The notes under the pieces were generated by a model. That model did no database searches and was not told the DNA's origin. It saw nothing but the letters and a program-made list of their open reading frames with translations. 64,000 bases of DNA from Paramicrobacterium fandaimingii. Lineage in GTDB: Bacteria > Actinomycetota > Actinomycetes > Actinomycetales > Microbacteriaceae. The number at the start of each line of letters is the position of its first letter. The first letter of the stretch is position 1. Of the stretch, positions 1 to 64,000 are shown in pieces. The translations under genes and the position numbers were made by a program. The DNA lies in assembly GCF_011751745.2 (NCBI RefSeq), contig NZ_CP061170.1, forward strand, positions 1,302,001-1,366,000. The letters run 5' to 3'.

Positions 1-678
1 GTGCCCGATGGCCCGTATTTCGACTTCTCGTATGAGCACATCGTCGACTCCGTGAACGGCTCACTCGCCGCCCTGCAGACCGACTACATCGATATTCTGC
101 TGCTGCATCGCCCCGATGCTCTGGTCGAGCCAGACGAGGTCGCACGGGCATTCGATGAGCTGCAGAGCGCGGGAAAAGTGCGCGCCTTCGGAGTGTCAAA
201 CCACACGCCGATGCAGATCGAGCTGCTCAAACGGTCTGTGACGCAGCCGATCGTCGCAAATCAGCTGCAGCTGTCGATGACGCACGCGCCGCTGATCGCA
301 CAGGGCCTCGCCGCGAACATGGCGGGGGAGCAGCAGTCGGTGATGCTCGATGGCGGCGTGCTCGACTACTGTCGCCTCCACGACATCACGGTGCAGGCCT
401 GGTCGCCGTTTCAAGCCGGATTTTTCACAGGCGTGTTTCTCGGCTCATCGGAGTACCCCGAGCTGAACGCCGTGATCGACAGGCTCGCTGCGGCCTATGG
501 CGTCACGCCGATCGCGATCGCGACAGCGTGGATCACGCGGCATCCGGCTCGCATGCAGGTCGTGCTGGGAACGACGACGCCGCAGCGGGTCTCGGATGCT
601 GCGGCCGGCTCAGACATTCCCCTGACACATTCGGAGTGGTACGAGCTGGCCAGGGCAGCGGGACACCGCGTTCCCTGA
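1..678 (+). CDS. Aldo/keto reductase, C-terminal part (5' end outside window)
   Basis: The reading frame is open from the first base, so only the C-terminal 225 residues are visible; the apparent GTG at base 1 is probably internal. The sequence matches the second half of an NADP-dependent aldo/keto reductase of the YdhF type: an LLLHRPDAL strand, a KVRAFGVSNHTP segment, a QLQLS strand and a C-terminal VLGTTTPQRV cofactor-binding stretch. The catalytic Tyr and Lys would lie upstream. The substrate cannot be predicted. It ends 19 bases before the convergent thiE stop. Family assignment is firm and function is general. Confidence 0.85.
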   Translation: MPDGPYFDFSYEHIVDSVNGSLAALQTDYIDILLLHRPDALVEPDEVARAFDELQSAGKVRAFGVSNHTPMQIELLKRSVTQPIVANQLQLSMTHAPLIAQGLAANMAGEQQSVMLDGGVLDYCRLHDITVQAWSPFQAGFFTGVFLGSSEYPELNAVIDRLAAAYGVTPIAIATAWITRHPARMQVVLGTTTPQRVSDAAAGSDIPLTHSEWYELARAAGHRVP

Positions 679-696
679 CCGTCTCGCGTCGGGCGG

Positions 697-1380
697 TCAG
701 GCGAGCCGGTCGCGCAACGCTCGTGCCGCTCGGCCGACGTTGTCTGCATCGGTGACAGCGCGCACGACGACGATGCGTGACGCGCCCGCGCCGACGACGC
801 GGTCGAGCCGCATTCCGCCGGTGATGCCCCCGATGGCAAACCATGGCTTGCTCGCGATCTCGACGGCCCGCCGTACCGGGTCGAGTCCGACGGCATCCCG
901 ACCGGGCTTCGTCGGGGTCTCCCACACCGGACCGACGCAGAAGTAGTCGATGTCGGCGTCGTCGTTTGCCGCTTCAGCCTGGCCGATGGAGTGCGTTGAG
1001 CGGCCGAGGATCACGTCGGGACCGAGAATCGCTCGAGCGTGCTCACTCGGCAGATCGCCCTGGCCGACATGGAAGACGTCGGCGCCCACCAGCGCTGCGA
1101 CATCGGCGCGATCATTCACGGCGAACAGCTTGCCGTGCCGCTTTGCCGCGGCCGCGAGCACCTCGAGGGCCTCAATCTCGTCGCGCGCCTCGAGCGACTT
1201 GTCGCGAAGCTGAATGATGTCGACGCCGTTGGCATAGGCCGAGTCGAGAAACCGCGCAAAATCGCCGCGATCCCGGCGCGCGTCCGTACAGACATACAGC
1301 CGCGCGCTCTCGAGTGCCGCCTGACGCACGGCACGGACGGAATCGTCAGCGGAGATCACGGGTCGCAGATGTGAGGGCAT
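697..1380 (-). CDS. thiE: Thiamine-phosphate synthase
   Basis: Couples hydroxymethylpyrimidine diphosphate to carboxylated thiazole phosphate to give thiamine monophosphate. The 227-residue TIM barrel has the family landmarks: QLRDK (57-61), [10 protein letters not shown] (86-95), HVGQGDLP (104-111), GRSTHS (126-131), the [12 protein letters not shown] loop (149-160) and an AIGGIT phosphate-binding turn (182-187). It is divergent from thiO and therefore outside the TPP-riboswitch transcript. The ATG lies exactly six bases after a TACTCT hexamer (1392-1387, minus strand), which predicts a leaderless mRNA; no Shine-Dalgarno is present. Confidence 0.95.
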
Positions 1381-1385
1381 GTGCC

Positions 1386-1392
1386 TAGAGTA
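1386..1392. promoter_or_regulatory. Overlapping divergent -10 elements of thiE and the thiO operon
   Basis: The heptamer TAGAGTA holds TAGAGT on the plus strand (1386-1391, start site expected near 1398, at the beginning of the TPP riboswitch) and TACTCT on the minus strand (1392-1387, start site expected at the thiE ATG). No good -35 match is visible on either side, as is common for actinobacterial promoters. Inferred from sequence only. Confidence 0.5.
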
Positions 1393-1396
1393 GAGG

Positions 1397-1479
1397 AAGT
1401 TCGCGGGAGCCTCCTGGAGGCTGAGAGGGCCATGTGCCGACCGCTATACCTGATGCGGATCATGCCGCCGGAGGGAGAA
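1397..1479 (+). promoter_or_regulatory. TPP riboswitch (THI element)
   Basis: The conserved thiamine pyrophosphate aptamer core is present: an AGCC-loop-GGCT stem running into GGCTGAGAGGG (1419-1429), then ACCTGATGCGG (1448-1458), ATCATGCCGCC and the terminal GGAGGGA (1470-1476). It sits in the leader of thiO-thiS-thiG-thiF. The conserved 3' GGAGGGA is also the only Shine-Dalgarno for the thiO GTG at 1486, so ligand binding should occlude the ribosome binding site directly; I see no terminator between aptamer and start. Confidence 0.93.
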
Positions 1480-1485
1480 ACGCAC

Positions 1486-2609
1486 GTGCACGCTGTCGTT
1501 ATCGGGGCCGGAATCATCGGGCTCGCCACGGCCTGGCGGCTGAAGAAAGACGGCTGGTCGGTGACGATCGTCGATCCGACACCCGGAAATGGCGCGAGTT
1601 ACGCCGCGGCGGGAATGCTGGCGCCGGCGTCGGAGGTCGTCTGGGGCCAGTCGCCCCTGTACTCGCTGATGATCGCGGCAGCGCAGCTCTACCCGACGTT
1701 CGCGGAGGAGCTCGCGACAGCATCCGGCCATCACCTCGGCTACGCGCAGACCGAGACGCTTGTCTGCGCCAGCGATGCCGCAGACCGACAGAGCCTGCGC
1801 GAGCTCTGCGCACTGCAGACATCGCTCGGCCTGAGCCTCGAGCTCATCGCCGGAACACAGGCGCGCGCTCTCGAACCGGCTCTCGGCCCCGGCGTCACCG
1901 CGGCCGTGAGGATCGAGGGAGACCACTCAATCGACCCGCGGCGGATGACTGACGCGCTGCAGGCACTGCTCACCGAGAGCATCGTGCGACGCCGAGTCGC
2001 GGCTCTGGCCTCTGACGGAAGCCGCACGCGCGGTGTTGCGCTCGCGAACGGTCAGAACATTGTCGCCGACCAAGTCGTCGTCTGCGCGGGAGCCGACACG
2101 GGAACAATCGAAGGGATGCCGCGGCTTCCCCTGCGCAGCGTCTGGGGCGACGTCGTGCGTCTCTCGGTGCCTCGGCGGCTGCAGCCGATCGTCACCCGCA
2201 CCATCCGGGGCCTTGTGCGCGGACGTCCTGTCTACCTCGTTCCGCGCCCTGACGGGACCCTCGTCCTCGGCGCGAGCGTTCGCGAAGACGGGGTCGACGG
2301 CATCAGCGCCGGTGGCGTGCACCAGCTGCTGCGCGACATAGAACGCGTCGTCCCCAGCGTGCTTGAATGCGAGATCACTGATGTGACGGCGCGCGCACGC
2401 CCCGGGTCGCCCGATGATCTGCCGTTGATCGGGCGCATCGACGAGGGATGCGTCGTGTCGACCGGCTACTTCCGCCACGGCATCCTGCTCGCGCCTCTCG
2501 GCGCCCAGCTGACCGCAGATCTCACAAGAGGCGAGTCGGGGGACGCCGACATGCTGACCGCCGTCGACCCCTCACGATTCGCTCAGGACATACGCAAAGG
2601 AGACTCACG

Positions 2610-2613
<4 letters not shown>
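1486..2613 (+). CDS. thiO: Glycine oxidase, thiamine pathway
   Basis: FAD enzyme oxidising glycine to the imine (dehydroglycine) consumed by thiazole synthase ThiG. The 375-residue protein opens with the dinucleotide-binding motif GAGIIG (residues 7-12) and has the D-amino-acid-oxidase fold, including a C-terminal GRIDEGCVVSTGYFRHGILLAP segment that closes over FAD. The frame is open back to 1381, but that stretch is the riboswitch; GTG 1486 has GGAGGG eight to nine bases upstream and puts the Rossmann strand at the N-terminus. ThiO replaces the ThiH tyrosine lyase of other bacteria. Its stop overlaps the thiS ATG (ATGA). Confidence 0.93.
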
Positions 2614-4910
<2,297 letters not shown>

Positions 4911-5000
4911 CGCCATCCCTCGACACCGTCAACCGAGTGCTCTAGCGTGAAGGTGATTCGTCAATCCAGGCAGCCGCGACGACGTGAATTGGACGTGACC

Positions 5001-5582
5001 ATGACAGAAATCGTGATGTTTCACCATGTGCTCGGGCGCACAGTCGCCCTCGAGCAGATTGCCGAGCGGCTGCGCGCCGCCGGGCACCAGGTGCATATGC
5101 CCGACCTCTTCGACGGGCACACGTTCGAGAGCGTCGACGAGGGAAAGACGTTCGTCGAATCCATCGACGACGAAGAGCTCCTGAGCAAAGCCGTTGCCGA
5201 AGTGCAGAGCCTGCCCGCTGACGTTGTGTACCTCGGATTTTCGCTGGGCGCCGCACTCGCGCAGTACCTCGTGCAGAACAGAGAGGGAGCAGCTGGCGGC
5301 ATCTTCATGTACGGCTGTGTCGCTCCCGAGGTCTTCGGCGATTGGCCAGACAGGGTTCCCGTCCACATCCACGCGATGGAAGACGACCCCTTCTTCGTCG
5401 ATGACGCCGATGCGGCAAAAGCATTGGACGCCGCGCACGAGAAGGTGAGTCTGTTTCTCTACCCGGGCAGCGGCCATCTCTTTCTCGAGCGCGGCCACGA
5501 CGACTATGACGCGGATGCCGCTGAGCTTGCGTTGAGTCGTATCGATTCGTTCTTGACGTCTCTGGAGATTGTGTCGAATTAG
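5001..5582 (+). CDS. Dienelactone hydrolase family protein
   Basis: Alpha/beta hydrolase of 193 residues. Nucleophile elbow GFSLGA puts Ser81 where classical dienelactone hydrolases have Cys; Asp128/129 (MEDDPFF) and His159 (GSGHLF) complete the triad. The frame is open from GTG 4947, but the homologous part begins at ATG 5001 (MTEIVMFHH). A TAGCGT -10-like hexamer at 4943-4948 could serve it. The substrate is unknown; the short single-domain form is common in actinobacteria as an uncharacterised esterase. Confidence 0.85.
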   Translation: MTEIVMFHHVLGRTVALEQIAERLRAAGHQVHMPDLFDGHTFESVDEGKTFVESIDDEELLSKAVAEVQSLPADVVYLGFSLGAALAQYLVQNREGAAGGIFMYGCVAPEVFGDWPDRVPVHIHAMEDDPFFVDDADAAKALDAAHEKVSLFLYPGSGHLFLERGHDDYDADAAELALSRIDSFLTSLEIVSN

Positions 5583-5601
5583 CGGCGATATTCTGGAGCA
5601 C

Positions 5602-6138
5602 ATGAGCGTATCGGATGCTGACGCCGCCGTCGCCGCAGTGCGCGCCCAGCTGGCAGTCATCGTTCAGCAGCTCACTGACACCCATGTCGTGGCGGAGCCG
5701 CTTGCCGAGTTTGTTCCGGCGCGACGGATCGCCCTCGTCTTTCGCCGTGATTCGCAGCTCGTCGAGACCGGGCGTGTGTGGCGGCTCGGCGTTCTGCTCA
5801 TCGATGGCGAGGCCGGTCTCTTTGCCGCCGGAGAGACGACGCGAGCCGTTGATCCGGGCTGGCCGCAATACCAGGCGCAGTCGATGGAGGTGCGACGCGA
5901 GTATCGAGGCGCCGCGATGCGCGGCAGGTTCCCCGAGGGCTCGACGATCAATATCAACGCGAGGCCAATCGATGTGTCAGTCGAGTCACTGACGGGCGCC
6001 GAGGGCCCCGTCTTTCTCCGTAACGGCCACGTGCGGGTGCGATGGTCTTCGCACGTCACCGACGATCAGGCTCTGCCGCTTGGCAGATATCTTGCCGAGC
6101 GCACCGAGCTGCTGCTGCACCCGGTCGACGGAGCGTGA
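5602..6138 (+). CDS. Conserved hypothetical protein
   Basis: A soluble 178-residue protein I do not recognise. It is mostly beta-strand with a central segment around an SMEVRREYRGAAMRGRFPEG run and a C-terminal WSSHVTDDQALPLGRYL; no signal peptide, membrane segment or catalytic motif is evident. ATG 5602 is preferred over an in-frame start at 5569: it has GGAG at 5595-5598 and a TATTCT -10-like element seven bases upstream (5589-5594), which would make the transcript leaderless or nearly so. It sits between the hydrolase and a GNAT gene with 12 bases to the next start. Confidence 0.75.
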   Translation: MSVSDADAAVAAVRAQLAVIVQQLTDTHVVAEPLAEFVPARRIALVFRRDSQLVETGRVWRLGVLLIDGEAGLFAAGETTRAVDPGWPQYQAQSMEVRREYRGAAMRGRFPEGSTININARPIDVSVESLTGAEGPVFLRNGHVRVRWSSHVTDDQALPLGRYLAERTELLLHPVDGA

Positions 6139-6150
6139 AAAGATGATGGC

Positions 6151-6702
6151 ATGTTAGCCGCTTCCGACGTGACGATTCGTCATCTTGCCCGTGGAGACGA
6201 AACCGAGGCGCTCGCCGCTCACCACGCGCTTGTCGCTGATGGATTCAACTTTCTGCTTGAGCACGTCGAGGGCGAAAGCTGGGGCAATTTCGTGGAGCGC
6301 TTGGCGATGATCGAACGCGGAGAGCAGCTGGCACCCGGGCGCGTTCCCGCAGCATTTCTCGTCGGAGTTGTCGAGAACCGCATCGCCGGCCGTGTCTCTG
6401 TGCGATACGAGCTAAACGACTATCTTGCGGATGTCGGCGGCCACATCGGGTACGGCGTCGTGCCGCGATTCCGTCGACGGGGAGTCGCGTCAGCGCTTCT
6501 GCGCAGCGGCCTTGACTCACTGGCGGCTCGCGGCGTCGAGCGCGCGCTCGTGACGTGCGACGAAGACAACGTGGCCTCGCGCGGCGTCACCGAGCGCATG
6601 GGCGGGCGCCCTGACGAGCGACGACCGCGGGCTGTGCGAGACGACGAAACAAAGCTGCGCTTCCTCGTTCCCACGGCATACCCCGGGCCCGTGCCTCGGT
6701 GA
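6151..6702 (+). CDS. GNAT family N-acetyltransferase
   Basis: 183-residue single-domain acetyltransferase. The acetyl-CoA pyrophosphate loop is visible as VPRFRRRGVASALLRSGLD, preceded by the strand HIGYGVV, and a C-terminal RALVTCDEDNVASRGVTERMGGR matches motif B. It resembles the GNAT proteins near small Nudix genes rather than RimI. The substrate is unknown. Its stop overlaps the GTG of the next gene by four bases, so the two are translationally coupled. Confidence 0.9.
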   Translation: MLAASDVTIRHLARGDETEALAAHHALVADGFNFLLEHVEGESWGNFVERLAMIERGEQLAPGRVPAAFLVGVVENRIAGRVSVRYELNDYLADVGGHIGYGVVPRFRRRGVASALLRSGLDSLAARGVERALVTCDEDNVASRGVTERMGGRPDERRPRAVRDDETKLRFLVPTAYPGPVPR

Positions 6703-7127
6703 CTCGACGCGAGGCGGCGCGCGTCATCCTGCTCGACGAGAGCCGGCGGGTGCTGCTTCTGCACGGAAGCGACCCCGAGAAACCACGGTCGCCGGCGTGG
6801 TGGTTCACACCGGGCGGAGGACTGGAACGAGGCGAATCTCACGAACACGCGGCCAAGCGCGAAGTGCGCGAGGAGACGGGACTCGACCTCGACTCTGTGG
6901 AGGGCCCGGTTTTTGAGCACACTCTCTCGTTTTCCTTCGCGGGGACCGACTACGTGCAGCATGAGCTGTTCTTCACAGCAACCGTTGCCGCATTCTCCAT
7001 CACGACCGACGGCTGGACCGACCGTGAGCGCCATGCTCTGGGGAAGGCGCGGTGGTGGAGCCTCACAGAACTTCGATCGAGCACCGAGACCATCTATCCG
7101 CAGAATCTCATCGCCCTCATCGAGTAG
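6699..7127 (+). CDS. Nudix hydrolase
   Basis: 142-residue Nudix protein. A full Nudix box lies at residues 41-62 (GLERGE, then REVREETGL), with all catalytic glutamates. WWFTPGGG before the box and a C-terminal tryptophan pair (RWWSLTEL) are typical of small nucleoside-diphosphate-X hydrolases. It starts with GTG overlapping the GNAT stop. The substrate is not predictable. Confidence 0.9.
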   Translation: MTRREAARVILLDESRRVLLLHGSDPEKPRSPAWWFTPGGGLERGESHEHAAKREVREETGLDLDSVEGPVFEHTLSFSFAGTDYVQHELFFTATVAAFSITTDGWTDRERHALGKARWWSLTELRSSTETIYPQNLIALIE

Positions 7128-7196
7128 CCTCAGCAATCTCCGATTGCCGCTCGTTTCAGCTTGACGGAACGGCTCTGGGCGACAAGCATAGATCGC

Positions 7197-7577
7197 ATGC
7201 CACACAGCGTCGTCCAGGTCAATCTCATCGTGTCGGACCTCGCGCGCACTCGGGAGTTCTACCAACACCTCGGCTGGGATCTGCTGGCGATGGGTGACCG
7301 CGCCGCCCGCTTCTCCGGTGACGATCTCATCGTCGCATTTCACCTTCCTGAGTTTGCTCAGGCATGGGACAGCGGCTATCGCGGCGCCCGCGGAGGTAGC
7401 TCCGTGATCGATGTCGATTGCGACGATTCGGAAGCCGTTGATGCGACGTTCTCGTCACTCGTCGAAGCCGGCGCGACGGCGCGACAGTCGCCGAATGACA
7501 CCTTCTTCGGCTGCCGGTATGCCGTCATTGCAGATCCCGATGGCAATCTCATCGGATTGAAAGCCCCACTCGCGTAG
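7197..7577 (+). CDS. VOC family (glyoxalase/bleomycin-resistance fold) protein
   Basis: 126-residue single VOC domain: NLIVSDLARTREFYQHLGW opens the first beta-alpha-beta-beta-beta module and GCRYAVIADPDGNLIGL closes the second. The frame is open to a TTG at 7161, but ATG 7197 places the domain correctly. TTGACG at 7161-7166 could be a -35 element with a weak -10 just before the ATG. The substrate is unknown; such proteins range from lyases to drug-binding proteins. Confidence 0.85.
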   Translation: MPHSVVQVNLIVSDLARTREFYQHLGWDLLAMGDRAARFSGDDLIVAFHLPEFAQAWDSGYRGARGGSSVIDVDCDDSEAVDATFSSLVEAGATARQSPNDTFFGCRYAVIADPDGNLIGLKAPLA

Positions 7578-7592
7578 CTGTCGGCGCTGCGT

Positions 7593-8273
7593 TTATGCGG
7601 GTTCGCCTGCCCACCCCGGTAACGGCGCATCCCACGGTTCCGGATCCCATGCCGTATCGGGTTCCCAACTGTACCGGCGCGCATACTCCCGCGACCATCC
7701 GTCTGCTGACGCCAACCATTCGTTGGCCGCGTGCACGGCATGCTCGTCTCCGTGGAGAAGCGCGCCTGAACGGCGGAGCCACTGGATTGCAAGATCTTCA
7801 GCGATGCGGCGGGAGCCAGGCGCTGTGGGGAGTTCAGCGCAGACTCGCGCGAGCAGCTCTGCGCACTGGGTGCCGCCCGTCAGCGCGAGCGAGAACGCGA
7901 TCGTTCCGAGGTCGTCTGCGCTCAGCCCGGCGATGCCGTGGCGAACGATAGCGGGCGGCGTCACGATGGGGGCAGGGGGAGGGGACTGAAGTATCGTGAC
8001 ACGCCAGTCGTAATCGTCACGAGCGAACTCCACGCGCGCCGCAGGGAGCACGCGGTCGGCAGGGCACCCGCGCATGTCGACGGGAAGAAGCTTTCGCACG
8101 CGGGTCAGGATCGTACCGCGCGCCCGGCCGATCGCCGCGGCGATGCGCTGATCGTCACTCCCCTCGCGCACTTCTGAGATCAGCGCCTCGTAGTCGTCGT
8201 CGTTCCAAGGCTCTCCGTGTCGTGAACCCTGGTGTCGTGAAACCTGCTGCTGTGGGAATGACATAGTCGTCAT
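7593..8273 (-). CDS. Hypothetical protein with N-terminal Myb/SANT-like helix-turn-helix
   Basis: 226 residues, not recognised. Residues about 20-65 (WNDDDYEALISEV, then DDQRIAAAIGRARGTILTRVRKL) look like a Myb/homeodomain-type helix-turn-helix such as those in small actinobacterial regulators. The rest is helical with a proline-rich linker (QSPPPAPIVTPPAIV) and a Trp-rich tail. ATG 8273 has AGGAG ten bases upstream; the longer frame to 8339 lacks support. It follows the 8394-9011 gene on the same strand after about 120 bases. DNA binding is inference. Confidence 0.7.
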   Translation of the reverse strand: MTTMSFPQQQVSRHQGSRHGEPWNDDDYEALISEVREGSDDQRIAAAIGRARGTILTRVRKLLPVDMRGCPADRVLPAARVEFARDDYDWRVTILQSPPPAPIVTPPAIVRHGIAGLSADDLGTIAFSLALTGGTQCAELLARVCAELPTAPGSRRIAEDLAIQWLRRSGALLHGDEHAVHAANEWLASADGWSREYARRYSWEPDTAWDPEPWDAPLPGWAGEPA

Positions 8274-8393
8274 CGTCTCGCTCCTCTCGTCTGCACAGCC
8301 CCAGTGTGGCGCGTCACCGGTGCGGGGATGCGCCGGCATCGGACGACTGTGGATAACGCAACGAAGCGCGTGGCTGTGGACAAGAGACGGCGG

Positions 8394-9011
8394 TCAGCTC
8401 GTCTCCTTCTCCTTCTCCTTGTCCTTCGCCGCGCGCTTCTTCTCGCGCGCGAGCGAGGCGAGGTCAACGTCGACGAGGCGTTTCATGCGACTCTTGCGCA
8501 TGCGGTCGTAGACATCGTCTTGGTCGGGAATGAATCCGGGTGGGCCCACACGCTTGCGCACTTCGCGGCCGATGTCTTCCCACGCGTCCGTGCGCGCACG
8601 TTCGATGATGCCAGCCATCTCAGCGTCATCGTCTGCTCGCTCGCGCAGCTGCTCCGCCAGCATCCGGTGAACCTGGGGCCTTCTGCGGTGTGCTTCATCG
8701 TCGTCTGGGCCCGGTTTGCGAAATCCTCGAGCTCTCTCCAGTCGCGACGCCGTCTGGTCGTTCTCCGCCGCGAGGGAGAGAACATGTCGCCGAGCGGAAT
8801 CGGTGAGTTTCTCGACGTCAAACCGCTCGTCATTGCGAATCGCATTGACGATCAGTGTGTTCTTCACAGCCATGCGCACAGACGACAGCGCAATCATCAC
8901 GCCCTCGTCGACGACTCGCTCGATCGGCGCGAGCACCGTCGACTTCGGCGGAATGTATCGTCCCACGTCACGGGTGCGCCTGCGGCGCCGAAGACGGGAG
9001 AATAGTGACAC
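8394..9011 (-). CDS. Conserved hypothetical protein, basic and highly charged
   Basis: 205 residues from GTG 9011 (an ATG at 9041 would overlap trpEG by 26 bases). The N-terminus is Arg-rich (LFSRLRRRRR) and the C-terminus is a Lys/Glu run ending KDKEKEKETS; the middle is charged helix with no membrane segment. It begins four bases after the trpEG stop (TAG-AGGG-GTG), so it is probably co-translated with the tryptophan enzyme and under the same attenuator. No function is recognised. The choice between the two starts is uncertain. Confidence 0.72.
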   Translation of the reverse strand: MSLFSRLRRRRRTRDVGRYIPPKSTVLAPIERVVDEGVMIALSSVRMAVKNTLIVNAIRNDERFDVEKLTDSARRHVLSLAAENDQTASRLERARGFRKPGPDDDEAHRRRPQVHRMLAEQLRERADDDAEMAGIIERARTDAWEDIGREVRKRVGPPGFIPDQDDVYDRMRKSRMKRLVDVDLASLAREKKRAAKDKEKEKETS

Positions 9012-9015
9012 CCCT

Positions 9016-10866
9016 CTATTGTGTCTGGATTGGGGCCGCATGGGGAACCATTACTGCAGAAACGAGTCGATCAAGCACGTCGAGGCCATCGGGTGACAGC
9101 ACAGATTCAAGATGGCCCTGCACCGACGCGATGCGTGCTCCGCGAAGGGCCTGCACCGATCCCGTTTCGGGATCATGCGCGATCTCGAGGGAGAGCCGTG
9201 GTGTGTGGCTTCGGCCACCGGCGACGGCCGCGAAAGTGTTGTAGAAGCCGATCCGCGCGCGGCTGCCGAAGATGTCAACGGTGCGCTGCACGCCCTGGCG
9301 TGGAGCAGGCAGGGGCTCAATCCTCAGCCCGACCATGAGCGACAGGATCTGATGGCTGAGGCACACGGCGATCATGGGCAGCCCTGACGCGACGCGATCG
9401 CTGATCAACCGGCGAAGGCGGCCGATGCGCTGCTCTGTTGAGCGCGGGTCGCCTGGGCCAGGGCCAAAGACCACGAGGTCGTCGTCTGGTGTGGGATGTG
9501 CGTGTTCCCAATCGACGACGCGGGCGGCGAAGCCGAGATGTGTGAGTTGGTGCACAAGCATCCGGGTGAAGTCATCGCCCGTGTCGATGACCAGAGCAGA
9601 CAGCCCGCGCTCGGCCTGCGGGCGCTGCGGCTGACGCCAGAACGCTGCAAGGTCGTGATTGCGCGCGGCGAGCAGCTCGTCGAAGCGAGGGTCGTCGTGA
9701 AGTGGCTGCGCCGTGGCGCCTCGAGGGATGACACCGAGTGCGCTGAGGACCCCCGATGCCTTCACGCGGGTCTCGGCCACTTCGTTCTCTGGCGTCGAAT
9801 GGCGCACGAGTGTCGCACCGGCCGACACCGTCACCGTGCCGTCATCGTCGAGGTGCGCTGCCCTGATGAGAATGGGCGCGTCGAGATCGTAGCCGTCGGC
9901 GGTCGGCATGAATCGCGCGAGCACGCCGGAGTAGTAGCGTCGGCCGCTCGACTCGTGGCGGGTGATGACACGGCAGGCGTTCTGCATGGGGGAGCCGGTC
10001 ACCGTTGGGGCGAACATCGTCAGACGCAGCACATCGCGCACGTCAAGCGGAGTCGAGCCCTCCAACAAGTACTCGGTGTGGGTCAGGCGAGACATGCGCT
10101 TCAGGAAGGGCCCCCTCATGCGCCCGCCTTCTGCGCACACAGCACTCATCATCTTGAGCTCCTCGTCCACAACCATGACGAGCTCTTCGCTCTCTTTCAC
10201 ATCAGCGAGAAACTCCAGCATGCCTTCGGTCGTCGGTCCGCTCGCCGGGTGTCGGTAGGTTCCGCTGATCGGATTCATGCCGACAACGCCATCTGTCACG
10301 CTCACGTGGCGCTCGGGCGTCGCCCCGACGAGCGAGATTCCCGGCGTGCGCACCGCGAAGGTCCAATACGCGCCATGCTCGCTGACGAGCAGCTCTCGAA
10401 GCCAGCTGAGAAGCGCAGTGACCGGCTTGTCTGAGAAGCGCGCGGTGATGTCGCGGCGGATGACGAAGTTGGCGCCCTCGCCTCGGCCGATCTCGTCATC
10501 GATGACCGTGCGCACGGTGTGGGCGTATAGATCGTCGTCGATGTCGACGGCGACATCTGACACATCGGAGGGATGCTGCGGCAGAGCCTCGAGCGCCTGC
10601 TGCACGTCGAGCGTCTCACGATCGGTGACGACGAGGCACCGCAGCGGGGAGCCGTCGTCGTGTGCGGCATACCCACGCTCGGCCACCTGCCGGAACGGAA
10701 CAAGCGTGAGCACCTCGTCGCCCGTCAGCGGGATGTCTGAGAGGGAATCGACGTCGACGACGGTTCCGACGAGAATGTCGATCGTCGGCTCGTCTTCGCG
10801 GCGGAGCAGGGCGAACGGCTGATCATCGGCGAGGATTCGGGGAAAGAGTCGCGAGCACGGTTGCAT
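9016..10866 (-). CDS. trpEG: Anthranilate synthase, fused TrpE-TrpG (PhzE type)
   Basis: Converts chorismate plus glutamine to anthranilate, the first step to tryptophan. Residues about 1-400 are the chorismate-binding domain (GATPERHVSV, NPISGTYRHP, EELVMVVDEELKMM, TMFAPTVTGSPMQNACRVI). Residues about 420-605 are a type-1 glutamine amidotransferase with GPGPGDPRS, catalytic Cys502 (AVCLSHQ), His585 and Glu587 (GHLES). The layout and VVDEELKMM motif are those of PhzE, whose product is 2-amino-2-deoxyisochorismate, so chemistry alone leaves ambiguity; the tryptophan attenuator upstream argues for anthranilate synthase. No clear Shine-Dalgarno precedes ATG 10866. Confidence 0.88.
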   Translation of the reverse strand: MQPCSRLFPRILADDQPFALLRREDEPTIDILVGTVVDVDSLSDIPLTGDEVLTLVPFRQVAERGYAAHDDGSPLRCLVVTDRETLDVQQALEALPQHPSDVSDVAVDIDDDLYAHTVRTVIDDEIGRGEGANFVIRRDITARFSDKPVTALLSWLRELLVSEHGAYWTFAVRTPGISLVGATPERHVSVTDGVVGMNPISGTYRHPASGPTTEGMLEFLADVKESEELVMVVDEELKMMSAVCAEGGRMRGPFLKRMSRLTHTEYLLEGSTPLDVRDVLRLTMFAPTVTGSPMQNACRVITRHESSGRRYYSGVLARFMPTADGYDLDAPILIRAAHLDDDGTVTVSAGATLVRHSTPENEVAETRVKASGVLSALGVIPRGATAQPLHDDPRFDELLAARNHDLAAFWRQPQRPQAERGLSALVIDTGDDFTRMLVHQLTHLGFAARVVDWEHAHPTPDDDLVVFGPGPGDPRSTEQRIGRLRRLISDRVASGLPMIAVCLSHQILSLMVGLRIEPLPAPRQGVQRTVDIFGSRARIGFYNTFAAVAGGRSHTPRLSLEIAHDPETGSVQALRGARIASVQGHLESVLSPDGLDVLDRLVSAVMVPHAAPIQTQ

Positions 10867-10911
10867 TGTTCACTTTCTGGTCTGGTCCCTCGCTGACCGC
10901 CGTCTGCACAT

Positions 10912-10945
10912 GCAAAACGACCGCCTCGAGGGGCGGTCGTTTTGC
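10912..10945 (-). terminator. trp attenuator terminator hairpin
   Basis: Perfect 14-bp inverted repeat (10912-10925 and 10932-10945) with a six-base loop; the GACCGCC/GGCGGTC core is followed on the minus strand by CGTTTTGC. It lies between the Trp leader peptide and trpEG. Its 5' arm can instead pair with the GGCGGTT arm at 10963-10968, giving a mutually exclusive antiterminator. Confidence 0.85.
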
Positions 10946-10962
10946 GTCGAAACGTCGAGAGA

Positions 10963-10979
10963 ACCGCCTCTCAGGCGGT
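10963..10979 (-). promoter_or_regulatory. trp attenuator 1:2 hairpin
   Basis: ACCGCCT (10979-10973 on the minus strand) pairs with AGGCGGT (10969-10963) around a three-base loop. The 5' arm overlaps the last Thr-Ala codons and stop of the leader peptide, so a ribosome stalled at the two Trp codons would cover it and free the GGCGGT arm to pair with the terminator's first arm. The triple use of ACCGCC/GGCGGT is the classic attenuator design. Confidence 0.8.
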
Positions 10980-11009
10980 CCACCACTGCATTGTCGATTC
11001 GATGCGCAT
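10971..11009 (-). CDS. trpL: trp operon leader peptide
   Basis: Twelve codons, MRIESTMQWWTA, with tandem Trp codons at 9-10, placed directly before the attenuator hairpins and the anthranilate synthase gene. The peptide resembles actinobacterial trp leader peptides, which end in a WW- or WWW-containing core. Its ATG lies exactly six bases after a TACCAT -10 hexamer (11021-11016), so translation probably starts at the 5' end of the mRNA with no Shine-Dalgarno. Confidence 0.85.
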   Translation of the reverse strand: MRIESTMQWWTA

Positions 11010-11026
11010 GACTTGATGGTAGCGCA

Positions 11027-12250
11027 TCAGTCTGCGGCGGCTGTCACCTCGGGAACGCGTGCGGGCTTCTGCAGGAGCTTCTCGGTGGGGCCGAGCGCGG
11101 CCTTGATCGTCATCATGCGCATTGCACTGTTCCTCGCGTGCGCAAGCAGTGTGCTTCGGCGAAACATGAGCCTGGCGAGCTGTCGCGAGTTTGCCTGTGC
11201 TGTCTCGACGCGGGGACGCTGTGCGGCTTCGTACGCCGTGAGCGCCGCAGCAACGTCGCCGCTCGTCGCGTCAGCGAGCGTGCCGCACAGCACCCAGGCG
11301 GACTCCATGGCCATTCCCGCTCCGATTCCCGCTGTCGGCAGAAACCCGGCCGCGGCATCGCCGAGCAGCACGGTGCGTCCACTTGACCAGCGCTTCGTAC
11401 GCACGTCGTCGAGCACCCAGTAGAACGGCTCGTCTGCCGTCTTCACCGCATCGAGTATGTTGTCGAGTCGTGACGTGCGCGAGCTGAGGCGTGCCCGGAT
11501 GCTGTCGACGAACGCCTGCGGCCCGACAGCCGTATCGTCACGCGGCCCTCCGATGAACGCGCCGATTGCGCCTGCGACCGGATAGCTTCCGACGAAGAAC
11601 CCGTTGCCCCACAGCTCTTCTCCGAGGTCGGTATCGTCATCGGGGTCGGTCCAGACGACCCACCCGCCCCAGCCCGTGAGCGTCTCGTTTGGTTTCACAC
11701 CGCCTGGCGTGAAGCGCCGGGTGTGTGAGTGAATGCCGTCGGCGATGATGACCGCGTCGAACGTCGCCTCAGCGGCCCCATCCGACGTGTCGAATCGCAC
11801 GTGCGCCGAAGCCTCCCCGTCATTGAGCGAGCGCACCGTCGTTGCGAGGGTCACGGGCGCCCCCGTCTGTGTGAGCACGTCGAGAAGTGCTCCGCGGCTG
11901 ATGCCTCGATAATCTCCGTAGTCGCGCAGCAGCTCACTGACGGAGTCTTCGCGAATCTGCGCGCCGCGGTGATTGAGCAGACGATAGCGATCCATCGGCG
12001 TGCTGGCGCTCACATACGCGTCGCGCACATCGAGAGCGTCGATCGCGGCATCCACCATCGGCATGAGTGCCAACATGTAGCCGGCGTCATCGAACGAGGT
12101 GACGCGATCGATGAGCACGGGGTGGAGCCCGCGGGCGCGGAGCAGCTGCGCTGCTGTCGTGCCGCCGATGCCCGCGCCGACGACGAGGATGCGCAGCGGG
12201 TCATGCGCGTTTGCCTGCAACTGGTCGGAAAGTGCTGCCTCTGTAAACAT
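11027..12250 (-). CDS. FAD-dependent monooxygenase (PHBH family)
   Basis: 407-residue flavoprotein of the p-hydroxybenzoate hydroxylase/UbiH group. It has the N-terminal FAD motif GAGIGG (25-30), a central NAD(P)H/FAD DG motif (AVIIADGIHSHTRR) and the C-terminal GD motif (TVLLGDAAAGFLPTAGIGAGMAMESA). ATG 12250 has AAGGAG seven bases upstream; the longer frame to 12445 runs across the operator and is rejected. It is divergent from a TetR repressor and shares its operator, so it is probably induced by the repressor's ligand. Likely roles are oxidation of an aromatic compound or of a drug; the substrate is unknown. Confidence 0.9.
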   Translation of the reverse strand: MFTEAALSDQLQANAHDPLRILVVGAGIGGTTAAQLLRARGLHPVLIDRVTSFDDAGYMLALMPMVDAAIDALDVRDAYVSASTPMDRYRLLNHRGAQIREDSVSELLRDYGDYRGISRGALLDVLTQTGAPVTLATTVRSLNDGEASAHVRFDTSDGAAEATFDAVIIADGIHSHTRRFTPGGVKPNETLTGWGGWVVWTDPDDDTDLGEELWGNGFFVGSYPVAGAIGAFIGGPRDDTAVGPQAFVDSIRARLSSRTSRLDNILDAVKTADEPFYWVLDDVRTKRWSSGRTVLLGDAAAGFLPTAGIGAGMAMESAWVLCGTLADATSGDVAAALTAYEAAQRPRVETAQANSRQLARLMFRRSTLLAHARNSAMRMMTIKAALGPTEKLLQKPARVPEVTAAAD

Positions 12251-12261
12251 TGATGCTCCTT

Positions 12262-12279
12262 TTGGACTGCTCAGTCCAA
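12262..12279. promoter_or_regulatory. TetR operator 1 (monooxygenase side)
   Basis: Perfect palindrome TTGGACTG-CT-CAGTCCAA. It covers the predicted start site of the monooxygenase (-10 TAGAGT at 12284-12279, minus strand). Its 16-bp core TGGAC-TGCTCA-GTCCA matches operator 2 (consensus TGGACYRCTCRGTCCA), so the same repressor should bind both. Confidence 0.75.
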
Positions 12280-12322
12280 CTCTACTCGCTCTGGACCACT
12301 CGGTCCAGAGCGAGTAGAGTTG
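12277..12322. promoter_or_regulatory. 46-bp inverted repeat: TetR operator 2 and two mirror-image promoters
   Basis: Two 21-bp arms (12277-12297 and 12302-12322), perfectly complementary around ACTC. The centre is operator 2, TGGACCACTCGGTCCA (12292-12307). Each arm carries the same -10 hexamer TAGAGT (plus: 12315-12320; minus: 12284-12279), and CTGGAC lies 18 bases upstream of each as a possible -35, so both promoters are built from one symmetrical sequence and share the central operator. Confidence 0.8.
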
Positions 12323-12326
12323 CGAT

Positions 12327-12953
12327 GTGGCGATGATTGGCGAACGACGAACAGCTCTTGTACGCACGGCAGCGCGGGAATTCGCCGCCTCCGGGTACCA
12401 GCGGGCGTCACTCAATGCGATCATTCGCGAGTGCGGTCTGAGCAAGAGCTCGTTCTACAACATCCTCGATTCAAAGCTCGCGCTCTACGATCTCGTGGTG
12501 ATCGACGTTGCACAGCAGCTCACAGCGGAACTCGCGCTACCAGCCCCCGCGACGTTTGGGGGCGACGCGTACTGGCAGCGCATCGTCGATGTGATTGTGC
12601 GACTCACGCAGGTGCTCACGAGCGACGACGTCTACGCTGATTTGGCGCAGATGCTCTATGACACGCAGGCTCCGGACGAACCGAACGAGGCGGGTCGTAT
12701 TCTCGACGCGGCAGGCGAGTGGATTCGCGAGGTTGTGCGCGTTGGGCGTGAGTGTGGAGCAGTCCGCGACGATCTGCCGATCTCTCTGCAGGGCGAACTC
12801 GCCTTCACGATGCTGCGCACGTTTGACGAGTGGAGCGTGAATAACCTCGACACGATTCCCGCCGACCAGCTGACAGCGCTCGTCGACGCGCAGCTGGCAG
12901 CGTTGCGGAGGCTCTTCGCGCCCTCGTCGCCGTCAGAAAAGCGAACCGTGTGA
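12327..12953 (+). CDS. TetR family transcriptional regulator
   Basis: 208 residues. Residues 1-55 are a TetR DNA-binding domain (RTALVRTAAREFAASGYQ, then helix-turn-helix SLNAIIRECGLSKSSFYNIL); the rest is the helical ligand-binding and dimer domain. It is divergent from the FAD monooxygenase across a shared palindromic operator, so it very likely represses both genes. GTG 12327 is exactly six bases after the TAGAGT -10, predicting a leaderless transcript; ATG 12333 is an alternative. Its 3' end overlaps a convergent small gene by 21 bases. Confidence 0.93.
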   Translation: MAMIGERRTALVRTAAREFAASGYQRASLNAIIRECGLSKSSFYNILDSKLALYDLVVIDVAQQLTAELALPAPATFGGDAYWQRIVDVIVRLTQVLTSDDVYADLAQMLYDTQAPDEPNEAGRILDAAGEWIREVVRVGRECGAVRDDLPISLQGELAFTMLRTFDEWSVNNLDTIPADQLTALVDAQLAALRRLFAPSSPSEKRTV

Positions 12954-13169
12954 GTCGATTCCACGCGGGTGCACGACGTGAGGCTGATCGCTTGGCGGAT
13001 GCTCCTTGAGCTCCTTCATCGTCTTATACGGTTGACCCTCGGTTGGCGTTGCCACCGGAAGCCATGACCGAAAAGAGGCCAACTCCGAACTCGAGACCTG
13101 CGGTTCGTGCAGGTCTGTGCTCTGCTCCGCTGTTTCGTGCCGGCGAACCGGCTCTTCTGCCGTGCTCAT
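12933..13169 (-). CDS. Small hypothetical protein (78 aa)
   Basis: 78-residue hydrophilic protein beginning MSTAEEPVRRHETAEQ and ending in a His/Pro-rich segment (HPPSDQPHVVHPRGIDSHG). No motif, signal peptide or membrane helix is seen. The frame stays open upstream into nadS, but only the part after ATG 13169 lies outside that gene. A weak AAGAAAT precedes the ATG and GGAG lies 14 bases away. It fills the space between tetR and the end of the nad operon. Moderately likely to be real because the interval is otherwise empty and base usage is gene-like. Confidence 0.5.
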   Translation of the reverse strand: MSTAEEPVRRHETAEQSTDLHEPQVSSSELASFRSWLPVATPTEGQPYKTMKELKEHPPSDQPHVVHPRGIDSHGSLF

Positions 13170-13242
13170 ATTTCTTACGGTACTCCGGCCCGCGAGAAGC
13201 GACAACGGCTTCACAGCGAGTCGCGGTGAACACGCACCGAGC

Positions 13243-14376
13243 TCACGTGAACGACCGTGCAAGGGAGCGAACGGATGCCGCGACAGCGGTTGCCGCAGAC
13301 TCGGCGTGCTGCGGCGACGCGCCTGCAGGAAAGGTAAAGCGAACGCTGGTCTGCGCGATGGCGGCGTCGATGCCGATGGCGGTGAGCACGTGCGATGCCT
13401 CATCGCTTCCCGCGGCGCACGCGGATCCCGAGGAGGCCGTGATGCCACGGCGCTCCAGCTCAAGCAGCACAGCCTCGCCGCTGGTGTCGCTGAAGCAGAA
13501 CGACGCGTGGTTGGGCAGACGCGACGACGCGCTCCCCGTGAGAAATGCGCCGGGGGCGTCCGTGAGAACGCGGGAGATGAAGGCGTCCCGCACGGCGCGG
13601 GCGCCTGACGCGGCATCCTCTCGCTCTGATTCGGCGAGCTCGAGGGCAGTGGCAAGGGCGACGGCAAACGCGACGTTCTCGGTGCCCGAGCGGCGGCCAC
13701 GCTCTTGCCCGCCTCCGTGAATGATCGGCTCGACGGGCACACGTCCACGGATGGCGGCGACGCCGATGCCCTTGGGAGCGCCGACCTTGTGGCCGGCGAG
13801 CGTTACCGCGTCGGCGCCCAAACCGGCGAGCGGCAGCCAGCCTGCGGCCTGTACGGCATCGGTGTGAAACGGCACGCCGTGCCCGCGTGCGATGGCCGCG
13901 AGGGCGGGCACATCGGCGATGGTGCCGATCTCGTTGTTTGCGTACGAGAGGCTCACGAGAGCCGTGTTCTCGCGCAGCGCCGCTCTCAACGCCTCGGGCG
14001 TCACCGTTCCGTCGGGCGAGACGTCGACGTAGGTCACGTCGAATCCGTGACGGCGCCTGAGGTAATCGGCCGACTCCAAGACCGCCTCGTGCTCAGTGGG
14101 AGACGTGACGAGATGACGGCCCCGCGACGACGCAAGGCTCACGCCGATCACGGCGAGGTTGTCTGCCTCGGTTCCGCCGCTGGTGAACGAGATGTCTCCC
14201 GAGCGCATGCCCAGCACGCGGGCGACGCGGGCGCGCGCATCGTCGAGGGCTGCCGCTGCCCGTTCGCCGACCTGATGATGGCTCGATGGGTTGCCGAACT
14301 CTCCCGTGAGAAAGGGCCATGCAGCTTCGAGCGCTTCGCGGCGAACGGGAGCGGTGGCTGCGGTGTCGAGATACAC
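13243..14376 (-). CDS. nadS: Cysteine desulfurase of the NAD operon (NadS type)
   Basis: PLP enzyme taking sulfur from cysteine; its place last in the nad operon indicates that it builds the [4Fe-4S] cluster of quinolinate synthase NadA. The 377-residue protein has LDTAATAP at the N-terminus, SGGTEADN (66-73), PLP lysine 197 in TLAGHKVGAPKG, RSGTENV (229-235) and active-site Cys320 in SSGSACAAG. GTG 14376 has AAGGAG upstream and starts one base after the nadC stop. A general IscS role cannot be excluded. Confidence 0.9.
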   Translation of the reverse strand: MYLDTAATAPVRREALEAAWPFLTGEFGNPSSHHQVGERAAAALDDARARVARVLGMRSGDISFTSGGTEADNLAVIGVSLASSRGRHLVTSPTEHEAVLESADYLRRRHGFDVTYVDVSPDGTVTPEALRAALRENTALVSLSYANNEIGTIADVPALAAIARGHGVPFHTDAVQAAGWLPLAGLGADAVTLAGHKVGAPKGIGVAAIRGRVPVEPIIHGGGQERGRRSGTENVAFAVALATALELAESEREDAASGARAVRDAFISRVLTDAPGAFLTGSASSRLPNHASFCFSDTSGEAVLLELERRGITASSGSACAAGSDEASHVLTAIGIDAAIAQTSVRFTFPAGASPQHAESAATAVAASVRSLARSFT

Positions 14377-14377
14377 G

Positions 14378-15235
14378 TCAGACTCCTTCGAGCGTCACGT
14401 CGAGCCCGAGATCGAGCGAGCGGACGCTGTGCGTGAGCGCGCCAGAAGAGATGACGTCGACGCCCGTCTCGGCAATGCTGCGCACGGTCTCGAGTGTGAC
14501 GTTTCCGCTTGCTTCGACGACGGCTCGACCGGCGACGAGATCAACGCCGGTGCGCAGCTCGTCCAACGTGAAGTTGTCGAGCATGATGATGTCGACGCCG
14601 CCGGCGATCACCGGCTCGATCTGGTCGAGTCGATCAACCTCCACCTCGATCGACGTCGTGTGGCCCAGGCGCGAGCGTGCCGTGGAGATCGCGTCGGTGA
14701 CCGACATTCCGCGGGCCGTGAGAACGGCGAGATGATTGTCTTTCGCCATCACCGCATCAGACAGGCTGAAGCGATGATTGCGCCCGCCACCGCACTGCAC
14801 AGCGTGCCGCTCGAGCGCGCGCAGCCCTGGTGTCGTCTTTCGGGTGTCGGCGATGCGCACTCCGGTGCCCTCGACGGCATCGACGAAGGCGCGAGTTGCC
14901 GTGGCGATGCCTGAGAGTCGCTGGCAGAAGTTGAGACCGATGCGTTCGGCACGCAGAAGTGCGCGCGCGGGCCCCGACACCGTTGCGAGCGTCGCGCCGG
15001 CGTCGAACCGCTCGCCATCCGCCACGTGCAGGTCGACGCGTGTGGCGGCATCCGTCAGTCGGAAGGCAGCGTCGAAGACGGTCGACCCCGCGAGCACCCC
15101 CGGTTCGCGGGCACTCAAGATGGCCGTCGCAACGGCATCGGCGGGAATGAACGTCTCGCTCGTGATGTCGCCCCACGGTGCATCTTCGTCCAGCGCGAGC
15201 TGCACAACCCGGTCGATGTGGGAATCGGTCAGCAT
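14378..15235 (-). CDS. nadC: Nicotinate-nucleotide pyrophosphorylase (carboxylating)
   Basis: Quinolinate phosphoribosyltransferase: quinolinate plus PRPP to nicotinate mononucleotide and CO2. It has 285 residues with DEDAPWGDITSE near the N-terminus, RIGLNFCQRLSGIAT, the TRKTTPGLRALE motif, GGGRNHRFSLSDAVMAKDNH and a C-terminal DVISSGALTHS. ATG 15235 has GGAGG seven bases upstream and overlaps the end of nadB by seven bases; the longer frame to 15505 is inside nadB. Third step of the de novo NAD pathway encoded by this operon. Confidence 0.96.
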   Translation of the reverse strand: MLTDSHIDRVVQLALDEDAPWGDITSETFIPADAVATAILSAREPGVLAGSTVFDAAFRLTDAATRVDLHVADGERFDAGATLATVSGPARALLRAERIGLNFCQRLSGIATATRAFVDAVEGTGVRIADTRKTTPGLRALERHAVQCGGGRNHRFSLSDAVMAKDNHLAVLTARGMSVTDAISTARSRLGHTTSIEVEVDRLDQIEPVIAGGVDIIMLDNFTLDELRTGVDLVAGRAVVEASGNVTLETVRSIAETGVDVISSGALTHSVRSLDLGLDVTLEGV

Positions 15236-16740
15236 ACGAGTGCCTCCGCAGCGGGAGCGGTGGCACGCGCAGAGTGCGCTTGCGTTGGATCGGCTCTCGG
15301 GTAGTCGATCCGTGTATGAGCACCGCGGCTTTCGCGGCGTGCCAGGGCCTGGCGGGCAATGACGCGGGCGATCAGCAGCAGGTTGCGGTTTTCGATTGCC
15401 GTGCGGCTCGCCGGCGTCGGAGCTGATGCTGAGTCCCACTCGTCGAAGTGCTCGATGGCCGACGTCAGCTGTTGTTCGCTGCGTTCGACGCCGAGCGCTG
15501 ACCATGCGAGCCGTTGAAGCTCGCCTCGGTCGACAGTGGGCGCCGTCAGGTGAGTGTCGATGGGGGAGTCAGACGGATGCCCGAGGTCGGAGCCCCGCGA
15601 AAGAGCGGCGGCGGCCCGCTGGGCGAACACTGCGCCCTCGAGCAGAGAGTTCGACGCAAGGCGATTGCCGCCGTGCACTCCCGTGCGGGCAGCTTCGCCG
15701 ATCGCCACGAGTCCGTCTATGCTCGTGCGGCCGATCTGGTCTGTGGCGATTCCGCCCATCCAATAGTGCGCCGCTGGCGTGACGGCGACGGGCTCGTGCG
15801 TCCAGTCGACACCCGTGTGCATGACGGCGGCCGTGATCGTGGGAAACCGTTCTCGAAGCCTCGGAACCCCCGTGGCATCCAGCATGACGGGCCGGCCGTT
15901 CTGCGCCGACATGGTTCGGGCGAGCGCGAGCGCGACAACATTGCGCGGCGCCAATTCGCCGCGGGGATCGATGTCGAGCATGAAACGACGGCCGTTGTCG
16001 TCGAGCAGCACGGCGCCGGCGCCGCGGACCGCCTCGGAGACGAGGAATCCGCTGTCGACAAGCGCCGTCGGATGAAACTGATAGAACTCGGCGTCGGCAA
16101 TGTCTGCCCCGGCCCGAAGTGCGGCGGCGACACCGTCGCCCGTGGCTGCCGCGGGGTTCGTCGTGCGTGCGTACAGCTGCCCCGAACCTCCCGTGGCGAT
16201 GATCGTCGTGTCGGCGAGCATCCTGATCGGCCCGTGAGGCGTGAGCACGTCAACGCCGATCACTGAATCGAGCTCGGTCACGAGATCGATGAGAACCGTG
16301 TTCTCGAGAACGAGAATGCGGCGCTCCCGCACACGCTGAGCGAGCGTTCGGGCGATCGCCCGACCTGTAGCATCGCCTCCGGCGTGCACGACCCTCGGGT
16401 ACGAGTGAGCGGCTTCGCGCCCCTTCGCGTAGCTGCCCGCTTCGCTGTCGAAGTCAACACCTGCGGCTGAGAGATCTCGAATGCGCTGCGGCCCCTCGGT
16501 GCAGAGCACGCGAACGGCATCCTCGTCGCAGAGCCCTGCTCCGACCGCGAGCGTGTCGGCGATGTGGGACTCGATCGAATCGTCGTCGAAGAGCACTCCG
16601 GCGATGCCGCCCTGAGCGCGCGCCGTGTTTCCGTCACCGAGAGCATCTTTCGTGATGATCGTGACGTCGTGCTCATCGGCGGAGCGCAGGGCTGCCGTGA
16701 GCCCGGCGATGCCGGATCCCACGATGATCACGCGAGACAT
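15229..16740 (-). CDS. nadB: L-aspartate oxidase
   Basis: FAD enzyme oxidising L-aspartate to iminoaspartate for NadA. It has 503 residues with dinucleotide motif GSGIAG (8-13), the RAQGGIAG flavin loop, AEFYQFHPTAL, DIDPRGELAPRNVVA (catalytic Arg region) and HGGNRLASNSLLEGAVF near the C-terminus, all as in NadB and not fumarate reductase. ATG 16740 follows the nadA stop by two bases. C. glutamicum's comparable ndnR operon lacks nadB; here the aspartate-to-NaMN route is complete in one operon. Confidence 0.95.
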   Translation of the reverse strand: MSRVIIVGSGIAGLTAALRSADEHDVTIITKDALGDGNTARAQGGIAGVLFDDDSIESHIADTLAVGAGLCDEDAVRVLCTEGPQRIRDLSAAGVDFDSEAGSYAKGREAAHSYPRVVHAGGDATGRAIARTLAQRVRERRILVLENTVLIDLVTELDSVIGVDVLTPHGPIRMLADTTIIATGGSGQLYARTTNPAAATGDGVAAALRAGADIADAEFYQFHPTALVDSGFLVSEAVRGAGAVLLDDNGRRFMLDIDPRGELAPRNVVALALARTMSAQNGRPVMLDATGVPRLRERFPTITAAVMHTGVDWTHEPVAVTPAAHYWMGGIATDQIGRTSIDGLVAIGEAARTGVHGGNRLASNSLLEGAVFAQRAAAALSRGSDLGHPSDSPIDTHLTAPTVDRGELQRLAWSALGVERSEQQLTSAIEHFDEWDSASAPTPASRTAIENRNLLLIARVIARQALARRESRGAHTRIDYPRADPTQAHSARATAPAAEALVC

Positions 16741-16742
16741 CG

Positions 16743-18023
16743 TCAGACCTTCGGCTTCGCGGCCAGCATTCGCTCTAGGGCGACGCGTGCTGGCTCGGCG
16801 ACATCGGGCGAGACGGCAATGCGGTTCTCGACGACGCCATCGATGAGTCGCTCGAGCACCCACGCCAGGTAGCCGGGGTGAATGCGGTACATCGTCGAGC
16901 AGGGGCAGACGATCGGGTCGAGGCAGTAGATGGTGTGCTGCGGGTATTGCGCTGCAAGCCGCTGCACGAGGTTGATCTCGGTGCCGATGGCGAATGTCGT
17001 CGGAGTCGTCGCACCGGCAATTGCCTTGGTGATGTAGTCGGTCGAGCCGTACTCATCGGCAGCGTCGACGACCTCCATGGGGCACTCCGGGTGCACGATG
17101 ACACGCACATTCGGGTCATCGTGCCGTGCCTTCTCGATCTGCGCCGTGGTGAAGCGCTTGTGAACGGAGCAGAAACCCTGCCAGAGAATCACACGGGCAT
17201 CCTGCAGCTCAGCCTCGGCATTACCCCCGAGGGGCCGTGCCGGGTTCCACAGCGGCATCTGCTCGAGAGAGACTCCCATGTGCTTTGCCGTGTTGCGGCC
17301 GAGGTGCTGATCGGGGAAGAACAGCACGCGCTGCCCGCGCTCGAATGCCCACTCGAGAACGGTCTCGGCGTTCGACGAGGTGCAGACGATTCCGCCATTG
17401 CGGCCGCAGAAGCCCTTGATCGCGGCCGACGAATTCATATACGTGACCGGAATCACGGGGACGCGTCCCGTGGCGTCCGGCTCGGTGCCATAGACCTCGG
17501 CCAGCTGCTCCCAGCATTCCTCAACCTGGTCGATGTTGGCCATGTCTGCCATGGAACATCCGGCAGCGAGGTTCGGCAGAATAACGCGCTGGTCTGCTCC
17601 GGAAAGCAGATCCGCGGTTTCGGCCATGAAGTGCACGCCGCAGAACACGATGGCCTCGGCATCCGTTCTCGCCTTTGCCGCGTTCGCCAGCTGGAACGAG
17701 TCGCCGACGTCGTCCGCGTACTGCACGACCTCATCGCGTTGGTAAAAGTGACCGAGCACGACGACGCGGTCACCGAGCGTCTGCTGTGCCGCGCGGATGC
17801 GTCGGTCAAGCTCGTCATCCGAGGCCTCGCGGTACTCGGCGGGCAGCTCGCCCTGGCGTGGTGTCTCGGCGGGAATCTCGTCGTCCATTGATGCGCCGGG
17901 GCCGTAGCCGGGGGAGACGTCGACGTCCCACGGCGCGGTCAGGAGGTCAGTCGTGCAGACGGCGTCAGCAGAGGTCGCTGTGATGTCGCGAATTGTGAGG
18001 TCGACGGATGCCGTTGTGGTCAT
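16743..18023 (-). CDS. nadA: Quinolinate synthase
   Basis: [4Fe-4S] enzyme condensing iminoaspartate and dihydroxyacetone phosphate to quinolinate. It has 426 residues, the long actinobacterial form with about 80 extra N-terminal residues. Cluster cysteines are in FCGVHFMAET, GIVCTSSNAE and DPIVCPCSTM; VILGHFYQRDEV-like VVVLGHFYQ and MNSSAAIKGFCGRNGG mark the substrate site. ATG 18023 has AAAGGA upstream; the longer frame to 18218 overlaps ndnR. First biosynthetic gene after the repressor. Confidence 0.96.
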   Translation of the reverse strand: MTTTASVDLTIRDITATSADAVCTTDLLTAPWDVDVSPGYGPGASMDDEIPAETPRQGELPAEYREASDDELDRRIRAAQQTLGDRVVVLGHFYQRDEVVQYADDVGDSFQLANAAKARTDAEAIVFCGVHFMAETADLLSGADQRVILPNLAAGCSMADMANIDQVEECWEQLAEVYGTEPDATGRVPVIPVTYMNSSAAIKGFCGRNGGIVCTSSNAETVLEWAFERGQRVLFFPDQHLGRNTAKHMGVSLEQMPLWNPARPLGGNAEAELQDARVILWQGFCSVHKRFTTAQIEKARHDDPNVRVIVHPECPMEVVDAADEYGSTDYITKAIAGATTPTTFAIGTEINLVQRLAAQYPQHTIYCLDPIVCPCSTMYRIHPGYLAWVLERLIDGVVENRIAVSPDVAEPARVALERMLAAKPKV

Positions 18024-18051
18024 AGCGTTGTCCTTTGAGAAAGAGGGCAGA

Positions 18052-18747
18052 TCAGCGCCCGGTGAGTGGTCCGTTGTCGGCGAGCTCGATCGAATGGTTG
18101 TGTCGGTAGAGACGGGCCGGTCTGTGGCGACCGCCCATGCGAAATTCGTCTGTGGAGATGACGTCACGCGCGGTCTCGATCTGGCGTCGAAAGTTCGCCG
18201 GATCGAGGGTGCGCTCAAGCACTACCTCGTGAACCTCCCGCAGCTCCGAGAGCGTGAAGGTATCGCCGAGAAAGGCGGCGGCGATGCGGCTGTACTCCAT
18301 TTTGTTGCGCAGGCGCCACAACGCGTACTCGATGATCTGGTTGTGGTCGAACGCGAGAGTCGGCACGTCTTCGGCCAGAAACCAATGAACGTTGTCGCTT
18401 TCAACGCCAGCGCTTGCGACGTCGGCATGAACGAGAGCCCAATACACGATCGATACTGTGCGGTTCTGCGGTGCGGCCCGGTCGGCAGAGCGATCAGGGC
18501 GGCCGAAGGCGAAAAGCTGCTCGAGGTAGCGCGGAGTGAGCGCAGTCGTGTCGCGCAGGTTTCTGCCAGCGGATGCTGCAAGATCTTCGTCAGCGCGAAG
18601 GGGTCCGCCTGGCAGGGCCCAGTGCCCCTTGTGAGGGGATCGGATGCGCCGAACGAGGGGGAGCCAGAGTGCCAGATGTCCTGTGTCGGGGTGTGGGCGC
18701 AGGGCGAAGATGACCGTCGACACCGCGAGGGTGATGGATGCCGCCAC
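18052..18747 (-). CDS. ndnR: Nudix-fold transcriptional repressor of NAD synthesis
   Basis: NrtR/NdnR family regulator: N-terminal Nudix fold (about 1-140) that senses an NAD-related ligand, C-terminal winged helix (about 150-220). The Nudix box is degenerate (GGPLRADEDLAASAGRNLRDTTAL): the catalytic REXXEEXG has become RNLRDTTA, so hydrolysis is not expected. It heads the nadA-nadB-nadC-nadS operon as NdnR does in Corynebacterium glutamicum, where NdnR represses its own operon. GTG 18747 is chosen because AGGAGG at 18758-18753 is well spaced for it, whereas GTG 18753 overlaps that site. Confidence 0.88.
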   Translation of the reverse strand: MAASITLAVSTVIFALRPHPDTGHLALWLPLVRRIRSPHKGHWALPGGPLRADEDLAASAGRNLRDTTALTPRYLEQLFAFGRPDRSADRAAPQNRTVSIVYWALVHADVASAGVESDNVHWFLAEDVPTLAFDHNQIIEYALWRLRNKMEYSRIAAAFLGDTFTLSELREVHEVVLERTLDPANFRRQIETARDVISTDEFRMGGRHRPARLYRHNHSIELADNGPLTGR

Positions 18748-18764
18748 TGTCACCTCCTGTTAAA

Positions 18765-18775
18765 GTCAGTGTGAC
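18765..18775. promoter_or_regulatory. Candidate NdnR operator 1
   Basis: Palindrome GTCA-GTG-TGAC within TAAAGTCAGTGTGACCTTTA (18761-18780). It lies downstream of the nad operon -10 (TAAGAT, 18796-18791 on the minus strand), around and after the expected start site, where a repressor would block initiation. A second copy of GTCA-N3-TGAC lies upstream of the same -10. Confidence 0.6.
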
Positions 18776-18790
18776 CTTTACTGGTTCTCC

Positions 18791-18796
18791 ATCTTA
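18791..18796 (-). promoter_or_regulatory. -10 element of the nad operon
   Basis: TAAGAT on the minus strand, placed between two GTCA-N3-TGAC palindromes (centres 18770 and 18804). Expected start site near 18784, giving a leader of about 37 bases to the ndnR GTG. No convincing -35. Confidence 0.5.
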
Positions 18797-18798
18797 GT

Positions 18799-18809
18799 GT
18801 CATTCTGAC
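18799..18809. promoter_or_regulatory. Candidate NdnR operator 2
   Basis: Palindrome GTCA-TTC-TGAC just upstream of the nad operon -10, overlapping the -10/-35 spacer. Its centre is 34 bp from that of operator 1, close to three helical turns, so two dimers could sit on the same face of the DNA. Confidence 0.55.
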
Positions 18810-18858
18810 CAGAACGTGAAATGCGCTGTGCCGACGCGGCGTAACAATTGGTGCAGCG

Positions 18859-18874
18859 CGTCATCGAGTTTTCG
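18859..18874 (+). repeat. Direct repeat, left copy, flanking the DUF222/HNH gene
   Basis: CGTCATCGAGTTTTCG, followed by cACGCtGCcGG. The same 16 bases recur in direct orientation at 20493-20508, followed by aACGCgGCaGG. The two copies bracket the HNH pseudogene with nothing else between, as expected for a target-site or recombination duplication of a mobile cassette. Confidence 0.65.
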
Positions 18875-18915
18875 CACGCTGCCGGTGAGCTCCGGCTTTC
18901 GCCGAGACCGCCGCG

Positions 18916-20377
18916 TCAGAATGGTGGTGCGTCGGGAAGCTCCATTCGCTCGTCGTTGTTCGCCGCGTTTGCCTGAGCGAATTGCACGTTGGAGGTGCGG
19001 GGCACCCGGTAGGTCTTCCCGAGGGGTGAGACCCATTCGATGTGATTGTCGTCGGTGACGGTAACGTCCCATTGGGTGTGGTGTCGGATCATGTGGTGTT
19101 GTTCGCATGCTGCTTGGAGATTGCTGAGGCTGGTTTCGCCGCCGCGCTGCCATTCTTTCCGGTGGTCGAGGTCACAGGTGGTGGCTGATCTGTCGCAGCC
19201 GATGCCGATGCAGGTTTCATCTCGTAACTGCACGGCCCGTTTCAGATCTGCCGGGACAGCGTAGCTGTGCCGGCCGATGGAGAGCACAGCCCCGGTCTCG
19301 GTGTGTCAGCAGCCGGGTGAAACTCGGTGCCTGCGCCGCCAACTCGCGTGCCATGTCGGGGGTGGGCCCGTATCCGTCCAAATGCGCGGGCTCGTCGGAG
19401 TGTCCAAGGAGAGTCATGACGGGGACGGTGACATACACGGTGGGTCGGATGCTGCCGAGCCGGTCAGCGCCGACACCGGATGCGCCGACACCGGGCTTGT
19501 CACCGGGTTCGGTGGTGAACCCGATCATGAGTGCATCGATGATGGCGTCGGTCTCGATCTGCGCCACCGTGCGGTCATCCCCGGCAGCCTTCAACGCCCG
19601 CGCTGTCAGACGGGCAGCATTGCGTAAGCTCTGCACCACCTCGATCGGAGCACTCACACTGAGTACCCCCATGCCGTCCTGGGTGCCGTAACACTCCACA
19701 CGACGCTTCGTGACCGCGTCGGTGCGCCGCTGACTGATGCTCTCGGGAAACAGGGCCTCGCGAATCTTCACCACAGCGCGGGAGAACTGCGTCGGTGACT
19801 GCTGGATGGCTTTCGGCAACGCTTTCGCCTCAAACGCTGCGACCTCGTCCGCGTTCAATCCGATTGATTGGCGAATCATCGCATCAGCATGCTGCCGAGT
19901 GACCTCGCCGGCATCTAATGCGTCGAGTGTTTCCGGGAGCGTCTCGCAGAGCGCTTCAGCATCGTTGATGAGTCCGGCAGCCTGGCTCTTCGTGATACCG
20001 AGAGCGGCACCGACCTCCTGAGCGAGGGAGGAACGCACCCACCCCTGCGACTCACCCGTCAGGTCGGCACGCGTGAGCCCGGCGGCATTCGGAATGAACA
20101 CCCCCGGGTGCTCAAGGGCATCCTGCAGCATCGCATACGTGCCACGCAGCCGGGACGCCTCCGCCGCCGCAATCAGCTGCGAATCATCAACAACACCGTC
20201 GAGACGGGCACGAAGCGCACCCACGACAGCATCGTCGCCAACGTCGCCTTCGCGAGACTTCGGAGAGTCCGCTGGCGGAGTCGGTGGCGGTGTCGGTGGC
20301 GGCTGATGGGATCTCTCATGGTCCTCCGACGGCACCCACTCGTCGGGTTCATCCGGAGGTTCTCTGTAATCATCCAT
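18916..20377 (-). pseudogene. DUF222/HNH endonuclease (13E12 repeat family), frameshifted
   Basis: Begins at ATG 20377 with an acidic/Pro-rich N-terminus (PPPTPPPTPP), then the DUF222 domain, and runs in frame to about 19300. There the frame changes: the first frame stops at 19217, while the C-terminal HNH domain (CDLDHRKEW, then GG, NLQAACEQHH) continues in another frame to 18916. Alignment of reading (LLTH followed by GAVLSIGRHSYAVP) implies loss of two bases, or gain of one, at about 19300. The HNH residues themselves are intact. Such genes are multicopy and mobile in actinobacteria. A sequencing error or a small second ORF from 19287 cannot be excluded. Confidence 0.82.
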
Positions 20378-20556
20378 GCACCAATTTTGCCACCAAACAC
20401 CGACATGTATTCGACTGAATTGCAATCTGTGGATAACTAAGATTCGAAGATAAATACGCATTCAATTTGTGGACAACCACCAGTACATCGGACGTCATCG
20501 AGTTTTCGAACGCGGCAGGATAAGCTGTGAGTGCAACTGAATATCAGGCCCACACA
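20378..20556. other. AT-rich intergenic stretch between HNH gene and glycine riboswitch
   Basis: About 180 bases, noticeably richer in A and T than the genes (20378-20490), holding the right direct repeat (20493-20508) and presumably the promoters of the HNH gene (-) and the gcv operon (+). No strong -35/-10 pair is obvious; TAAGCT at 20521-20526 is a possible gcv -10. Confidence 0.5.
20493..20508 (+). repeat. Direct repeat, right copy, flanking the DUF222/HNH gene
   Basis: Exact 16-base copy of the sequence at 18859-18874, with partial similarity continuing for about ten bases (ACGC-GC-GG in register). It lies 116 bases upstream of the HNH gene start and about 50 bases before the glycine riboswitch. 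Confidence 0.65.
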
Positions 20557-20732
20557 CGATGCGGGAGAGCTCGTCACCTCGAGCACCGAAGGAGCAAGCC
20601 TCCCCGCCAATCTCTCAGGTTCCATACCGCATCGTTCTGGCCACTCTGAAAAGCGGAGCGACTGCTCCCGCCCACGGTGAAAGTCGCTTCCCAGCGGCGA
20701 AGCTCTCAGGCTCATGACAGAGGGGGAGTTCC
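20557..20732 (+). promoter_or_regulatory. Glycine riboswitch, tandem aptamers
   Basis: Aptamer 1 (about 20557-20640) has the conserved GGGAGAGC, ACCGAAGGAGCAAGCC and CCGCCAATCTCTCAGG elements. Aptamer 2 (about 20645-20732) has GCGGAGCGACT, CGGTGAAAGTC and CGAAGCTCTCAGGCTCATGACAGAGG. It stands in the leader of gcvT-gcvH-gcvP, where glycine switches the cleavage system on. A short hairpin (GCAC-GCT-GTGC, about 20743-20753) follows before the gcvT ribosome site TTGGAG (20765-20770). The exact boundaries are estimates. Confidence 0.9.
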
Positions 20733-20774
20733 CACACCATCGCACGCTGTGCGCACGGCGACATTGGAGAACTC

Positions 20775-21908
20775 GTGCCTGATCAAGACCAGACAAACAC
20801 CGACGCGGATGCCGCGCGTCACAGCCCCCTTCACACTGTGCACGAGTCGCTCGGTGCCACGTTCACCGATTTTGCCGGCTGGCAGATGCCCGTTCGCTAC
20901 TCGAGCGATCTCGCCGAGCACAAGGCCGTGCGTGAGGCCGCAGGAATCTTCGACATATCTCACATGGCCGAATTCACCGTCACGGGGGCCTCGGCGGGGG
21001 AGTATCTCGACTACGCGCTCGCGGGCCGACTCTCGGCGCTCGCCGTCGGTCGTGCGAAGTATTCTCTTCTGCTCACAGCGGCGGGAGGAGTGGTCGACGA
21101 CGTCATCGTCTATCGACTGCAGGACGCCGAATACCTGATCATTTCCAATGCGGGCAACCGTGATGCTGTCAGCACCTCACTCGCAGAGCGGGCAACCGGC
21201 TTTGATGCCAGCGTCTCCGACGTCAGCGACGACTACGCGCTCATCGCCGTTCAAGGGCCGAATGCTGAGTCGATCCTCGCCGGGACGAGTGAGATTCGCG
21301 AACTCTCCGTTCCTTGGAGGGAACAGAAGTACTTCGCGTGGGCCGCGGCCCGCTTCGGCACGTCGTCGCTGCTTCTCGCTCGCACCGGGTACACCGGGGA
21401 AGACGGCTTCGAGCTGCTCGTGAAGACGAGCGAAGCGGCGGCGTTGTGGAATGCCGTCACGCTCGCCGGAGAAGCGCTCGGACTTGTTCCCGCGGGGCTT
21501 GCTGCCCGTGACTCGCTTCGGCTCGAAGCGGGGATGCCCCTCTACGGCCACGAACTGTCGCGCGAGCTGAAGCCGGCGCAAGCGGGCCTCGGTCGCGTGG
21601 TCGTTGCGGCCAAAGAGACATTCGTCGGCAAGGACGCCGTCGAACCTGATGAGGGCGCGCACGTTCTCGTCGGCCTGGTCTCGGATGGGCGTCGTGCAGG
21701 CCGCACGGGTTACCCCGTTCTGTCCGGTGATTCTGAGGTCGGAACAGTGACGAGCGGCATCCTGTCACCGACCCTTGGACACCCCATCGCTATGGCTCTC
21801 GTCGCTCCCGACGTCGCCGAGGCCGGCACCGAACTCGACATCGAGGTGCGCGGCAAGCGCATCGCTGCAACAGTGACCACCCTGCCCTTCTATTCACGGA
21901 AGAAGTAA
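20775..21908 (+). CDS. gcvT: Glycine cleavage system T protein (aminomethyltransferase)
   Basis: Moves the methylene unit from aminomethyl-lipoyl GcvH to tetrahydrofolate. It has 377 residues with [10 protein letters not shown] (substrate loop), [56 protein letters not shown] and a C-terminal [21 protein letters not shown] barrel. GTG 20775 has TTGGAG five bases upstream. First gene after the glycine riboswitch and five bases ahead of gcvH. Confidence 0.96.
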
Positions 21909-21913
21909 ACGCC

Positions 21914-22288
21914 ATGACCGAGACCAGCGCACTGTCTTATACCGACGAGCACGAGTGGCTCAACATCGACGGCTCATCTGTCACCGTCGGCATCACCGAC
22001 TATGCCGCAGAGAAGCTCGGCGATGTGGTCTTCGTCGAGCTGCCCGATGTGGGCGACGAGGTCGAAGCCGGAACTGTGGTCGGCGAAATCGAGTCGACGA
22101 AGTCGGTCGGAGAGCTCTTCGCTCCCGTCACCGGTACGATCACCGCGATCAATGACGCCGTCGTCGATGACCCGTCGCTCGTCAACTCGAGCCCGTACGG
22201 CGACGGATGGATGATGACCATCGAGTCGCCCGAGCTTCCCGCAGGTCTGCTCGACGCCGACGCTTACGCGAAGCTGGTGAGCGAGTGA
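21914..22288 (+). CDS. gcvH: Glycine cleavage system H protein
   Basis: Lipoyl carrier shuttling the aminomethyl group between GcvP and GcvT. It has 124 residues with [11 protein letters not shown] near the start and the lipoylation lysine at 63 in [15 protein letters not shown] short C-terminal tail follows the SPYGDGWM motif. Its stop overlaps the gcvP GTG (GTGA), indicating coupled translation. Confidence 0.97.
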
Positions 22289-25209
22289 CGCCGCACCCGG
22301 GCGACGTATTCGCCGACCGCCACATTGGCATCGATGACGCGGCACGCCAGCAGATGCTCTCGACGCTCGGCTTTCGGAGCATCGACGATCTCGTCAGCTC
22401 GGCGATTCCGCCGGGCATTCGCGTTGACGAGAGTCTCGAGAGCCTGATTCCGGATGCCGCGAGCGAACGTGAAGCGCTCGCCGAACTGCGGGCGCTCGCC
22501 GCCCAGAACACGGTGCGCACGAGCCTCATCGGGCAGGGCTACTACGACACGATCACGCCGGCGGTCATCACCCGCAACGTGCTCGAGAATCCGTCGTGGT
22601 ACACCGCCTACACGCCGTACCAACCGGAGATCTCACAGGGACGCCTCGAGGCTCTGATCAACTTTCAGACGATGGTCTCCGACCTCACGGGGCTCGACAC
22701 AGCGAATGCGTCGATGCTCGATGAGGGAACGGCGGTCGTCGAGGGGATGCTGCTCGCTCGGCGCGCCTCCAAGGCAAAGTCGAACGTGTTCGTTGCCGAT
22801 GCTGATGCCTTTCCGCAGACGCTCGCGCTTCTCGAAGCCCGCGCCGCAGCCGTCGGCATCGAGCTCGTCATCGCCGACCTTCGTGGCGGAGCAGAGCTCC
22901 CCGAGCATTTCGGCGTGTTCGTGCAATACCCGGCGGCGTCCGGAGAGCTCTGGAACCCGGCATCCATCATCGAGGCGAGCCACGAGCAGAAGGGCATCGC
23001 TGTCGTCGCGGCCGACCTGCTCGCTCTCGCCCTCGTCGCCTCGCCGGGCGAGCATGGTGCAGACGTCGCCGTCGGCACGACGCAGCGCTTTGGTGTTCCG
23101 ATGGGCTTCGGCGGCCCGCACGCCGGCTACATGGCTGTGCGCAAGGGCCTCGAGCGCCAACTCCCTGGCCGCCTCGTCGGCGTGAGCAAAGATGCCACGG
23201 GGCAACCCGGCTACCGACTGAGCCTGCAGACTCGCGAGCAGCACATTCGCCGTGAGAAGGCGACGTCGAACATCTGCACGGCGCAGGTGCTTCTCGCCGT
23301 AATGGCGGCGATGTACGCGGTGTACCACGGGCCGCAGGGCATACGCTCGATCGCGCAGTCCGTGCACGCGAAAACGGTGATGGCCCAGCGCGTTCTGCTC
23401 GAGCACGGCGTTCGCGTGACGACGAAGCAGTACTTCGATTCGCTCTCCGTCGCCGTCACAGACGCCGATGCCGTTCTCGCGCGGGCTGCCGCGGCTGGGC
23501 TGCTGCTGTACAAAGTCGACGAGCAGACGGTGCGCTTCAGCTTCGACGAGGCGAGCGCGCAGGACTCCGACGTCACCGCGCGTCTCGTTGAGGCATTCGC
23601 CGAAGAACACGGCGACCCGCTTCCGGTTCCAGAACAGAGGGCGGTCATGCCTCTCGGGGGTGACCGCGGAGCACGGGCGTATGCACCGCTGGGATTGCGA
23701 CAGTACCCCGAGACTCTCGCGCGAACGAGCGAGTACCTGACGCATCCGGTCTTCAACACGCATCATTCCGAGACGGCGATGATGCGCTATCTGAAGAGGC
23801 TCGCAGATAAAGACTACGCACTTGACCGCGGCATGATCCCGCTGGGCAGCTGCACGATGAAGCTCAACGCGGCGACAGAGATGGATGCTGTCACGTGGCC
23901 GGAGTTCGCGGGGCTTCACCCGTTTGCGCCCGCAGCAGACGTGGCAGGAACACTCGAGCTCATCGCGCAGCTCGAGACGTGGCTCGCCGACGTTACTGGG
24001 TACGACACCGTGTCGTTGCAGCCCAACGCGGGAAGCCAGGGAGAACTTGCCGGCCTTCTCGCGATCCGTGGCTACCACCGCGCGAACGGCGACGATCAGC
24101 GCACCGTGTGTCTCATTCCCTCGAGCGCACACGGCACAAATGCGGCATCCGCCGTTCTGGCTGGCATGAAGGTGGTTGTCGTCGCCTGTGACGACAACGG
24201 CAACGTCGAGCTTGCCGACCTGCGCGCAAAGATCGAAGCGCATGCCGACCAGCTCGCTGCCCTCATGATCACGTATCCCTCAACGCACGGCGTGTACGAG
24301 CACGACGTCGTTCGCATCACCGAGGCCGTGCACGATGCGGGCGGACAGGTGTACATCGATGGCGCCAACCTCAACGCCTTGCTCGGCTATGCGCGCTTTG
24401 GCGACTTCGGGGGAGACGTCTCGCACCTCAACCTGCACAAGACGTTCTGCATTCCGCACGGAGGCGGGGGCCCCGGAGTCGGCCCCGTCGCGGCGAAGTC
24501 GCACTTGGCGCCGTACCTCCCCGGGCATCCGATGGCGCAGACAAACATTCACTCGGGCCTCACCCACGATGGCGGCCCGGTCTCGGCAGCGCCGTTCGGC
24601 AGCCCGAGCATTCTGCCGATTACGTGGGCGTACATTCGCATGATGGGAGCTGAAGGTCTCGCCCGCGCCACACGTGCGGCCGTGCTGAGCGCCAACTACA
24701 TCGCCGCTCGGTTGCGCGATCACTTCCCCGTTCTGTACACCGGAGACAACGGGCTTGTCGCCCACGAGTGCATTCTCGACCTGCGGCCGCTCACCAAGCA
24801 GACGGGCATCTCAGTCGATGACGTGGCAAAGCGGCTCATCGACTACGGCTTCCATGCGCCGACAATGTCGTTCCCTGTGCCGGGCACGCTCATGGTCGAG
24901 CCGACGGAGAGCGAAGACATTGCGGAGCTCGATCGATTCGTCGATGCGATGATCGGAATCAAGGCCGAGGCGGATGCTGTCGGAGCGGGCGAGTACCCGG
25001 CAGACGACAACGTGCTTGTCGGCGCCCCGCACACGGCTGAGTCGATTGCGACGTCGGAGTGGACGCATCCGTATTCACGGGAGCAGGCCGTGTACCCCGT
25101 GCGCGCGCTCGTGCACGCGAAGTACTGGCCGCCCGTGCGCCGCATAGACCAGGCATACGGCGACCGCAACCTCATGTGCGAGTGCCCGCCCATCGAGGCG
25201 TTCGCCTGA
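22285..25209 (+). CDS. gcvP: Glycine dehydrogenase (decarboxylating), P protein
   Basis: PLP enzyme decarboxylating glycine and loading the aminomethyl group on GcvH. It has 974 residues, full length for the single-chain form, with both halves present: N-terminal [10 protein letters not shown] and QGYYDTITP, central [11 protein letters not shown], and C-terminal [20 protein letters not shown] carrying PLP Lys719. GTG 22285 overlaps the gcvH stop; an in-frame ATG at 22207 lies inside gcvH and is rejected. Last gene of the riboswitch-controlled operon. Confidence 0.97.
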
Positions 25210-25215
25210 CCTGAC

Positions 25216-25258
25216 AGCGAGCGCGGGTCCGAAACATCGTTTCAGACCCGCACTCGCT
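25216..25258. terminator. Bidirectional terminator between gcvP and actP
   Basis: 14-bp arms (25216-25229 and 25245-25258) with one mismatch, and an inner GAAAC/GTTTC stem in the loop. Located between convergent genes, 7 bases after gcvP and 12 before the actP stop. No long T-run. Confidence 0.7.
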
Positions 25259-25269
25259 CGTGACGCGCG

Positions 25270-26883
25270 TCAGTGCTCGACAGCCTTCTCCGAACCGTGT
25301 CCGGTCAGAGAGCGCACCTCCATCTCTGCGGCGATCCGCGGGTCTTCTGGCTTCGTCGTCGTGATCGTGCCGAGCCAGCCGAGCGCAAAGCCCAGCGGAA
25401 TCGAGATGATTCCCGGGTTCTGCAACGGGAAGATCGCGAAGTTCGCGTCGGCGAACACCGACGTCTCCGTTCCCGAGAAAACCGGCGAGAGCACAATGAG
25501 CAGTAGCGCGGAACCGAGGCCACCGTACATACTCCACAGCGCGCCCCGCGTCGTGAATCGCTTCCAGAACAGCGAGTAGAGAATCGTCGGCAGGTTGGCG
25601 CTTGCGGCAATCGCAAATGCAAGCGCAACGAGGAACGCGATGTTCTGGCCCTGCACGCCGATGCCGCCGATGATCGCCAGAAGGCCGATCACGACAACTG
25701 TGACCCGAGCAACCTTGACTTCTTTGCCCTGCGACGTCTTTCCGCGTTTGATGACGTTTGTGTAGATGTCGTGTGCGAATGACGTGGCAGCCGTGATCGT
25801 CAGTCCGGCCACAACGGCGAGAATCGTCGCGAAGGCGACGGCGGCGATGATTCCGAGCAGCCACGCGCCGCCCAGCTCGAACGCCAGCATCGGTGCAGCC
25901 GAATTCACACCACCCGGGGCGGCAAGAATGCGGTCAGCGCCGACGAGCGCCACGGCGCCGTAACCCAAAACGAGCGTGAACAGGTAGAAGAGCCCGATGA
26001 GCCAGATCGCCCACACGACGCTCCGGCGTGCTTCCTTTGCCGTGGGAACGGTGTAGAAGCGCATGAGCACGTGGGGGAGTCCCGCCGTGCCCAGCACGAG
26101 AGCGAGCGCAAGCGAGATGAAGTCGAGCTTCGACGAGTCTGTTGCACCGTACTTCATGCCCGGCTCGAGAATTTCGGGGCCCGCAACGGCCGCCGCGTTG
26201 CCGAGAAGCTCCGAGAGGTTAAACCCATTGAGGGCGAGAACCCACACGGTCATCACGGCAGCTCCGGCGATCAGCAGCGCGCCCTTGATGATCTGCACCC
26301 AGGTTGTTCCCTTCATACCGCCGATGAGCACGTACAGGATCATGAGGGTGCCGACAACGGCGATCACGATCGACTGCCCGATTTCTTCATGGATGCCGAG
26401 AAGTAGAGAGACGAGTCCGCCTGCCCCCGCCATCTGTGCGAGCAGGTAGAACAGGCACACAGCAAGTGTCGACAGCGCTGCGGCCATGCGCACGGGACGC
26501 TGCCTGAGTCGGAAGCTCAGCACGTCGGCCATCGTGAACTTGCCGGTATTGCGCAGCAGCTCCGCAACGAGCAGCAGCGCGACGAGCCAGGCGACGAGAA
26601 AGCCGATTGAATACAAGAATCCGTCGTAGCCATTCACAGCGATAGCGCCGCAGATGCCGAGGAACGAGGCAGCAGACAGGTAATCGCCCGCGATCGCTGT
26701 TCCGTTCTGGCCACCGGAGAAAGACCTGCCGCCCGCGTAGTAGTCCGCCGCTGTCTTGTTATTGCGGCTTGCGCGCAGCACGACGATAAGCGTGATGACG
26801 ACGAAGGCGGCGAAGATGCCGATGTTGAGGAGCGGTTCGCCGATCGATTCGTGTTCGGCGGCCGCGATGATCATCTCGTTCAT
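25270..26883 (-). CDS. actP: Cation/acetate symporter family transporter
   Basis: Sodium:solute symporter family protein of 537 residues with about 13 hydrophobic segments. Signatures include TAADYYAGGRSFSGGQNGTAIAGDYLSAASFLG at the N-terminus and AGLPHVLMRFYTVPTAKEARRS, typical of ActP monocarboxylate carriers. An upstream DUF485 partner, overlapping by four bases (ATGA), is the standard actP arrangement. Acetate or another short-chain acid is the likely substrate. Confidence 0.9.
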   Translation of the reverse strand: MNEMIIAAAEHESIGEPLLNIGIFAAFVVITLIVVLRASRNNKTAADYYAGGRSFSGGQNGTAIAGDYLSAASFLGICGAIAVNGYDGFLYSIGFLVAWLVALLLVAELLRNTGKFTMADVLSFRLRQRPVRMAAALSTLAVCLFYLLAQMAGAGGLVSLLLGIHEEIGQSIVIAVVGTLMILYVLIGGMKGTTWVQIIKGALLIAGAAVMTVWVLALNGFNLSELLGNAAAVAGPEILEPGMKYGATDSSKLDFISLALALVLGTAGLPHVLMRFYTVPTAKEARRSVVWAIWLIGLFYLFTLVLGYGAVALVGADRILAAPGGVNSAAPMLAFELGGAWLLGIIAAVAFATILAVVAGLTITAATSFAHDIYTNVIKRGKTSQGKEVKVARVTVVVIGLLAIIGGIGVQGQNIAFLVALAFAIAASANLPTILYSLFWKRFTTRGALWSMYGGLGSALLLIVLSPVFSGTETSVFADANFAIFPLQNPGIISIPLGFALGWLGTITTTKPEDPRIAAEMEVRSLTGHGSEKAVEH

Positions 26884-27251
26884 GAATCGACCTCCACCTG
26901 AGCTGCACGTTCGCGTTCTTCAAGATCTTCTCTGATGGACGTTGCACGTGGGTCGAGCTTGCGATTGGCATAGCTCACGTACCACATGGTGATGCCGAAT
27001 GTCGTCACGAACTGAGCAAGCCCGAGAATGACTCCCAGGTTGATGTTGCCGATAACGGGGGTCGACATGACGTCGTGCGCATAGTCGGCGAGCAGCACAT
27101 AGGCGAAGTACCAGACGAGAAATGCGACAGCGAGTGGAAATGCGAAGCTGCGATGCGTTTTTCGCAGTTCACGGAATTGTTCGGAGTTCTGAACGGCCGG
27201 GTAATCGATCGAAGCCTGCGCATCGCGAGGCGGGTCGGTTGCTGGAACCAT
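26880..27251 (-). CDS. DUF485 membrane protein, ActP partner
   Basis: 123 residues with two membrane segments (FPLAVAFLVWYFAYVLLADYA and the NLGVILGLAQFVTTFGITMWYV region), the DUF485/YjcH family that is nearly always co-transcribed with actP. ATG 27251 has AAGGAGG five bases upstream. Its function is unproven, perhaps stabilising or regulating the symporter. The C-terminus is charged (EDLEERERAAQ). Confidence 0.9.
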   Translation of the reverse strand: MVPATDPPRDAQASIDYPAVQNSEQFRELRKTHRSFAFPLAVAFLVWYFAYVLLADYAHDVMSTPVIGNINLGVILGLAQFVTTFGITMWYVSYANRKLDPRATSIREDLEERERAAQVEVDS

Positions 27252-27345
27252 GATCCTCCTTGATCATGTGCGCCCCTCTCGGGCGGCACAACATTCCAGG
27301 CACACTACCTGACCCCCCGTTCGAGGGGAAGGCCTGATTTCGAAA

Positions 27346-28131
27346 CTAGGCGGTGCCGAAGATTCCGGGCATGAGCACGACCGCGAGAGGATACCCGAGA
27401 AACGACACGATATCGAGAAGCAGGTGCGCCACGACCAGCGGAGCGACGCGTCCGAAGCGTGTGTACATCCACCCGAACAGCAGGCCCATCGCGACGTTTC
27501 CGAGGAACGGGCCGAACCCCTGGTACAGGTGGTAGCTGCCGCGCAGCACGGCGGCCGAGATGATAATCACCCACCGATTCCAGCCAAACTGGCGCAGCCG
27601 CGTGAACAGGTACCCGACAACGATGACCTCTTCGAGCAGAGCGGCGCGCAACGCCGAGAGAATCAGCACGGGGATGCTCCACCAGTAGTCGCCGAGTCCC
27701 GACGTACTGACATCGACGGTGATCCCGAGCATGCGTCCGACGACATAGAAGGCGATCCCTGGCACGCCGATCGCTGCAAACAGCAGCATCCCTCTCCCGA
27801 TGTCTTGACCTGGCCTCGTTCGATCAAGTCCCACGCGGGCGAAAGCCGACTCTCGGGGGACCCAGAGCAGATAGAGAACGAGCGCGACAGGAGCGAGACC
27901 GAAAGCGATTCCGAGCAGCTGATACGTCAGATCGATCCACGGCTGCGGACTTTGCGAGGGGTTGAGCCCGGCTGACTGATCGGCAAGTGCGGTCTCGGCG
28001 AGCACTCGGCGAACAATCGTGAGAACAGAATAGACGGCGGATGCTCCGAGAGAGAGCGCGAGGACAATGCCGATCTCCCACCACAGCTGTGTTCGTGTCT
28101 GCCGGGGGATCGCGGGCGCAGAATCGGTCAT
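27346..28131 (-). CDS. CPBP-family (Abi) intramembrane protease-like protein
   Basis: 261-residue protein with about seven membrane segments. The three CPBP motifs can be placed: LLEEVIVVGYLF, RGSYHLYQG and VVAHLLLD. In motif 1 the usual Arg four residues after EE is Gly, so the active site is somewhat degenerate, but Glu-Glu and both His remain. ATG 28131 is preferred over a start at 28209, which would overlap the divergent lipoprotein gene. Possible roles are maturation of small proteins or peptides; no partner is evident. Confidence 0.83.
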   Translation of the reverse strand: MTDSAPAIPRQTRTQLWWEIGIVLALSLGASAVYSVLTIVRRVLAETALADQSAGLNPSQSPQPWIDLTYQLLGIAFGLAPVALVLYLLWVPRESAFARVGLDRTRPGQDIGRGMLLFAAIGVPGIAFYVVGRMLGITVDVSTSGLGDYWWSIPVLILSALRAALLEEVIVVGYLFTRLRQFGWNRWVIIISAAVLRGSYHLYQGFGPFLGNVAMGLLFGWMYTRFGRVAPLVVAHLLLDIVSFLGYPLAVVLMPGIFGTA

Positions 28132-28196
28132 TGAGGTAAGGGTCCATCCAGGGTTGTGGCCTGGCGTCAGTGTAGCGTTTTCGTCGGGGAGGACGA

Positions 28197-29984
28197 ATGC
28201 GACAGGCACGAAAGATCATCGCCGGCGGTGCGCTCATTGCGGGAGTTCTCGGCTTGGCTGGCTGTGCTCAGACGGGGCCGGATGCTGAGTCGTCCGTTGC
28301 GATCGGAACCAGCGATCGCTTCACGTCGTACAACACGACAACGCCGTCTGGTTCAGCATCCGGAAATGCCGACATCACGGCGCTGACGCTGTCAAACTTC
28401 ACAGCGTATGACGAGAGTCTCGAGGTTGCGCCCGACACATCATTCGGCACGGTGGAAAAGATCGCCGACGATCCCCTCGTGGTGCGCTATACAGTGAGCG
28501 ACACGGCAACCTGGTCTGATGGAACGCCTGTTGACGCTGCTGATCTGCTGCTTGATTGGGCTGCTCATTCGGGAGCATTGAACACCGAAGATTTTGACCC
28601 GGCAGACTATCGGGCCGCAACCTCTGAGGGCGGCGCGGCCGAGCTGCCCGATGACGTCGTCTTCTTCGACTCAGGAGCGCGGCCAGACTCTGGCCTCGGA
28701 CTCGCCTCAGAGATGCCGCAGCTGAGCGATGACGGCCGCTCCATGACGCTCACGTACTCGCAGCCGGTGGCCGACTGGCGAATCGCCCTGCCGCCGCCGC
28801 TGCCCGCTCACGTCGTCGGGCAGAAAGCCCTCGGGGTGGAGTCGTCAGAGGAAGCCGCGCACGCAGTCATCGATGCCGTGACACACAAGGATTCCGAGGC
28901 GCTCTCGAAGATCTCCTCGTTCTGGAACACCGGGTTCGCTCTCGATAACGTCGACTCGCCACAAAGCACCTACGTGTCGAGCGGACCCTATGTGATCGAC
29001 GAGATCGACCCGGTCGAGGGCGTCACGCTGTCGGCAAATCCCGAGTACGACGGGGCGCACGCGCCGTCGATCGCGACAGTACACCTGCGATATCTCGATG
29101 ATCCGGCCGCGCAGGTGACGGCACTGGAGAACGGTGATGTCGATGTGATCGCGCCGCAGGCCACTCCGGCCGTTGCTGAACAGCTCGCCGCACTCGACGA
29201 TAAGAAGACGTTCACGGGTCTTGTCGCCAGCTTCGAACACATCGATCTGCAGTTCGGTGCCTCGGCCAACGGAACATTCGACGATCCGCTCGTGCGCGAA
29301 GCGTTTCTGAAGACCGTTCCTCGGCAGGCGATCGTCGAGAAGCTCATCAAGCCGATTGTCGGGTCTGGGGCCCACACCCGCGACTCCTTCGTCTTCACGC
29401 CGGGAACGCCGGGGTACGACGAATCAGCGTCCGACGCGGCGTTCTCATCCGTTGATATTGCCGGCGCGAAGGCCCTGCTCGAGAAGGCGGGCGCCGTCGA
29501 GCCCGAGGTGTGTGTTCTGTATGCCGCAAACAACCCGCGACGAGCAGCCGAGTTCGACCTGATTGCAGAATCTGCGGCCAAAGCCGGGTTCTCGATCACC
29601 GACTGCGGCACCGATCAGTGGCGTCAGCTCCTCGGCGTTCCTGGCAAGTATGACGCGGCGATCTTCGCGTGGGAATCCTCAAGCCTCGGCGCCGTCGATT
29701 CCGAGAGCAGATACGCGACTAAGGCACGGAACAATCTCAACGGCTATTCAAGCGAGACCGTTGACGCGCTGTTCCGCGACATGAGTGAGACTGCGGATGC
29801 TGGCGAGCGCAGTGAGCTGCTCGCCGACGTCGACTCCGAGCTGCGCGCTGACTTCTACGGAGCCCCGCTCTATCAGTTTCCGTCAATCACGGCGTTTGAT
29901 CCCGATCACGTCACCGGCGTCACCCCTCGTGTCATCGCACCGACGCTCACATGGAACCTTTGGGAGTGGCGTTCGTTCGAGTAA
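28197..29984 (+). CDS. Oligopeptide ABC transporter substrate-binding lipoprotein (orphan)
   Basis: 595-residue family 5 solute-binding protein. Signal peptide with lipobox LAGC (lipidated Cys23), then a DppA/OppA-like fold with ATWSDGTPVDAADLLLDW and VSSGPYVIDEIDPVEGVTLSANPEYD. ATG 28197 has GGGGAGGA upstream. No permease is adjacent on its transcript: the next gene is another binding protein with its own promoter. It may feed one of the two permease sets downstream. TAGCGT (28173-28178) may be its -10 and overlaps a minus-strand TACACT for the CPBP gene. Confidence 0.9.
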   Translation: MRQARKIIAGGALIAGVLGLAGCAQTGPDAESSVAIGTSDRFTSYNTTTPSGSASGNADITALTLSNFTAYDESLEVAPDTSFGTVEKIADDPLVVRYTVSDTATWSDGTPVDAADLLLDWAAHSGALNTEDFDPADYRAATSEGGAAELPDDVVFFDSGARPDSGLGLASEMPQLSDDGRSMTLTYSQPVADWRIALPPPLPAHVVGQKALGVESSEEAAHAVIDAVTHKDSEALSKISSFWNTGFALDNVDSPQSTYVSSGPYVIDEIDPVEGVTLSANPEYDGAHAPSIATVHLRYLDDPAAQVTALENGDVDVIAPQATPAVAEQLAALDDKKTFTGLVASFEHIDLQFGASANGTFDDPLVREAFLKTVPRQAIVEKLIKPIVGSGAHTRDSFVFTPGTPGYDESASDAAFSSVDIAGAKALLEKAGAVEPEVCVLYAANNPRRAAEFDLIAESAAKAGFSITDCGTDQWRQLLGVPGKYDAAIFAWESSSLGAVDSESRYATKARNNLNGYSSETVDALFRDMSETADAGERSELLADVDSELRADFYGAPLYQFPSITAFDPDHVTGVTPRVIAPTLTWNLWEWRSFE

Positions 29985-30101
29985 GTCCGGCGCCTTCACG
30001 AATCATCTTCGTAGAATGATGTGAAGCTCGCAGTAATCGTGCATAGCCCACAAGATTCTTTCAAATTTATTAACTCGGGGTAACATTCCCGACGGTGCGC
30101 G

Positions 30102-30131
30102 TTGTGCGTGCCTGTCGGCAGCGCCTAGTGT
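30102..30131 (+). promoter_or_regulatory. Promoter of the first dpp/opp operon
   Basis: TTGTGC (30102-30107), an 18-base spacer and TAGTGT (30126-30131), 70 bases before the binding-protein GTG. The preceding intergenic part (29985-30100) holds an imperfect hairpin CTTCAC...GTGAAG (about 29994-30026) that may end the upstream lipoprotein transcript, and an AT-rich tract (30050-30085). Confidence 0.45.
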
Positions 30132-30199
30132 CGTGATATTACTTTGCGGCAGTGTGGCCAAAATGGCGCTGCGGCAATTCACCTTGCACAGGAGGAACA

Positions 30200-31831
30200 G
30201 TGAGAAATACGACGTCGCGGATGCGACGCCTGCTCACCGCAACAGCGGTGGCAAGCGTTGCAGCTCTCGCGCTCGCCGGCTGCTCAAACGGCGGCGGCAG
30301 CGAGGGCGGTGGATCGAGCGATGACGCTGCGATCATCACCACGAATGGAAATGAGCCGCAGAATCCGCTCATTCCCACAAACACCAACGAAGTTGGCGGG
30401 GGCAAGATCCTCGATTCCATCTTCGCCGGTCTGATCTACTACGACGCTGATGGCAAAGAGCACAACGAAGTAGCCAAATCTATCGAGAGCGACGACGCCA
30501 CGGTCTGGGACATCCAGCTCAATGAGGGCTGGAAGTTTACGAACGGCGAAGAGGTCACAGCCAAGTCATTCGTCGACGCCTGGAACTACGGCGCGCTTCT
30601 CAGCAATGAACAGCTTTCGTCGTACTTCTTCGAAGATATCGAGGGCTTCAGCTGGGATGAAGACAGCGAACTCACCGGTCTCAAGATCATTGACGACTAC
30701 CACTTCACCGTGACACTGAAACACCCGGCATCAGACTTCGGTCAGCGCCTCGGCTACTCGGCGTTCTACCCGCTTCCGTCTGTCGCTTTTGAAGACATGA
30801 AGGCATTTGGCGAGAACCCCATCGGCAATGGCGTGTACAAGCTCGCCGGGGAGGATGCCTGGGAGCACGACGTCAAGATCGACCTGGTCACGAACGAGGA
30901 CTACAAGGGCGATCGTGAGGCGAAGAACGGTGGACTGACCATCAAGTTCTACGCCAACCAGGACGCCGCGTACTCCGACCTGCTGGCCGACCAGCTCGAC
31001 GTGCTCGATCAGATTCCTGACTCGGCGTTCGGCTCGTACGAGAGCGACCTCGGCGACCGTGCTGTTAACCAGCCTTCTGCGCTGTTCCAGTCGTTCACGA
31101 TCGGAAACTACATTGAGCACTTCGACGGCGAAGAGGGAAACCTCCGTCGCAAAGCACTCTCGATGGCGATCAACCGAGACGAGATCACTGACGTGATCTT
31201 CCAGGGCACCCGTACACCGGCCAGTGACTTCACCTCACCGGTGATCGACGGCTGGAGCGACGACCTCGAGGGCGCTGACGTCCTCACGTACAACGAAGAG
31301 AAGGCGAAGGATCTCTGGGCGCAGGCCGACGAGATCAGCCCGTGGGAAGGCACGTTCCAGATCGGCTACAACGCCGACGGAGGCCACCAGGCATGGGTCG
31401 ACGCAGTGTGCAACAGTATCTCGAACGTTCTCGGCATCAAGGCATCGGGTGACGCTTACCCGACGTTCGCCGAGCTTCGCGAGAAGGTGACGAATCGCAC
31501 AATCACCACGGCGACACGCAGCGGTTGGCAGGCGGATTACCCCGGTCTGTACAACTTCCTCGGGCCGTTGTATGCGACGGGTGCCGGCTCCAACGACGGT
31601 GACTACTCAAGCGAGAAGTTCGACTCGTTGATTCAGGAGGGCATCAGCGCCACCGATCCCGAGGTCGCCAACCAGAAGTTCCAGGAGGCACAGGAAGTGC
31701 TTCTGCAGGATCTTCCGGCGATCCCGCTCTGGTACCAGAACGTCGTCGGCGGTTACTCGACTCTCGTCGACAACGTCGAGTTTGGCTGGAACTCGGTACC
31801 GCTGTACTACCAGATCACAAAGAAGGCCTAA
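30200..31831 (+). CDS. Oligopeptide ABC transporter substrate-binding lipoprotein
   Basis: 543-residue family 5 solute-binding protein with a basic N-terminus, hydrophobic core and lipobox LAGC (Cys28), then a Gly/Ser linker (CSNGGGSEGGG). EEVTAKSFVDAWNYGALLSN and a C-terminal VLLQDLPAIPLWYQN are characteristic of OppA/DppA. GTG 30200 has AGGAGG five bases upstream; the longer frame to 30152 is not needed. First gene of a complete permease operon (B, C, fused D-F). A hairpin after it probably lowers readthrough into the permease genes. Confidence 0.93.
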   Translation: MRNTTSRMRRLLTATAVASVAALALAGCSNGGGSEGGGSSDDAAIITTNGNEPQNPLIPTNTNEVGGGKILDSIFAGLIYYDADGKEHNEVAKSIESDDATVWDIQLNEGWKFTNGEEVTAKSFVDAWNYGALLSNEQLSSYFFEDIEGFSWDEDSELTGLKIIDDYHFTVTLKHPASDFGQRLGYSAFYPLPSVAFEDMKAFGENPIGNGVYKLAGEDAWEHDVKIDLVTNEDYKGDREAKNGGLTIKFYANQDAAYSDLLADQLDVLDQIPDSAFGSYESDLGDRAVNQPSALFQSFTIGNYIEHFDGEEGNLRRKALSMAINRDEITDVIFQGTRTPASDFTSPVIDGWSDDLEGADVLTYNEEKAKDLWAQADEISPWEGTFQIGYNADGGHQAWVDAVCNSISNVLGIKASGDAYPTFAELREKVTNRTITTATRSGWQADYPGLYNFLGPLYATGAGSNDGDYSSEKFDSLIQEGISATDPEVANQKFQEAQEVLLQDLPAIPLWYQNVVGGYSTLVDNVEFGWNSVPLYYQITKKA

Positions 31832-31846
31832 CCAGCCTGACGATGC

Positions 31847-31879
31847 GTGGGGTGGTGCAGCATGGCTGCATCACCCCAC
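31847..31879 (+). terminator. Intra-operon hairpin between binding protein and permease
   Basis: 15-bp arms (31847-31861 and 31865-31879) with one G-T pair around ATG, rich in G and C. It is not followed by a T-run, so it is more likely a partial terminator or 3'-end stabiliser that keeps binding protein in excess of permease than a full stop. Confidence 0.65.
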
Positions 31880-31955
31880 CTTCGAGCCCGACCCTCTCTC
31901 TTTCGAAATGGCACCACTTCTATGAGCCCACAACGAACGGCACGGTGAGCGCTAC

Positions 31956-32882
31956 ATGCTCAGATATATCCTGCTTCGAATTCTGCAGGCAGTGCCCGTC
32001 TTCTTCGGAACGACCTTCCTCATCTACTTCATGGTCTTCGCTATGCCCGGAGATCCGATTCTGGCAATGTTCGGCGACAAGACCCCGAACCCAGCACTTC
32101 TCGAATCGCTGAAAGCCCAGTACAACCTCGATAAGCCCTTCATCGTTCAGTATCTTCTGTACATCGGTGATATTTTCCAGGGCAACTTCGGCATCAGCTA
32201 TTCGGGCCGCGAGGTCTCTGCGATCCTCGTCAAGACGTTCCCCGTCACACTCAAGCTTGCCGTCATGGCGGTTGTCCTTGAGCTGATCCTTTCCATTTCG
32301 ATCGGATTGTTCAGCGGCATCCGCAAGGGCAAATTCTTCGACAACGCGATGCTGATCCTCAGCCTTGTTCTGATGTCGCTGCCCATCTTCGTCATTGCGT
32401 TTCTCGCGCAGTTCTTCGTTGCAATCCAGTGGGGCTGGGCAAGCCCGACGGTCGGCGGAGACACCTCATGGTTGAACATGCTTCTGCCCGCGATTGTTCT
32501 TGCGTTGAGCCTGTACGCCACGAGCATGCGTCTCATGCGCGGCTCCACCGTTGAGACCCTGGGAAACGACTTCGTGCGCACCGCGTATTCGAAAGGGTTG
32601 AGCCGGCGCCGTGTCATTCCCGTACACGTTCTGCGAAATTCGCTGATCCCGGTTGTCACCAACTCGGCGACAAACTTCGGCATCCTCATCGTTGGTGCCA
32701 CAGTGACCGAGGGAATCTTCAACGTTCCCGGTGTCGGAAACACGCTCTTTCAGGCGATCGTGCGCGGAGAACGGCCGACAGTCGTGTCGTTCGTCACCGT
32801 TCTGGTGATTGTGTATGTGCTTCTCAATATTCTCGTAGACCTGCTCTACGCCGTGCTCGACCCCAGGATTCGCTATGTCTAA
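31956..32882 (+). CDS. dppB: Peptide ABC transporter permease, DppB type
   Basis: 308 residues, six membrane segments. Conserved start MLRYILLRILQAVPVFFGTTFLIYF, the FAMPGDP motif, and the permease EAA loop (NDFVRTAYSKGLSRRRVIPVHVLRNSLIP) that docks on the ATPase. Overlaps the start of the second permease by eight bases. Works with the binding protein, DppC and the fused ATPase of the same operon. Confidence 0.95.
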   Translation: MLRYILLRILQAVPVFFGTTFLIYFMVFAMPGDPILAMFGDKTPNPALLESLKAQYNLDKPFIVQYLLYIGDIFQGNFGISYSGREVSAILVKTFPVTLKLAVMAVVLELILSISIGLFSGIRKGKFFDNAMLILSLVLMSLPIFVIAFLAQFFVAIQWGWASPTVGGDTSWLNMLLPAIVLALSLYATSMRLMRGSTVETLGNDFVRTAYSKGLSRRRVIPVHVLRNSLIPVVTNSATNFGILIVGATVTEGIFNVPGVGNTLFQAIVRGERPTVVSFVTVLVIVYVLLNILVDLLYAVLDPRIRYV

Positions 32883-33813
32883 GCAAATACCGCACTTCGT
32901 CGCACCCGTCGACAAGACCCCGATCGCTGAGGTGGACTCCGTCACGCTCGGAGAAAAGCCGGGCAGCATGTGGCGAGACGCCTGGCGCTCGATGCGCCGG
33001 CGCCCGCTGTTCTACGCATCGGCTATCATCGCGCTCGTATTCATTGTGATGGCCTTTTTCCCCACGCTCTTCACGCCGGTCTCACCGACGCAGGGGTGCA
33101 CGCTCGCGAACAGCAATGCCGGCCCGAGTGGCGATCACATTCTCGGCTTCACACGTCAAGGATGCGACATCTGGGCTCGGATCGTCTGGGGAGCACAGAC
33201 CTCCCTCGCAGTGGGGATCATCTCAACGCTGCTCGGTAGCATCCTCGGGGTTCTCTTTGGCATCTTCGCCGGGTTCTACGGCGGATGGCTCGATTCTGTA
33301 CTGTCGCGCGTCGGAGACATCTTCTTCTCGATTCCCTACATCCTCGCGGCGGTCGTCGTCATGTCGGTGCTCTCTGATTACCGAAACGTGTGGACGATCT
33401 CTCTGGCGATCGGTGGCTTCGCCTGGGCATCCGTCGCTCGTATTTTGCGTTCCGAAGTGCTTCGCGTTAAGAACCAGGATTACGTGATGGCGGCGATCTC
33501 GCTGGGCCGTACGCGGTTCACAACGATGATGTCGCATGTGCTGCCCAACTCGCTCATGCCCGTCATCGTCGTGACGACCCTCAACTTGGGTCTCGCGATG
33601 GTGGGTGAAGCGACGCTGTCATTCCTTGGCGTCGGTATGGACTCGTCAGTGATGTCATGGGGCAACGACATCAGCGACGCTCAGACGACGCTGCGCACAG
33701 CGCCCATGGCGTTGATCTACCCGTCGATTGCCCTCACCGTCGCCGTTCTGGCATTCATCATGCTGGGCGAAGTTCTGCGCGACGCCCTCGACCCGAAAGC
33801 GAGGACGCGATGA
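32875..33813 (+). CDS. dppC: Peptide ABC transporter permease, DppC type
   Basis: 312 residues. A cytoplasmic N-terminal tail of about 45 residues precedes six membrane segments; the large insert after the first (TPVSPTQGCTLANS) is the usual periplasmic loop. EAA loop at QDYVMAAISLGRTRFTTMMSHVLPNSL, and the C-terminus MLGEVLRDALDPKARTR is typical. The stop overlaps the ATPase ATG (ATGA). Confidence 0.95.
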   Translation: MSKQIPHFVAPVDKTPIAEVDSVTLGEKPGSMWRDAWRSMRRRPLFYASAIIALVFIVMAFFPTLFTPVSPTQGCTLANSNAGPSGDHILGFTRQGCDIWARIVWGAQTSLAVGIISTLLGSILGVLFGIFAGFYGGWLDSVLSRVGDIFFSIPYILAAVVVMSVLSDYRNVWTISLAIGGFAWASVARILRSEVLRVKNQDYVMAAISLGRTRFTTMMSHVLPNSLMPVIVVTTLNLGLAMVGEATLSFLGVGMDSSVMSWGNDISDAQTTLRTAPMALIYPSIALTVAVLAFIMLGEVLRDALDPKARTR

Positions 33814-35525
33814 ACGCCTCAGAACCACTGCTGAGCATCCGCAATCTGACCATGGGATTCTCGACGCAGCACGGCTTCGCAGAAGCTCTTCACGGCGTTT
33901 CGTTCGACGTCATGCCCGGTGAGACCGTCGCGATTGTCGGCGAGTCCGGATCTGGCAAGTCAACGACGGCGCACGGCATCATCAACCTGCTGCCCGACAA
34001 CGGGAAGATCACGGGTGGCGAGGTGCTCTTTGAGGGACGAGATCTCTCGAAGCTGTCGAAAAACCAGATCGAGCACGTTCGCGGGCGTGAAATCGGCTTC
34101 ATTCCGCAAGATCCCATGTCGAACCTCAACCCCGTGTGGTCGATCGGTTTTCAGGTGAAGGAGGCGATTCGAGCCAATGGCGTAGCGTCGTCACGGCGGG
34201 ATGTCGAGAAGCAGGCAATCGAGGTGCTGAAGCAGGCGGGCCTCGATGATGCCGAGCGCCGCCTCAAACAGTTTCCTCACCAGTTCTCCGGAGGAATGCG
34301 CCAGCGTGTTCTCATCGGCATGGGACTGTCGGCACGCCCGAAGCTGCTCATTGCGGACGAGCCGACATCCGCACTCGACGTGACGGTGCAGCGGGTGATT
34401 CTCGACAACCTTGCCGAATTGACGATGCTGAATAACACCGCGGTGCTGTTCATCACACACGACCTCGGTCTGGCTGCCGAGCGCGCAGAGAAGCTCATCG
34501 TGATGTACAAGGGAAATATCGTTGAAGCGGGTGACAGCCGAGAGATTCTTCAAGACCCGCAGCATCCGTACACGCAGCGACTTGTCGCTGCGGCCCCGAG
34601 CCTTGCCTCACACCGCATTCAGGCCGCCGTCGAGCACAAGAGCACGGACGAACTCGGAGGCGAGTTCGATCTCGCCCACACGGCGGAGGAGCGCGCTGAC
34701 CAGGTGGATTCAGCCACGGCGCGGGATCAGACACCGGTTATCGAGGTGGCAAACCTGACGAAGATGTTCAAAATTCGGCGCGGCAACTTCCGCTCCGAAA
34801 ACTTCGTGGCCGTGAACAACGTCAACTTCACCGTCGCAAAGGGCACGACGACCGCTTTGGTAGGGGAGTCGGGCTCGGGGAAATCGACGATCGCGAAGAT
34901 GGCTCTTGGTTTGGAAAGCATCACGAGCGGCAGCATCTCGATTGAGGGCTCCGACCTTGCGTCGATGAAGCGCTCGGGCCTGATGGCGCTGCGACGTCGG
35001 ATGCAGCCCGTCTTTCAAGACCCGTATGGCTCGCTCGACCCGATGCGAAACATCGGAGACATCATCGGGGAGCCCCTTCGGGTTCACAAGGTGGGGAGCG
35101 CTGCCGAGCGCAGTGCACGCGTGCACGAGCTGCTCGACCAGGTGGCGCTGCCGCAGGCGCTCATCAACCGTTACCCGAACGAGCTTTCCGGGGGTCAGCG
35201 TCAGCGCATCGCGATCGCCCGTGCGCTTGCGCTCAAGCCCGACATTGTCGTGCTCGATGAGGCGGTGTCTGCCCTGGACGTGCTTGTACAGGCGCAGATT
35301 CTGCAGCTGCTCGCCGAGCTGCAGTCGGAACTGGGTCTCACGTACCTCTTCATCACCCACGATCTTGCCGTGGTGCGCGTGATCGCTGACAACGTGGTTG
35401 TCATGCAGAAGGGTGAGATTGTCGAGACCGGAACGACGGACGACGTGTTCGGAAACCCACGCGAGCAGTACACAAAGAACCTGCTCGACGCGATTCCCGG
35501 AGCGAATATTCCGCTCGCGGTGTGA
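33810..35525 (+). CDS. Peptide ABC transporter ATPase, fused DppD-DppF
   Basis: 571 residues holding two ABC domains. Domain 1: Walker [10 protein letters not shown] (44-52), signature FSGGMRQRV, Walker B LLIADEPTSALD. Domain 2: Walker [10 protein letters not shown], signature LSGGQRQRI, Walker B IVVLDEAVSALD (Ala replaces the usual Pro/Thr spacing). Both keep the switch His (ITHD) and the oligopeptide-type C-terminal HPYT/REQYT tails. ATG 33810 overlaps the dppC stop. It energises the B-C permease. The fusion is common in actinobacteria. Confidence 0.95.
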   Translation: MNASEPLLSIRNLTMGFSTQHGFAEALHGVSFDVMPGETVAIVGESGSGKSTTAHGIINLLPDNGKITGGEVLFEGRDLSKLSKNQIEHVRGREIGFIPQDPMSNLNPVWSIGFQVKEAIRANGVASSRRDVEKQAIEVLKQAGLDDAERRLKQFPHQFSGGMRQRVLIGMGLSARPKLLIADEPTSALDVTVQRVILDNLAELTMLNNTAVLFITHDLGLAAERAEKLIVMYKGNIVEAGDSREILQDPQHPYTQRLVAAAPSLASHRIQAAVEHKSTDELGGEFDLAHTAEERADQVDSATARDQTPVIEVANLTKMFKIRRGNFRSENFVAVNNVNFTVAKGTTTALVGESGSGKSTIAKMALGLESITSGSISIEGSDLASMKRSGLMALRRRMQPVFQDPYGSLDPMRNIGDIIGEPLRVHKVGSAAERSARVHELLDQVALPQALINRYPNELSGGQRQRIAIARALALKPDIVVLDEAVSALDVLVQAQILQLLAELQSELGLTYLFITHDLAVVRVIADNVVVMQKGEIVETGTTDDVFGNPREQYTKNLLDAIPGANIPLAV

Positions 35526-35532
35526 GCGAAGC

Positions 35533-36051
35533 CTAGAGCACGATCGTCGCGATAATCGCGGCGACGACGGCGACCCCGACAATGGAGATTCCCCGCACGT
35601 GTACGCGGCGGGTGGCCTTCGCTTCGGGGTCGCTGTGTCCTTCCCAGTCTCGACGAATCGCTTCGATCTCGTCGCCCAAGTCTGTGGCGTGCACCGACCG
35701 CATGCCCATGGGGCGGCTGGGCACGGAGAACAGCGTGATGACCTTCCCGTCCGTTGTCTCAACGAGCAGGAGGCGCCGCGTGCGAACCGTGTCGACCTTG
35801 CTCCACGGGATCACCCAGGTCGTGAGTGGCCCAACACAGGTGAGTCCCTCCTGGTCTGCTGTGAGGCGTGGAAGGGCGAGGAAGAGCGACAGGGGAGCGA
35901 CGATGGCGGCCGACCAGAGTGCGGTGATCACGGCAATGCCCCAGAACCCACGTACCGCTGCGTCAATTGTGAGAAACGCTGCGAGGAGCGCGACGATGAT
36001 GACGAGGCCGATACTGAACGATGAACGGTAGGTGATGGAGCGCTGCGGCAT
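35533..36051 (-). CDS. Small membrane protein with bacterial PH-like domain
   Basis: 172 residues: two N-terminal membrane segments (about 13-32 and 36-58), then a PH-like beta domain (LTADQEGLTCVGPLTTWVIPWSKVDTVR, PSRPMGMRS) and a final membrane segment at the C-terminus. It resembles actinobacterial PH-domain membrane proteins of unknown role. The ATG lies six bases after TACCCT (36063-36058, minus strand), predicting a leaderless transcript. Convergent with the fused ATPase gene, only seven bases apart. Confidence 0.8.
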   Translation of the reverse strand: MPQRSITYRSSFSIGLVIIVALLAAFLTIDAAVRGFWGIAVITALWSAAIVAPLSLFLALPRLTADQEGLTCVGPLTTWVIPWSKVDTVRTRRLLLVETTDGKVITLFSVPSRPMGMRSVHATDLGDEIEAIRRDWEGHSDPEAKATRRVHVRGISIVGVAVVAAIIATIVL

Positions 36052-36080
36052 CCATCCAGGGTATCGCGCGCCCCCGGGGG

Positions 36081-36113
36081 AGCTGACAACGAAAGGTCAG
36101 CTGACAACGAAAG
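36081..36113. repeat. Tandem 15-bp direct repeat
   Basis: AGCTGACAACGAAAG occurs at 36081-36095 and 36099-36113, an 18-base period. The second copy provides the outer ACAACGA arm of the adjacent terminator. On the minus strand this reads as two TTTCGTTGTC tails after the hairpin, so the duplication may have arisen from the terminator tail itself. Confidence 0.7.
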
Positions 36114-36152
36114 CGGGGCCGGTGGATCATCCACCGGCCCCGCCGTCGTTGT
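36104..36152 (-). terminator. Strong terminator after the third peptide-binding protein
   Basis: Inner perfect stem of 15 bp (36113-36127 and 36129-36143), a 2x2 internal loop, then an outer ACAACGA/TCGTTGT stem. On the minus strand it follows the binding-protein stop by 12 bases and is followed by TTTCGTTGTC. It separates that gene from the PH-domain gene downstream on the same strand. Confidence 0.85.
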
Positions 36153-36163
36153 GCGAGAAGTGC

Positions 36164-37879
36164 TTACTTCTCCCAACCCACGTTCTCAACGGGTGTGACG
36201 CCGAAGAGGTCGAGACCCACGTAGGGCTCAGGGGTCAGGTTGGCAAGACCTTCCGTGACAGCCATGATTGTCGGACCGTTGTACAGCGGGAAGATTCCCC
36301 AGGTCTGCTTCATGATCTCCGACTCCATTTCCATGGCCTTCACCGTGTTCTTCTCAGAATCGGTGATCGACTCGAGGTCCTCATGGATCTTGGTGTCGAT
36401 CTCCTCAGTGCCGGTAGCTGAGAGGTTCAGGCCGCTGTCCGAGCAGTACATCTGGCAGAACCAGGCTGCACCGAACGGGTCAGAGGACGTGAAGCGCAGC
36501 GACATGATGTCCCAGTTCTTCGATGTGTAATCACTCGAGAAGTCCTGAGGCGAACGCACGTCGATGTTTACCTTGAAGCCGATCTCCTTCATCATCTGCT
36601 GCAGTGACTGCGCGCCGGCCTTCAAGGTCGGGTCGTCGCCAAAGATCGGGTAGGTAACCTCAAGCTTCACGCCGTCCTTCTCGCGCACGCCGTCGTCGTT
36701 CAGAGCCCAGCCAGCCTCGTCGAGGATCTTGTTTGCCTCGTCGGGGTTGTACTCCCAACCCGCGTCAACGACGGAGTTGGTGAAGTGCGGCTGGAACGAA
36801 TACAGAATGAACGAGCCACCCGGATCCTCGGTGTAATCGAGGCCGTTCCAGGCAATCTTCATCTGCTGCTTGACATTGAGACCCATGTAGAAGGCCTTGC
36901 GAACCTCGAGGTCCTTGAACTGCGGCTTCTCTGAGTCAACCTCAAGGAGCGTGTTTGCCGTCTGCTGCGCACGGTGGATGGTGATGCCGTCCATGTCCGA
37001 GACCTGCTCAAGACGGTCCTTTGTAGCCACGCCAACCTGGTCGATCTCACCGTTCTTGAAAGCGTTGATCGAGGCAGAATCGTCAAGACCGCGGAACGTT
37101 ACCTTGTCGAGCATGGGCTCGTTGCCCCACCACTTGTCGTTCGGAACGAACGAGACGATCTGGCCCTTGGAATCGAACTCGTCGATCTTGTACGGGCCGG
37201 CACCCCACTCAGCGTGCGGTTCTTCGATGAATCCCTCGTTGAAGATTTCCGGGGTGTTCACGTTCGGGTTCACGATGCCGGTGAGGAAGACCATCTGGGG
37301 CCAGGCAAACTCGCCGTCGAATGTCACGACGACGTCTTTCTCACTGTCGCCTTGCTCAACCGATTTGATCTCCTTGTAACCATCCGTCGCGTTGGGGGTG
37401 TAGCCCTCATCGTACGAACGGTTGGCGATCCAGGTCTGCTCGAAGGCAGTCCAGTCGATCGGGGATCCATCGTTCCAGACAGCATCTTCATTGATTGTGC
37501 CGTTGATGACGGTGTTTCCGCCGTCTTCGCCGATCTCCCACGAATCAAGATATGCGGGATTCGGCGTGGGTGTGCCGTCTGGATCCATCAGGAAGACCTG
37601 CGGTGTGTACCACGAGGCGAGCCTCGTGGTATCTGCGCTCGCGTCGCCGTGGAAGGGGTTCATTTGGGGCGTGATTTCGTCGATCGCGAAGGTGACGTCC
37701 CCACCCTTCTTCAGGTTCTCTCGCGGCTGCGGGTTGTAATCCGCCTGCGATACCTCTGTCTTCTTTTCTTTATCACCGGAGTTGTCTCCACCGGTGTCGC
37801 CCGACGCACAACCGCTCATGACGAGTGCGAGGGCGCCGCTGACAGCAACAATGCTCATCAGCTTCTGGTGCCTTTTCAT
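36164..37879 (-). CDS. Oligopeptide ABC transporter substrate-binding lipoprotein
   Basis: 571-residue family 5 solute-binding protein with lipobox MSGC (Cys24) and an acidic/Lys linker (GGDNSGDKEKKTEV). DAVWNDGSPIDWTAFEQTW and GPYKIDEFDSKGQIVSFVPNDKWWGNEP are family landmarks. ATG 37879 has AAAGGAG seven bases upstream. It is last of the second peptide-transport set, after dppB-dppC-fused ATPase on the same strand, but has its own -10 and a terminator of its own, so it can be expressed at a higher level. Confidence 0.93.
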   Translation of the reverse strand: MKRHQKLMSIVAVSGALALVMSGCASGDTGGDNSGDKEKKTEVSQADYNPQPRENLKKGGDVTFAIDEITPQMNPFHGDASADTTRLASWYTPQVFLMDPDGTPTPNPAYLDSWEIGEDGGNTVINGTINEDAVWNDGSPIDWTAFEQTWIANRSYDEGYTPNATDGYKEIKSVEQGDSEKDVVVTFDGEFAWPQMVFLTGIVNPNVNTPEIFNEGFIEEPHAEWGAGPYKIDEFDSKGQIVSFVPNDKWWGNEPMLDKVTFRGLDDSASINAFKNGEIDQVGVATKDRLEQVSDMDGITIHRAQQTANTLLEVDSEKPQFKDLEVRKAFYMGLNVKQQMKIAWNGLDYTEDPGGSFILYSFQPHFTNSVVDAGWEYNPDEANKILDEAGWALNDDGVREKDGVKLEVTYPIFGDDPTLKAGAQSLQQMMKEIGFKVNIDVRSPQDFSSDYTSKNWDIMSLRFTSSDPFGAAWFCQMYCSDSGLNLSATGTEEIDTKIHEDLESITDSEKNTVKAMEMESEIMKQTWGIFPLYNGPTIMAVTEGLANLTPEPYVGLDLFGVTPVENVGWEK

Positions 37880-37923
37880 GGTGCTCCTTTGTTGCCTTTC
37901 GGCTCTTTCAGGGTTGAAAGCAG

Positions 37924-37929
37924 ACTATA
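37924..37929 (-). promoter_or_regulatory. -10 element for the third peptide-binding protein
   Basis: TATAGT on the minus strand, the best -10 match seen in the window, about 45 bases before the ATG at 37879. The leader contains CTTTCAACCCTGAAAG, a small hairpin. No clear -35. Located in the gap after the fused ATPase stop. Confidence 0.55.
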
Positions 37930-37988
37930 TCCAGTTAGGGGTCATAAACTGCGGACCCTGCTGGATTCAGCAAACTGTTTCGCAACCG

Positions 37989-40049
37989 TTATCGCCAGTG
38001 GCAGGCGTTGACGTGCACGCCTTCGTTTCCCGTGAGTTGCGGCTCTTCGGTCTCGCAGCGTCGTTGTCCCTCGGGTGTGAGCGTCTGGTAGAGGGGACAC
38101 CGCGAGACAAAGGCACACCCTTCGCGCCACTCCGTGGGGCTCGGGAGGTCTCCCTCGAGAACAATGCGCTCGCGCGTGCGCTCGATGTCGGGGTCGGGTA
38201 CCGGAATCGCCGAGAGCAGTGCTTGGGTGTACGGATGCTGCGGATCGTCGAACACGCTGTCGACATCGCCGTGCTCGACAAACGCGCCGAGGTACATGAC
38301 GGCAACGCGATCGGCGATATGCCGAACGACGGACAGGTCGTGAGCGACGAAGAGATACGACAGACCGAGTTTGACCTTGAGCTCGTCGAGGAGGTTGATG
38401 ACACCGGCCTGGATCGAGACATCGAGTGCCGATACCGGTTCGTCGAGCACCACAATCTGCGGATTCGTCGCGAGGGCCCTCGCGATGCCGATGCGCTGAC
38501 GCTGCCCACCGGAGAACGCGGAGGGGAAGCGTGTGCTGTGCGTCGGGTCAAGACCGACGAGATCCATGAGCTCGTCGACCCGGGCATCCGCTTCGGTGCG
38601 AGAACGACCGATGGCGCGCAGTGGCTCGGCGATCACGTCGGCGACGGTCATGCGCGGGTCCAGGGCCCCCATGGGGTCTTGGAACACGATCTGAATGTTG
38701 CGTCGCAGCTCCCGTTCTTGGCGACCACCGTGAAGCTCAGAGACCTTCTGCCCGCCGATGGTGATCTCGCCATTCGACTGCTTGACCATCTCCATGATCT
38801 GCAGAAGCGTCGTGGTCTTGCCGCAACCGGACTCGCCGACGATCGCCATCGTCTCGCCCTTGCGAATATCGAAGGAGATGCCGCGTACGGCGTGCACGTC
38901 GCCGACGCGACGCTTCAGGAACGCCCCCTTGAGCAGCGGGAACGTCTTTGTCAGATTGTCGACTTCGAGGGTGATGTCGCGCTTTTCGCGAGGAATGCGC
39001 TCCAGTGCGCTCTCGGGAATGGGCGGCGCCGGGTAGACAAGCTCGCCGTCGATCATGCCGTCGTCATCGATTTCATCGGCACGGATGCAGGCGACCTTGT
39101 GGCGATCTTCTGCGTCTGTGTTGGCTGGCCGCAGCGGCGGCTCGCCGTGCACGCACGCGTCGATGGCGATCGGACAGCGCGGGGCAAACGGGCACGCATC
39201 GGGGAGATTCACCAACAGCGGCGGGTTTCCCTTGATGGGAATGAGGGGCTGCTTCTCTGCCTTGTCGACGCGGGGAATTGCGCCGAGAAGGCCGATTGAA
39301 TACGGCATCCGTGTGCGGTGGAACAGCTCGCCGACTGGCGCTTGCTCAACGGGCTTTCCCGCATACATGACGAGCACGTCATCTGCGGTCTTCGCGACAA
39401 CACCCATGTCGTGCGTGATCATGACGACGGCGGCACCTGTCTCACGCTGAGCCGTGCCGATGAGGTCGAGAATCTGCGCCTGGATTGTGACGTCGAGTGC
39501 CGTTGTCGGCTCGTCGGCGATGATCAGCTTCGGGTCGTTCGCGATCGCCATCGCAATGACGACGCGTTGGCGCATGCCGCCGGAGAACTCGTGAGGGAAC
39601 GACTTCATCCGGCGCTCGGGAGTTGGGATTCCCACGAGTTTGAGCAGCTCGATTCCGCGCTCCCATGCCTCTTTCTGCGACTTCTTCTGGTGCGTCACAA
39701 GCGCCTCGACGATCTGGTCGCCGACGGTAAACACCGGCGTGAGTGCCGCGAGCGGGTCTTGGAAGATCATGGCGATGTCATTGCCGCGAATCTCGGACAT
39801 TTGCTTGTCGGTCTTGCCGAGCAACTGCTGTCCGTCGAACTCGACAGAACCCGTGACCTTCGCGTTTTCGTCGAGGAGTCCCATGATCGACATCGATGTG
39901 ACGGACTTTCCCGATCCGGACTCACCGACGATGCCGAGCGTTCGCCCGGGTTCGAGGTCGAAGGTGACACCGCGCACCGCATTGACGGTGCCGGCCTCTG
40001 AGGCGAAGCTGACGTTGAGATCACGAACTGAGAGAAGCGGGGCGGTCAT
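37989..40049 (-). CDS. Peptide ABC transporter ATPase, fused DppD-DppF (second set)
   Basis: 686 residues with two ABC domains. Domain 1: Walker [10 protein letters not shown], signature FSGGMRQRV, Walker [13 protein letters not shown], then the oligopeptide-type Cys-containing tail ([17 protein letters not shown]). Domain 2: Walker [10 protein letters not shown], signature FSGGQRQRI, Walker [13 protein letters not shown] and tail [11 protein letters not shown]. Over 100 residues longer than the first fused ATPase because both domains carry the C-terminal Cys-rich extension. ATG 40049 has AGGAGG upstream and overlaps the dppC stop. A longer frame to 40163 is within dppC. Confidence 0.95.
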
Positions 40050-40966
40050 GCTTGTCCTCCTGCCGCAGAGGTGGGATCGAGTGCGTCGCGAAGACCATCG
40101 GCAACGAGCGCCATGGAGACGGTCAGGAGCGTGAGCGCTCCCGCGGGGAAATAGAACAGCCACGGTGCGCTCGAGATTGTGTTCGCGCCGTAGCCGATGA
40201 GTGAACCGAGTGAGACGTCAGGAATCTTCACGCCGAATCCAAGAAACGACAGCCCGGTCTCGGCCATCACCGCGGTGACGACACCGAGTGCGAAATTGAT
40301 CACGAGCAGCGAACCGATGTTGGGGATCAGGTGCCGCATCACGATCTTCATTCCGGGAACGCCCATGTAGCGGGCGGCGTTCACGTACTCGCTTTCGCGA
40401 AGAGGCAGCGCCATCGTCCAGATCACACGGGCGGGGAAGAACCACCCAGTGAAGATGAGGATGAGTGTAATAACCCGCCAGTCACCGCCGGCGTCGTTGG
40501 AGATAAGAGCGAGAATCAGGAACGTCGGGATCACCATGAGGAAGTGGATGACAAGCAGGATGCCGCGCTCGATGAACCCGCCGAAGTAGGCGGCTGCGGT
40601 ACCGACGATGGCCGACAGAACTGTGGTTCCCACAGATACCGAGACAGCGATCATCAAGGAGCGCTGCAGACCGATAGCGACCTGTGCGAACGTGTCATTT
40701 CCCGCGCTCGTCGTGCCGAACCAGTGCTCAGCAGACGGTCCTGTGCTCAGGTTGAGGAAGTCGAGTTCGATGTGATCGTACTTCGCGATGAAGGGGGCGA
40801 TGACGGCGAACAGCACAAGCAGAACGAAAATGACGATGCCGCCGACGGCGGGCTTATTGCGCATGAAGCGACGCGTGTAGAGGCTCCACAATGACATGCG
40901 CTTGCGCGGAATGCGCGATGCTGTTGTTTCGGGGCCGACGGGCGGTTGAATCTGATCGAGAGACAT
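40046..40966 (-). CDS. Peptide ABC transporter permease, DppC type (second set)
   Basis: 306 residues; cytoplasmic N-terminus with Arg/Lys, six membrane segments, and the EAA loop [51 protein letters not shown] is the DppC hallmark. The C-terminus has [17 protein letters not shown]. Start ATG follows the dppB stop by one base; the stop overlaps the ATPase ATG. Confidence 0.94.
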
Positions 40967-40967
40967 G

Positions 40968-41951
40968 TCAGCTCACCCTCACTCTCGGGTCGAGGACGAC
41001 AATGGCGATATCTGAGAGGATCGCTCCGATTGCCGTCAATAGCGCGCCGAACGCCGCAACGGCAACGACACCGTGAACGTCGTTTTTAGAGATTGTGTCA
41101 AGGAAGTACCGGCCCATGCCGTTCCAACCGAAGATGCGCTCGGTGAGGATCGCGCCCGTGAAGATCGCGGGAATTGTGAACGCGACCTGAGTCGCGACGG
41201 GAATGAGCGAGGTGCGTAGCGCGTGCTTGCGAATTGCCTTCTGCTTCGTCAGGCCTTTGGCGCGCGCCGTGCGCACATAATCCGCATTGATGTTGTCGAG
41301 CAACAGAGTGCGCTGGAGCAAGTGGTATTGGGCGTAACCGACGAGAACGAGAGCAAGAGTGGGAAGCGTCAAATGTTGGAGGGTATCGAGGATCACGGGA
41401 AAGAAGCCCGTGACGTCTTGACCATGGGAACCCGTGACAAAGAAAACGCGAGCGCCGACGAGATCGTTGAAGCCGATGGCGAGAAGCACAATTCCCAGCG
41501 CGGCAACAACGATGTTGATGTTCATCGTGACGACCGATGTCGCCTGCCCCACACGGTCGGCCAGCTTGTATTGGCGAGACGCCGTGTACACACCGAGAGC
41601 GATGCCGAGGATCGTTGTGAGGATTGTCGCGCCGAGCACCAGCTCGGCGCTGATCCACATGCGATACGCGACCTGCTCGTTCACCGACTCGCCGACGGCG
41701 CTGACGCCCCAGTCCCAGCGGAAGAGAATGCCGCTGAACCAGTCCCACCAACGCTGAACCAGAGGGACGGTGTCGCTCAAGTTGCGCGGTGCGAGAAGCT
41801 GGGTGACTTCGTCGTGAGTCAGTGGCGGGCGACGGCCGACGTAATTGCTCCGTGGGTCGAGGAATGCCCACGCAAGAAAATACGTGACATTTGTCGCTAC
41901 CACGATCATCAGCAGCCAGCCCACGAATCGGCGGAGCAGGTACTTGATCAA
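40968..41951 (-). CDS. Peptide ABC transporter permease, DppB type (second set)
   Basis: 327 residues from a TTG at 41951 (LIKYLLRRFVGWLLM), chosen because homologous permeases begin at this point and a purine-rich GAGAGAAAGAA precedes it; a GTG at 42023 and an ATG at 42083 are in frame but would add an unlikely hydrophilic N-terminus. Six membrane segments, EAA loop NADYVRTARAKGLTKQKAIRKHALRTSLIP. It has a longer first periplasmic loop than the plus-strand DppB (PRSNYVGRRPPLTHDEV...). First gene of the second transport operon. Confidence 0.88.
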   Translation of the reverse strand: MIKYLLRRFVGWLLMIVVATNVTYFLAWAFLDPRSNYVGRRPPLTHDEVTQLLAPRNLSDTVPLVQRWWDWFSGILFRWDWGVSAVGESVNEQVAYRMWISAELVLGATILTTILGIALGVYTASRQYKLADRVGQATSVVTMNINIVVAALGIVLLAIGFNDLVGARVFFVTGSHGQDVTGFFPVILDTLQHLTLPTLALVLVGYAQYHLLQRTLLLDNINADYVRTARAKGLTKQKAIRKHALRTSLIPVATQVAFTIPAIFTGAILTERIFGWNGMGRYFLDTISKNDVHGVVAVAAFGALLTAIGAILSDIAIVVLDPRVRVS

Positions 41952-42459
41952 GTTGGTGTTCTTTCTCTCTAACAGACGCCTGATTCGGCGACCGACACAA
42001 CACTGGGTCGAACTGTTATTCACTCTCTCGGAATGCTCACGAATGAGCAACCCGAGATCCCTGTCGTGTATGGCGAGGCACACTACGCACGTGAGTCGAT
42101 GTGCGTAGGGAGCCGCTTCGACCTCGACACATTATCATCGAATCCGTGGCTGATTCGTATCGTCGTCTGTCGCGTCGTCGTGAGCTATGAGGCCCGTGTG
42201 CGCAAGCTTCACGGGGAACGAACACCTCGTGAGTGCGAGGTGGCGAACCTGCTGAGCATCGGGTCCAGCGGCCGGCGAGTGTCAGCGATGTTCAGTCTCC
42301 GCGAAGCTGAGGGAGTAGAATAGGACGTCGGGTCGTTATGACCCGCCGAATTTCCCACCCGCGCCCGCCGGTGCAGGCACCCGCCCGCCGGATCAGATGC
42401 CGACGCACACCGCGTCGCCACGCGCACAAACCGCACACACTGCAGGACAGGACACAGCC
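41952..42459. other. 508-base intergenic region between divergent dppB and typA
   Basis: No protein-coding gene is convincing here. It must hold the promoters of the second dpp operon (-) and typA (+). TAGAAT at 42316-42321 is a candidate typA -10, leaving a leader of about 130 bases that is rich in CGCAC repeats (42390-42440). No riboswitch or terminator was recognised. Confidence 0.5.
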
Positions 42460-44367
42460 ATGGCACTCGCCACGCGTGAAACCCTCCGGAACGTCGCCAT
42501 CGTCGCGCACGTCGACCACGGCAAGACAACACTCGTTGACGCCATGCTGCGCCAGACCGATTCGTTCTCGGCCCACGAACACGTCGAGGACCGGGCGATG
42601 GATTCGAACGAGCTCGAGCGCGAGAAGGGCATCACGATTCTCGCGAAGAACACGGCGATCTCCTACAACGGCGAGCACGCGGTTCACGGCCCCGTGACGA
42701 TCAACGTGATCGACACCCCGGGGCACGCGGACTTCGGCGGCGAAGTCGAGCGTGGAATCTCCATGGTCGACGGCGTTGTGCTGCTCGTTGACGCGAGCGA
42801 GGGGCCCCTGCCGCAGACCCGTTTTGTGCTGAGAAAGGCACTCGAGGCGAAGCTTCCTGTCATTCTTCTTGTGAACAAGACAGACAGAGGCGACGCGCGA
42901 ATCGATGACGTCGTCGCCGAGAGCCAAGACCTCCTTCTCGGGCTCGCGAGCGACATCGCCGATGACGTTCCCGATCTCGACATCGATGCGATCCTCGACG
43001 TTCCCGTCGTCTATGCATCGGGCAAGGCCGGCCGTGCCTCGCTCACAAAGCCGGTAGACGGCACGCTTCCCGACAGCGAGAACCTCGAGCCGCTCTTCGA
43101 AGCGATTCTCGAGCACATTCCCGCGCCGACGTACGACGACCAGCACCCGCTGCAGGCGCACGTCACAAACCTCGACGCATCGCCGTTCCTCGGCCGTCTC
43201 GCCCTGTTGCGCATCTTCCAAGGCACCATCACGAAGGGTCAGACTGTCGCCTGGGCAAAGCGGGATGGCACCGTGTCGAACGTGCGCATCACCGAGCTGC
43301 TCATGACAAAGGCACTCGACCGTTACCCGGCCGAGAAGGCAGGCCCCGGCGACATCGTCGCCGTCGCCGGTTTCCCCGACATCATGATCGGCGAGACGCT
43401 GTGCGACCCAGACGACGTTCGACCGCGCCCGACGATCCACATCGACGACCCGGCGATCTCGATGACCGTCGGCACCAACACGTCGCCGCTCATGGGCAAG
43501 ATCAAGGGGCACAAGCTCACGGCCCGCATGGTGAAGGACCGCCTTGACCGTGAGCTGGTCGGCAACGTCTCGCTCAAGGTTCTCGACATCGGACGCCCCG
43601 ATGCGTGGGAGGTGCAGGGACGAGGTGAACTCGCCCTCGCGATCCTCGTCGAGCAGATGCGCCGTGAAGGCTACGAGCTCACAGTGGGCAAACCTCAGGT
43701 GGTCACGAAGACCATCGACGGCAAAGTGCATGAGCCGTACGAAGAGCTCACGATCGATTCGCCCGAGGAACACCTCGGCGCGATCACTCAGCTGCTCGCC
43801 GCTCGCAAGGGACGCATGGAGAGCATGACGAACCATGGAACCGGATGGATTCGCATGGAGTTCGTCATTCCCAGCCGTGGCCTCATCGGCTTCCGCTCGG
43901 AGTTCATGACGACGACGCGCGGAACAGGCATCGCCAACACGCTCTCGCACGGGTACGCAGAATGGGCCGGGCACATCGCCACGCGCAACAACGGCTCGAT
44001 CGTCGCCGACCGCACGGGCGTCGTCACACCATTTGCGATCATCAACCTCCAGGAGCGCATGACGTTCTTCGTCAGCCCCACCGAGGAAGTGTATGAGGGC
44101 ATGGTCATCGGCGAGAACTCGCGAGCCGACGACATGGACGTCAACATCACGAAGGAAAAGAAGCTGACGAACATGCGGCAGTCGACGGCCGACAACTTCG
44201 AATCGATGACGCCGTCACGTCGGCTCTCGCTTGAGGAGTGCCTCGAGTTCGCCCGCGAGGACGAGTGCGTTGAGGTCACCCCGCACGCTGTGCGCATTCG
44301 CAAGGTGATTCTCGGCGCCAATGAGCGTGGACGTGCCACGGCACGATTGAAGCGTCAGGACGCCTGA
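42460..44367 (+). CDS. typA: Translational GTPase TypA/BipA
   Basis: Ribosome-associated GTPase involved in 50S assembly and stress growth. It has 635 residues: G domain with AHVDHGKTT (16-24), ITILAKNT switch region, DTPGHADF and NKTD; then the EF-G-like domains II, III and V and the BipA-specific C-terminal domain ([31 protein letters not shown]). ATG 42460 begins the conserved part; an in-frame ATG at 42397 would add 21 residues without similarity. AGGACAGGA is the nearest ribosome site. Confidence 0.96.
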
Positions 44368-44384
44368 GCGTCTTCTGACGTTTT
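44353..44384 (+). terminator. Terminator at the end of typA
   Basis: CGTCAGGACGC (44353-44363), loop CTGA, GCGTCTTCTGACG (44368-44380) with a two-base bulge, followed by TTTT. It overlaps the last typA codons and its stop. Confidence 0.65.
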
Positions 44385-44421
44385 CGGGTTCGACTCAGCA
44401 TCCGGCGGTTACCCTGGGTTC

Positions 44422-44862
44422 GTGAGTCTTCGTCGTCGCGCGTGCGTTGCCCTGATCGCTGTTGGCGTTCTGTTCACTCCTGTGCTCAGTGGGTGCAGCT
44501 TTGTCGAGCAGACAGTGAACCAGACGGTTCAGGATGCTGTTCGCGAGGCGACAGGCGGCGACGTCGAATTGACGGAAGGCGTGCCCGACGGGTTCCCGAC
44601 GGACGGCGTGCCGTTGATCGACGGCTCGATCCGCGGTGCAACGCAAACCGATGGCTCTGACACTCATTGGGTGGTGCTTGTCAGCGGAGATGTGTCTGCA
44701 GATGAGGCAAAGAAGAAGCTCACGGATGCTGGATTCAGCGTTGACGGGGAAGCGTCGACGGCAAAGCTCGGCAGCGTCATGACGATGTCGAACGACGATT
44801 ACGATGTCACCGTTGTCAGCGCTTCAGAGAGTGTGCTGTACACGGTGACGTCGCGAGGCTGA
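44422..44862 (+). CDS. Hypothetical lipoprotein
   Basis: 146 residues with a signal peptide and lipobox LSGC (Cys25), then a small alpha/beta domain (HWVVLVSGDVSADEAKKKLTDAGFSVDG) reminiscent of two-stranded anchor or SPOR-like folds; not recognised more closely. GTG 44422 lies exactly six bases after TACCCT (44410-44415), predicting a leaderless mRNA, and is one base upstream of azlC's ATG context, so it may be the first gene of the azlCD transcript. Confidence 0.82.
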   Translation: MSLRRRACVALIAVGVLFTPVLSGCSFVEQTVNQTVQDAVREATGGDVELTEGVPDGFPTDGVPLIDGSIRGATQTDGSDTHWVVLVSGDVSADEAKKKLTDAGFSVDGEASTAKLGSVMTMSNDDYDVTVVSASESVLYTVTSRG

Positions 44863-44863
44863 G

Positions 44864-45568
44864 ATGTCGAACGATCGTGCTTCAGCGCAGCAGTCTGCGC
44901 TCAGGCAAGGGCTCGCCGTCGGTGCAGCCACCGCAGCATACGGGGTCTCATTCGGTGCCCTCGCCGTCGCCTCCGGTCTCGACATCTGGCAGACCTGCGT
45001 TCTCAGTCTTCTGATGTTCACGGGCGGATCGCAATTCGCCCTCGTCGGTGTGCTCGCCTCTGGTGGCGCGTCTGCGGGCGGCGCTGCCATCGCGAGTGCA
45101 GCCCTTCTCGGCGTTCGCAATACCGCGTACGGCATGCGCATGAAGCCGGTTGTCGGCGGCGGCCCTCTGAAGAACGTTGCCGCCGCATGGCTCACGATTG
45201 ACGAGTCCACCGCCGTCTCGCTCGCTCAGACGGATGCCGCCTCGCGCCGGACCGGTTTCTGGGTGACGGGGATCGCCGTCTTCGTCGGCTGGAAACTCAC
45301 AACCCTGATCGGTGCCCTCATCGGCGACGTGCTCGGCGACACTCGCGCATACGGCCTCGATGCCGCAGCGGCCGCGGCGTTTCTTGCGCTGCTCTGGCCC
45401 CGTCTCACGCGTCTTCAGCCCGTCGCCGTCGCCTGTGGCTCGGCGATCGTCGCCGCTTCGCTGACTCCCGTGCTCGCGCCGGGGCTCCCGGTGATCCTCG
45501 CGGCCGTGGTCGCCGTGATCGTCGGGGTCTTCAACTGGTTCTCCCACGCCAGGGGAGCCGAGTCATGA
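44864..45568 (+). CDS. azlC: AzlC family branched-chain amino acid exporter, large subunit
   Basis: 234 residues with about six membrane segments; FGALAVASGLDIWQTCVLSLLMFTGGSQFALVG and ALLGVRNTAYGMRMKP are AzlC signatures. With AzlD it forms a branched-chain amino acid (or related) export system. ATG 44864 starts one base after the lipoprotein stop; its own stop overlaps the azlD ATG (ATGA). Confidence 0.93.
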   Translation: MSNDRASAQQSALRQGLAVGAATAAYGVSFGALAVASGLDIWQTCVLSLLMFTGGSQFALVGVLASGGASAGGAAIASAALLGVRNTAYGMRMKPVVGGGPLKNVAAAWLTIDESTAVSLAQTDAASRRTGFWVTGIAVFVGWKLTTLIGALIGDVLGDTRAYGLDAAAAAAFLALLWPRLTRLQPVAVACGSAIVAASLTPVLAPGLPVILAAVVAVIVGVFNWFSHARGAES

Positions 45569-45876
45569 CCCTCTGGCACATTGTGCTCGCCGCATCCATC
45601 GTCTGTGCGGCGCTCAAACTCGCGGGCTACGCGATTCCGCCGCGCCTGCTCGAGAAGCCCATCGTCTCGCGCGTGGCCGATCTGACGACGGTGGCCATGC
45701 TGTCGGCGCTCATCGTGGTGCAGGCGCTGGGAAATGCCCAGTCCATCGTCATCGATGCGCGGCTTCCCGCCGTCGGCGTCGCGGCGCTGCTGCTTGTTCT
45801 GCGGGCGCCGTTTCTCGTCGTCGTCGTGGCGGCGGCGGTCGTCGCATCGCTGCTGCGCCTCGCGGGAATGCCCTGA
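45565..45876 (+). CDS. azlD: AzlD family branched-chain amino acid exporter, small subunit
   Basis: 103 residues with four short membrane segments and the AzlD motif TTVAMLSALIVVQAL. The start overlaps the azlC stop by four bases, so synthesis is coupled. Length is normal for the family. Confidence 0.92.
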   Translation: MTLWHIVLAASIVCAALKLAGYAIPPRLLEKPIVSRVADLTTVAMLSALIVVQALGNAQSIVIDARLPAVGVAALLLVLRAPFLVVVVAAAVVASLLRLAGMP

Positions 45877-45921
45877 GAGCATCGACCAGGTGCACACAGC
45901 TTGTCCCGATACGATTTGAGC

Positions 45922-46380
45922 GTGAGCACTGCACCGGAACTGCCTGACCTGCACATCGACGAGCGGGACGACGTCGTCGATGATGGAGAGCCAAGCACCA
46001 CTTCTCGCATCGTCACAGCGGTGATCACGCTTGTGCTCGGAGCCGTGTACGGAACCGTGGGAACCGTTGCTCATACGCTCACAGTGACTCCCTTCGGCAT
46101 CCTCATTCCCTATGGACTCATACTGGGCCTGATCGGCACGCTTGCGCTGCTTGTTGGGCTTCGGCTCGTGATCGCTGAGAGGCTCCCGTCCGTCGCCGCC
46201 GGCATCGGGCTCGTCGGAACCGTCGCCTTGTTCTCGTTCTCGAGCCCTGGCGGCTCCATCCTGATCTCGCAGGGACTTCCCGGGCTGATCTGGCTCTTCG
46301 GTGTTCCGCTGATCGCAGCCGTCGTGCTCGCCTGGCCCCGCGTGCCGCAGCGGAGCCTTGTTGCAGAGCGCTCAGCGTAG
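45922..46380 (+). CDS. Hypothetical membrane protein (DUF6113-like)
   Basis: 152 residues: an acidic N-terminus ([17 protein letters not shown]), then four membrane segments ending AWPRVPQRS. It resembles small actinobacterial membrane proteins found just before fdxA-dapC. GTG 45922 lies six bases after TACGAT (45910-45915), predicting a leaderless transcript; the TTG at 45901 is rejected for that reason. Function unknown. Confidence 0.78.
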
Positions 46381-46415
46381 ACTGGGGAAACCCAGCGAGA
46401 AGGAGTTCAAGCACA

Positions 46416-46739
46416 GTGACATATGTCATCGCTCTTCCGTGCGTCGACGTCAAAGATCGCGCGTGCGTCGACGAATGCCCTGTCGATTGCATCTACGAGG
46501 GCGACCGGATGCTCTACATCCACCCAGACGAATGCGTCGACTGCGGCGCCTGCGAGCCCGTATGCCCCGTTGAGGCGATCTACTACGAAGACGACCTTCC
46601 CGATGAGTGGGCCGACTACTACAAGGCAAACGTCGAGTTCTTCGACGAGATCGGTTCGCCGGGCGGAGCAGCGAAGGTCGGCGTGATCCACCACGATCAC
46701 CCCGTGATCGCCGCTCTTCCTCCCCAGACCGCCGACTGA
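46416..46739 (+). CDS. fdxA: Seven-iron ferredoxin
   Basis: 107-residue [3Fe-4S][4Fe-4S] ferredoxin of the actinobacterial FdxA type. Cys9, Cys17 and Cys21-Pro near the N-terminus and the [12 protein letters not shown] cluster (Cys40, 43, 46, 50) supply the ligands; the C-terminal half is the usual acidic extension. GTG 46416 has AGAAGGAG ten bases upstream; TAGACT at 46378-46383, overlapping the previous gene's stop, is a possible -10. Directly precedes dapC, a conserved actinobacterial pairing. Confidence 0.95.
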
Positions 46740-46746
46740 GGAATCC

Positions 46747-47883
46747 GTGACTCGGACACTGCCTGACTACCCCTGGGACACGCTTGTTCCGTACCGGGAG
46801 AAGGCGGCAGAGCACCCGGGAGGAGTCGTTGACCTGTCGATCGGCTCTCCCGTCGACCCGACGCCGGAGATCGTGCGCAGGGCCCTCACCGATGCGACAG
46901 ACGCCCATGCGTACCCGACGACAGTTGGCACAGCCGAACTCAGGCAGGCGATCATCGAGTGGTACGCGAGGCGCCGACACGTGCCGGATCTCGAAGACCG
47001 CAATGTGCTGCCGACGATCGGCTCAAAGGAGCTCGTCGCTCTGCTGCCGTTTCTGCTCGGACTCAGCACGGGCGACGTCGTCGTGCACCCCACAGCCGCG
47101 TACCCGAGCTACGCCATCGGCGCAGCGCTCTGCGACGCGACAGCCCTTGCCGCAGACGACCCGGCAGAGTGGCCAGACGAAACACGGCTGATCTGGCTGA
47201 ACTCGCCAGGCAACCCAGATGGCCGCGTGCACAGCATCGAGCATCTGAGAGCGGCCGTCGCCCGAGCCCGCGAGCTCGACGCGGTCATTGTGAACGACGA
47301 ATGCTACGCCGAACTCGGGTGGGAAGAACCCTGGGCGACCGAGCCAACGCCGTGCATTCTCGACAGGCGCGTGACAGACGGCAACCGCCGCGGCATCCTC
47401 TCGATCTATTCGCTGAGCAAACAGTCGAACATGGCGGGCTACCGCGCCGCGTTCGCTGCGGGCTGCGGAGGAGTGATCGCGTCGCTGACCACCGTGCGCA
47501 AGCACGCGGGGCTGATGGTTCCCGCACCGCTTCAGCACGCGATGACCGTCGCTCTGCGCGACGACGAGCACGTTGCCCGGCAGAAGGCGCTTTACCGACG
47601 CCGGCGCGGTGTGCTCGCACCCGCTCTCACCGACGCCGGGTTTCGCATCGAGAGAAGCGAGGCCGGGCTGTACCTGTGGGTCACCGAAGGGCGCGACGCC
47701 TGGGAGAGCATCGACAGGCTTGCGGGCTTGGGCATCATCGGCGGACCGGGGCACTTCTACGGTGACCACTACCCGGACTTCGTGCGGCTCTCGCTCACGG
47801 CGTCGGACGAGCGGATCGACGAGGGGGCGGCGCGGCTGCGGGCCGCAGCATCCGGTGGAGGAACCCTCCAAGCACGGCAGTGA
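46747..47883 (+). CDS. dapC: Succinyldiaminopimelate transaminase
   Basis: PLP aminotransferase of class I fold making N-succinyl-L,L-diaminopimelate in the succinylase branch of lysine and cell-wall synthesis. It has 378 residues with IGSPVDPTPE near the start, PTAAYPSYAIG, NSPGNPDG, NDECYAELGW and the PLP lysine in SLSKQSNMAGYR. GTG 46747, seven bases after fdxA, implies co-transcription. dapD and dapE of the same branch lie 5 kb downstream. Confidence 0.92.
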   Translation: MTRTLPDYPWDTLVPYREKAAEHPGGVVDLSIGSPVDPTPEIVRRALTDATDAHAYPTTVGTAELRQAIIEWYARRRHVPDLEDRNVLPTIGSKELVALLPFLLGLSTGDVVVHPTAAYPSYAIGAALCDATALAADDPAEWPDETRLIWLNSPGNPDGRVHSIEHLRAAVARARELDAVIVNDECYAELGWEEPWATEPTPCILDRRVTDGNRRGILSIYSLSKQSNMAGYRAAFAAGCGGVIASLTTVRKHAGLMVPAPLQHAMTVALRDDEHVARQKALYRRRRGVLAPALTDAGFRIERSEAGLYLWVTEGRDAWESIDRLAGLGIIGGPGHFYGDHYPDFVRLSLTASDERIDEGAARLRAAASGGGTLQARQ

Positions 47884-47896
47884 ACCATTGTCGATT

Positions 47897-47926
47897 GTGA
47901 CAGAAGCCGGTTTGCACGATTAGGCT
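47897..47926 (+). promoter_or_regulatory. Promoter of gltA
   Basis: GTGACA (47897-47902), 18-base spacer and TAGGCT (47921-47926). Start site expected near 47933, giving a leader of about 75 bases to the citrate synthase GTG. Confidence 0.45.
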
Positions 47927-48006
47927 GTAGGGGAGTGCTTCGCGCCGACACCACGTGCGCCGCACACTCTCACTGACTTGTGACAGACATGCAAAAAGGA
48001 GGCGCC

Positions 48007-49314
48007 GTGGGCGACGTCGGACACCAGACGGATGACCAGGCACGCAAGGCGACACTGACGTTTCCGGGCGGTATGGCAGAGCTGCCGTACGTCGGCGCGA
48101 CGAGCGGGGCGTCGAGTCTTGACCTCTCGACGCTGACGAGACAGTCAGGCCTGACAACCCTCGATTACGGCTTCGTCAACACGGCGTCAACAAAATCGCG
48201 CATCACGTACATCGATGGCGACCAGGGAATTCTGCGTTACCGCGGGTACCCGATTGACCAGCTTGCAGCGAACTCGACGTACCTCGAGGTGGCGTGGCTG
48301 CTGATTCACGGCGAACTTCCGACAGCAGACGAGCTCGCCGACTTCGACGAGCGTGTGCGTCGCCACACTCTGCTGCACGAAGACCTCAAGCACTTCTTCT
48401 CGGCGCTGCCGCATACGGCGCACCCGATGTCGGTGCTCTCGAGTGCGCTGAGCGCCCTCTCGACCTACTATGAGAACGGGCTCGACCCGAAAGACCCGGA
48501 GCACGTCGAGATGACGACGATCCGGCTTCTCGCCAAGCTGCCGGTCATCGCCGCCTACGCGCACAAGAAATCGCAGGGACAGGCGTTTCTCTACCCCGAC
48601 AATAACCTGAGCTTCGTCGACAACTTCCTTCGTCTCAACTTCGGCAACATGGCCGAGGACTACGAGGTGAACCCCGTGCTGTCGCAGGCGCTCGAGCGGC
48701 TGCTGATTCTGCACGAGGATCACGAGCAGAACGCCTCGACGTCGACCGTTCGCCTCGTCGGATCGACGGGTGCGAACCTCTATGCATCGATCTCTGCGGG
48801 GATCAACGCGCTATCTGGGCCGTTGCACGGCGGAGCGAACGAGGCGGTTCTCGAGATGCTCGGCCAGATCCGCGACTCGGGCGAGGGCGTGAGGCGCTTC
48901 GTCGAGCGTGTCAAGAACAAGGAAGACGGCGTGAAGCTCATGGGCTTCGGGCACCGTGTCTACAAGAACTACGACCCGCGTGCGCGCATTGTGAAGGAAT
49001 CGGCGAACGCCGTGCTCGATTCGCTCGGCATCACCGATCCGCTGCTCGACCTCGCGCAGGAACTCGAGCAGATCGCGCTCGAAGACGACTACTTCAAAGA
49101 GCGGCGCCTCTACCCGAACGTGGACTTCTACACGGGCGTCATCTACAAGGCGATGGGGTTTCCAACGCGCATGTTCACCGTGTTGTTCGCGATCGGTCGT
49201 CTGCCTGGCTGGATCGCCCACTGGCGCGAGATGAGCCTCGACCCCCAGACCAAGATCGGCCGGCCGCAGCAGCTCTACATCGGTGAAGGCGAGCGGCAGT
49301 ACCCGCAGGGTTGA
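48007..49314 (+). CDS. gltA: Citrate synthase
   Basis: Condenses acetyl-CoA and oxaloacetate. It has 435 residues of the type II (hexameric, Gram-negative-like) enzyme: DGDQGILRYRGYPIDQLA, PLHGGANEAVLEML (catalytic His), KLMGFGHRVYKNYDPRA (second His) and WREMSLDPQTKIGRPQQLY. GTG 48007 has AAAAGGAGG upstream; the frame is open to GTG 47980 but that start has no ribosome site. It stands alone, with an inverted repeat after it. Confidence 0.96.
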   Translation: MGDVGHQTDDQARKATLTFPGGMAELPYVGATSGASSLDLSTLTRQSGLTTLDYGFVNTASTKSRITYIDGDQGILRYRGYPIDQLAANSTYLEVAWLLIHGELPTADELADFDERVRRHTLLHEDLKHFFSALPHTAHPMSVLSSALSALSTYYENGLDPKDPEHVEMTTIRLLAKLPVIAAYAHKKSQGQAFLYPDNNLSFVDNFLRLNFGNMAEDYEVNPVLSQALERLLILHEDHEQNASTSTVRLVGSTGANLYASISAGINALSGPLHGGANEAVLEMLGQIRDSGEGVRRFVERVKNKEDGVKLMGFGHRVYKNYDPRARIVKESANAVLDSLGITDPLLDLAQELEQIALEDDYFKERRLYPNVDFYTGVIYKAMGFPTRMFTVLFAIGRLPGWIAHWREMSLDPQTKIGRPQQLYIGEGERQYPQG

Positions 49315-49352
49315 GGTGCTGGCGCTGATGCGCCCTGTGCGGCGCCTCATAC

Positions 49353-49417
49353 TGAGATGCCACGAACTGTCGGCAATGCGCGGTGCATATGCGACGTTTC
49401 TTGGCATCTCACTTTTT
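49353..49417 (+). terminator. Long-loop inverted repeat after gltA
   Basis: TGAGATGCCA (49353-49362) and TGGCATCTCA (49402-49411) are perfectly complementary 10-bp arms, with GAA/TTC continuing inside past a mismatch, separated by 39 bases and followed by CTTTTTC (49412-49418). A separate small hairpin GGCGC-TGAT-GCGCC is at 49321-49334. Probably the gltA terminator; the unusually long loop is odd. Confidence 0.5.
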
Positions 49418-49471
49418 CAGCGCGATGCCCGCAGGAGACCGGCCTGGTGAGGGCCGTGCTCCGTGGCGGCC

Positions 49472-52024
49472 TCAGGACGCCGGTGTGAGCACCAGCGTGT
49501 GCTCTGCGGCATCCGCCCTGGCCTCGGCGGTAAACGCCCAGGGGAGTGTCTCATGCGCGGCCCAAAGCGGCGTCTGGTCGACGTAGTTGGGGTGAAACGC
49601 GTGCCCCGAAGAGCCCGTGAGGTTGATCCACGTTGACGCGTCGAAGTCAGACATGTCGATCACCTGGCGCATCGACGGCACCCAGTTGACCTCGTACCCT
49701 TGTGCGGCGTCCCAGCCGTTCGCATTGACGACGCTTGATCCGCCTCCCACCGAGTACGGCCCTCGATTGAAGATCTTCTCGACAGGTGCGATTCCCGACT
49801 CACCGAGGCTTGCATTGCGCACAGTGAGCGTGTGGATGCTGCCCCACTCCCACGCGTGAGGGTCATCTCCCATGAGGTCGACGGCTTCGTCCCACGCGGA
49901 GTCCATCGCCCGGGCCAAGGCTTCGTCGCGCGTGGACACGGTGTCATCGCTCCACCACGCCGACTGGCTGAGGGGGAGCAGGTTCGAGACGACCTGGAAC
50001 CACCGCGCGCTGCCCTGTGGGGCCTGCGTCTTCGGCAGCTTGGGGGCGAAGACCTCCGCAAGCAGGTTCTTCCAGACGATATTGAAATAGGCGGATGCTG
50101 CGCTGTCGACGTCGTCTGAGTAGTCCCAGTCTTCGAGGAGGGCGCGTGCCTGCAGCGTATGCTCGCTCGGCGTTGCGTCGAGAAGATATGGAACGAGCAC
50201 TTCGGCGATCGCATTGTGGTTGTCTGCCTGAATGTCAGACATGTCTTTAGAGGTGATCGGTGTGCCCTCGTCGATGAGATCTGTGAGGCGTTCCGTGATG
50301 CGCTCGGCGCGGTAGCCGGCATCCCAATCCGTCGTGATGAATGCCGGATAGTCGGGGCCGACGGCGGCGTTGTTCGCCGTGACGATGTAGCCGCTCGCGG
50401 GATTGTATTCGCTGGGCAGCTGATCGAAGTCGAGGTAGCCGCTCCAGCCGTTGTCGCTCGTCCAGCCGGGCAGCGGCACTGTGCCGTTCCCCGCCTTGCG
50501 CACGGGAACGAGACCGGGAGCTTGGTAGCCGATGTTGCCGTCGGTGTCGGCATAGATGAGGTTCTGACTCGGCACGTCGAAGAGCTGTGCGGCCTCGCGG
50601 AAGGAGTCCCAGTCTGTTGCCGAGTTCATGGCGAAGACGGCCCGCGGCGTGTTTCCCGGTGTGAGGGCCGTCCATTGCAGCGAAACGGCAAGGCTTTCGC
50701 CCTCTGCGGGCTCGACGCGATTTGCCGCATTGTTGGCGATTGCCGTGTACTCGCCCGTCAGTCCGCTCACGAGCGGCCCGCGCTTCGTTGAGCGGATGGT
50801 GATCTCAACGTCGTCTCCGCCCGCGACCGAGATTGACTCGGTGTGCACATCGAGGGGAACGTCCTTGCCGTCGAGACGGTATGTTCCCTCTTGCGTGTCG
50901 ACCTTCTCGATGTAGAGGTCGGCGACGTCGGGGCCAAGGTTGGTGAAGCCCCAGGCGATCTGCTGGTTGTGTCCGATGATGACGCCGGGGAGCCCAGAGA
51001 AGGTGAAGCCGGCTACGTCGAACGGGCACTCATCTGAGACTGTCGAACAGTGAAGACCCATCTGGTACCAGACGGAGGGCATTGCGGGCCCCAGGTGCGG
51101 GTCGTTGGCGAGGAGCGGCTCACCCGTTGCCGTGTGCTCACCCGAGACGACCCACGAGTTTGAGCCGATGTCGCTTCCCGCGTCACCGAGAAGCGTCGGC
51201 ATGCCGTGCAGAAGATCAGAGAGCTTCTGAAGTTGAGGGGCGACGGAATCGAGCGCCTCCGGATCTGCGGCAGCATCCTGATTCTTTTCGGAGCGCGACG
51301 TGATGCTCTGCACGCTCGGCTCCGTGACGATCGTCGGGTGCGTGTCGTACGGGTATGTCGGGAAGAGCTTGGAGATCTGATTCGAGCTCAGCGTTGTGGC
51401 GAGGATCGACCTGTCGATCTCCTGCTCAAGGTTCGACCGCAGATCCCACGCCATCGCCTTCAACCAGGCGACGCTGTCTGCCGGCGTCCATGGTTCGGGC
51501 GAATAGTTCGGGTTCTGAAAGCCAAGAACGGCATACTCGAGCGAGACGTCGGCTCCCGAGTGCGTATCGAGGTACGCATTCACCCCGTCGGCGTAAGCCT
51601 CGTAGTAGGCGCGAGACGTGTCATCGAGCGCCTCCACCTCTTTCTCAGCCACAGCGCGCCAGCCGAGCGTGCGAATGAACGTATCGGTTCCCACCTGACT
51701 CTCGCCGAACATCTCACTGAGCCTGCCCGACGTCACGTGACGACGAAAGTCCATCTCCCAGAAGCGATCCTGCGCTTGCACATACCCCTGCGCGAGAAAC
51801 AGATCGTGCGGGGTGTCCGCCGTGATCTGCGGAATGCCCTGTGCGTCGCGCGTGACCGTCACATCGCTCTCGATGCCGGGAATCTCGATCGTTCCCTCCG
51901 TCGTCGGGAAGGAGCGTTGAACCGTCCAGAACGCCAGCCCGGCGCCGATCAGCCCGACGACAAGCAGCACGACGAGAATCCAGAGAAACACCCGACCGAT
52001 GCTGCGGGAGAGAGAATGAGCCAC
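49472..52024 (-). CDS. Penicillin acylase family protein (Ntn hydrolase)
   Basis: 850 residues with an N-terminal membrane anchor (about 12-35) and then the penicillin G acylase fold. The autocatalytic site is DIGSNSWVV, giving Ser288 as the new N-terminal nucleophile after cleavage, so residues 36-287 form the alpha chain plus spacer and 288-850 the beta chain. GVIIGHNQQIAWGFTN and the C-terminal HAFHPNYVDQTPLW are family motifs. GTG 52024 has AAGGAG upstream. Substrates in this family include beta-lactams and N-acyl-homoserine lactones; the physiological one cannot be told. Confidence 0.92.
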   Translation of the reverse strand: MAHSLSRSIGRVFLWILVVLLVVGLIGAGLAFWTVQRSFPTTEGTIEIPGIESDVTVTRDAQGIPQITADTPHDLFLAQGYVQAQDRFWEMDFRRHVTSGRLSEMFGESQVGTDTFIRTLGWRAVAEKEVEALDDTSRAYYEAYADGVNAYLDTHSGADVSLEYAVLGFQNPNYSPEPWTPADSVAWLKAMAWDLRSNLEQEIDRSILATTLSSNQISKLFPTYPYDTHPTIVTEPSVQSITSRSEKNQDAAADPEALDSVAPQLQKLSDLLHGMPTLLGDAGSDIGSNSWVVSGEHTATGEPLLANDPHLGPAMPSVWYQMGLHCSTVSDECPFDVAGFTFSGLPGVIIGHNQQIAWGFTNLGPDVADLYIEKVDTQEGTYRLDGKDVPLDVHTESISVAGGDDVEITIRSTKRGPLVSGLTGEYTAIANNAANRVEPAEGESLAVSLQWTALTPGNTPRAVFAMNSATDWDSFREAAQLFDVPSQNLIYADTDGNIGYQAPGLVPVRKAGNGTVPLPGWTSDNGWSGYLDFDQLPSEYNPASGYIVTANNAAVGPDYPAFITTDWDAGYRAERITERLTDLIDEGTPITSKDMSDIQADNHNAIAEVLVPYLLDATPSEHTLQARALLEDWDYSDDVDSAASAYFNIVWKNLLAEVFAPKLPKTQAPQGSARWFQVVSNLLPLSQSAWWSDDTVSTRDEALARAMDSAWDEAVDLMGDDPHAWEWGSIHTLTVRNASLGESGIAPVEKIFNRGPYSVGGGSSVVNANGWDAAQGYEVNWVPSMRQVIDMSDFDASTWINLTGSSGHAFHPNYVDQTPLWAAHETLPWAFTAEARADAAEHTLVLTPAS

Positions 52025-52081
52025 GGTGCTCCTTGAGGTGTTTGGCTGACGGGCTTCGCGCGGACTGCGCGAAACGGGAGA

Positions 52082-53044
52082 TTAGACGTGCAGTGTTTCG
52101 TTGAGAGTGACGCCCGACCCCGAGCGGGGAAGGACTTCCACGGCGCCCGAGACGGAATTGCGGCGGAACAGCAGGCCGGCGACGCCGCTCAGTTCCACGG
52201 CCTTCACCGAGCGCCTCTCTGAGGTCGCGGGGTTGATCACTGTCACTTTCGTGCCCGCGGTGACGTAGAGCCCCGCCTCGACGACAGCGTCGTCGCCGAT
52301 GGAGATGCCGATGCCCGAGTTGGCGCCGAGGAGGGCGCGCTCGCCGATCGTGATGCGCTGAGATCCGCCGCCCGAGAGCGTGCCCATCACCGAAGCGCCA
52401 CCTCCGATATCGCTGCCGTCGCCGACGATGACTCCCTGTGAGATGCGTCCCTCGACCATGGAGGAGCCGAGCGTTCCGGCGTTGTAATTGACGAAGCCCT
52501 CGTGCATCACCGTCGTTCCCGGTGCGAGGTGGGCGCCGAGACGCACCCGAGAAGCATCGCCGATGCGCACGCGAGCGGGCAGAACGTAGTCGGTCAGGCG
52601 CGGGAACTTGTCGAGGCTCACCGCGTGAATGCCCTGCCGCAGCAGAGCGGGCCGCATGCGCTCGAAGTCGGTCGGCAGCACCGGCCCGGCGTTGGTCCAC
52701 ACGACAATGGGCAGGTGAGCGAAGATGCCCTCAAGCGAGATTGTGTTGGGCTGCACAAGCAGATGCGAAAGAAGATGAAGCCGCAAATACGCGTCAGACG
52801 TGCTCTGCACGGGCTGGACGAGATCAATTTCGACGGTCACGATGTCGACGGTGACAGCACGGCGCGGGTCGGGAACGGCGAGCTGCTCGATGTCGGCCGG
52901 TGCAATCCACTTCTCACGATCCGTGGGAATGGAACCCAGCTGGGGGGAGGGAAACCATGTGTCGAGCACCGTCCCGTCTGCGGCGACGGTGGCAAGGCCG
53001 TAGCCCCACGCAGCTGTGGGAGTTTCGTGTGAAGCAGTGGTCAT
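52082..53044 (-). CDS. dapD: Tetrahydrodipicolinate N-succinyltransferase
   Basis: Adds succinyl from succinyl-CoA to tetrahydrodipicolinate in the lysine/diaminopimelate pathway. It has 320 residues with the left-handed beta-helix C-terminus ([52 protein letters not shown]), the actinobacterial subtype of DapD. ATG 53044 is preferred over GTG 53050; it lies seven bases after TAACCT (53057-53052, minus strand) with no Shine-Dalgarno. Divergent from dapE across 76 bases. Confidence 0.93.
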
Positions 53045-53120
53045 GTTCACAAGGTTACCGAAGACGTGGTGGTGCTCGGCATTCCGCTGGGCGGTACTCG
53101 CGCGCCTCTAGACTGAGAGC
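53045..53120. promoter_or_regulatory. Divergent dapD-dapE promoter region
   Basis: 76 bases between the two start codons. TAGACT (53109-53114) is six bases before the dapE ATG and TAACCT (53057-53052, minus strand) is seven before the dapD ATG, so both transcripts should be leaderless and all control must act in this short stretch. Confidence 0.55.
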
Positions 53121-54203
53121 ATGCCCCAACCGGTTCTCGACCTCTCTGCGTCATCCATCGACATCACGCGAGCACTGTGCGATATTCCGTCGGAGTCAGG
53201 CGACGAGAAGCAGATAGCGGATGCCGTCGAAGCCGCCGTTCGTCAGGCCGAGCATCTCGAGGTGATTCGCGACGGTGACACGATCATTGCCCGAACGAAT
53301 CTCGGGCGCGAGCAGCGCGTCGTGATTGCCGGACATCTGGACACGGTTCCGATCACGCACAATGTGCCGTCTCGATTCGAGACAATCGACGGGCGCGAAT
53401 ACCTGTGGGGCCGCGGCACCGTCGACATGAAGGCTGGCGTTGCCGTGCAGCTGAAGCTCGCCGTCGAGCTGTCGAATCCCATTGTCGACCTCACCTGGAT
53501 CTGGTATGACCACGAAGAAGTTGCCGCCGAGCTGAACAGCCTCGGCCGCATTGCGGCGACACGGCCGGAGCTTCTCGACGGTGATTTCGCCATTCTGGGG
53601 GAGCCGACGGCAGCGCAGGTCGAAGGCGGATGCAACGGGAGCCTCCGCGTCGAGCTGCGGGCCTTCGGAACGCGCGCTCACTCCGGTCGCTCGTGGGTTG
53701 GGGTGAATGCCATTCACAAACTCGCTCCGGCGCTCACGGCGCTCGCCGATTATCGGCCCGCAACCGTTGACGTTGACGGCCTCGCGTACAGGGAAGGACT
53801 TAACGCGGTGGGCATCACGGGCGGCATCGCCGGCAATGTGATTCCAGACGAGGGCATGATCCACGTCAACTACCGGTTCGCCCCGGACAAGACGATTGAT
53901 CACGCGCTCGAGCACGTGCGCTCGGTCTTCCCCGACTACGAGATCACCGTTGTGGATCGTGCCGACTCGGCCCGGCCCGGACTCGATGCTCCTCTCGCAC
54001 AGCAGTTTCTCTCGGCCGTCGGGGGAGAGGCGAAGCCGAAGTACGGGTGGACCGACGTTGCTCGATTCTCGGCACTCGGCGTTCCGGCCGTCAACTATGG
54101 GCCGGGCGACGCACTGAAGGCGCACGCCGATGACGAGCGCTGCGCAACCGCAGAGATCACGCAATGTGAGCACGGCTTGAGACGCTGGCTCACCGGCCGG
54201 TGA
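53121..54203 (+). CDS. dapE: Succinyl-diaminopimelate desuccinylase
   Basis: M20 metallopeptidase releasing L,L-diaminopimelate from its N-succinyl form. It has 360 residues. Metal ligands are visible in AGHLDTVPI (His), GRGTVDMKAG (Asp), YDHEEVA (catalytic Glu and ligand), LGEPTAAQVEGGCNGS and the C-terminal YGPGDALKAHADDE (His). The insert domain RAFGTRAHSGRSWVGVNAIHK follows. ATG 53121 is leaderless by the -10 position. Completes the succinylase branch with dapC and dapD. Confidence 0.94.
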   Translation: MPQPVLDLSASSIDITRALCDIPSESGDEKQIADAVEAAVRQAEHLEVIRDGDTIIARTNLGREQRVVIAGHLDTVPITHNVPSRFETIDGREYLWGRGTVDMKAGVAVQLKLAVELSNPIVDLTWIWYDHEEVAAELNSLGRIAATRPELLDGDFAILGEPTAAQVEGGCNGSLRVELRAFGTRAHSGRSWVGVNAIHKLAPALTALADYRPATVDVDGLAYREGLNAVGITGGIAGNVIPDEGMIHVNYRFAPDKTIDHALEHVRSVFPDYEITVVDRADSARPGLDAPLAQQFLSAVGGEAKPKYGWTDVARFSALGVPAVNYGPGDALKAHADDERCATAEITQCEHGLRRWLTGR

Positions 54204-54210
54204 CCGACCG

Positions 54211-55413
54211 GTGACCGTGTCGCCTCTCATCGCTCGGTGGGTGCGCATCCCCGACTGGGGACGTGTGCTGCTCATCTATGGCGCCGCACGACTCATCACA
54301 ACAGCGATGATGCTGTGGTTCGCGGCGAATCAGACGGCGAACCCCTGGACCGGACCCTCGCCGGAGTACCCGGCATTCGCCTCGATCTGGGACGGGCGCT
54401 GGTACCAGATCGTTGCGTTGTCGGGGTACCCGAGTGATCTTCCGATCACAGATGACGGGCACATCGGCGAGAACGCCTGGGCGTTCATGCCCGTCTATCC
54501 GGGAATCGTGCGGATTGTGATGGGCCTGACTCAGCTTCCGTGGGAGATCGCAGCACTCGTCGTCTCCGTGCCCTGCGGCTTCGGAGCCGCTCTCGTGTTC
54601 TACCGGCTGATGCGCGAGGTGCTCGACCGCCGCACCGCTCTCTTCTCGGTCGTGCTGTTCTCCGTCTCGCCCGTCTCGCCGATTCTGCAGGTGGCGTATG
54701 CCGAATCGCTGTATCTGCTGCTGCTTGGCCTTGCCCTGTTGCTCGTGCTGAGGCACCGCTACCTCACGGCGATACCGATCATCTGTGTGATGGCGCTGAC
54801 ACGCCCAAGCGGGCTCGCCTTCGCCTTGTTTCTGCTGCTGCACCTCGTGCATCGCATCGCGACGCGATCGCGGCATCCATTCAGCCTCTCGGCATGCGTA
54901 CGGCTGTGCGTGGCCGGCATCGTCAGCGCCATCATGGGGCTCGCGTGGCTGCTCATCGCCTGGGGCGTGACCGGCTCCCTGACGGCGTACACCGATACCG
55001 AGCTTGCCTGGAGGTCGTCGTACGTCGGATACGGCCCGCTCGTTCCGTTTGAACCGTGGATCGACGGTGCCACCTGGTGGTTCGAGCGGTGGTTCGGCGT
55101 CGGCTTCGGCGCCGTCGCACTCGTACCCGTGCTCGCTCTCGTCGTGATCGGACTGCTCAGCAGACCAGCGCGTCGGCTCGGCGTCACCCTTCGACTCTGG
55201 GTCGTCTCGTACCTTGTCTACCTGCTCGCCGTTTTCTTTCCGCAGTCGAGCACGTTTCGACTTCTCGCCCCCATCTTCCCGATCGCCGGCGCGTTCGCTG
55301 TTCCGCGATCGCGTGTCTACCGTTCGGCGGCCGTCGTCGTGAGCCTGGCGCTGCAGTGGGCCTGGCTGTGGGCGTGCTGGCAGGTGAGCGGATACGACTG
55401 GACGCCGCCGTAA
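54211..55413 (+). CDS. Polytopic membrane protein, PIG-V/mannosyltransferase-like
   Basis: 400 residues with about nine to ten membrane segments. Near the start, SIWDGRWYQIVALSGYP is the WDGxWY motif of PIG-V-type and related GT-C glycosyltransferases, with aspartate in the first large loop; AYAESLYLLLLGLALLL and MALTRPSGLAFALFL are further landmarks. Probably a polyprenyl-phosphate sugar transferase acting on lipid or protein at the outer face. The acceptor is unknown. GTG 54211 follows dapE by seven bases. Confidence 0.78.
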   Translation: MTVSPLIARWVRIPDWGRVLLIYGAARLITTAMMLWFAANQTANPWTGPSPEYPAFASIWDGRWYQIVALSGYPSDLPITDDGHIGENAWAFMPVYPGIVRIVMGLTQLPWEIAALVVSVPCGFGAALVFYRLMREVLDRRTALFSVVLFSVSPVSPILQVAYAESLYLLLLGLALLLVLRHRYLTAIPIICVMALTRPSGLAFALFLLLHLVHRIATRSRHPFSLSACVRLCVAGIVSAIMGLAWLLIAWGVTGSLTAYTDTELAWRSSYVGYGPLVPFEPWIDGATWWFERWFGVGFGAVALVPVLALVVIGLLSRPARRLGVTLRLWVVSYLVYLLAVFFPQSSTFRLLAPIFPIAGAFAVPRSRVYRSAAVVVSLALQWAWLWACWQVSGYDWTPP

Positions 55414-55435
55414 TCTGCGTCTGTGTGACAGGGGA

Positions 55436-55465
55436 TTGGCACCGAGTCGGAATTCACGGGATAAT
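55436..55465 (+). promoter_or_regulatory. Promoter of the DUF3117 gene
   Basis: TTGGCA (55436-55441), 18-base spacer, GATAAT (55460-55465), one of the few sites in the window with both boxes recognisable. Start site near 55472, leader about 23 bases with ribosome site AAAGGGGAG. Confidence 0.55.
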
Positions 55466-55494
55466 GGGGTGACACTGCACGAAAGGGGAGCCGA

Positions 55495-55665
55495 ATGGCA
55501 GCAATGAAGCCGAGGACCGGAGATGGGCCTATGGAGGCCGTAAAGGAAGGTCGGCTGATCATTGTCCGTGTGCCGTTGGAAGGGGGCGGACGACTCGTCG
55601 TGTCAGTGAACGACGATGAGGCCAAAGAGCTCCACGACGCACTGGCTGGCGTTGTAGCCAGCTAG
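55495..55665 (+). CDS. DUF3117 family small protein
   Basis: 56 residues beginning MAAMKPRTGDGPMEAVKEGR and ending ALAGVVAS; this is the short, very highly conserved actinobacterial DUF3117 family. A strong ribosome site (GAAAGGGGAG) lies seven bases before ATG 55495, and it has a recognisable promoter and a perfect terminator, so it is a single-gene transcript. Its function is not established. Confidence 0.93.
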   Translation: MAAMKPRTGDGPMEAVKEGRLIIVRVPLEGGGRLVVSVNDDEAKELHDALAGVVAS

Positions 55666-55680
55666 AGGCGGCAAGGCAAC

Positions 55681-55720
55681 GCTGTGGGCGCGCGATCGAA
55701 AGTGATCGCGCGCCCACAGC
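55681..55720. terminator. Perfect hairpin terminator after DUF3117
   Basis: 17-bp perfectly paired arms (55681-55697 and 55704-55720) with loop GAAAGT. Located between the DUF3117 stop and the convergent O-methyltransferase stop at 55742, so it can serve both. Confidence 0.88.
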
Positions 55721-55741
55721 GGTTTCAGGATGCTGGCTGGC

Positions 55742-56371
55742 TCAGCCCAGCTTCGTTACCTGCAGCAGGCCATCGCCGACGGGGCTGAGGGCGCTGACGA
55801 CGGCGTCGGATGTCGCGACTTCCTCGATGATCGAGCGGAAGGCCGCTGTCACGTCGTCACGCTGGGCCGGGTCGGACACCTTTCCCTTGTGCAGCGCGCG
55901 GGGAACCACAACGGTTCCGCCCAGCCGGACGAGTCGCAGAGCATGTTCGACATTCTCGATCACGTCGGCCGGGTCGGCATCCACGAGCACGAGGTCATAC
56001 GAATCTTCGTTCATGCGGGGGAGCACGTCACGGGTTCTGCCCGTAATGAGGCGTGTGCGCGCCGAGCCGATGCCAGCATCGACGAAGGCGCTTCGCGCAG
56101 CACCGAGATGCTCGGATTCTGAGTCGATCGTTGTGAGTACGCTCCGCGGCTGGGCCGACAGCATCCAGAGGCCGGAAACCCCGCAGCCCGTGCCGATCTC
56201 CATGATGTTGCGCGCCGACGTCGCGGCGGCGATGAGCGCGAGCTGAGCTCCTGTTCCGGGGGACACGGGGGCAACGCCGAGCTCAAGCGATTGCGCACGT
56301 GCTGAGCGGATGGCCTCCGCTTCGTCGACGATGTCGTCGGTGTACTTCCAATTCGACTCTTGTGTAGACAC
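55742..56371 (-). CDS. O-methyltransferase (family 3, SAM-dependent)
   Basis: 209 residues. SAM motif I is IMEIGTGCGVSGLWML, followed by LTTIDSESEHL (acidic ribose ligand), DSYDLVLVDADPADV and LVRLGGTVVVPRALHKGKV. It matches the caffeoyl-CoA/catechol O-methyltransferase-like group near tatB in actinobacteria (mycobacterial Rv1220c type). GTG 56371 has GGAG nearby (GGAGCCGCC); the longer frame to 56440 would overlap the tatB promoter. Methyl acceptor unknown. Confidence 0.88.
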   Translation of the reverse strand: MSTQESNWKYTDDIVDEAEAIRSARAQSLELGVAPVSPGTGAQLALIAAATSARNIMEIGTGCGVSGLWMLSAQPRSVLTTIDSESEHLGAARSAFVDAGIGSARTRLITGRTRDVLPRMNEDSYDLVLVDADPADVIENVEHALRLVRLGGTVVVPRALHKGKVSDPAQRDDVTAAFRSIIEEVATSDAVVSALSPVGDGLLQVTKLG

Positions 56372-56454
56372 GGCGGCTCCTGAATCTGTTCGATTGCCAG
56401 TGTATGTTGCCGTTTGGCGGCATACCTTGAGGCGCGACACGGTAGTCTGAATTC

Positions 56455-56829
56455 GTGTTCGGTTTGACGGCAGACAAGATCATCATCATCGCTGTCATTG
56501 CCGTGTTCCTTCTCGGGCCCGAGCGTGTGCCGATGTACGCGGCGAAGCTCGCCCAGCTGGTGAAGAACGTGCGCAATATGGCGAAAGACGCCAAGTCCCG
56601 TATGCGCGATGAAATGGGCGATGACTTTGATGACATCGACTGGCAGAAGCTCGACCCGCGTCAGTATGATCCCCGTCGCATCATTCGTGAGGCGCTCCTC
56701 GACGAGGACGAGCCTGAGACGTCGGTCATCGAGCCAGCGACGAACGAGCCGAAGCCGGAATCTCGACAGCAATTGCTCGAGTCCGGCAAAGAGGTGATGG
56801 CGCCGCCTTTCGATGCGGAGTCGACCTGA
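56455..56829 (+). CDS. tatB: Sec-independent protein translocase TatB
   Basis: Tat pathway component that with TatC recognises twin-arginine signals. It has 124 residues: short membrane helix (KIIIIAVIAVFLLGPERVPMYA, with the GPERVP hinge typical of TatB), amphipathic helix (LAQLVKNVRNMAKDAKSRMRDEMG) and an acidic disordered tail. GTG 56455 lies exactly six bases after TAGTCT (56443-56448). Sits between the O-methyltransferase and an MFS gene; tatA and tatC are elsewhere. Confidence 0.92.
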   Translation: MFGLTADKIIIIAVIAVFLLGPERVPMYAAKLAQLVKNVRNMAKDAKSRMRDEMGDDFDDIDWQKLDPRQYDPRRIIREALLDEDEPETSVIEPATNEPKPESRQQLLESGKEVMAPPFDAEST

Positions 56830-56866
56830 TCCGACGGCACTCTGCGCCGAGTGATCGGCAGCGTCG

Positions 56867-58087
56867 ATGATGGAGCCGAATGCCTGGAGCGGGCACACGC
56901 GGGGAACTCCGGCATATCGGCGGGTGCTTTTCGGGCTCTTTCTCGCCGGCATCGCGACATTCGCACAGCTCTACGCGCCTCAGGCCGTGCTGCCGCTCAT
57001 CGCGCGCGATCTCGAGATCACCGAGGCGACATCGGCCCTCGTCATCTCGGCGGCAACCCTCGGCCTTGCGATCGGTGTGCTTCCGTGGTCTCTCGTCGCC
57101 GACCGCGTGGGACGTGTTCGAGCGATGATCGTTGCCGTCTGCGGCGCCACTGCCGTCGGCTTCGCCGTTCCCTTCGCCCCAACGCTCGAACTGATGCTCG
57201 CCGGGAGGCTCGTCGAAGGTCTGCTGATCGGCGGGGTCCCTGCCGTTGCCATCGCCTACCTGACTGAGGAGATCACGAAGCAGCACGCGGCCCGCGCAGC
57301 GGGCACGTACATCGCCGGAACCACGATCGGCGGGTTGAGTGGTCGAATCATCGCGGGACCCATCGCCGCCCAGACCACGTGGCAGACGGGTGTGATCGTC
57401 GTCGCCGGGCTGTGCGCCCTGTGCGCCCTTGGCTTTGCGGTGCTCGCCCCAGCACCCCGCGGCTTCGTTCCGTTGCGAAAGCGGCAGCAGAGCGGGCCGC
57501 CGGTGCTCGAGCGAATTCGCGGGGCCGCGGGATCCCCCCAGCTTCTTGCCCTCTATGCGCAGGCGTTCCTGCTCATGGGCGGCTTCGTTGCCGTGTACAA
57601 CTTTCTGAGTTTTCGGCTCATGGCCGCGCCCTTCTCGCTCGCACCGGCGATCGTCAGCTTCATTTTCGTCGCTTATCTTGCCGGCACATGGTCCTCGTCG
57701 AGGGCCGGGGCGCTCGCCGTGCGGTTCGGACGGCTGCCCGTTCTCGTGGGTGGGACGTTCGTGATGATTGCGGGCGTCATCGCCACACTGAGCGATGTGC
57801 TTGTCATTGTGCTCGCCGGCCTCGTCGTCATGACTGCAGGGTTCTTCGCCGCGCACGCGATCGCGTCTGGATGGACGGGGGCCGTGGCGACGGTGGGGCG
57901 GGCCCAGGCATCGTCACTGTACAACCTCGCCTATTACGCCGGATCGAGCGTCTTCGGCTGGTTGGGTGGCGTGTTTCTTGCCAGCGGCGGGTGGACGGGA
58001 ACCGCGCTGATGGTCGTCGGCCTCGCTCTCTGCGCCGCAGTGATCGCTGTGGCGACGCTGCGCACGCGCTACCGCGACGGCAGCTGA
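56867..58087 (+). CDS. MFS transporter
   Basis: 406 residues with 12 membrane segments. Motif A is VADRVGRVRAM between segments 2 and 3; LMLAGRLVEGLLIGGVPAVAIAYLTEE and SGRIIAGPIAAQTTW match the YnfM/arabinose-efflux-like exporter subgroup. ATG 56867 and 56870 are adjacent, and the choice does not matter. Likely a drug or metabolite exporter. Confidence 0.88.
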   Translation: MMEPNAWSGHTRGTPAYRRVLFGLFLAGIATFAQLYAPQAVLPLIARDLEITEATSALVISAATLGLAIGVLPWSLVADRVGRVRAMIVAVCGATAVGFAVPFAPTLELMLAGRLVEGLLIGGVPAVAIAYLTEEITKQHAARAAGTYIAGTTIGGLSGRIIAGPIAAQTTWQTGVIVVAGLCALCALGFAVLAPAPRGFVPLRKRQQSGPPVLERIRGAAGSPQLLALYAQAFLLMGGFVAVYNFLSFRLMAAPFSLAPAIVSFIFVAYLAGTWSSSRAGALAVRFGRLPVLVGGTFVMIAGVIATLSDVLVIVLAGLVVMTAGFFAAHAIASGWTGAVATVGRAQASSLYNLAYYAGSSVFGWLGGVFLASGGWTGTALMVVGLALCAAVIAVATLRTRYRDGS

Positions 58088-58104
58088 TTCGGTATTCTCG
58101 CGCC

Positions 58105-58695
58105 ATGGCAATGACCGATCCACCACGAGTGCGCTGGCCGGAGTTCGACGACATTCGACGCCGGGCTGTCGCGACAGCATCCGGAACCGTTCTCGAGGTC
58201 GGTGCGGGAACGGGAGACAACTTTGAGCACTTCGGCGACGGAATCAGGTGGATTGGCCTGGAACCGCACGCGGCCTCGCGTTCCGCTCTGCAGCGAACGG
58301 CACGGGAGCGCGGTCACGAGACGGAGGTGCTCGACGCGCGCAGTGAGCGCATTCCGCTTCCGGACAACTCCGTTGACAGCGTCGTCGCGACATTTGTGAT
58401 GTGCTCTGTCGACGACGTTGCCGCCTCGCTCTCAGAATTTCACCGTGTGCTCGTTCCGGGTGGTCAGCTCGTGCTTGTCGACCATCTGGCGGCACCGCGA
58501 GGCACGGGCACACGAGCTCTGCAGAATGTCGTCTCGCCGATCACGCGAATCGTCGACAAGGGATGCCGCTACAATCGCGAGATTACGGCAGAGATCTCGC
58601 GGGCGGGGTTCTCGCAGCTCGTGGCGAACTGGTACCGCCTTGCTGTGCTTCCCGGCATCGCAATGCCGTGCGCTGTTCACACGGCGGTCGCCTGA
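58105..58695 (+). CDS. Class I SAM-dependent methyltransferase
   Basis: 196 residues. Motif I VLEVGAGTGDNFEHF, motif II GLEPH, motif IV LPLPDNSVDSVVATFVMCSVDD-like (ERIPLPDNSVDSVV) and post-motif LVPGGQLVLVDHLA. Resembles the small PhcB/UbiE-like methyltransferases (mammalian METTL7-type). ATG 58105 lies six bases after TATTCT (58093-58098), so it is probably leaderless and independent of the MFS gene. Substrate unknown. Confidence 0.87.
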   Translation: MAMTDPPRVRWPEFDDIRRRAVATASGTVLEVGAGTGDNFEHFGDGIRWIGLEPHAASRSALQRTARERGHETEVLDARSERIPLPDNSVDSVVATFVMCSVDDVAASLSEFHRVLVPGGQLVLVDHLAAPRGTGTRALQNVVSPITRIVDKGCRYNREITAEISRAGFSQLVANWYRLAVLPGIAMPCAVHTAVA

Positions 58696-58699
58696 CCGC

Positions 58700-59866
58700 T
58701 TACCGCGGCGAGAGACCGAGCGTACGCCCGGCGAGATCTCTGCCCTTGCGCAGAAGCGCGTCGGCGGCCTTCTCGATGGCGGCACGCGCGGGGTCGTCTG
58801 ATTCGTCGAGAACGAGGGGACGGCCGCGATCGCCTCCGTCGCGCAGCGCGACGCTGAGAGGCACCGAGGCAAGCATGGGCACAGAGTGCCCGTCGGTGGA
58901 GAGCCTGCTGGCCACGTCGTTTCCGCCGCCGGAGCCGAAGAGATCGAGCACGCTGCCGTCGGGCTGCGTGAGGCCCGCCATGTTCTCGATCACGCCAACG
59001 ACAGTCTGGCCTGTCTGCCGTGCGACGCGGCCCGAGCGCTCAGCTACGTCTGCGGCGGCGGGTTGTGGAGTCGTGACGACGACAACCTCGGCGTGAGGGA
59101 GCAGTTGCCCGACCGAGATCGCGATGTCCCCCGTTCCCGGCGGCAGGTCAAGCAGCAGCACGTCCAGATCGCCGAAGTAGACGTCGGTGAGAAACTGATT
59201 GAGCGTGCGATGCAGCATCGGGCCCCGCCAGGCGACGGCTGTCTGCGTGTCGTCGACGAACATGCCGATCGAAATGACCTTCACGCCGTGCGCGATGGGA
59301 GGGAGAATCATGTCTCCCACACGGGTCGGCGTCACGATCAGCGGCTCTCCGTCGTCGTCGACGGCACCGGGAACGAGGCCGAGCAGGCCGGGAATGGAGA
59401 ACCCATGAACGTCGGCGTCGACAAGGCCGACGGTCAGACCGCGTTTCGCGAGCGAAACCGCGAGGTTCGCGGTGATCGTCGATTTTCCGACGCCGCCCTT
59501 GCCGCTTGTGATCGTGATGACGCGGGTCAGCGACTGCGGCGTGAACGGCATCTCGCGCCGTGCGCCGCGCAGTCGTTCGATGAGCGCTGTGCGCTCGGCT
59601 GGCGTCATGACACCGACGTCGATGGTGACGTCGGCGACACCCTCCACAGCTTCGGCAGCTCGCCGCACATCGTTCTCGATCGCTGTCGCTGCCGGGCAGC
59701 CGACGATGGTGAGGGCAATGCCGATCGAGACAGCACCGGAGCCATCTGCCTCGACCGAGCGCACCATATCGAGATCGGTGATGGGCTTGCGGATCTCCGG
59801 GTCGATGACACTCTCGAGAGCACGGCGAACGGAGCCGGCAAGGTTGTCAGGAGTCGTGTGTGTCAT
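58700..59866 (-). CDS. mrp: Iron-sulfur cluster carrier ATPase Mrp (ApbC/NBP35 type)
   Basis: 388 residues: N-terminal MIP18/DUF59 domain (about 8-90) followed by a deviant Walker A ATPase (SGKGGVGKST, 121-130) with DADVHGFSIPGLLG and LDLPPGTGDIAIS. The CPxC iron-sulfur motif of classic Mrp is not obvious; only a GCPA in the first domain. ATG 59866 overlaps the end of the DUF1003 gene. Probably transfers Fe-S clusters to apo-proteins in the cytosol. Convergent with the methyltransferase, four bases apart. Confidence 0.92.
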   Translation of the reverse strand: MTHTTPDNLAGSVRRALESVIDPEIRKPITDLDMVRSVEADGSGAVSIGIALTIVGCPAATAIENDVRRAAEAVEGVADVTIDVGVMTPAERTALIERLRGARREMPFTPQSLTRVITITSGKGGVGKSTITANLAVSLAKRGLTVGLVDADVHGFSIPGLLGLVPGAVDDDGEPLIVTPTRVGDMILPPIAHGVKVISIGMFVDDTQTAVAWRGPMLHRTLNQFLTDVYFGDLDVLLLDLPPGTGDIAISVGQLLPHAEVVVVTTPQPAAADVAERSGRVARQTGQTVVGVIENMAGLTQPDGSVLDLFGSGGGNDVASRLSTDGHSVPMLASVPLSVALRDGGDRGRPLVLDESDDPARAAIEKAADALLRKGRDLAGRTLGLSPR

Positions 59867-60374
59867 CGGAATCGGGTGTCTCCATCTTCTCGTCGAGTTC
59901 GTCAAGCAGCGCGCGGAGCTCCTGTCTGATGAAGTCCTTCGACGCCATATCGCGCATTGCCAATCTGAGGGCGACAACCTCGCGTGCGAGGTACTCGGTG
60001 TCTGCGAGGTTGCGTTCCGAACGCTGACGATCCTGCTCGATCTGAACGCGGTCGCGGTCGTCTTGGCGGTTCTGCGCCAGAAGGATGAGCGGTGCGGCGT
60101 AGGAAGCCTGAAGCGACAGCACGAGCGTCAGCGCCGTGAAACCCAGTGCGACCGAGTCAAATCTGCCCATCTCAGGGCCCCACGTGTTCCAGGCCATCCA
60201 GGCGAGGCAGAAGACGGTGAGCGCGAGCAGGAACGCTGGCGTGCCCATCGCCCGCGCCACCCATTCGGTGAAGCGTCCGAACCGGTCGCGGTCTTCGCCC
60301 TTGCGAGCAAACAACGGTGTGCGCACGCCACGGGGGGCGTCGAGTCGCTTGTCGTCTTTGGGAGACCTAGCCAT
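59847..60374 (-). CDS. DUF1003 membrane protein
   Basis: 175 residues: basic N-terminus (RSPKDDKRLDAPRG), two membrane segments (TPAFLLALTVFCLAWMAWN and FDSVALGFTALTLVLSLQASYAAPLILLA) and a charged coiled-coil tail (QNRQDDRDRVQIEQDRQRSERN). Typical DUF1003. It lies between the CBS protein and mrp, overlapping both, an order seen widely in actinobacteria. Function unknown. Confidence 0.92.
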   Translation of the reverse strand: MARSPKDDKRLDAPRGVRTPLFARKGEDRDRFGRFTEWVARAMGTPAFLLALTVFCLAWMAWNTWGPEMGRFDSVALGFTALTLVLSLQASYAAPLILLAQNRQDDRDRVQIEQDRQRSERNLADTEYLAREVVALRLAMRDMASKDFIRQELRALLDELDEKMETPDSDDTHDS

Positions 60375-61644
60375 TCGACGACCTCCTCACGCTCTCAGAC
60401 TTCACGGGTTCGTCCTCGTCTTGGCTGCGCCAATCATCGGGCAGAAGATAGTCGAGGATGTCGTCAACGGTCACCACCCCGACGAGTCTGTCGGCGTCAT
60501 CGACGACGGGAACCGACACCAGATCGTAACTGGCAAGAATGCGCGTCACTTCAGCGGCCGATGCCTGCGCGCTGAGCGGCTCGAGGCTCTGATCGAGAAT
60601 GGCGCCGAGCCTTTCGTGCGGTGGGTGCCGCAGCATCCGCTGATAATGCACCATGCCGAGGAGCTTCCCCGTCGGCGGCTCATAGGGGGGCAGCGTGATG
60701 CACACGGCAGCCCCCAGCGCGGGAGGCAGGTCGGCCTTGCGAATCAGCGCGAGCCCTTCGGCAACCGTCGAATCGGCCGAGAGAATCACCGGCTCCGTCG
60801 TCATGAGCCCGCCGGCCGTGTCTGGCTCGTACTCGAGCAGCATGCGCACGTCGTCTGCCTCTTCGGGCTCCATCAGCCCAAGCAGCTGCTCTTGGCGATC
60901 GTCTGGCAGCTGCGCCACAAGGTCGGCAGCGTCGTCTGGCTGCATCTGATCCAAAACGGATGCTGCCCGCTCATCGTCGATCTGGGCGAGCAGCGACACC
61001 TGGTCGTCGACCGGCATCTCCTCGAGAGCGTCAGCGAGGCGGCTGTCGGGCAGCTCCGACGCCACCTCGAGCATGCGCTCGCGCGGCAGCTCAAGGATGG
61101 TGTTCGCCAGGTCGGCTGGCTTGAGGTCGCTGAGGCTCGCCACGAGGTGCTCTGCCGATTGCGCTTCGTTGGAGATCTTCTCTCGAATCTCGCGCCAGGT
61201 GGCAAAGGCAGTTGGGCCCTTCGCGAAGAGCGATCCGGATGTCTTCGGGCGACGCACAAAGTACTGACTCACGCTCCACGCGCCCTGGCGCTTCTCATCG
61301 ATGGCGACGTCTTCGATCGTCGCCTCGCCCGAACCGTCGGCGAAGTCGATCTTGCGTCCGAGAATCTCAGCGATCACCCGCACCTCACCGCCGCGTTGCT
61401 CAAACCGGCGGAGGTTGATGAGACCCGTTGTGATCACTTGGCCAGGCCCGATCGACGTCACCCTGCCGATCGGAACGAACACGCGGCGCTTTCCGGGTAT
61501 CTCGACGATGAGCCCCACAACGCGCGGTGGGTCATTTGTTCGATTGACAACGAGCACATCGCGAACCTTGCCGACCCGATCACCTGCCGGGTCGAACACA
61601 GTGCACCCCGCGAGGCGGGCGACGAAGACTCTCGTGGTACTCAC
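60367..61644 (-). CDS. PRC-barrel/MgtE_N/CBS protein without a channel domain
   Basis: 425 residues: an N-terminal PRC-barrel region (about 1-120, FDPAGDRVGKVRDVLV), the MgtE_N helical repeat domain (about 165-275, LPDSRLADALEEM, LLAQIDDERAASVLDQM, LVAQLPDDRQEQLL) and two CBS motifs (about 280-410, MTTEPVILSADSTVAEGL, PVVDDADRLVGVVTVDDIL). The MgtE membrane channel is absent, so it is not itself a Mg transporter; probably a Mg or nucleotide sensor. GTG 61644 lies six bases after TAAGTT (61656-61651, minus strand). It overlaps the DUF1003 start. Confidence 0.9.
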   Translation of the reverse strand: MSTTRVFVARLAGCTVFDPAGDRVGKVRDVLVVNRTNDPPRVVGLIVEIPGKRRVFVPIGRVTSIGPGQVITTGLINLRRFEQRGGEVRVIAEILGRKIDFADGSGEATIEDVAIDEKRQGAWSVSQYFVRRPKTSGSLFAKGPTAFATWREIREKISNEAQSAEHLVASLSDLKPADLANTILELPRERMLEVASELPDSRLADALEEMPVDDQVSLLAQIDDERAASVLDQMQPDDAADLVAQLPDDRQEQLLGLMEPEEADDVRMLLEYEPDTAGGLMTTEPVILSADSTVAEGLALIRKADLPPALGAAVCITLPPYEPPTGKLLGMVHYQRMLRHPPHERLGAILDQSLEPLSAQASAAEVTRILASYDLVSVPVVDDADRLVGVVTVDDILDYLLPDDWRSQDEDEPVKSESVRRSSNG

Positions 61645-61720
61645 ACCACTAACTTAGACCGCTTGCTCTCTCTCTGCTGACGTCACGCGACTGCACAGAG
61701 AGGCATGGGACAATGTTGGT

Positions 61721-62215
61721 GTGAGCTATCAACAGTCGTCCGGACGCGGTCGCATGTCATTCCAAGGCATCCCGCACGGAGACACCATTGCCTCGTTCGA
61801 GTCCTACCCCGAGGCGCAGCGCGCCGTCGACAAACTCGCTGCCGCCGAGTTTCCCGTGAAGAAGGTGACGATCATCGGCAACGGTCTGACAAGCGTTGAG
61901 CGCATCACGGGAAAGCTCAGCTATGGCCGAGCCGCGGCGAACGGTGCGATGAGCGGCGCATGGCTCGGGCTGTTCTTCGGGCTGCTGCTCATTCTGATCA
62001 ACCCTCAGTCCGACCTCATCTTCGTCGGCGCTGCCGTCTTGATCGGCGCTGGCTTCGGCATGTGCTTCACCATGTTCACCTACGGAGTCAACCGCAAGCG
62101 ACGCGACTTCAGCTCCGTTGCGCAGATCGTGGCGAGCTCCTATTCGGTGATCGTCGAGCCAGAGCTGGCGAACAAGGCGCGGCACGAGCTCGGCGTCGAG
62201 CAGCCGCCGCTCTAA
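61721..62215 (+). CDS. General stress protein 17M-like membrane protein
   Basis: 164 residues. After a Gly/Gln-rich start, GDTIASFESYPEAQRAVDKLAAAEFPVKKVTIIG is the GSP17M-like domain; a Gly/Ala segment and two membrane spans follow (LGLFFGLLLILINP, LIFVGAAVLIGAGFGMCFTMF), then a C-terminal SVIVEPELANKARHEL. Found widely in actinobacteria next to the PRC/CBS gene. GTG 61721 is six bases after GACAAT. Function unproven; perhaps an envelope stress protein. Confidence 0.85.
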   Translation: MSYQQSSGRGRMSFQGIPHGDTIASFESYPEAQRAVDKLAAAEFPVKKVTIIGNGLTSVERITGKLSYGRAAANGAMSGAWLGLFFGLLLILINPQSDLIFVGAAVLIGAGFGMCFTMFTYGVNRKRRDFSSVAQIVASSYSVIVEPELANKARHELGVEQPPL

Positions 62216-62253
62216 CGATACGACGCGGCAGCTGACCGCCGCTCGGCGAAAGC

Positions 62254-62284
62254 GGATGCTGCAGGGCAGCGCCCGACAGCATCC
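62254..62284. terminator. Bidirectional terminator between GSP17M-like gene and pepP
   Basis: GGATGCTG (62254-62261) and CAGCATCC (62277-62284) arms with a 15-base loop, between convergent genes. Confidence 0.55.
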
Positions 62285-62298
62285 ACCGTGCGCTCTGC

Positions 62299-63717
62299 CT
62301 ACTTCGCGTTCTGACGCGCGATCCAGGCCTCAACCTCGTCGGCTGTGCGCGGGATGTCAGAGGAGAGGTTGACCGCGCCGTCCGCGGTGACCAGAATGTC
62401 GTCTTCGATGCGCACACCGATTCCGCGCAGCTCTTCGGGAACAGTGAGGTCATCGGGCTGAAAGTACAGGCCAGGCTCGATCGTGAAGACCATTCCCTCG
62501 GCGACCTCGCCGTCGTGGTACATTTCGCGCCGCGCCTGCGCACAGTCGTGCACGTCGAGGCCGAGGTGATGGCTCGTTCCGTGCACCATGTAGCGGCGGT
62601 GAAACTGGTTCTCTGTGCGAAGCGACTCTTCTGCGGTGCCCGGAAGCAGGCCCCACTCGGCGGTCTTCTCTGCGATCACCCGCATCGCCTCGGCGTGCAC
62701 GTCGCGAAAGATGATTCCCGGGCGAACGATGGCGAACGCGGCATCCGCGGCTTTGCGCACGGCTTCGTACACGCGTCGCTGCACGTCGGTGAAGGTTCCG
62801 CTCACCGGGAGCGTTCGGGTGATGTCCGCCGTGTAGAGGCTGTCGAGTTCCACGCCAGCATCCATCAGAATGAGGTCACCCGGAACGACGGGGCCGTCGT
62901 TGCGCGTCCAGTGCAGAACGCACGCGTGGGGGCCCGCCGCCGCGATCGTGTCATAGCCGACCGCGTTGCCATCGAGGCGCGCACGTGTGTAGAAGGTGCC
63001 TTCGACCGCTCGTTCGCCTCGCCGTTCGCGCACGATGCGCGGAAAGTCGGCGATCACGTCGTCGAAGCCGCGCTGTGTGGCGTCGACAGCGGCCTGCAGC
63101 TGTGCGACTTCGTACTCGTCTTTGACGAGACGCAGCTCCGAGAGAACCGATGCAAGCTCGCCATCATCGAGCGTGACGTCGTCGTTCGAGGTCGACAGCG
63201 TATCGATGTGCGCCGTGGCAATGTCGAGGTCTGCGGCGACCTGGGCCAGTGACGGACGCGCGCCCGTCCAGAACTCACCGATTGCGGGGTTGGCGTAGAA
63301 CTCGCTTGAGCTGCGGTCGGCGCGCTCCCGAAAGTACAGAGTGACGTTGTGGCCGGATGCCGCGGGCTCGAACACGAGCACGGAGTCAGGCTCGGCGTCT
63401 GACCCCCATCCCGTCAGATGTGAGAACGCGGAATGGGCGCGAAAAGGAAAGTCTGTGTCGTTCGATCGAACGGCGAGCGAACCGGCCCGTACGACGAGGC
63501 GCCGACCAGCGAAGCGTTCGGAGACGCGGTCGCGGCGGTGTCGCGCGTATGATGCGGACTCGCGAGCGGGCGGCAGCTGATCGGCTCGCTCGGCCCAGTG
63601 CGATCCGATGTAGTCCTGAAATGCGGTGCTCGACGGCGTCGTCGAGCGGTTTGACGTGCCCGTGACCTCGGCGCGTGTGGCGCTTGTCTGGGCGGAGTGT
63701 GACGTGGAGGTTTCCAT
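62299..63717 (-). CDS. pepP: Xaa-Pro aminopeptidase (aminopeptidase P family)
   Basis: Removes N-terminal residues before proline. It has 472 residues: an N-terminal creatinase-like domain (WAERADQLPPARESASYARHRRDRV, DFPFRAHSAFSHLTGW) and the pita-bread metalloprotease domain with metal ligands in MDAGVELDSLYTADITRTL (two Asp), GTSHHLGLDVHD (His), VFTIEPGLYF (Glu) and GVRIEDDI (Glu). ATG 63717 lies six bases after GACAAT (63729-63724, minus strand). A Ser/Thr-rich N-terminal tail of about 30 residues is probably disordered. Confidence 0.93.
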   Translation of the reverse strand: METSTSHSAQTSATRAEVTGTSNRSTTPSSTAFQDYIGSHWAERADQLPPARESASYARHRRDRVSERFAGRRLVVRAGSLAVRSNDTDFPFRAHSAFSHLTGWGSDAEPDSVLVFEPAASGHNVTLYFRERADRSSSEFYANPAIGEFWTGARPSLAQVAADLDIATAHIDTLSTSNDDVTLDDGELASVLSELRLVKDEYEVAQLQAAVDATQRGFDDVIADFPRIVRERRGERAVEGTFYTRARLDGNAVGYDTIAAAGPHACVLHWTRNDGPVVPGDLILMDAGVELDSLYTADITRTLPVSGTFTDVQRRVYEAVRKAADAAFAIVRPGIIFRDVHAEAMRVIAEKTAEWGLLPGTAEESLRTENQFHRRYMVHGTSHHLGLDVHDCAQARREMYHDGEVAEGMVFTIEPGLYFQPDDLTVPEELRGIGVRIEDDILVTADGAVNLSSDIPRTADEVEAWIARQNAK

Positions 63718-63757
63718 GCCCCCATTGTCTCACCGCTTGGCTGAAGGCGAGCTCTGG

Positions 63758-64000
63758 TCAGGATGTCGGAACAGGACGAAGGTGCGCGATGACCGGGCGG
63801 TGATCGCTCCCCGCCTCGTCGAGATTCGTGACGACGCGAAACCCAGTGACATCCCAGTTGCTCGTTGCCATGACGTGATCAATCGGGGTGCCGAGCAGAG
63901 CGGGCCAGTCGCTTCGCCACGTGCCAACGGCTCCCGCGCCCGCAGCAGATGCGGCATCGCTGCAGCGGCCGAGGACGCCGCCGTGTTCGCCGAGCGCCGC
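63758..64000 (-). CDS. Endonuclease/exonuclease/phosphatase family protein, C-terminal end
   Basis: The last 80 residues of a minus-strand gene entering from beyond the right edge. TWRSDWPALLGTPIDHVMATSNWDVTGFRVVTNLDEAGSDHRPVIAHL shows the family's catalytic His at IDHV and the final SDHRP motif, ending at TGA 63758. The N-terminus and any membrane segments are outside the window. Similar proteins often carry three N-terminal membrane helices. Confidence 0.88.
   Translation of the reverse strand, partial: AALGEHGGVLGRCSDAASAAGAGAVGTWRSDWPALLGTPIDHVMATSNWDVTGFRVVTNLDEAGSDHRPVIAHLRPVPTS

Follow-up and report, generated by a model that had tools for sequence, protein, structure and literature searches.

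The window analysed here is a 64,000-nucleotide stretch of the genome of Paramicrobacterium fandaimingii (3.62 Mb, one contig); among named proteins, the closest belong to Microbacterium sp. MPKO10 and to Paramicrobacterium (family Microbacteriaceae). On its reverse strand, a short ORF with two adjacent Trp codons lies between an ORF for a FAD monooxygenase and a gene for a fused chorismate-binding/glutamine amidotransferase enzyme, and the spacer CAAGTC separates its ATG from a -10 element (Table 1). A sequence-only reading of this DNA had placed here a 12-codon Trp-Trp leader with its ATG 6 nt past TACCAT, and the coordinates, the leader and the spacing are all confirmed in the sequence; the "three copies" of ACCGCC/GGCGGT that it counted are in fact four segments, two ACCGCC and two GGCGGT.

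Table 1. Features of the leader locus in the window
Feature	Position	Strand	Basis or remark
-10 element TACCAT	11021-11016	-	6 nt 5' of the leader start codon; read in sequence
Leader peptide ORF MRIESTMQWWTA, 12 codons, with stop (stop 10973-10971)	11009-10971	-	Read in sequence
Tandem Trp codons UGG UGG in the leader	10980..10985	-	Invariant columns in alignment A2 (28 leaders)
Segment 1, ACCGCC, immediately 3' of the Trp codons	10979-10974	-	
Segment 2, GGCGGT, just beyond the leader stop	10968-10963	-	Partner is segment 1 or segment 3
Segment 3, terminator 5' arm GCAAAACGACCGCC	10932..10945	-	Core ACCGCC 10937-10932
Segment 4, terminator 3' arm GGCGGTCGTTTTGC	10912..10925	-	Core GGCGGT 10925-10920
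Fused chorismate-binding/glutamine amidotransferase enzyme, TrpEG type, 616 aa	10866-9016	-	Pfam PF00425 and PF00117; tree position
FAD monooxygenase ORF (longest form)	11027..12445	-	5' of the leader promoter; ends just before it

The spacing of the -10 element indicates that the leader transcript probably starts at or near 11009. The leader promoter is without a consensus -35, the U-run (CGUUUUGC) is short and itself paired within the stem, and a promoter and terminator scanner called neither a promoter nor an intrinsic terminator at the leader site. An Rfam scan of the window returned no trp leader, and a known riboswitch or T-box as the identity of the leader was rejected, there being no Rfam match at the site. 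Elsewhere in the window, tandem glycine riboswitch aptamers (20552-20727, +) and a TPP riboswitch (1393-1493, +), the latter at the start of an ORF that is followed by thiG and thiF, exceed the Rfam gathering score. The last 26 nt of the fused gene are shared with a 215-aa ORF (8394-9041, -) that has no Pfam match.

The fused enzyme among its relatives

The best solved relative of the fused protein is 3r74, the PhzE of Burkholderia (E 9.7e-146, nearly full length), and the NCBIfam anthranilate synthase models score far under their cut-offs (TrpE-clade3, 127.2 against 739.15 bits; PRK13566, 144.5 against 645), so that annotation alone does not decide what the enzyme is. Both points would suit an ADIC synthase (a true PhzE) that serves a secondary metabolite, with Trp control merely sparing chorismate, as would the canonical trpE and trpG already in the genome and the statement, in the available text of PMC5958127, that sequence alone does not explain the difference between the two activities. 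The protein, however, lies outside the PhzE group in both trees that were built, among the attenuated enzymes, and so does not group with the characterised PhzE. The first tree, of 181 proteins, was made by a quick method from 186 loci after removal of identical duplicates and of L104 and L117, where only a short part could be aligned. In it, PhzE 3r74 is joined by 31 rows (SH-aLRT 99), none of which has the leader, while outside the PhzE group the leader is present in 131 rows and absent from 16, with 2 more truncated upstream; these leader frequencies differ from those of a random sample because 37 of the 60 later-added stretches were chosen for having no leader. In a second tree (87 rows), for which the leader-bearing rows were thinned to one in three and most of the longest branches and the PhzE reference were omitted, the 27 PhzE-group rows that remained form a single clade with a support of 100.

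The neighbourhood of the genes follows the same division. An isochorismatase (PhzD-like) domain gene lies directly upstream and on the same strand in 25 of the 26 PhzE-group genes tested (all but the five from named contigs), and 12.7 kb off in the 26th (G329). No phzD-type gene stands beside the window enzyme, the genome's sole isochorismatase match being about 1 Mb distant, and the ten neighbouring ORFs scanned (DAO, ThiG, ThiF, TetR, class-V aminotransferase, QRPTase, FAD_binding_2 and three without a match) contain nothing phenazine-like. In six genomes compared for both copies (G361, G188, G289, G422, G388 and G299), the copy that falls outside the PhzE group has the leader and the other copy lacks it. 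An ADIC synthase is thereby left as an improbable reading, given the position of the protein in the trees and the distance of the isochorismatase gene, even if it is the best placed of the alternatives. The earlier suggestion that control by Trp argues for an anthranilate product is supported, because the leader stands before 0 of the 31 PhzE-group rows and 131 of the 147 others.

What is new here is the supported proposal that the leader would mark TrpEG and not PhzE; a split between TrpEG with a leader and PhzE linked to PhzD was not found stated in the literature searched, which excluded most subscription journals. Several PhzE-like fused enzymes carry the name "phenazine biosynthesis protein PhzE", and many so named are probably anthranilate synthases. 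The division offers a simple sign that can be tested, in which a Trp-Trp leader before the gene would point to TrpEG and an isochorismatase gene directly upstream to PhzE.

Four chorismate-binding proteins are encoded in the genome, namely a canonical TrpE, which exceeds the NCBIfam cut-offs (PRK13571) and has trpC, trpB and trpA downstream, a PabB-like protein just below its cut-off, an isochorismate synthase above its subfamily cut-off, and the fused enzyme; a TrpG/PabA-type amidotransferase, above the trpG_papA subfamily cut-off, is also present. The sequence-only reading had named a separate trpE-trpG pair together with phenazine linkage as one combination that would speak against it, and the first part was found, as a separate trpE and a TrpG-type gene, with no phenazine-like linkage beside it. 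Because canonical trpE and trpG are present, the fused enzyme is not obviously required for Trp synthesis, and it would therefore be a second, Trp-attenuated anthranilate synthase. Canonical trpE has no space for a leader, since its ORF shares 4 nt with the one before it, which is hisI-like by eye. The LLES motif, which is part of Trp feedback inhibition, is carried by the canonical TrpE, and a search of the first 150 aligned residues of the fused proteins for LL[ED]S followed by S gave 0 of 186. With LLES and no leader on the one side, and an attenuator and no LLES on the other, it is proposed that the cell has two anthranilate synthases under different control.

Conservation of the leader and its -10 spacing

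The leader was followed through 199 regions upstream of fused genes, comprising 80 named loci (the best 80 of 565 confirmed), 46 loci from family and class searches, 72 class-search stretches hand-picked for spread over families from at least 120 further matches, and the window, which is counted twice (as WIN and L099); two of the loci, L036 and L070, are truncated contigs. Of these regions, 151 contain a short ORF in which two or more Trp codons are adjacent, and the non-redundant leaders number 141. In 150 of the 151, TANNNT lies 6-8 nt before the start codon (6 nt in 65, 7 nt in 82 and 8 nt in 3), a count in which the choice of start codon favoured a -10; rules blind to the -10 give 97 (longest ORF), 121 (shortest) and 128 (first ATG giving <=20 codons) of the 151. 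Other ATG or GTG codons of the same regions have TANNNT at such a spacing in only 15 of 4092 cases. First-order Markov resamples of the regions contain a Trp-Trp ORF in 17 of 995 and one with the -10 in 0 of 995, and the reverse strands give 10 and 0 of 199, respectively. The leader with its -10 spacing was found across Microbacteriaceae, Promicromonosporaceae, Micromonosporaceae, Pseudonocardiaceae, Streptomycetaceae and others; it is more than chance, real and widely conserved.

A model of the leader region, R1, has in the window's own genome a single strong copy (E 1.7e-24), with the next full-length match at E 0.138; the second match there is the same hairpin on the opposite strand. Among 100 genomes of the family, a strong R1 match (E <=2e-9) stands beside the fused gene in 10 of the 11 genomes having one, and the family-wide search gave a match at E <=0.01 in 50 of the 100, mostly weak or hairpin-only.

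The near-fixed spacing also bears on how the leader would be translated. The attenuator could be real and its leader read from a longer, leadered transcript, for instance by read-through from the monooxygenase ORF, which lies on the leader's strand and stops at 11027, a short way ahead of it, and the absence of a -35 consensus would fit such a transcript. This is nevertheless very improbable, because 150 of the 151 leaders, from many genera, start 6-8 nt after a TANNNT and because the Streptomyces lividans counterpart is reported as leaderless in the accessible part of PMC8079986. A leaderless leader, as the sequence-only reading had it, is thus supported by the spacing and by the published Streptomyces RNA-seq (PMC8079986, as far as its available text goes), and the start site would be at or beside the AUG. 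That the hairpin, which does lie downstream of the monooxygenase gene, is a mere terminator of that gene and the small ORF incidental was considered and rejected as hardly credible, since relatives, too, have the Trp-Trp leader, the -10 spacing and the hairpin ahead of the fused gene, and the controls yielded 0 of 995 and 0 of 199.

Outside the PhzE group, 17 rows (16 genes; L252 is the same as L116) are without a Trp-Trp leader. In 11 of these rows (10 of the 16 genes) it is the fused gene itself that has an in-frame start 6-8 nt after a TANNNT, which is the case in none of the 136 attenuated rows and none of the 31 PhzE-group rows; this is a loose count that takes any in-frame start within about 80 codons and in which L080 and L093 are doubtful. 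One set of such genes is found in family f34, where seven fused trpEG genes without an attenuator (L200-L203, L207, L208 and L213) start 6-8 nt after TANNNT, and these look as if the leader cassette had been lost and the leaderless promoter retained. In family f25, three loci (L191, L198 and L199) have a degenerate leader with one Trp codon, the -10 spacing kept and, by eye, a terminator-like hairpin.

Five R1 loci away from fused genes were viewed (L278, L289, L290, L294 and L295), and only L289 has a Trp-Trp leader with a -10. At this locus, in a Microbacteriaceae genome (G089:C1, about 3691875-3691998, -), a leaderless-looking Trp leader, MHMTTAWWPTFSVG, with TATGTT 7 nt before its ATG, and a hairpin with a T-run precede a Methyltransf_11 protein; no fused TrpEG match was found in this genome at E 1e-100. 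Among 198 genomes at E 1e-30, the Methyltransf_11 protein has one further relative, in G016, and no such leader stands before it. At L290 (G071), the hairpin lies, by eye, behind another gene.

Alternative RNA pairings and the proposed mechanism

The leader RNA of the window folds at -54.8 kcal/mol (z -5.80), and 0 of 200 shuffles fold as low. An alignment of 28 leaders shows little or no variation in TGGTGG, in the GGCG core of segment 2 or in the CCGCC/GGCGG core of the terminator. The cells of the terminator are paired in 91.1%, as opposed to 28.2-65.0% after sliding, and in three of its pairs both sides are changed; the cells of the 2:3 helix are paired in 85.2% (<=60.7% slid) and those of the 1:2 helix in 79.6% (<=54.4% slid), and the covariation scores of 1:2 and 2:3 are no higher than in slid controls. 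The common CCGCC/GGCGG form of the segments occurs in 104 of the 141 non-redundant leaders and is missing from 37. In these 104, the first pair outside the terminator core, made by the base before the CCGCC of segment 3 and its partner in segment 4, is A-T in 71, G-C in 30 and G-T in 3; a G in segment 3 is matched by a C in segment 2 in 32 of 33 leaders, and an A by a T in only 33 of 71, related sequences being counted many times in all these tallies. Shuffle tests on single loci are weak (p <=0.05 for 2:3 in 56 of 139 and for 1:2 in 20 of 139). By the criteria used, a terminator stem was not found in 11 of 150 leaders, the automated choice of stem being wrong in some leaders (L018, L210), and the distance from the start codon to the terminator end has a median of 94 nt (139 leaders).

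When the leader RNA of the window is folded without a ribosome, 1:2 is present by nt 60 (-18.9); with nt 1-38 masked and segment 4 not yet made, 2:3 forms (-12.5), and with nt 1-50 masked, 3:4 forms (-28.9). The masking follows the size of the ribosome footprint. Mutually exclusive antiterminator and terminator hairpins that overlap the leader are therefore present in the folds of this leader, and they are kept in relatives, which agrees with the exclusive 1:2, 2:3 and terminator pairings originally envisaged; the trp attenuator itself is likewise supported by its conservation and by the alternative pairings in relatives, with the single-locus shuffle tests weak. The attenuator model needs kinetics, because 3:4 beats 2:3 once the whole terminator has been transcribed.

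In the proposed mechanism, transcription would begin at or beside the leader AUG, and the ribosome would load on the 5' end of the mRNA. When charged tRNA-Trp is scarce, the ribosome would stall at the two UGG codons (nt 25-30) and cover segment 1, leaving segment 2 free to pair with segment 3 as the antiterminator, which in turn would allow the fused gene to be transcribed. When Trp is plentiful, the ribosome would reach the stop codon and cover segments 1 and 2, so that the 3:4 terminator would form and transcription end at about nt 98. If no ribosome loads, 1:2 would form, and termination is expected to result as well.

A short leader ORF with tandem Trp codons thus stands before a gene with a presumed role in Trp biosynthesis. 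Our main reading, to which we give a probability of about 0.86, is that the locus is a ribosome-mediated Trp attenuator with a leaderless leader, controlling a second, fused anthranilate synthase of the TrpEG type and not a phenazine ADIC synthase; the sequence and its conservation, the spacing, the pairing potential, the phylogenetic split and the gene context are observed, and from them we infer the start site, the stalling, the termination and the product. A wider proposal, which we hold tentatively and at slightly less than even odds, is that the leaderless start is an integral and selected part of the TrpEG attenuator of Actinomycetes and no accident, with the ribosome that senses Trp loading on the 5' end of the mRNA, promoter and AUG as a stable unit and the two synthases under complementary control. 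The 141 non-redundant leaders are natural variants of a probably leaderless attenuator, and they provide a way to study how the first ribosome at a 5' AUG keeps up with RNA polymerase.

Comparison with known systems

PhzE 3r74 has the same fused chorismate-binding and amidotransferase domains as the window enzyme, with a full-length match, whereas its group is without the leader and is coupled to phzD-like genes, the window enzyme being the opposite in both respects. In mycobacteria, leaderless polycysteine attenuators are reportedly present, judging by the title of Canestrari et al. 2020; these would share a leaderless short ORF with the window and concern cysteine instead of Trp.

A Trp attenuator before the anthranilate synthase gene of Streptomyces venezuelae was reportedly studied by experiment by Lin et al. 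1998. In the available text of later papers, this work is cited for the S. venezuelae attenuator by Seliverstov et al. 2005 (PMC1262725) and also in PMC4833913, and others, citing Ashenafi et al. 2015, call the fused enzyme of this species an anthranilate synthase (PMC5897657, PMC5958127). As so described, S. venezuelae TrpEG resembles the window locus in its fused chorismate-binding and GATase domains and its Trp leader. The trp attenuators that Seliverstov et al. 2005 predicted for Corynebacterium and Streptomyces have, in the accessible portion of that paper, leaders with double or triple UGG and mutually exclusive hairpins, like the window locus; they are for trp operons, and the word "leaderless" is absent from this text (PMC1262725).

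The closest counterpart is trpL1-trpE of S. lividans (SLIV_27122/SLIV_27120), in which, according to the available sections of PMC8079986, the leader trpL1 (MFAHSTRNWWWTAHPAAH) is leaderless by RNA-seq and is followed by a terminator that appears to be Rho-independent and by a monocistronic trpE. As would be the case in the window, this is a leaderless Trp leader before an anthranilate synthase gene, with two hairpins and a U-rich stretch before the monocistronic gene (PMC8079986, same sections). It differs in that, in the published description, trpL1 has three Trp codons and 18 residues, as opposed to two Trp codons and 12 residues in the window, and its GGCGGC stretch is inside the leader ORF, whereas segment 2 of the window is past the stop. 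Leaders one residue off trpL1 (MFAHSTQNWWWTAHPAAH: L157, L168 and L169) precede the fused gene in three genomes, so that S. lividans and the window very probably have the same arrangement, and by analogy with these leaders SLIV_27120 would be of the fused type. Leaderless leader peptides have been reported for other amino acids too, in the parts of the sources available (PMC8079986; PMC5784534), and, together with trpL1, they mean that the window attenuator is not new in kind. Streptomyces already provides a case of leaderless Trp attenuation of such a gene, and the novelty of the present locus is modest.
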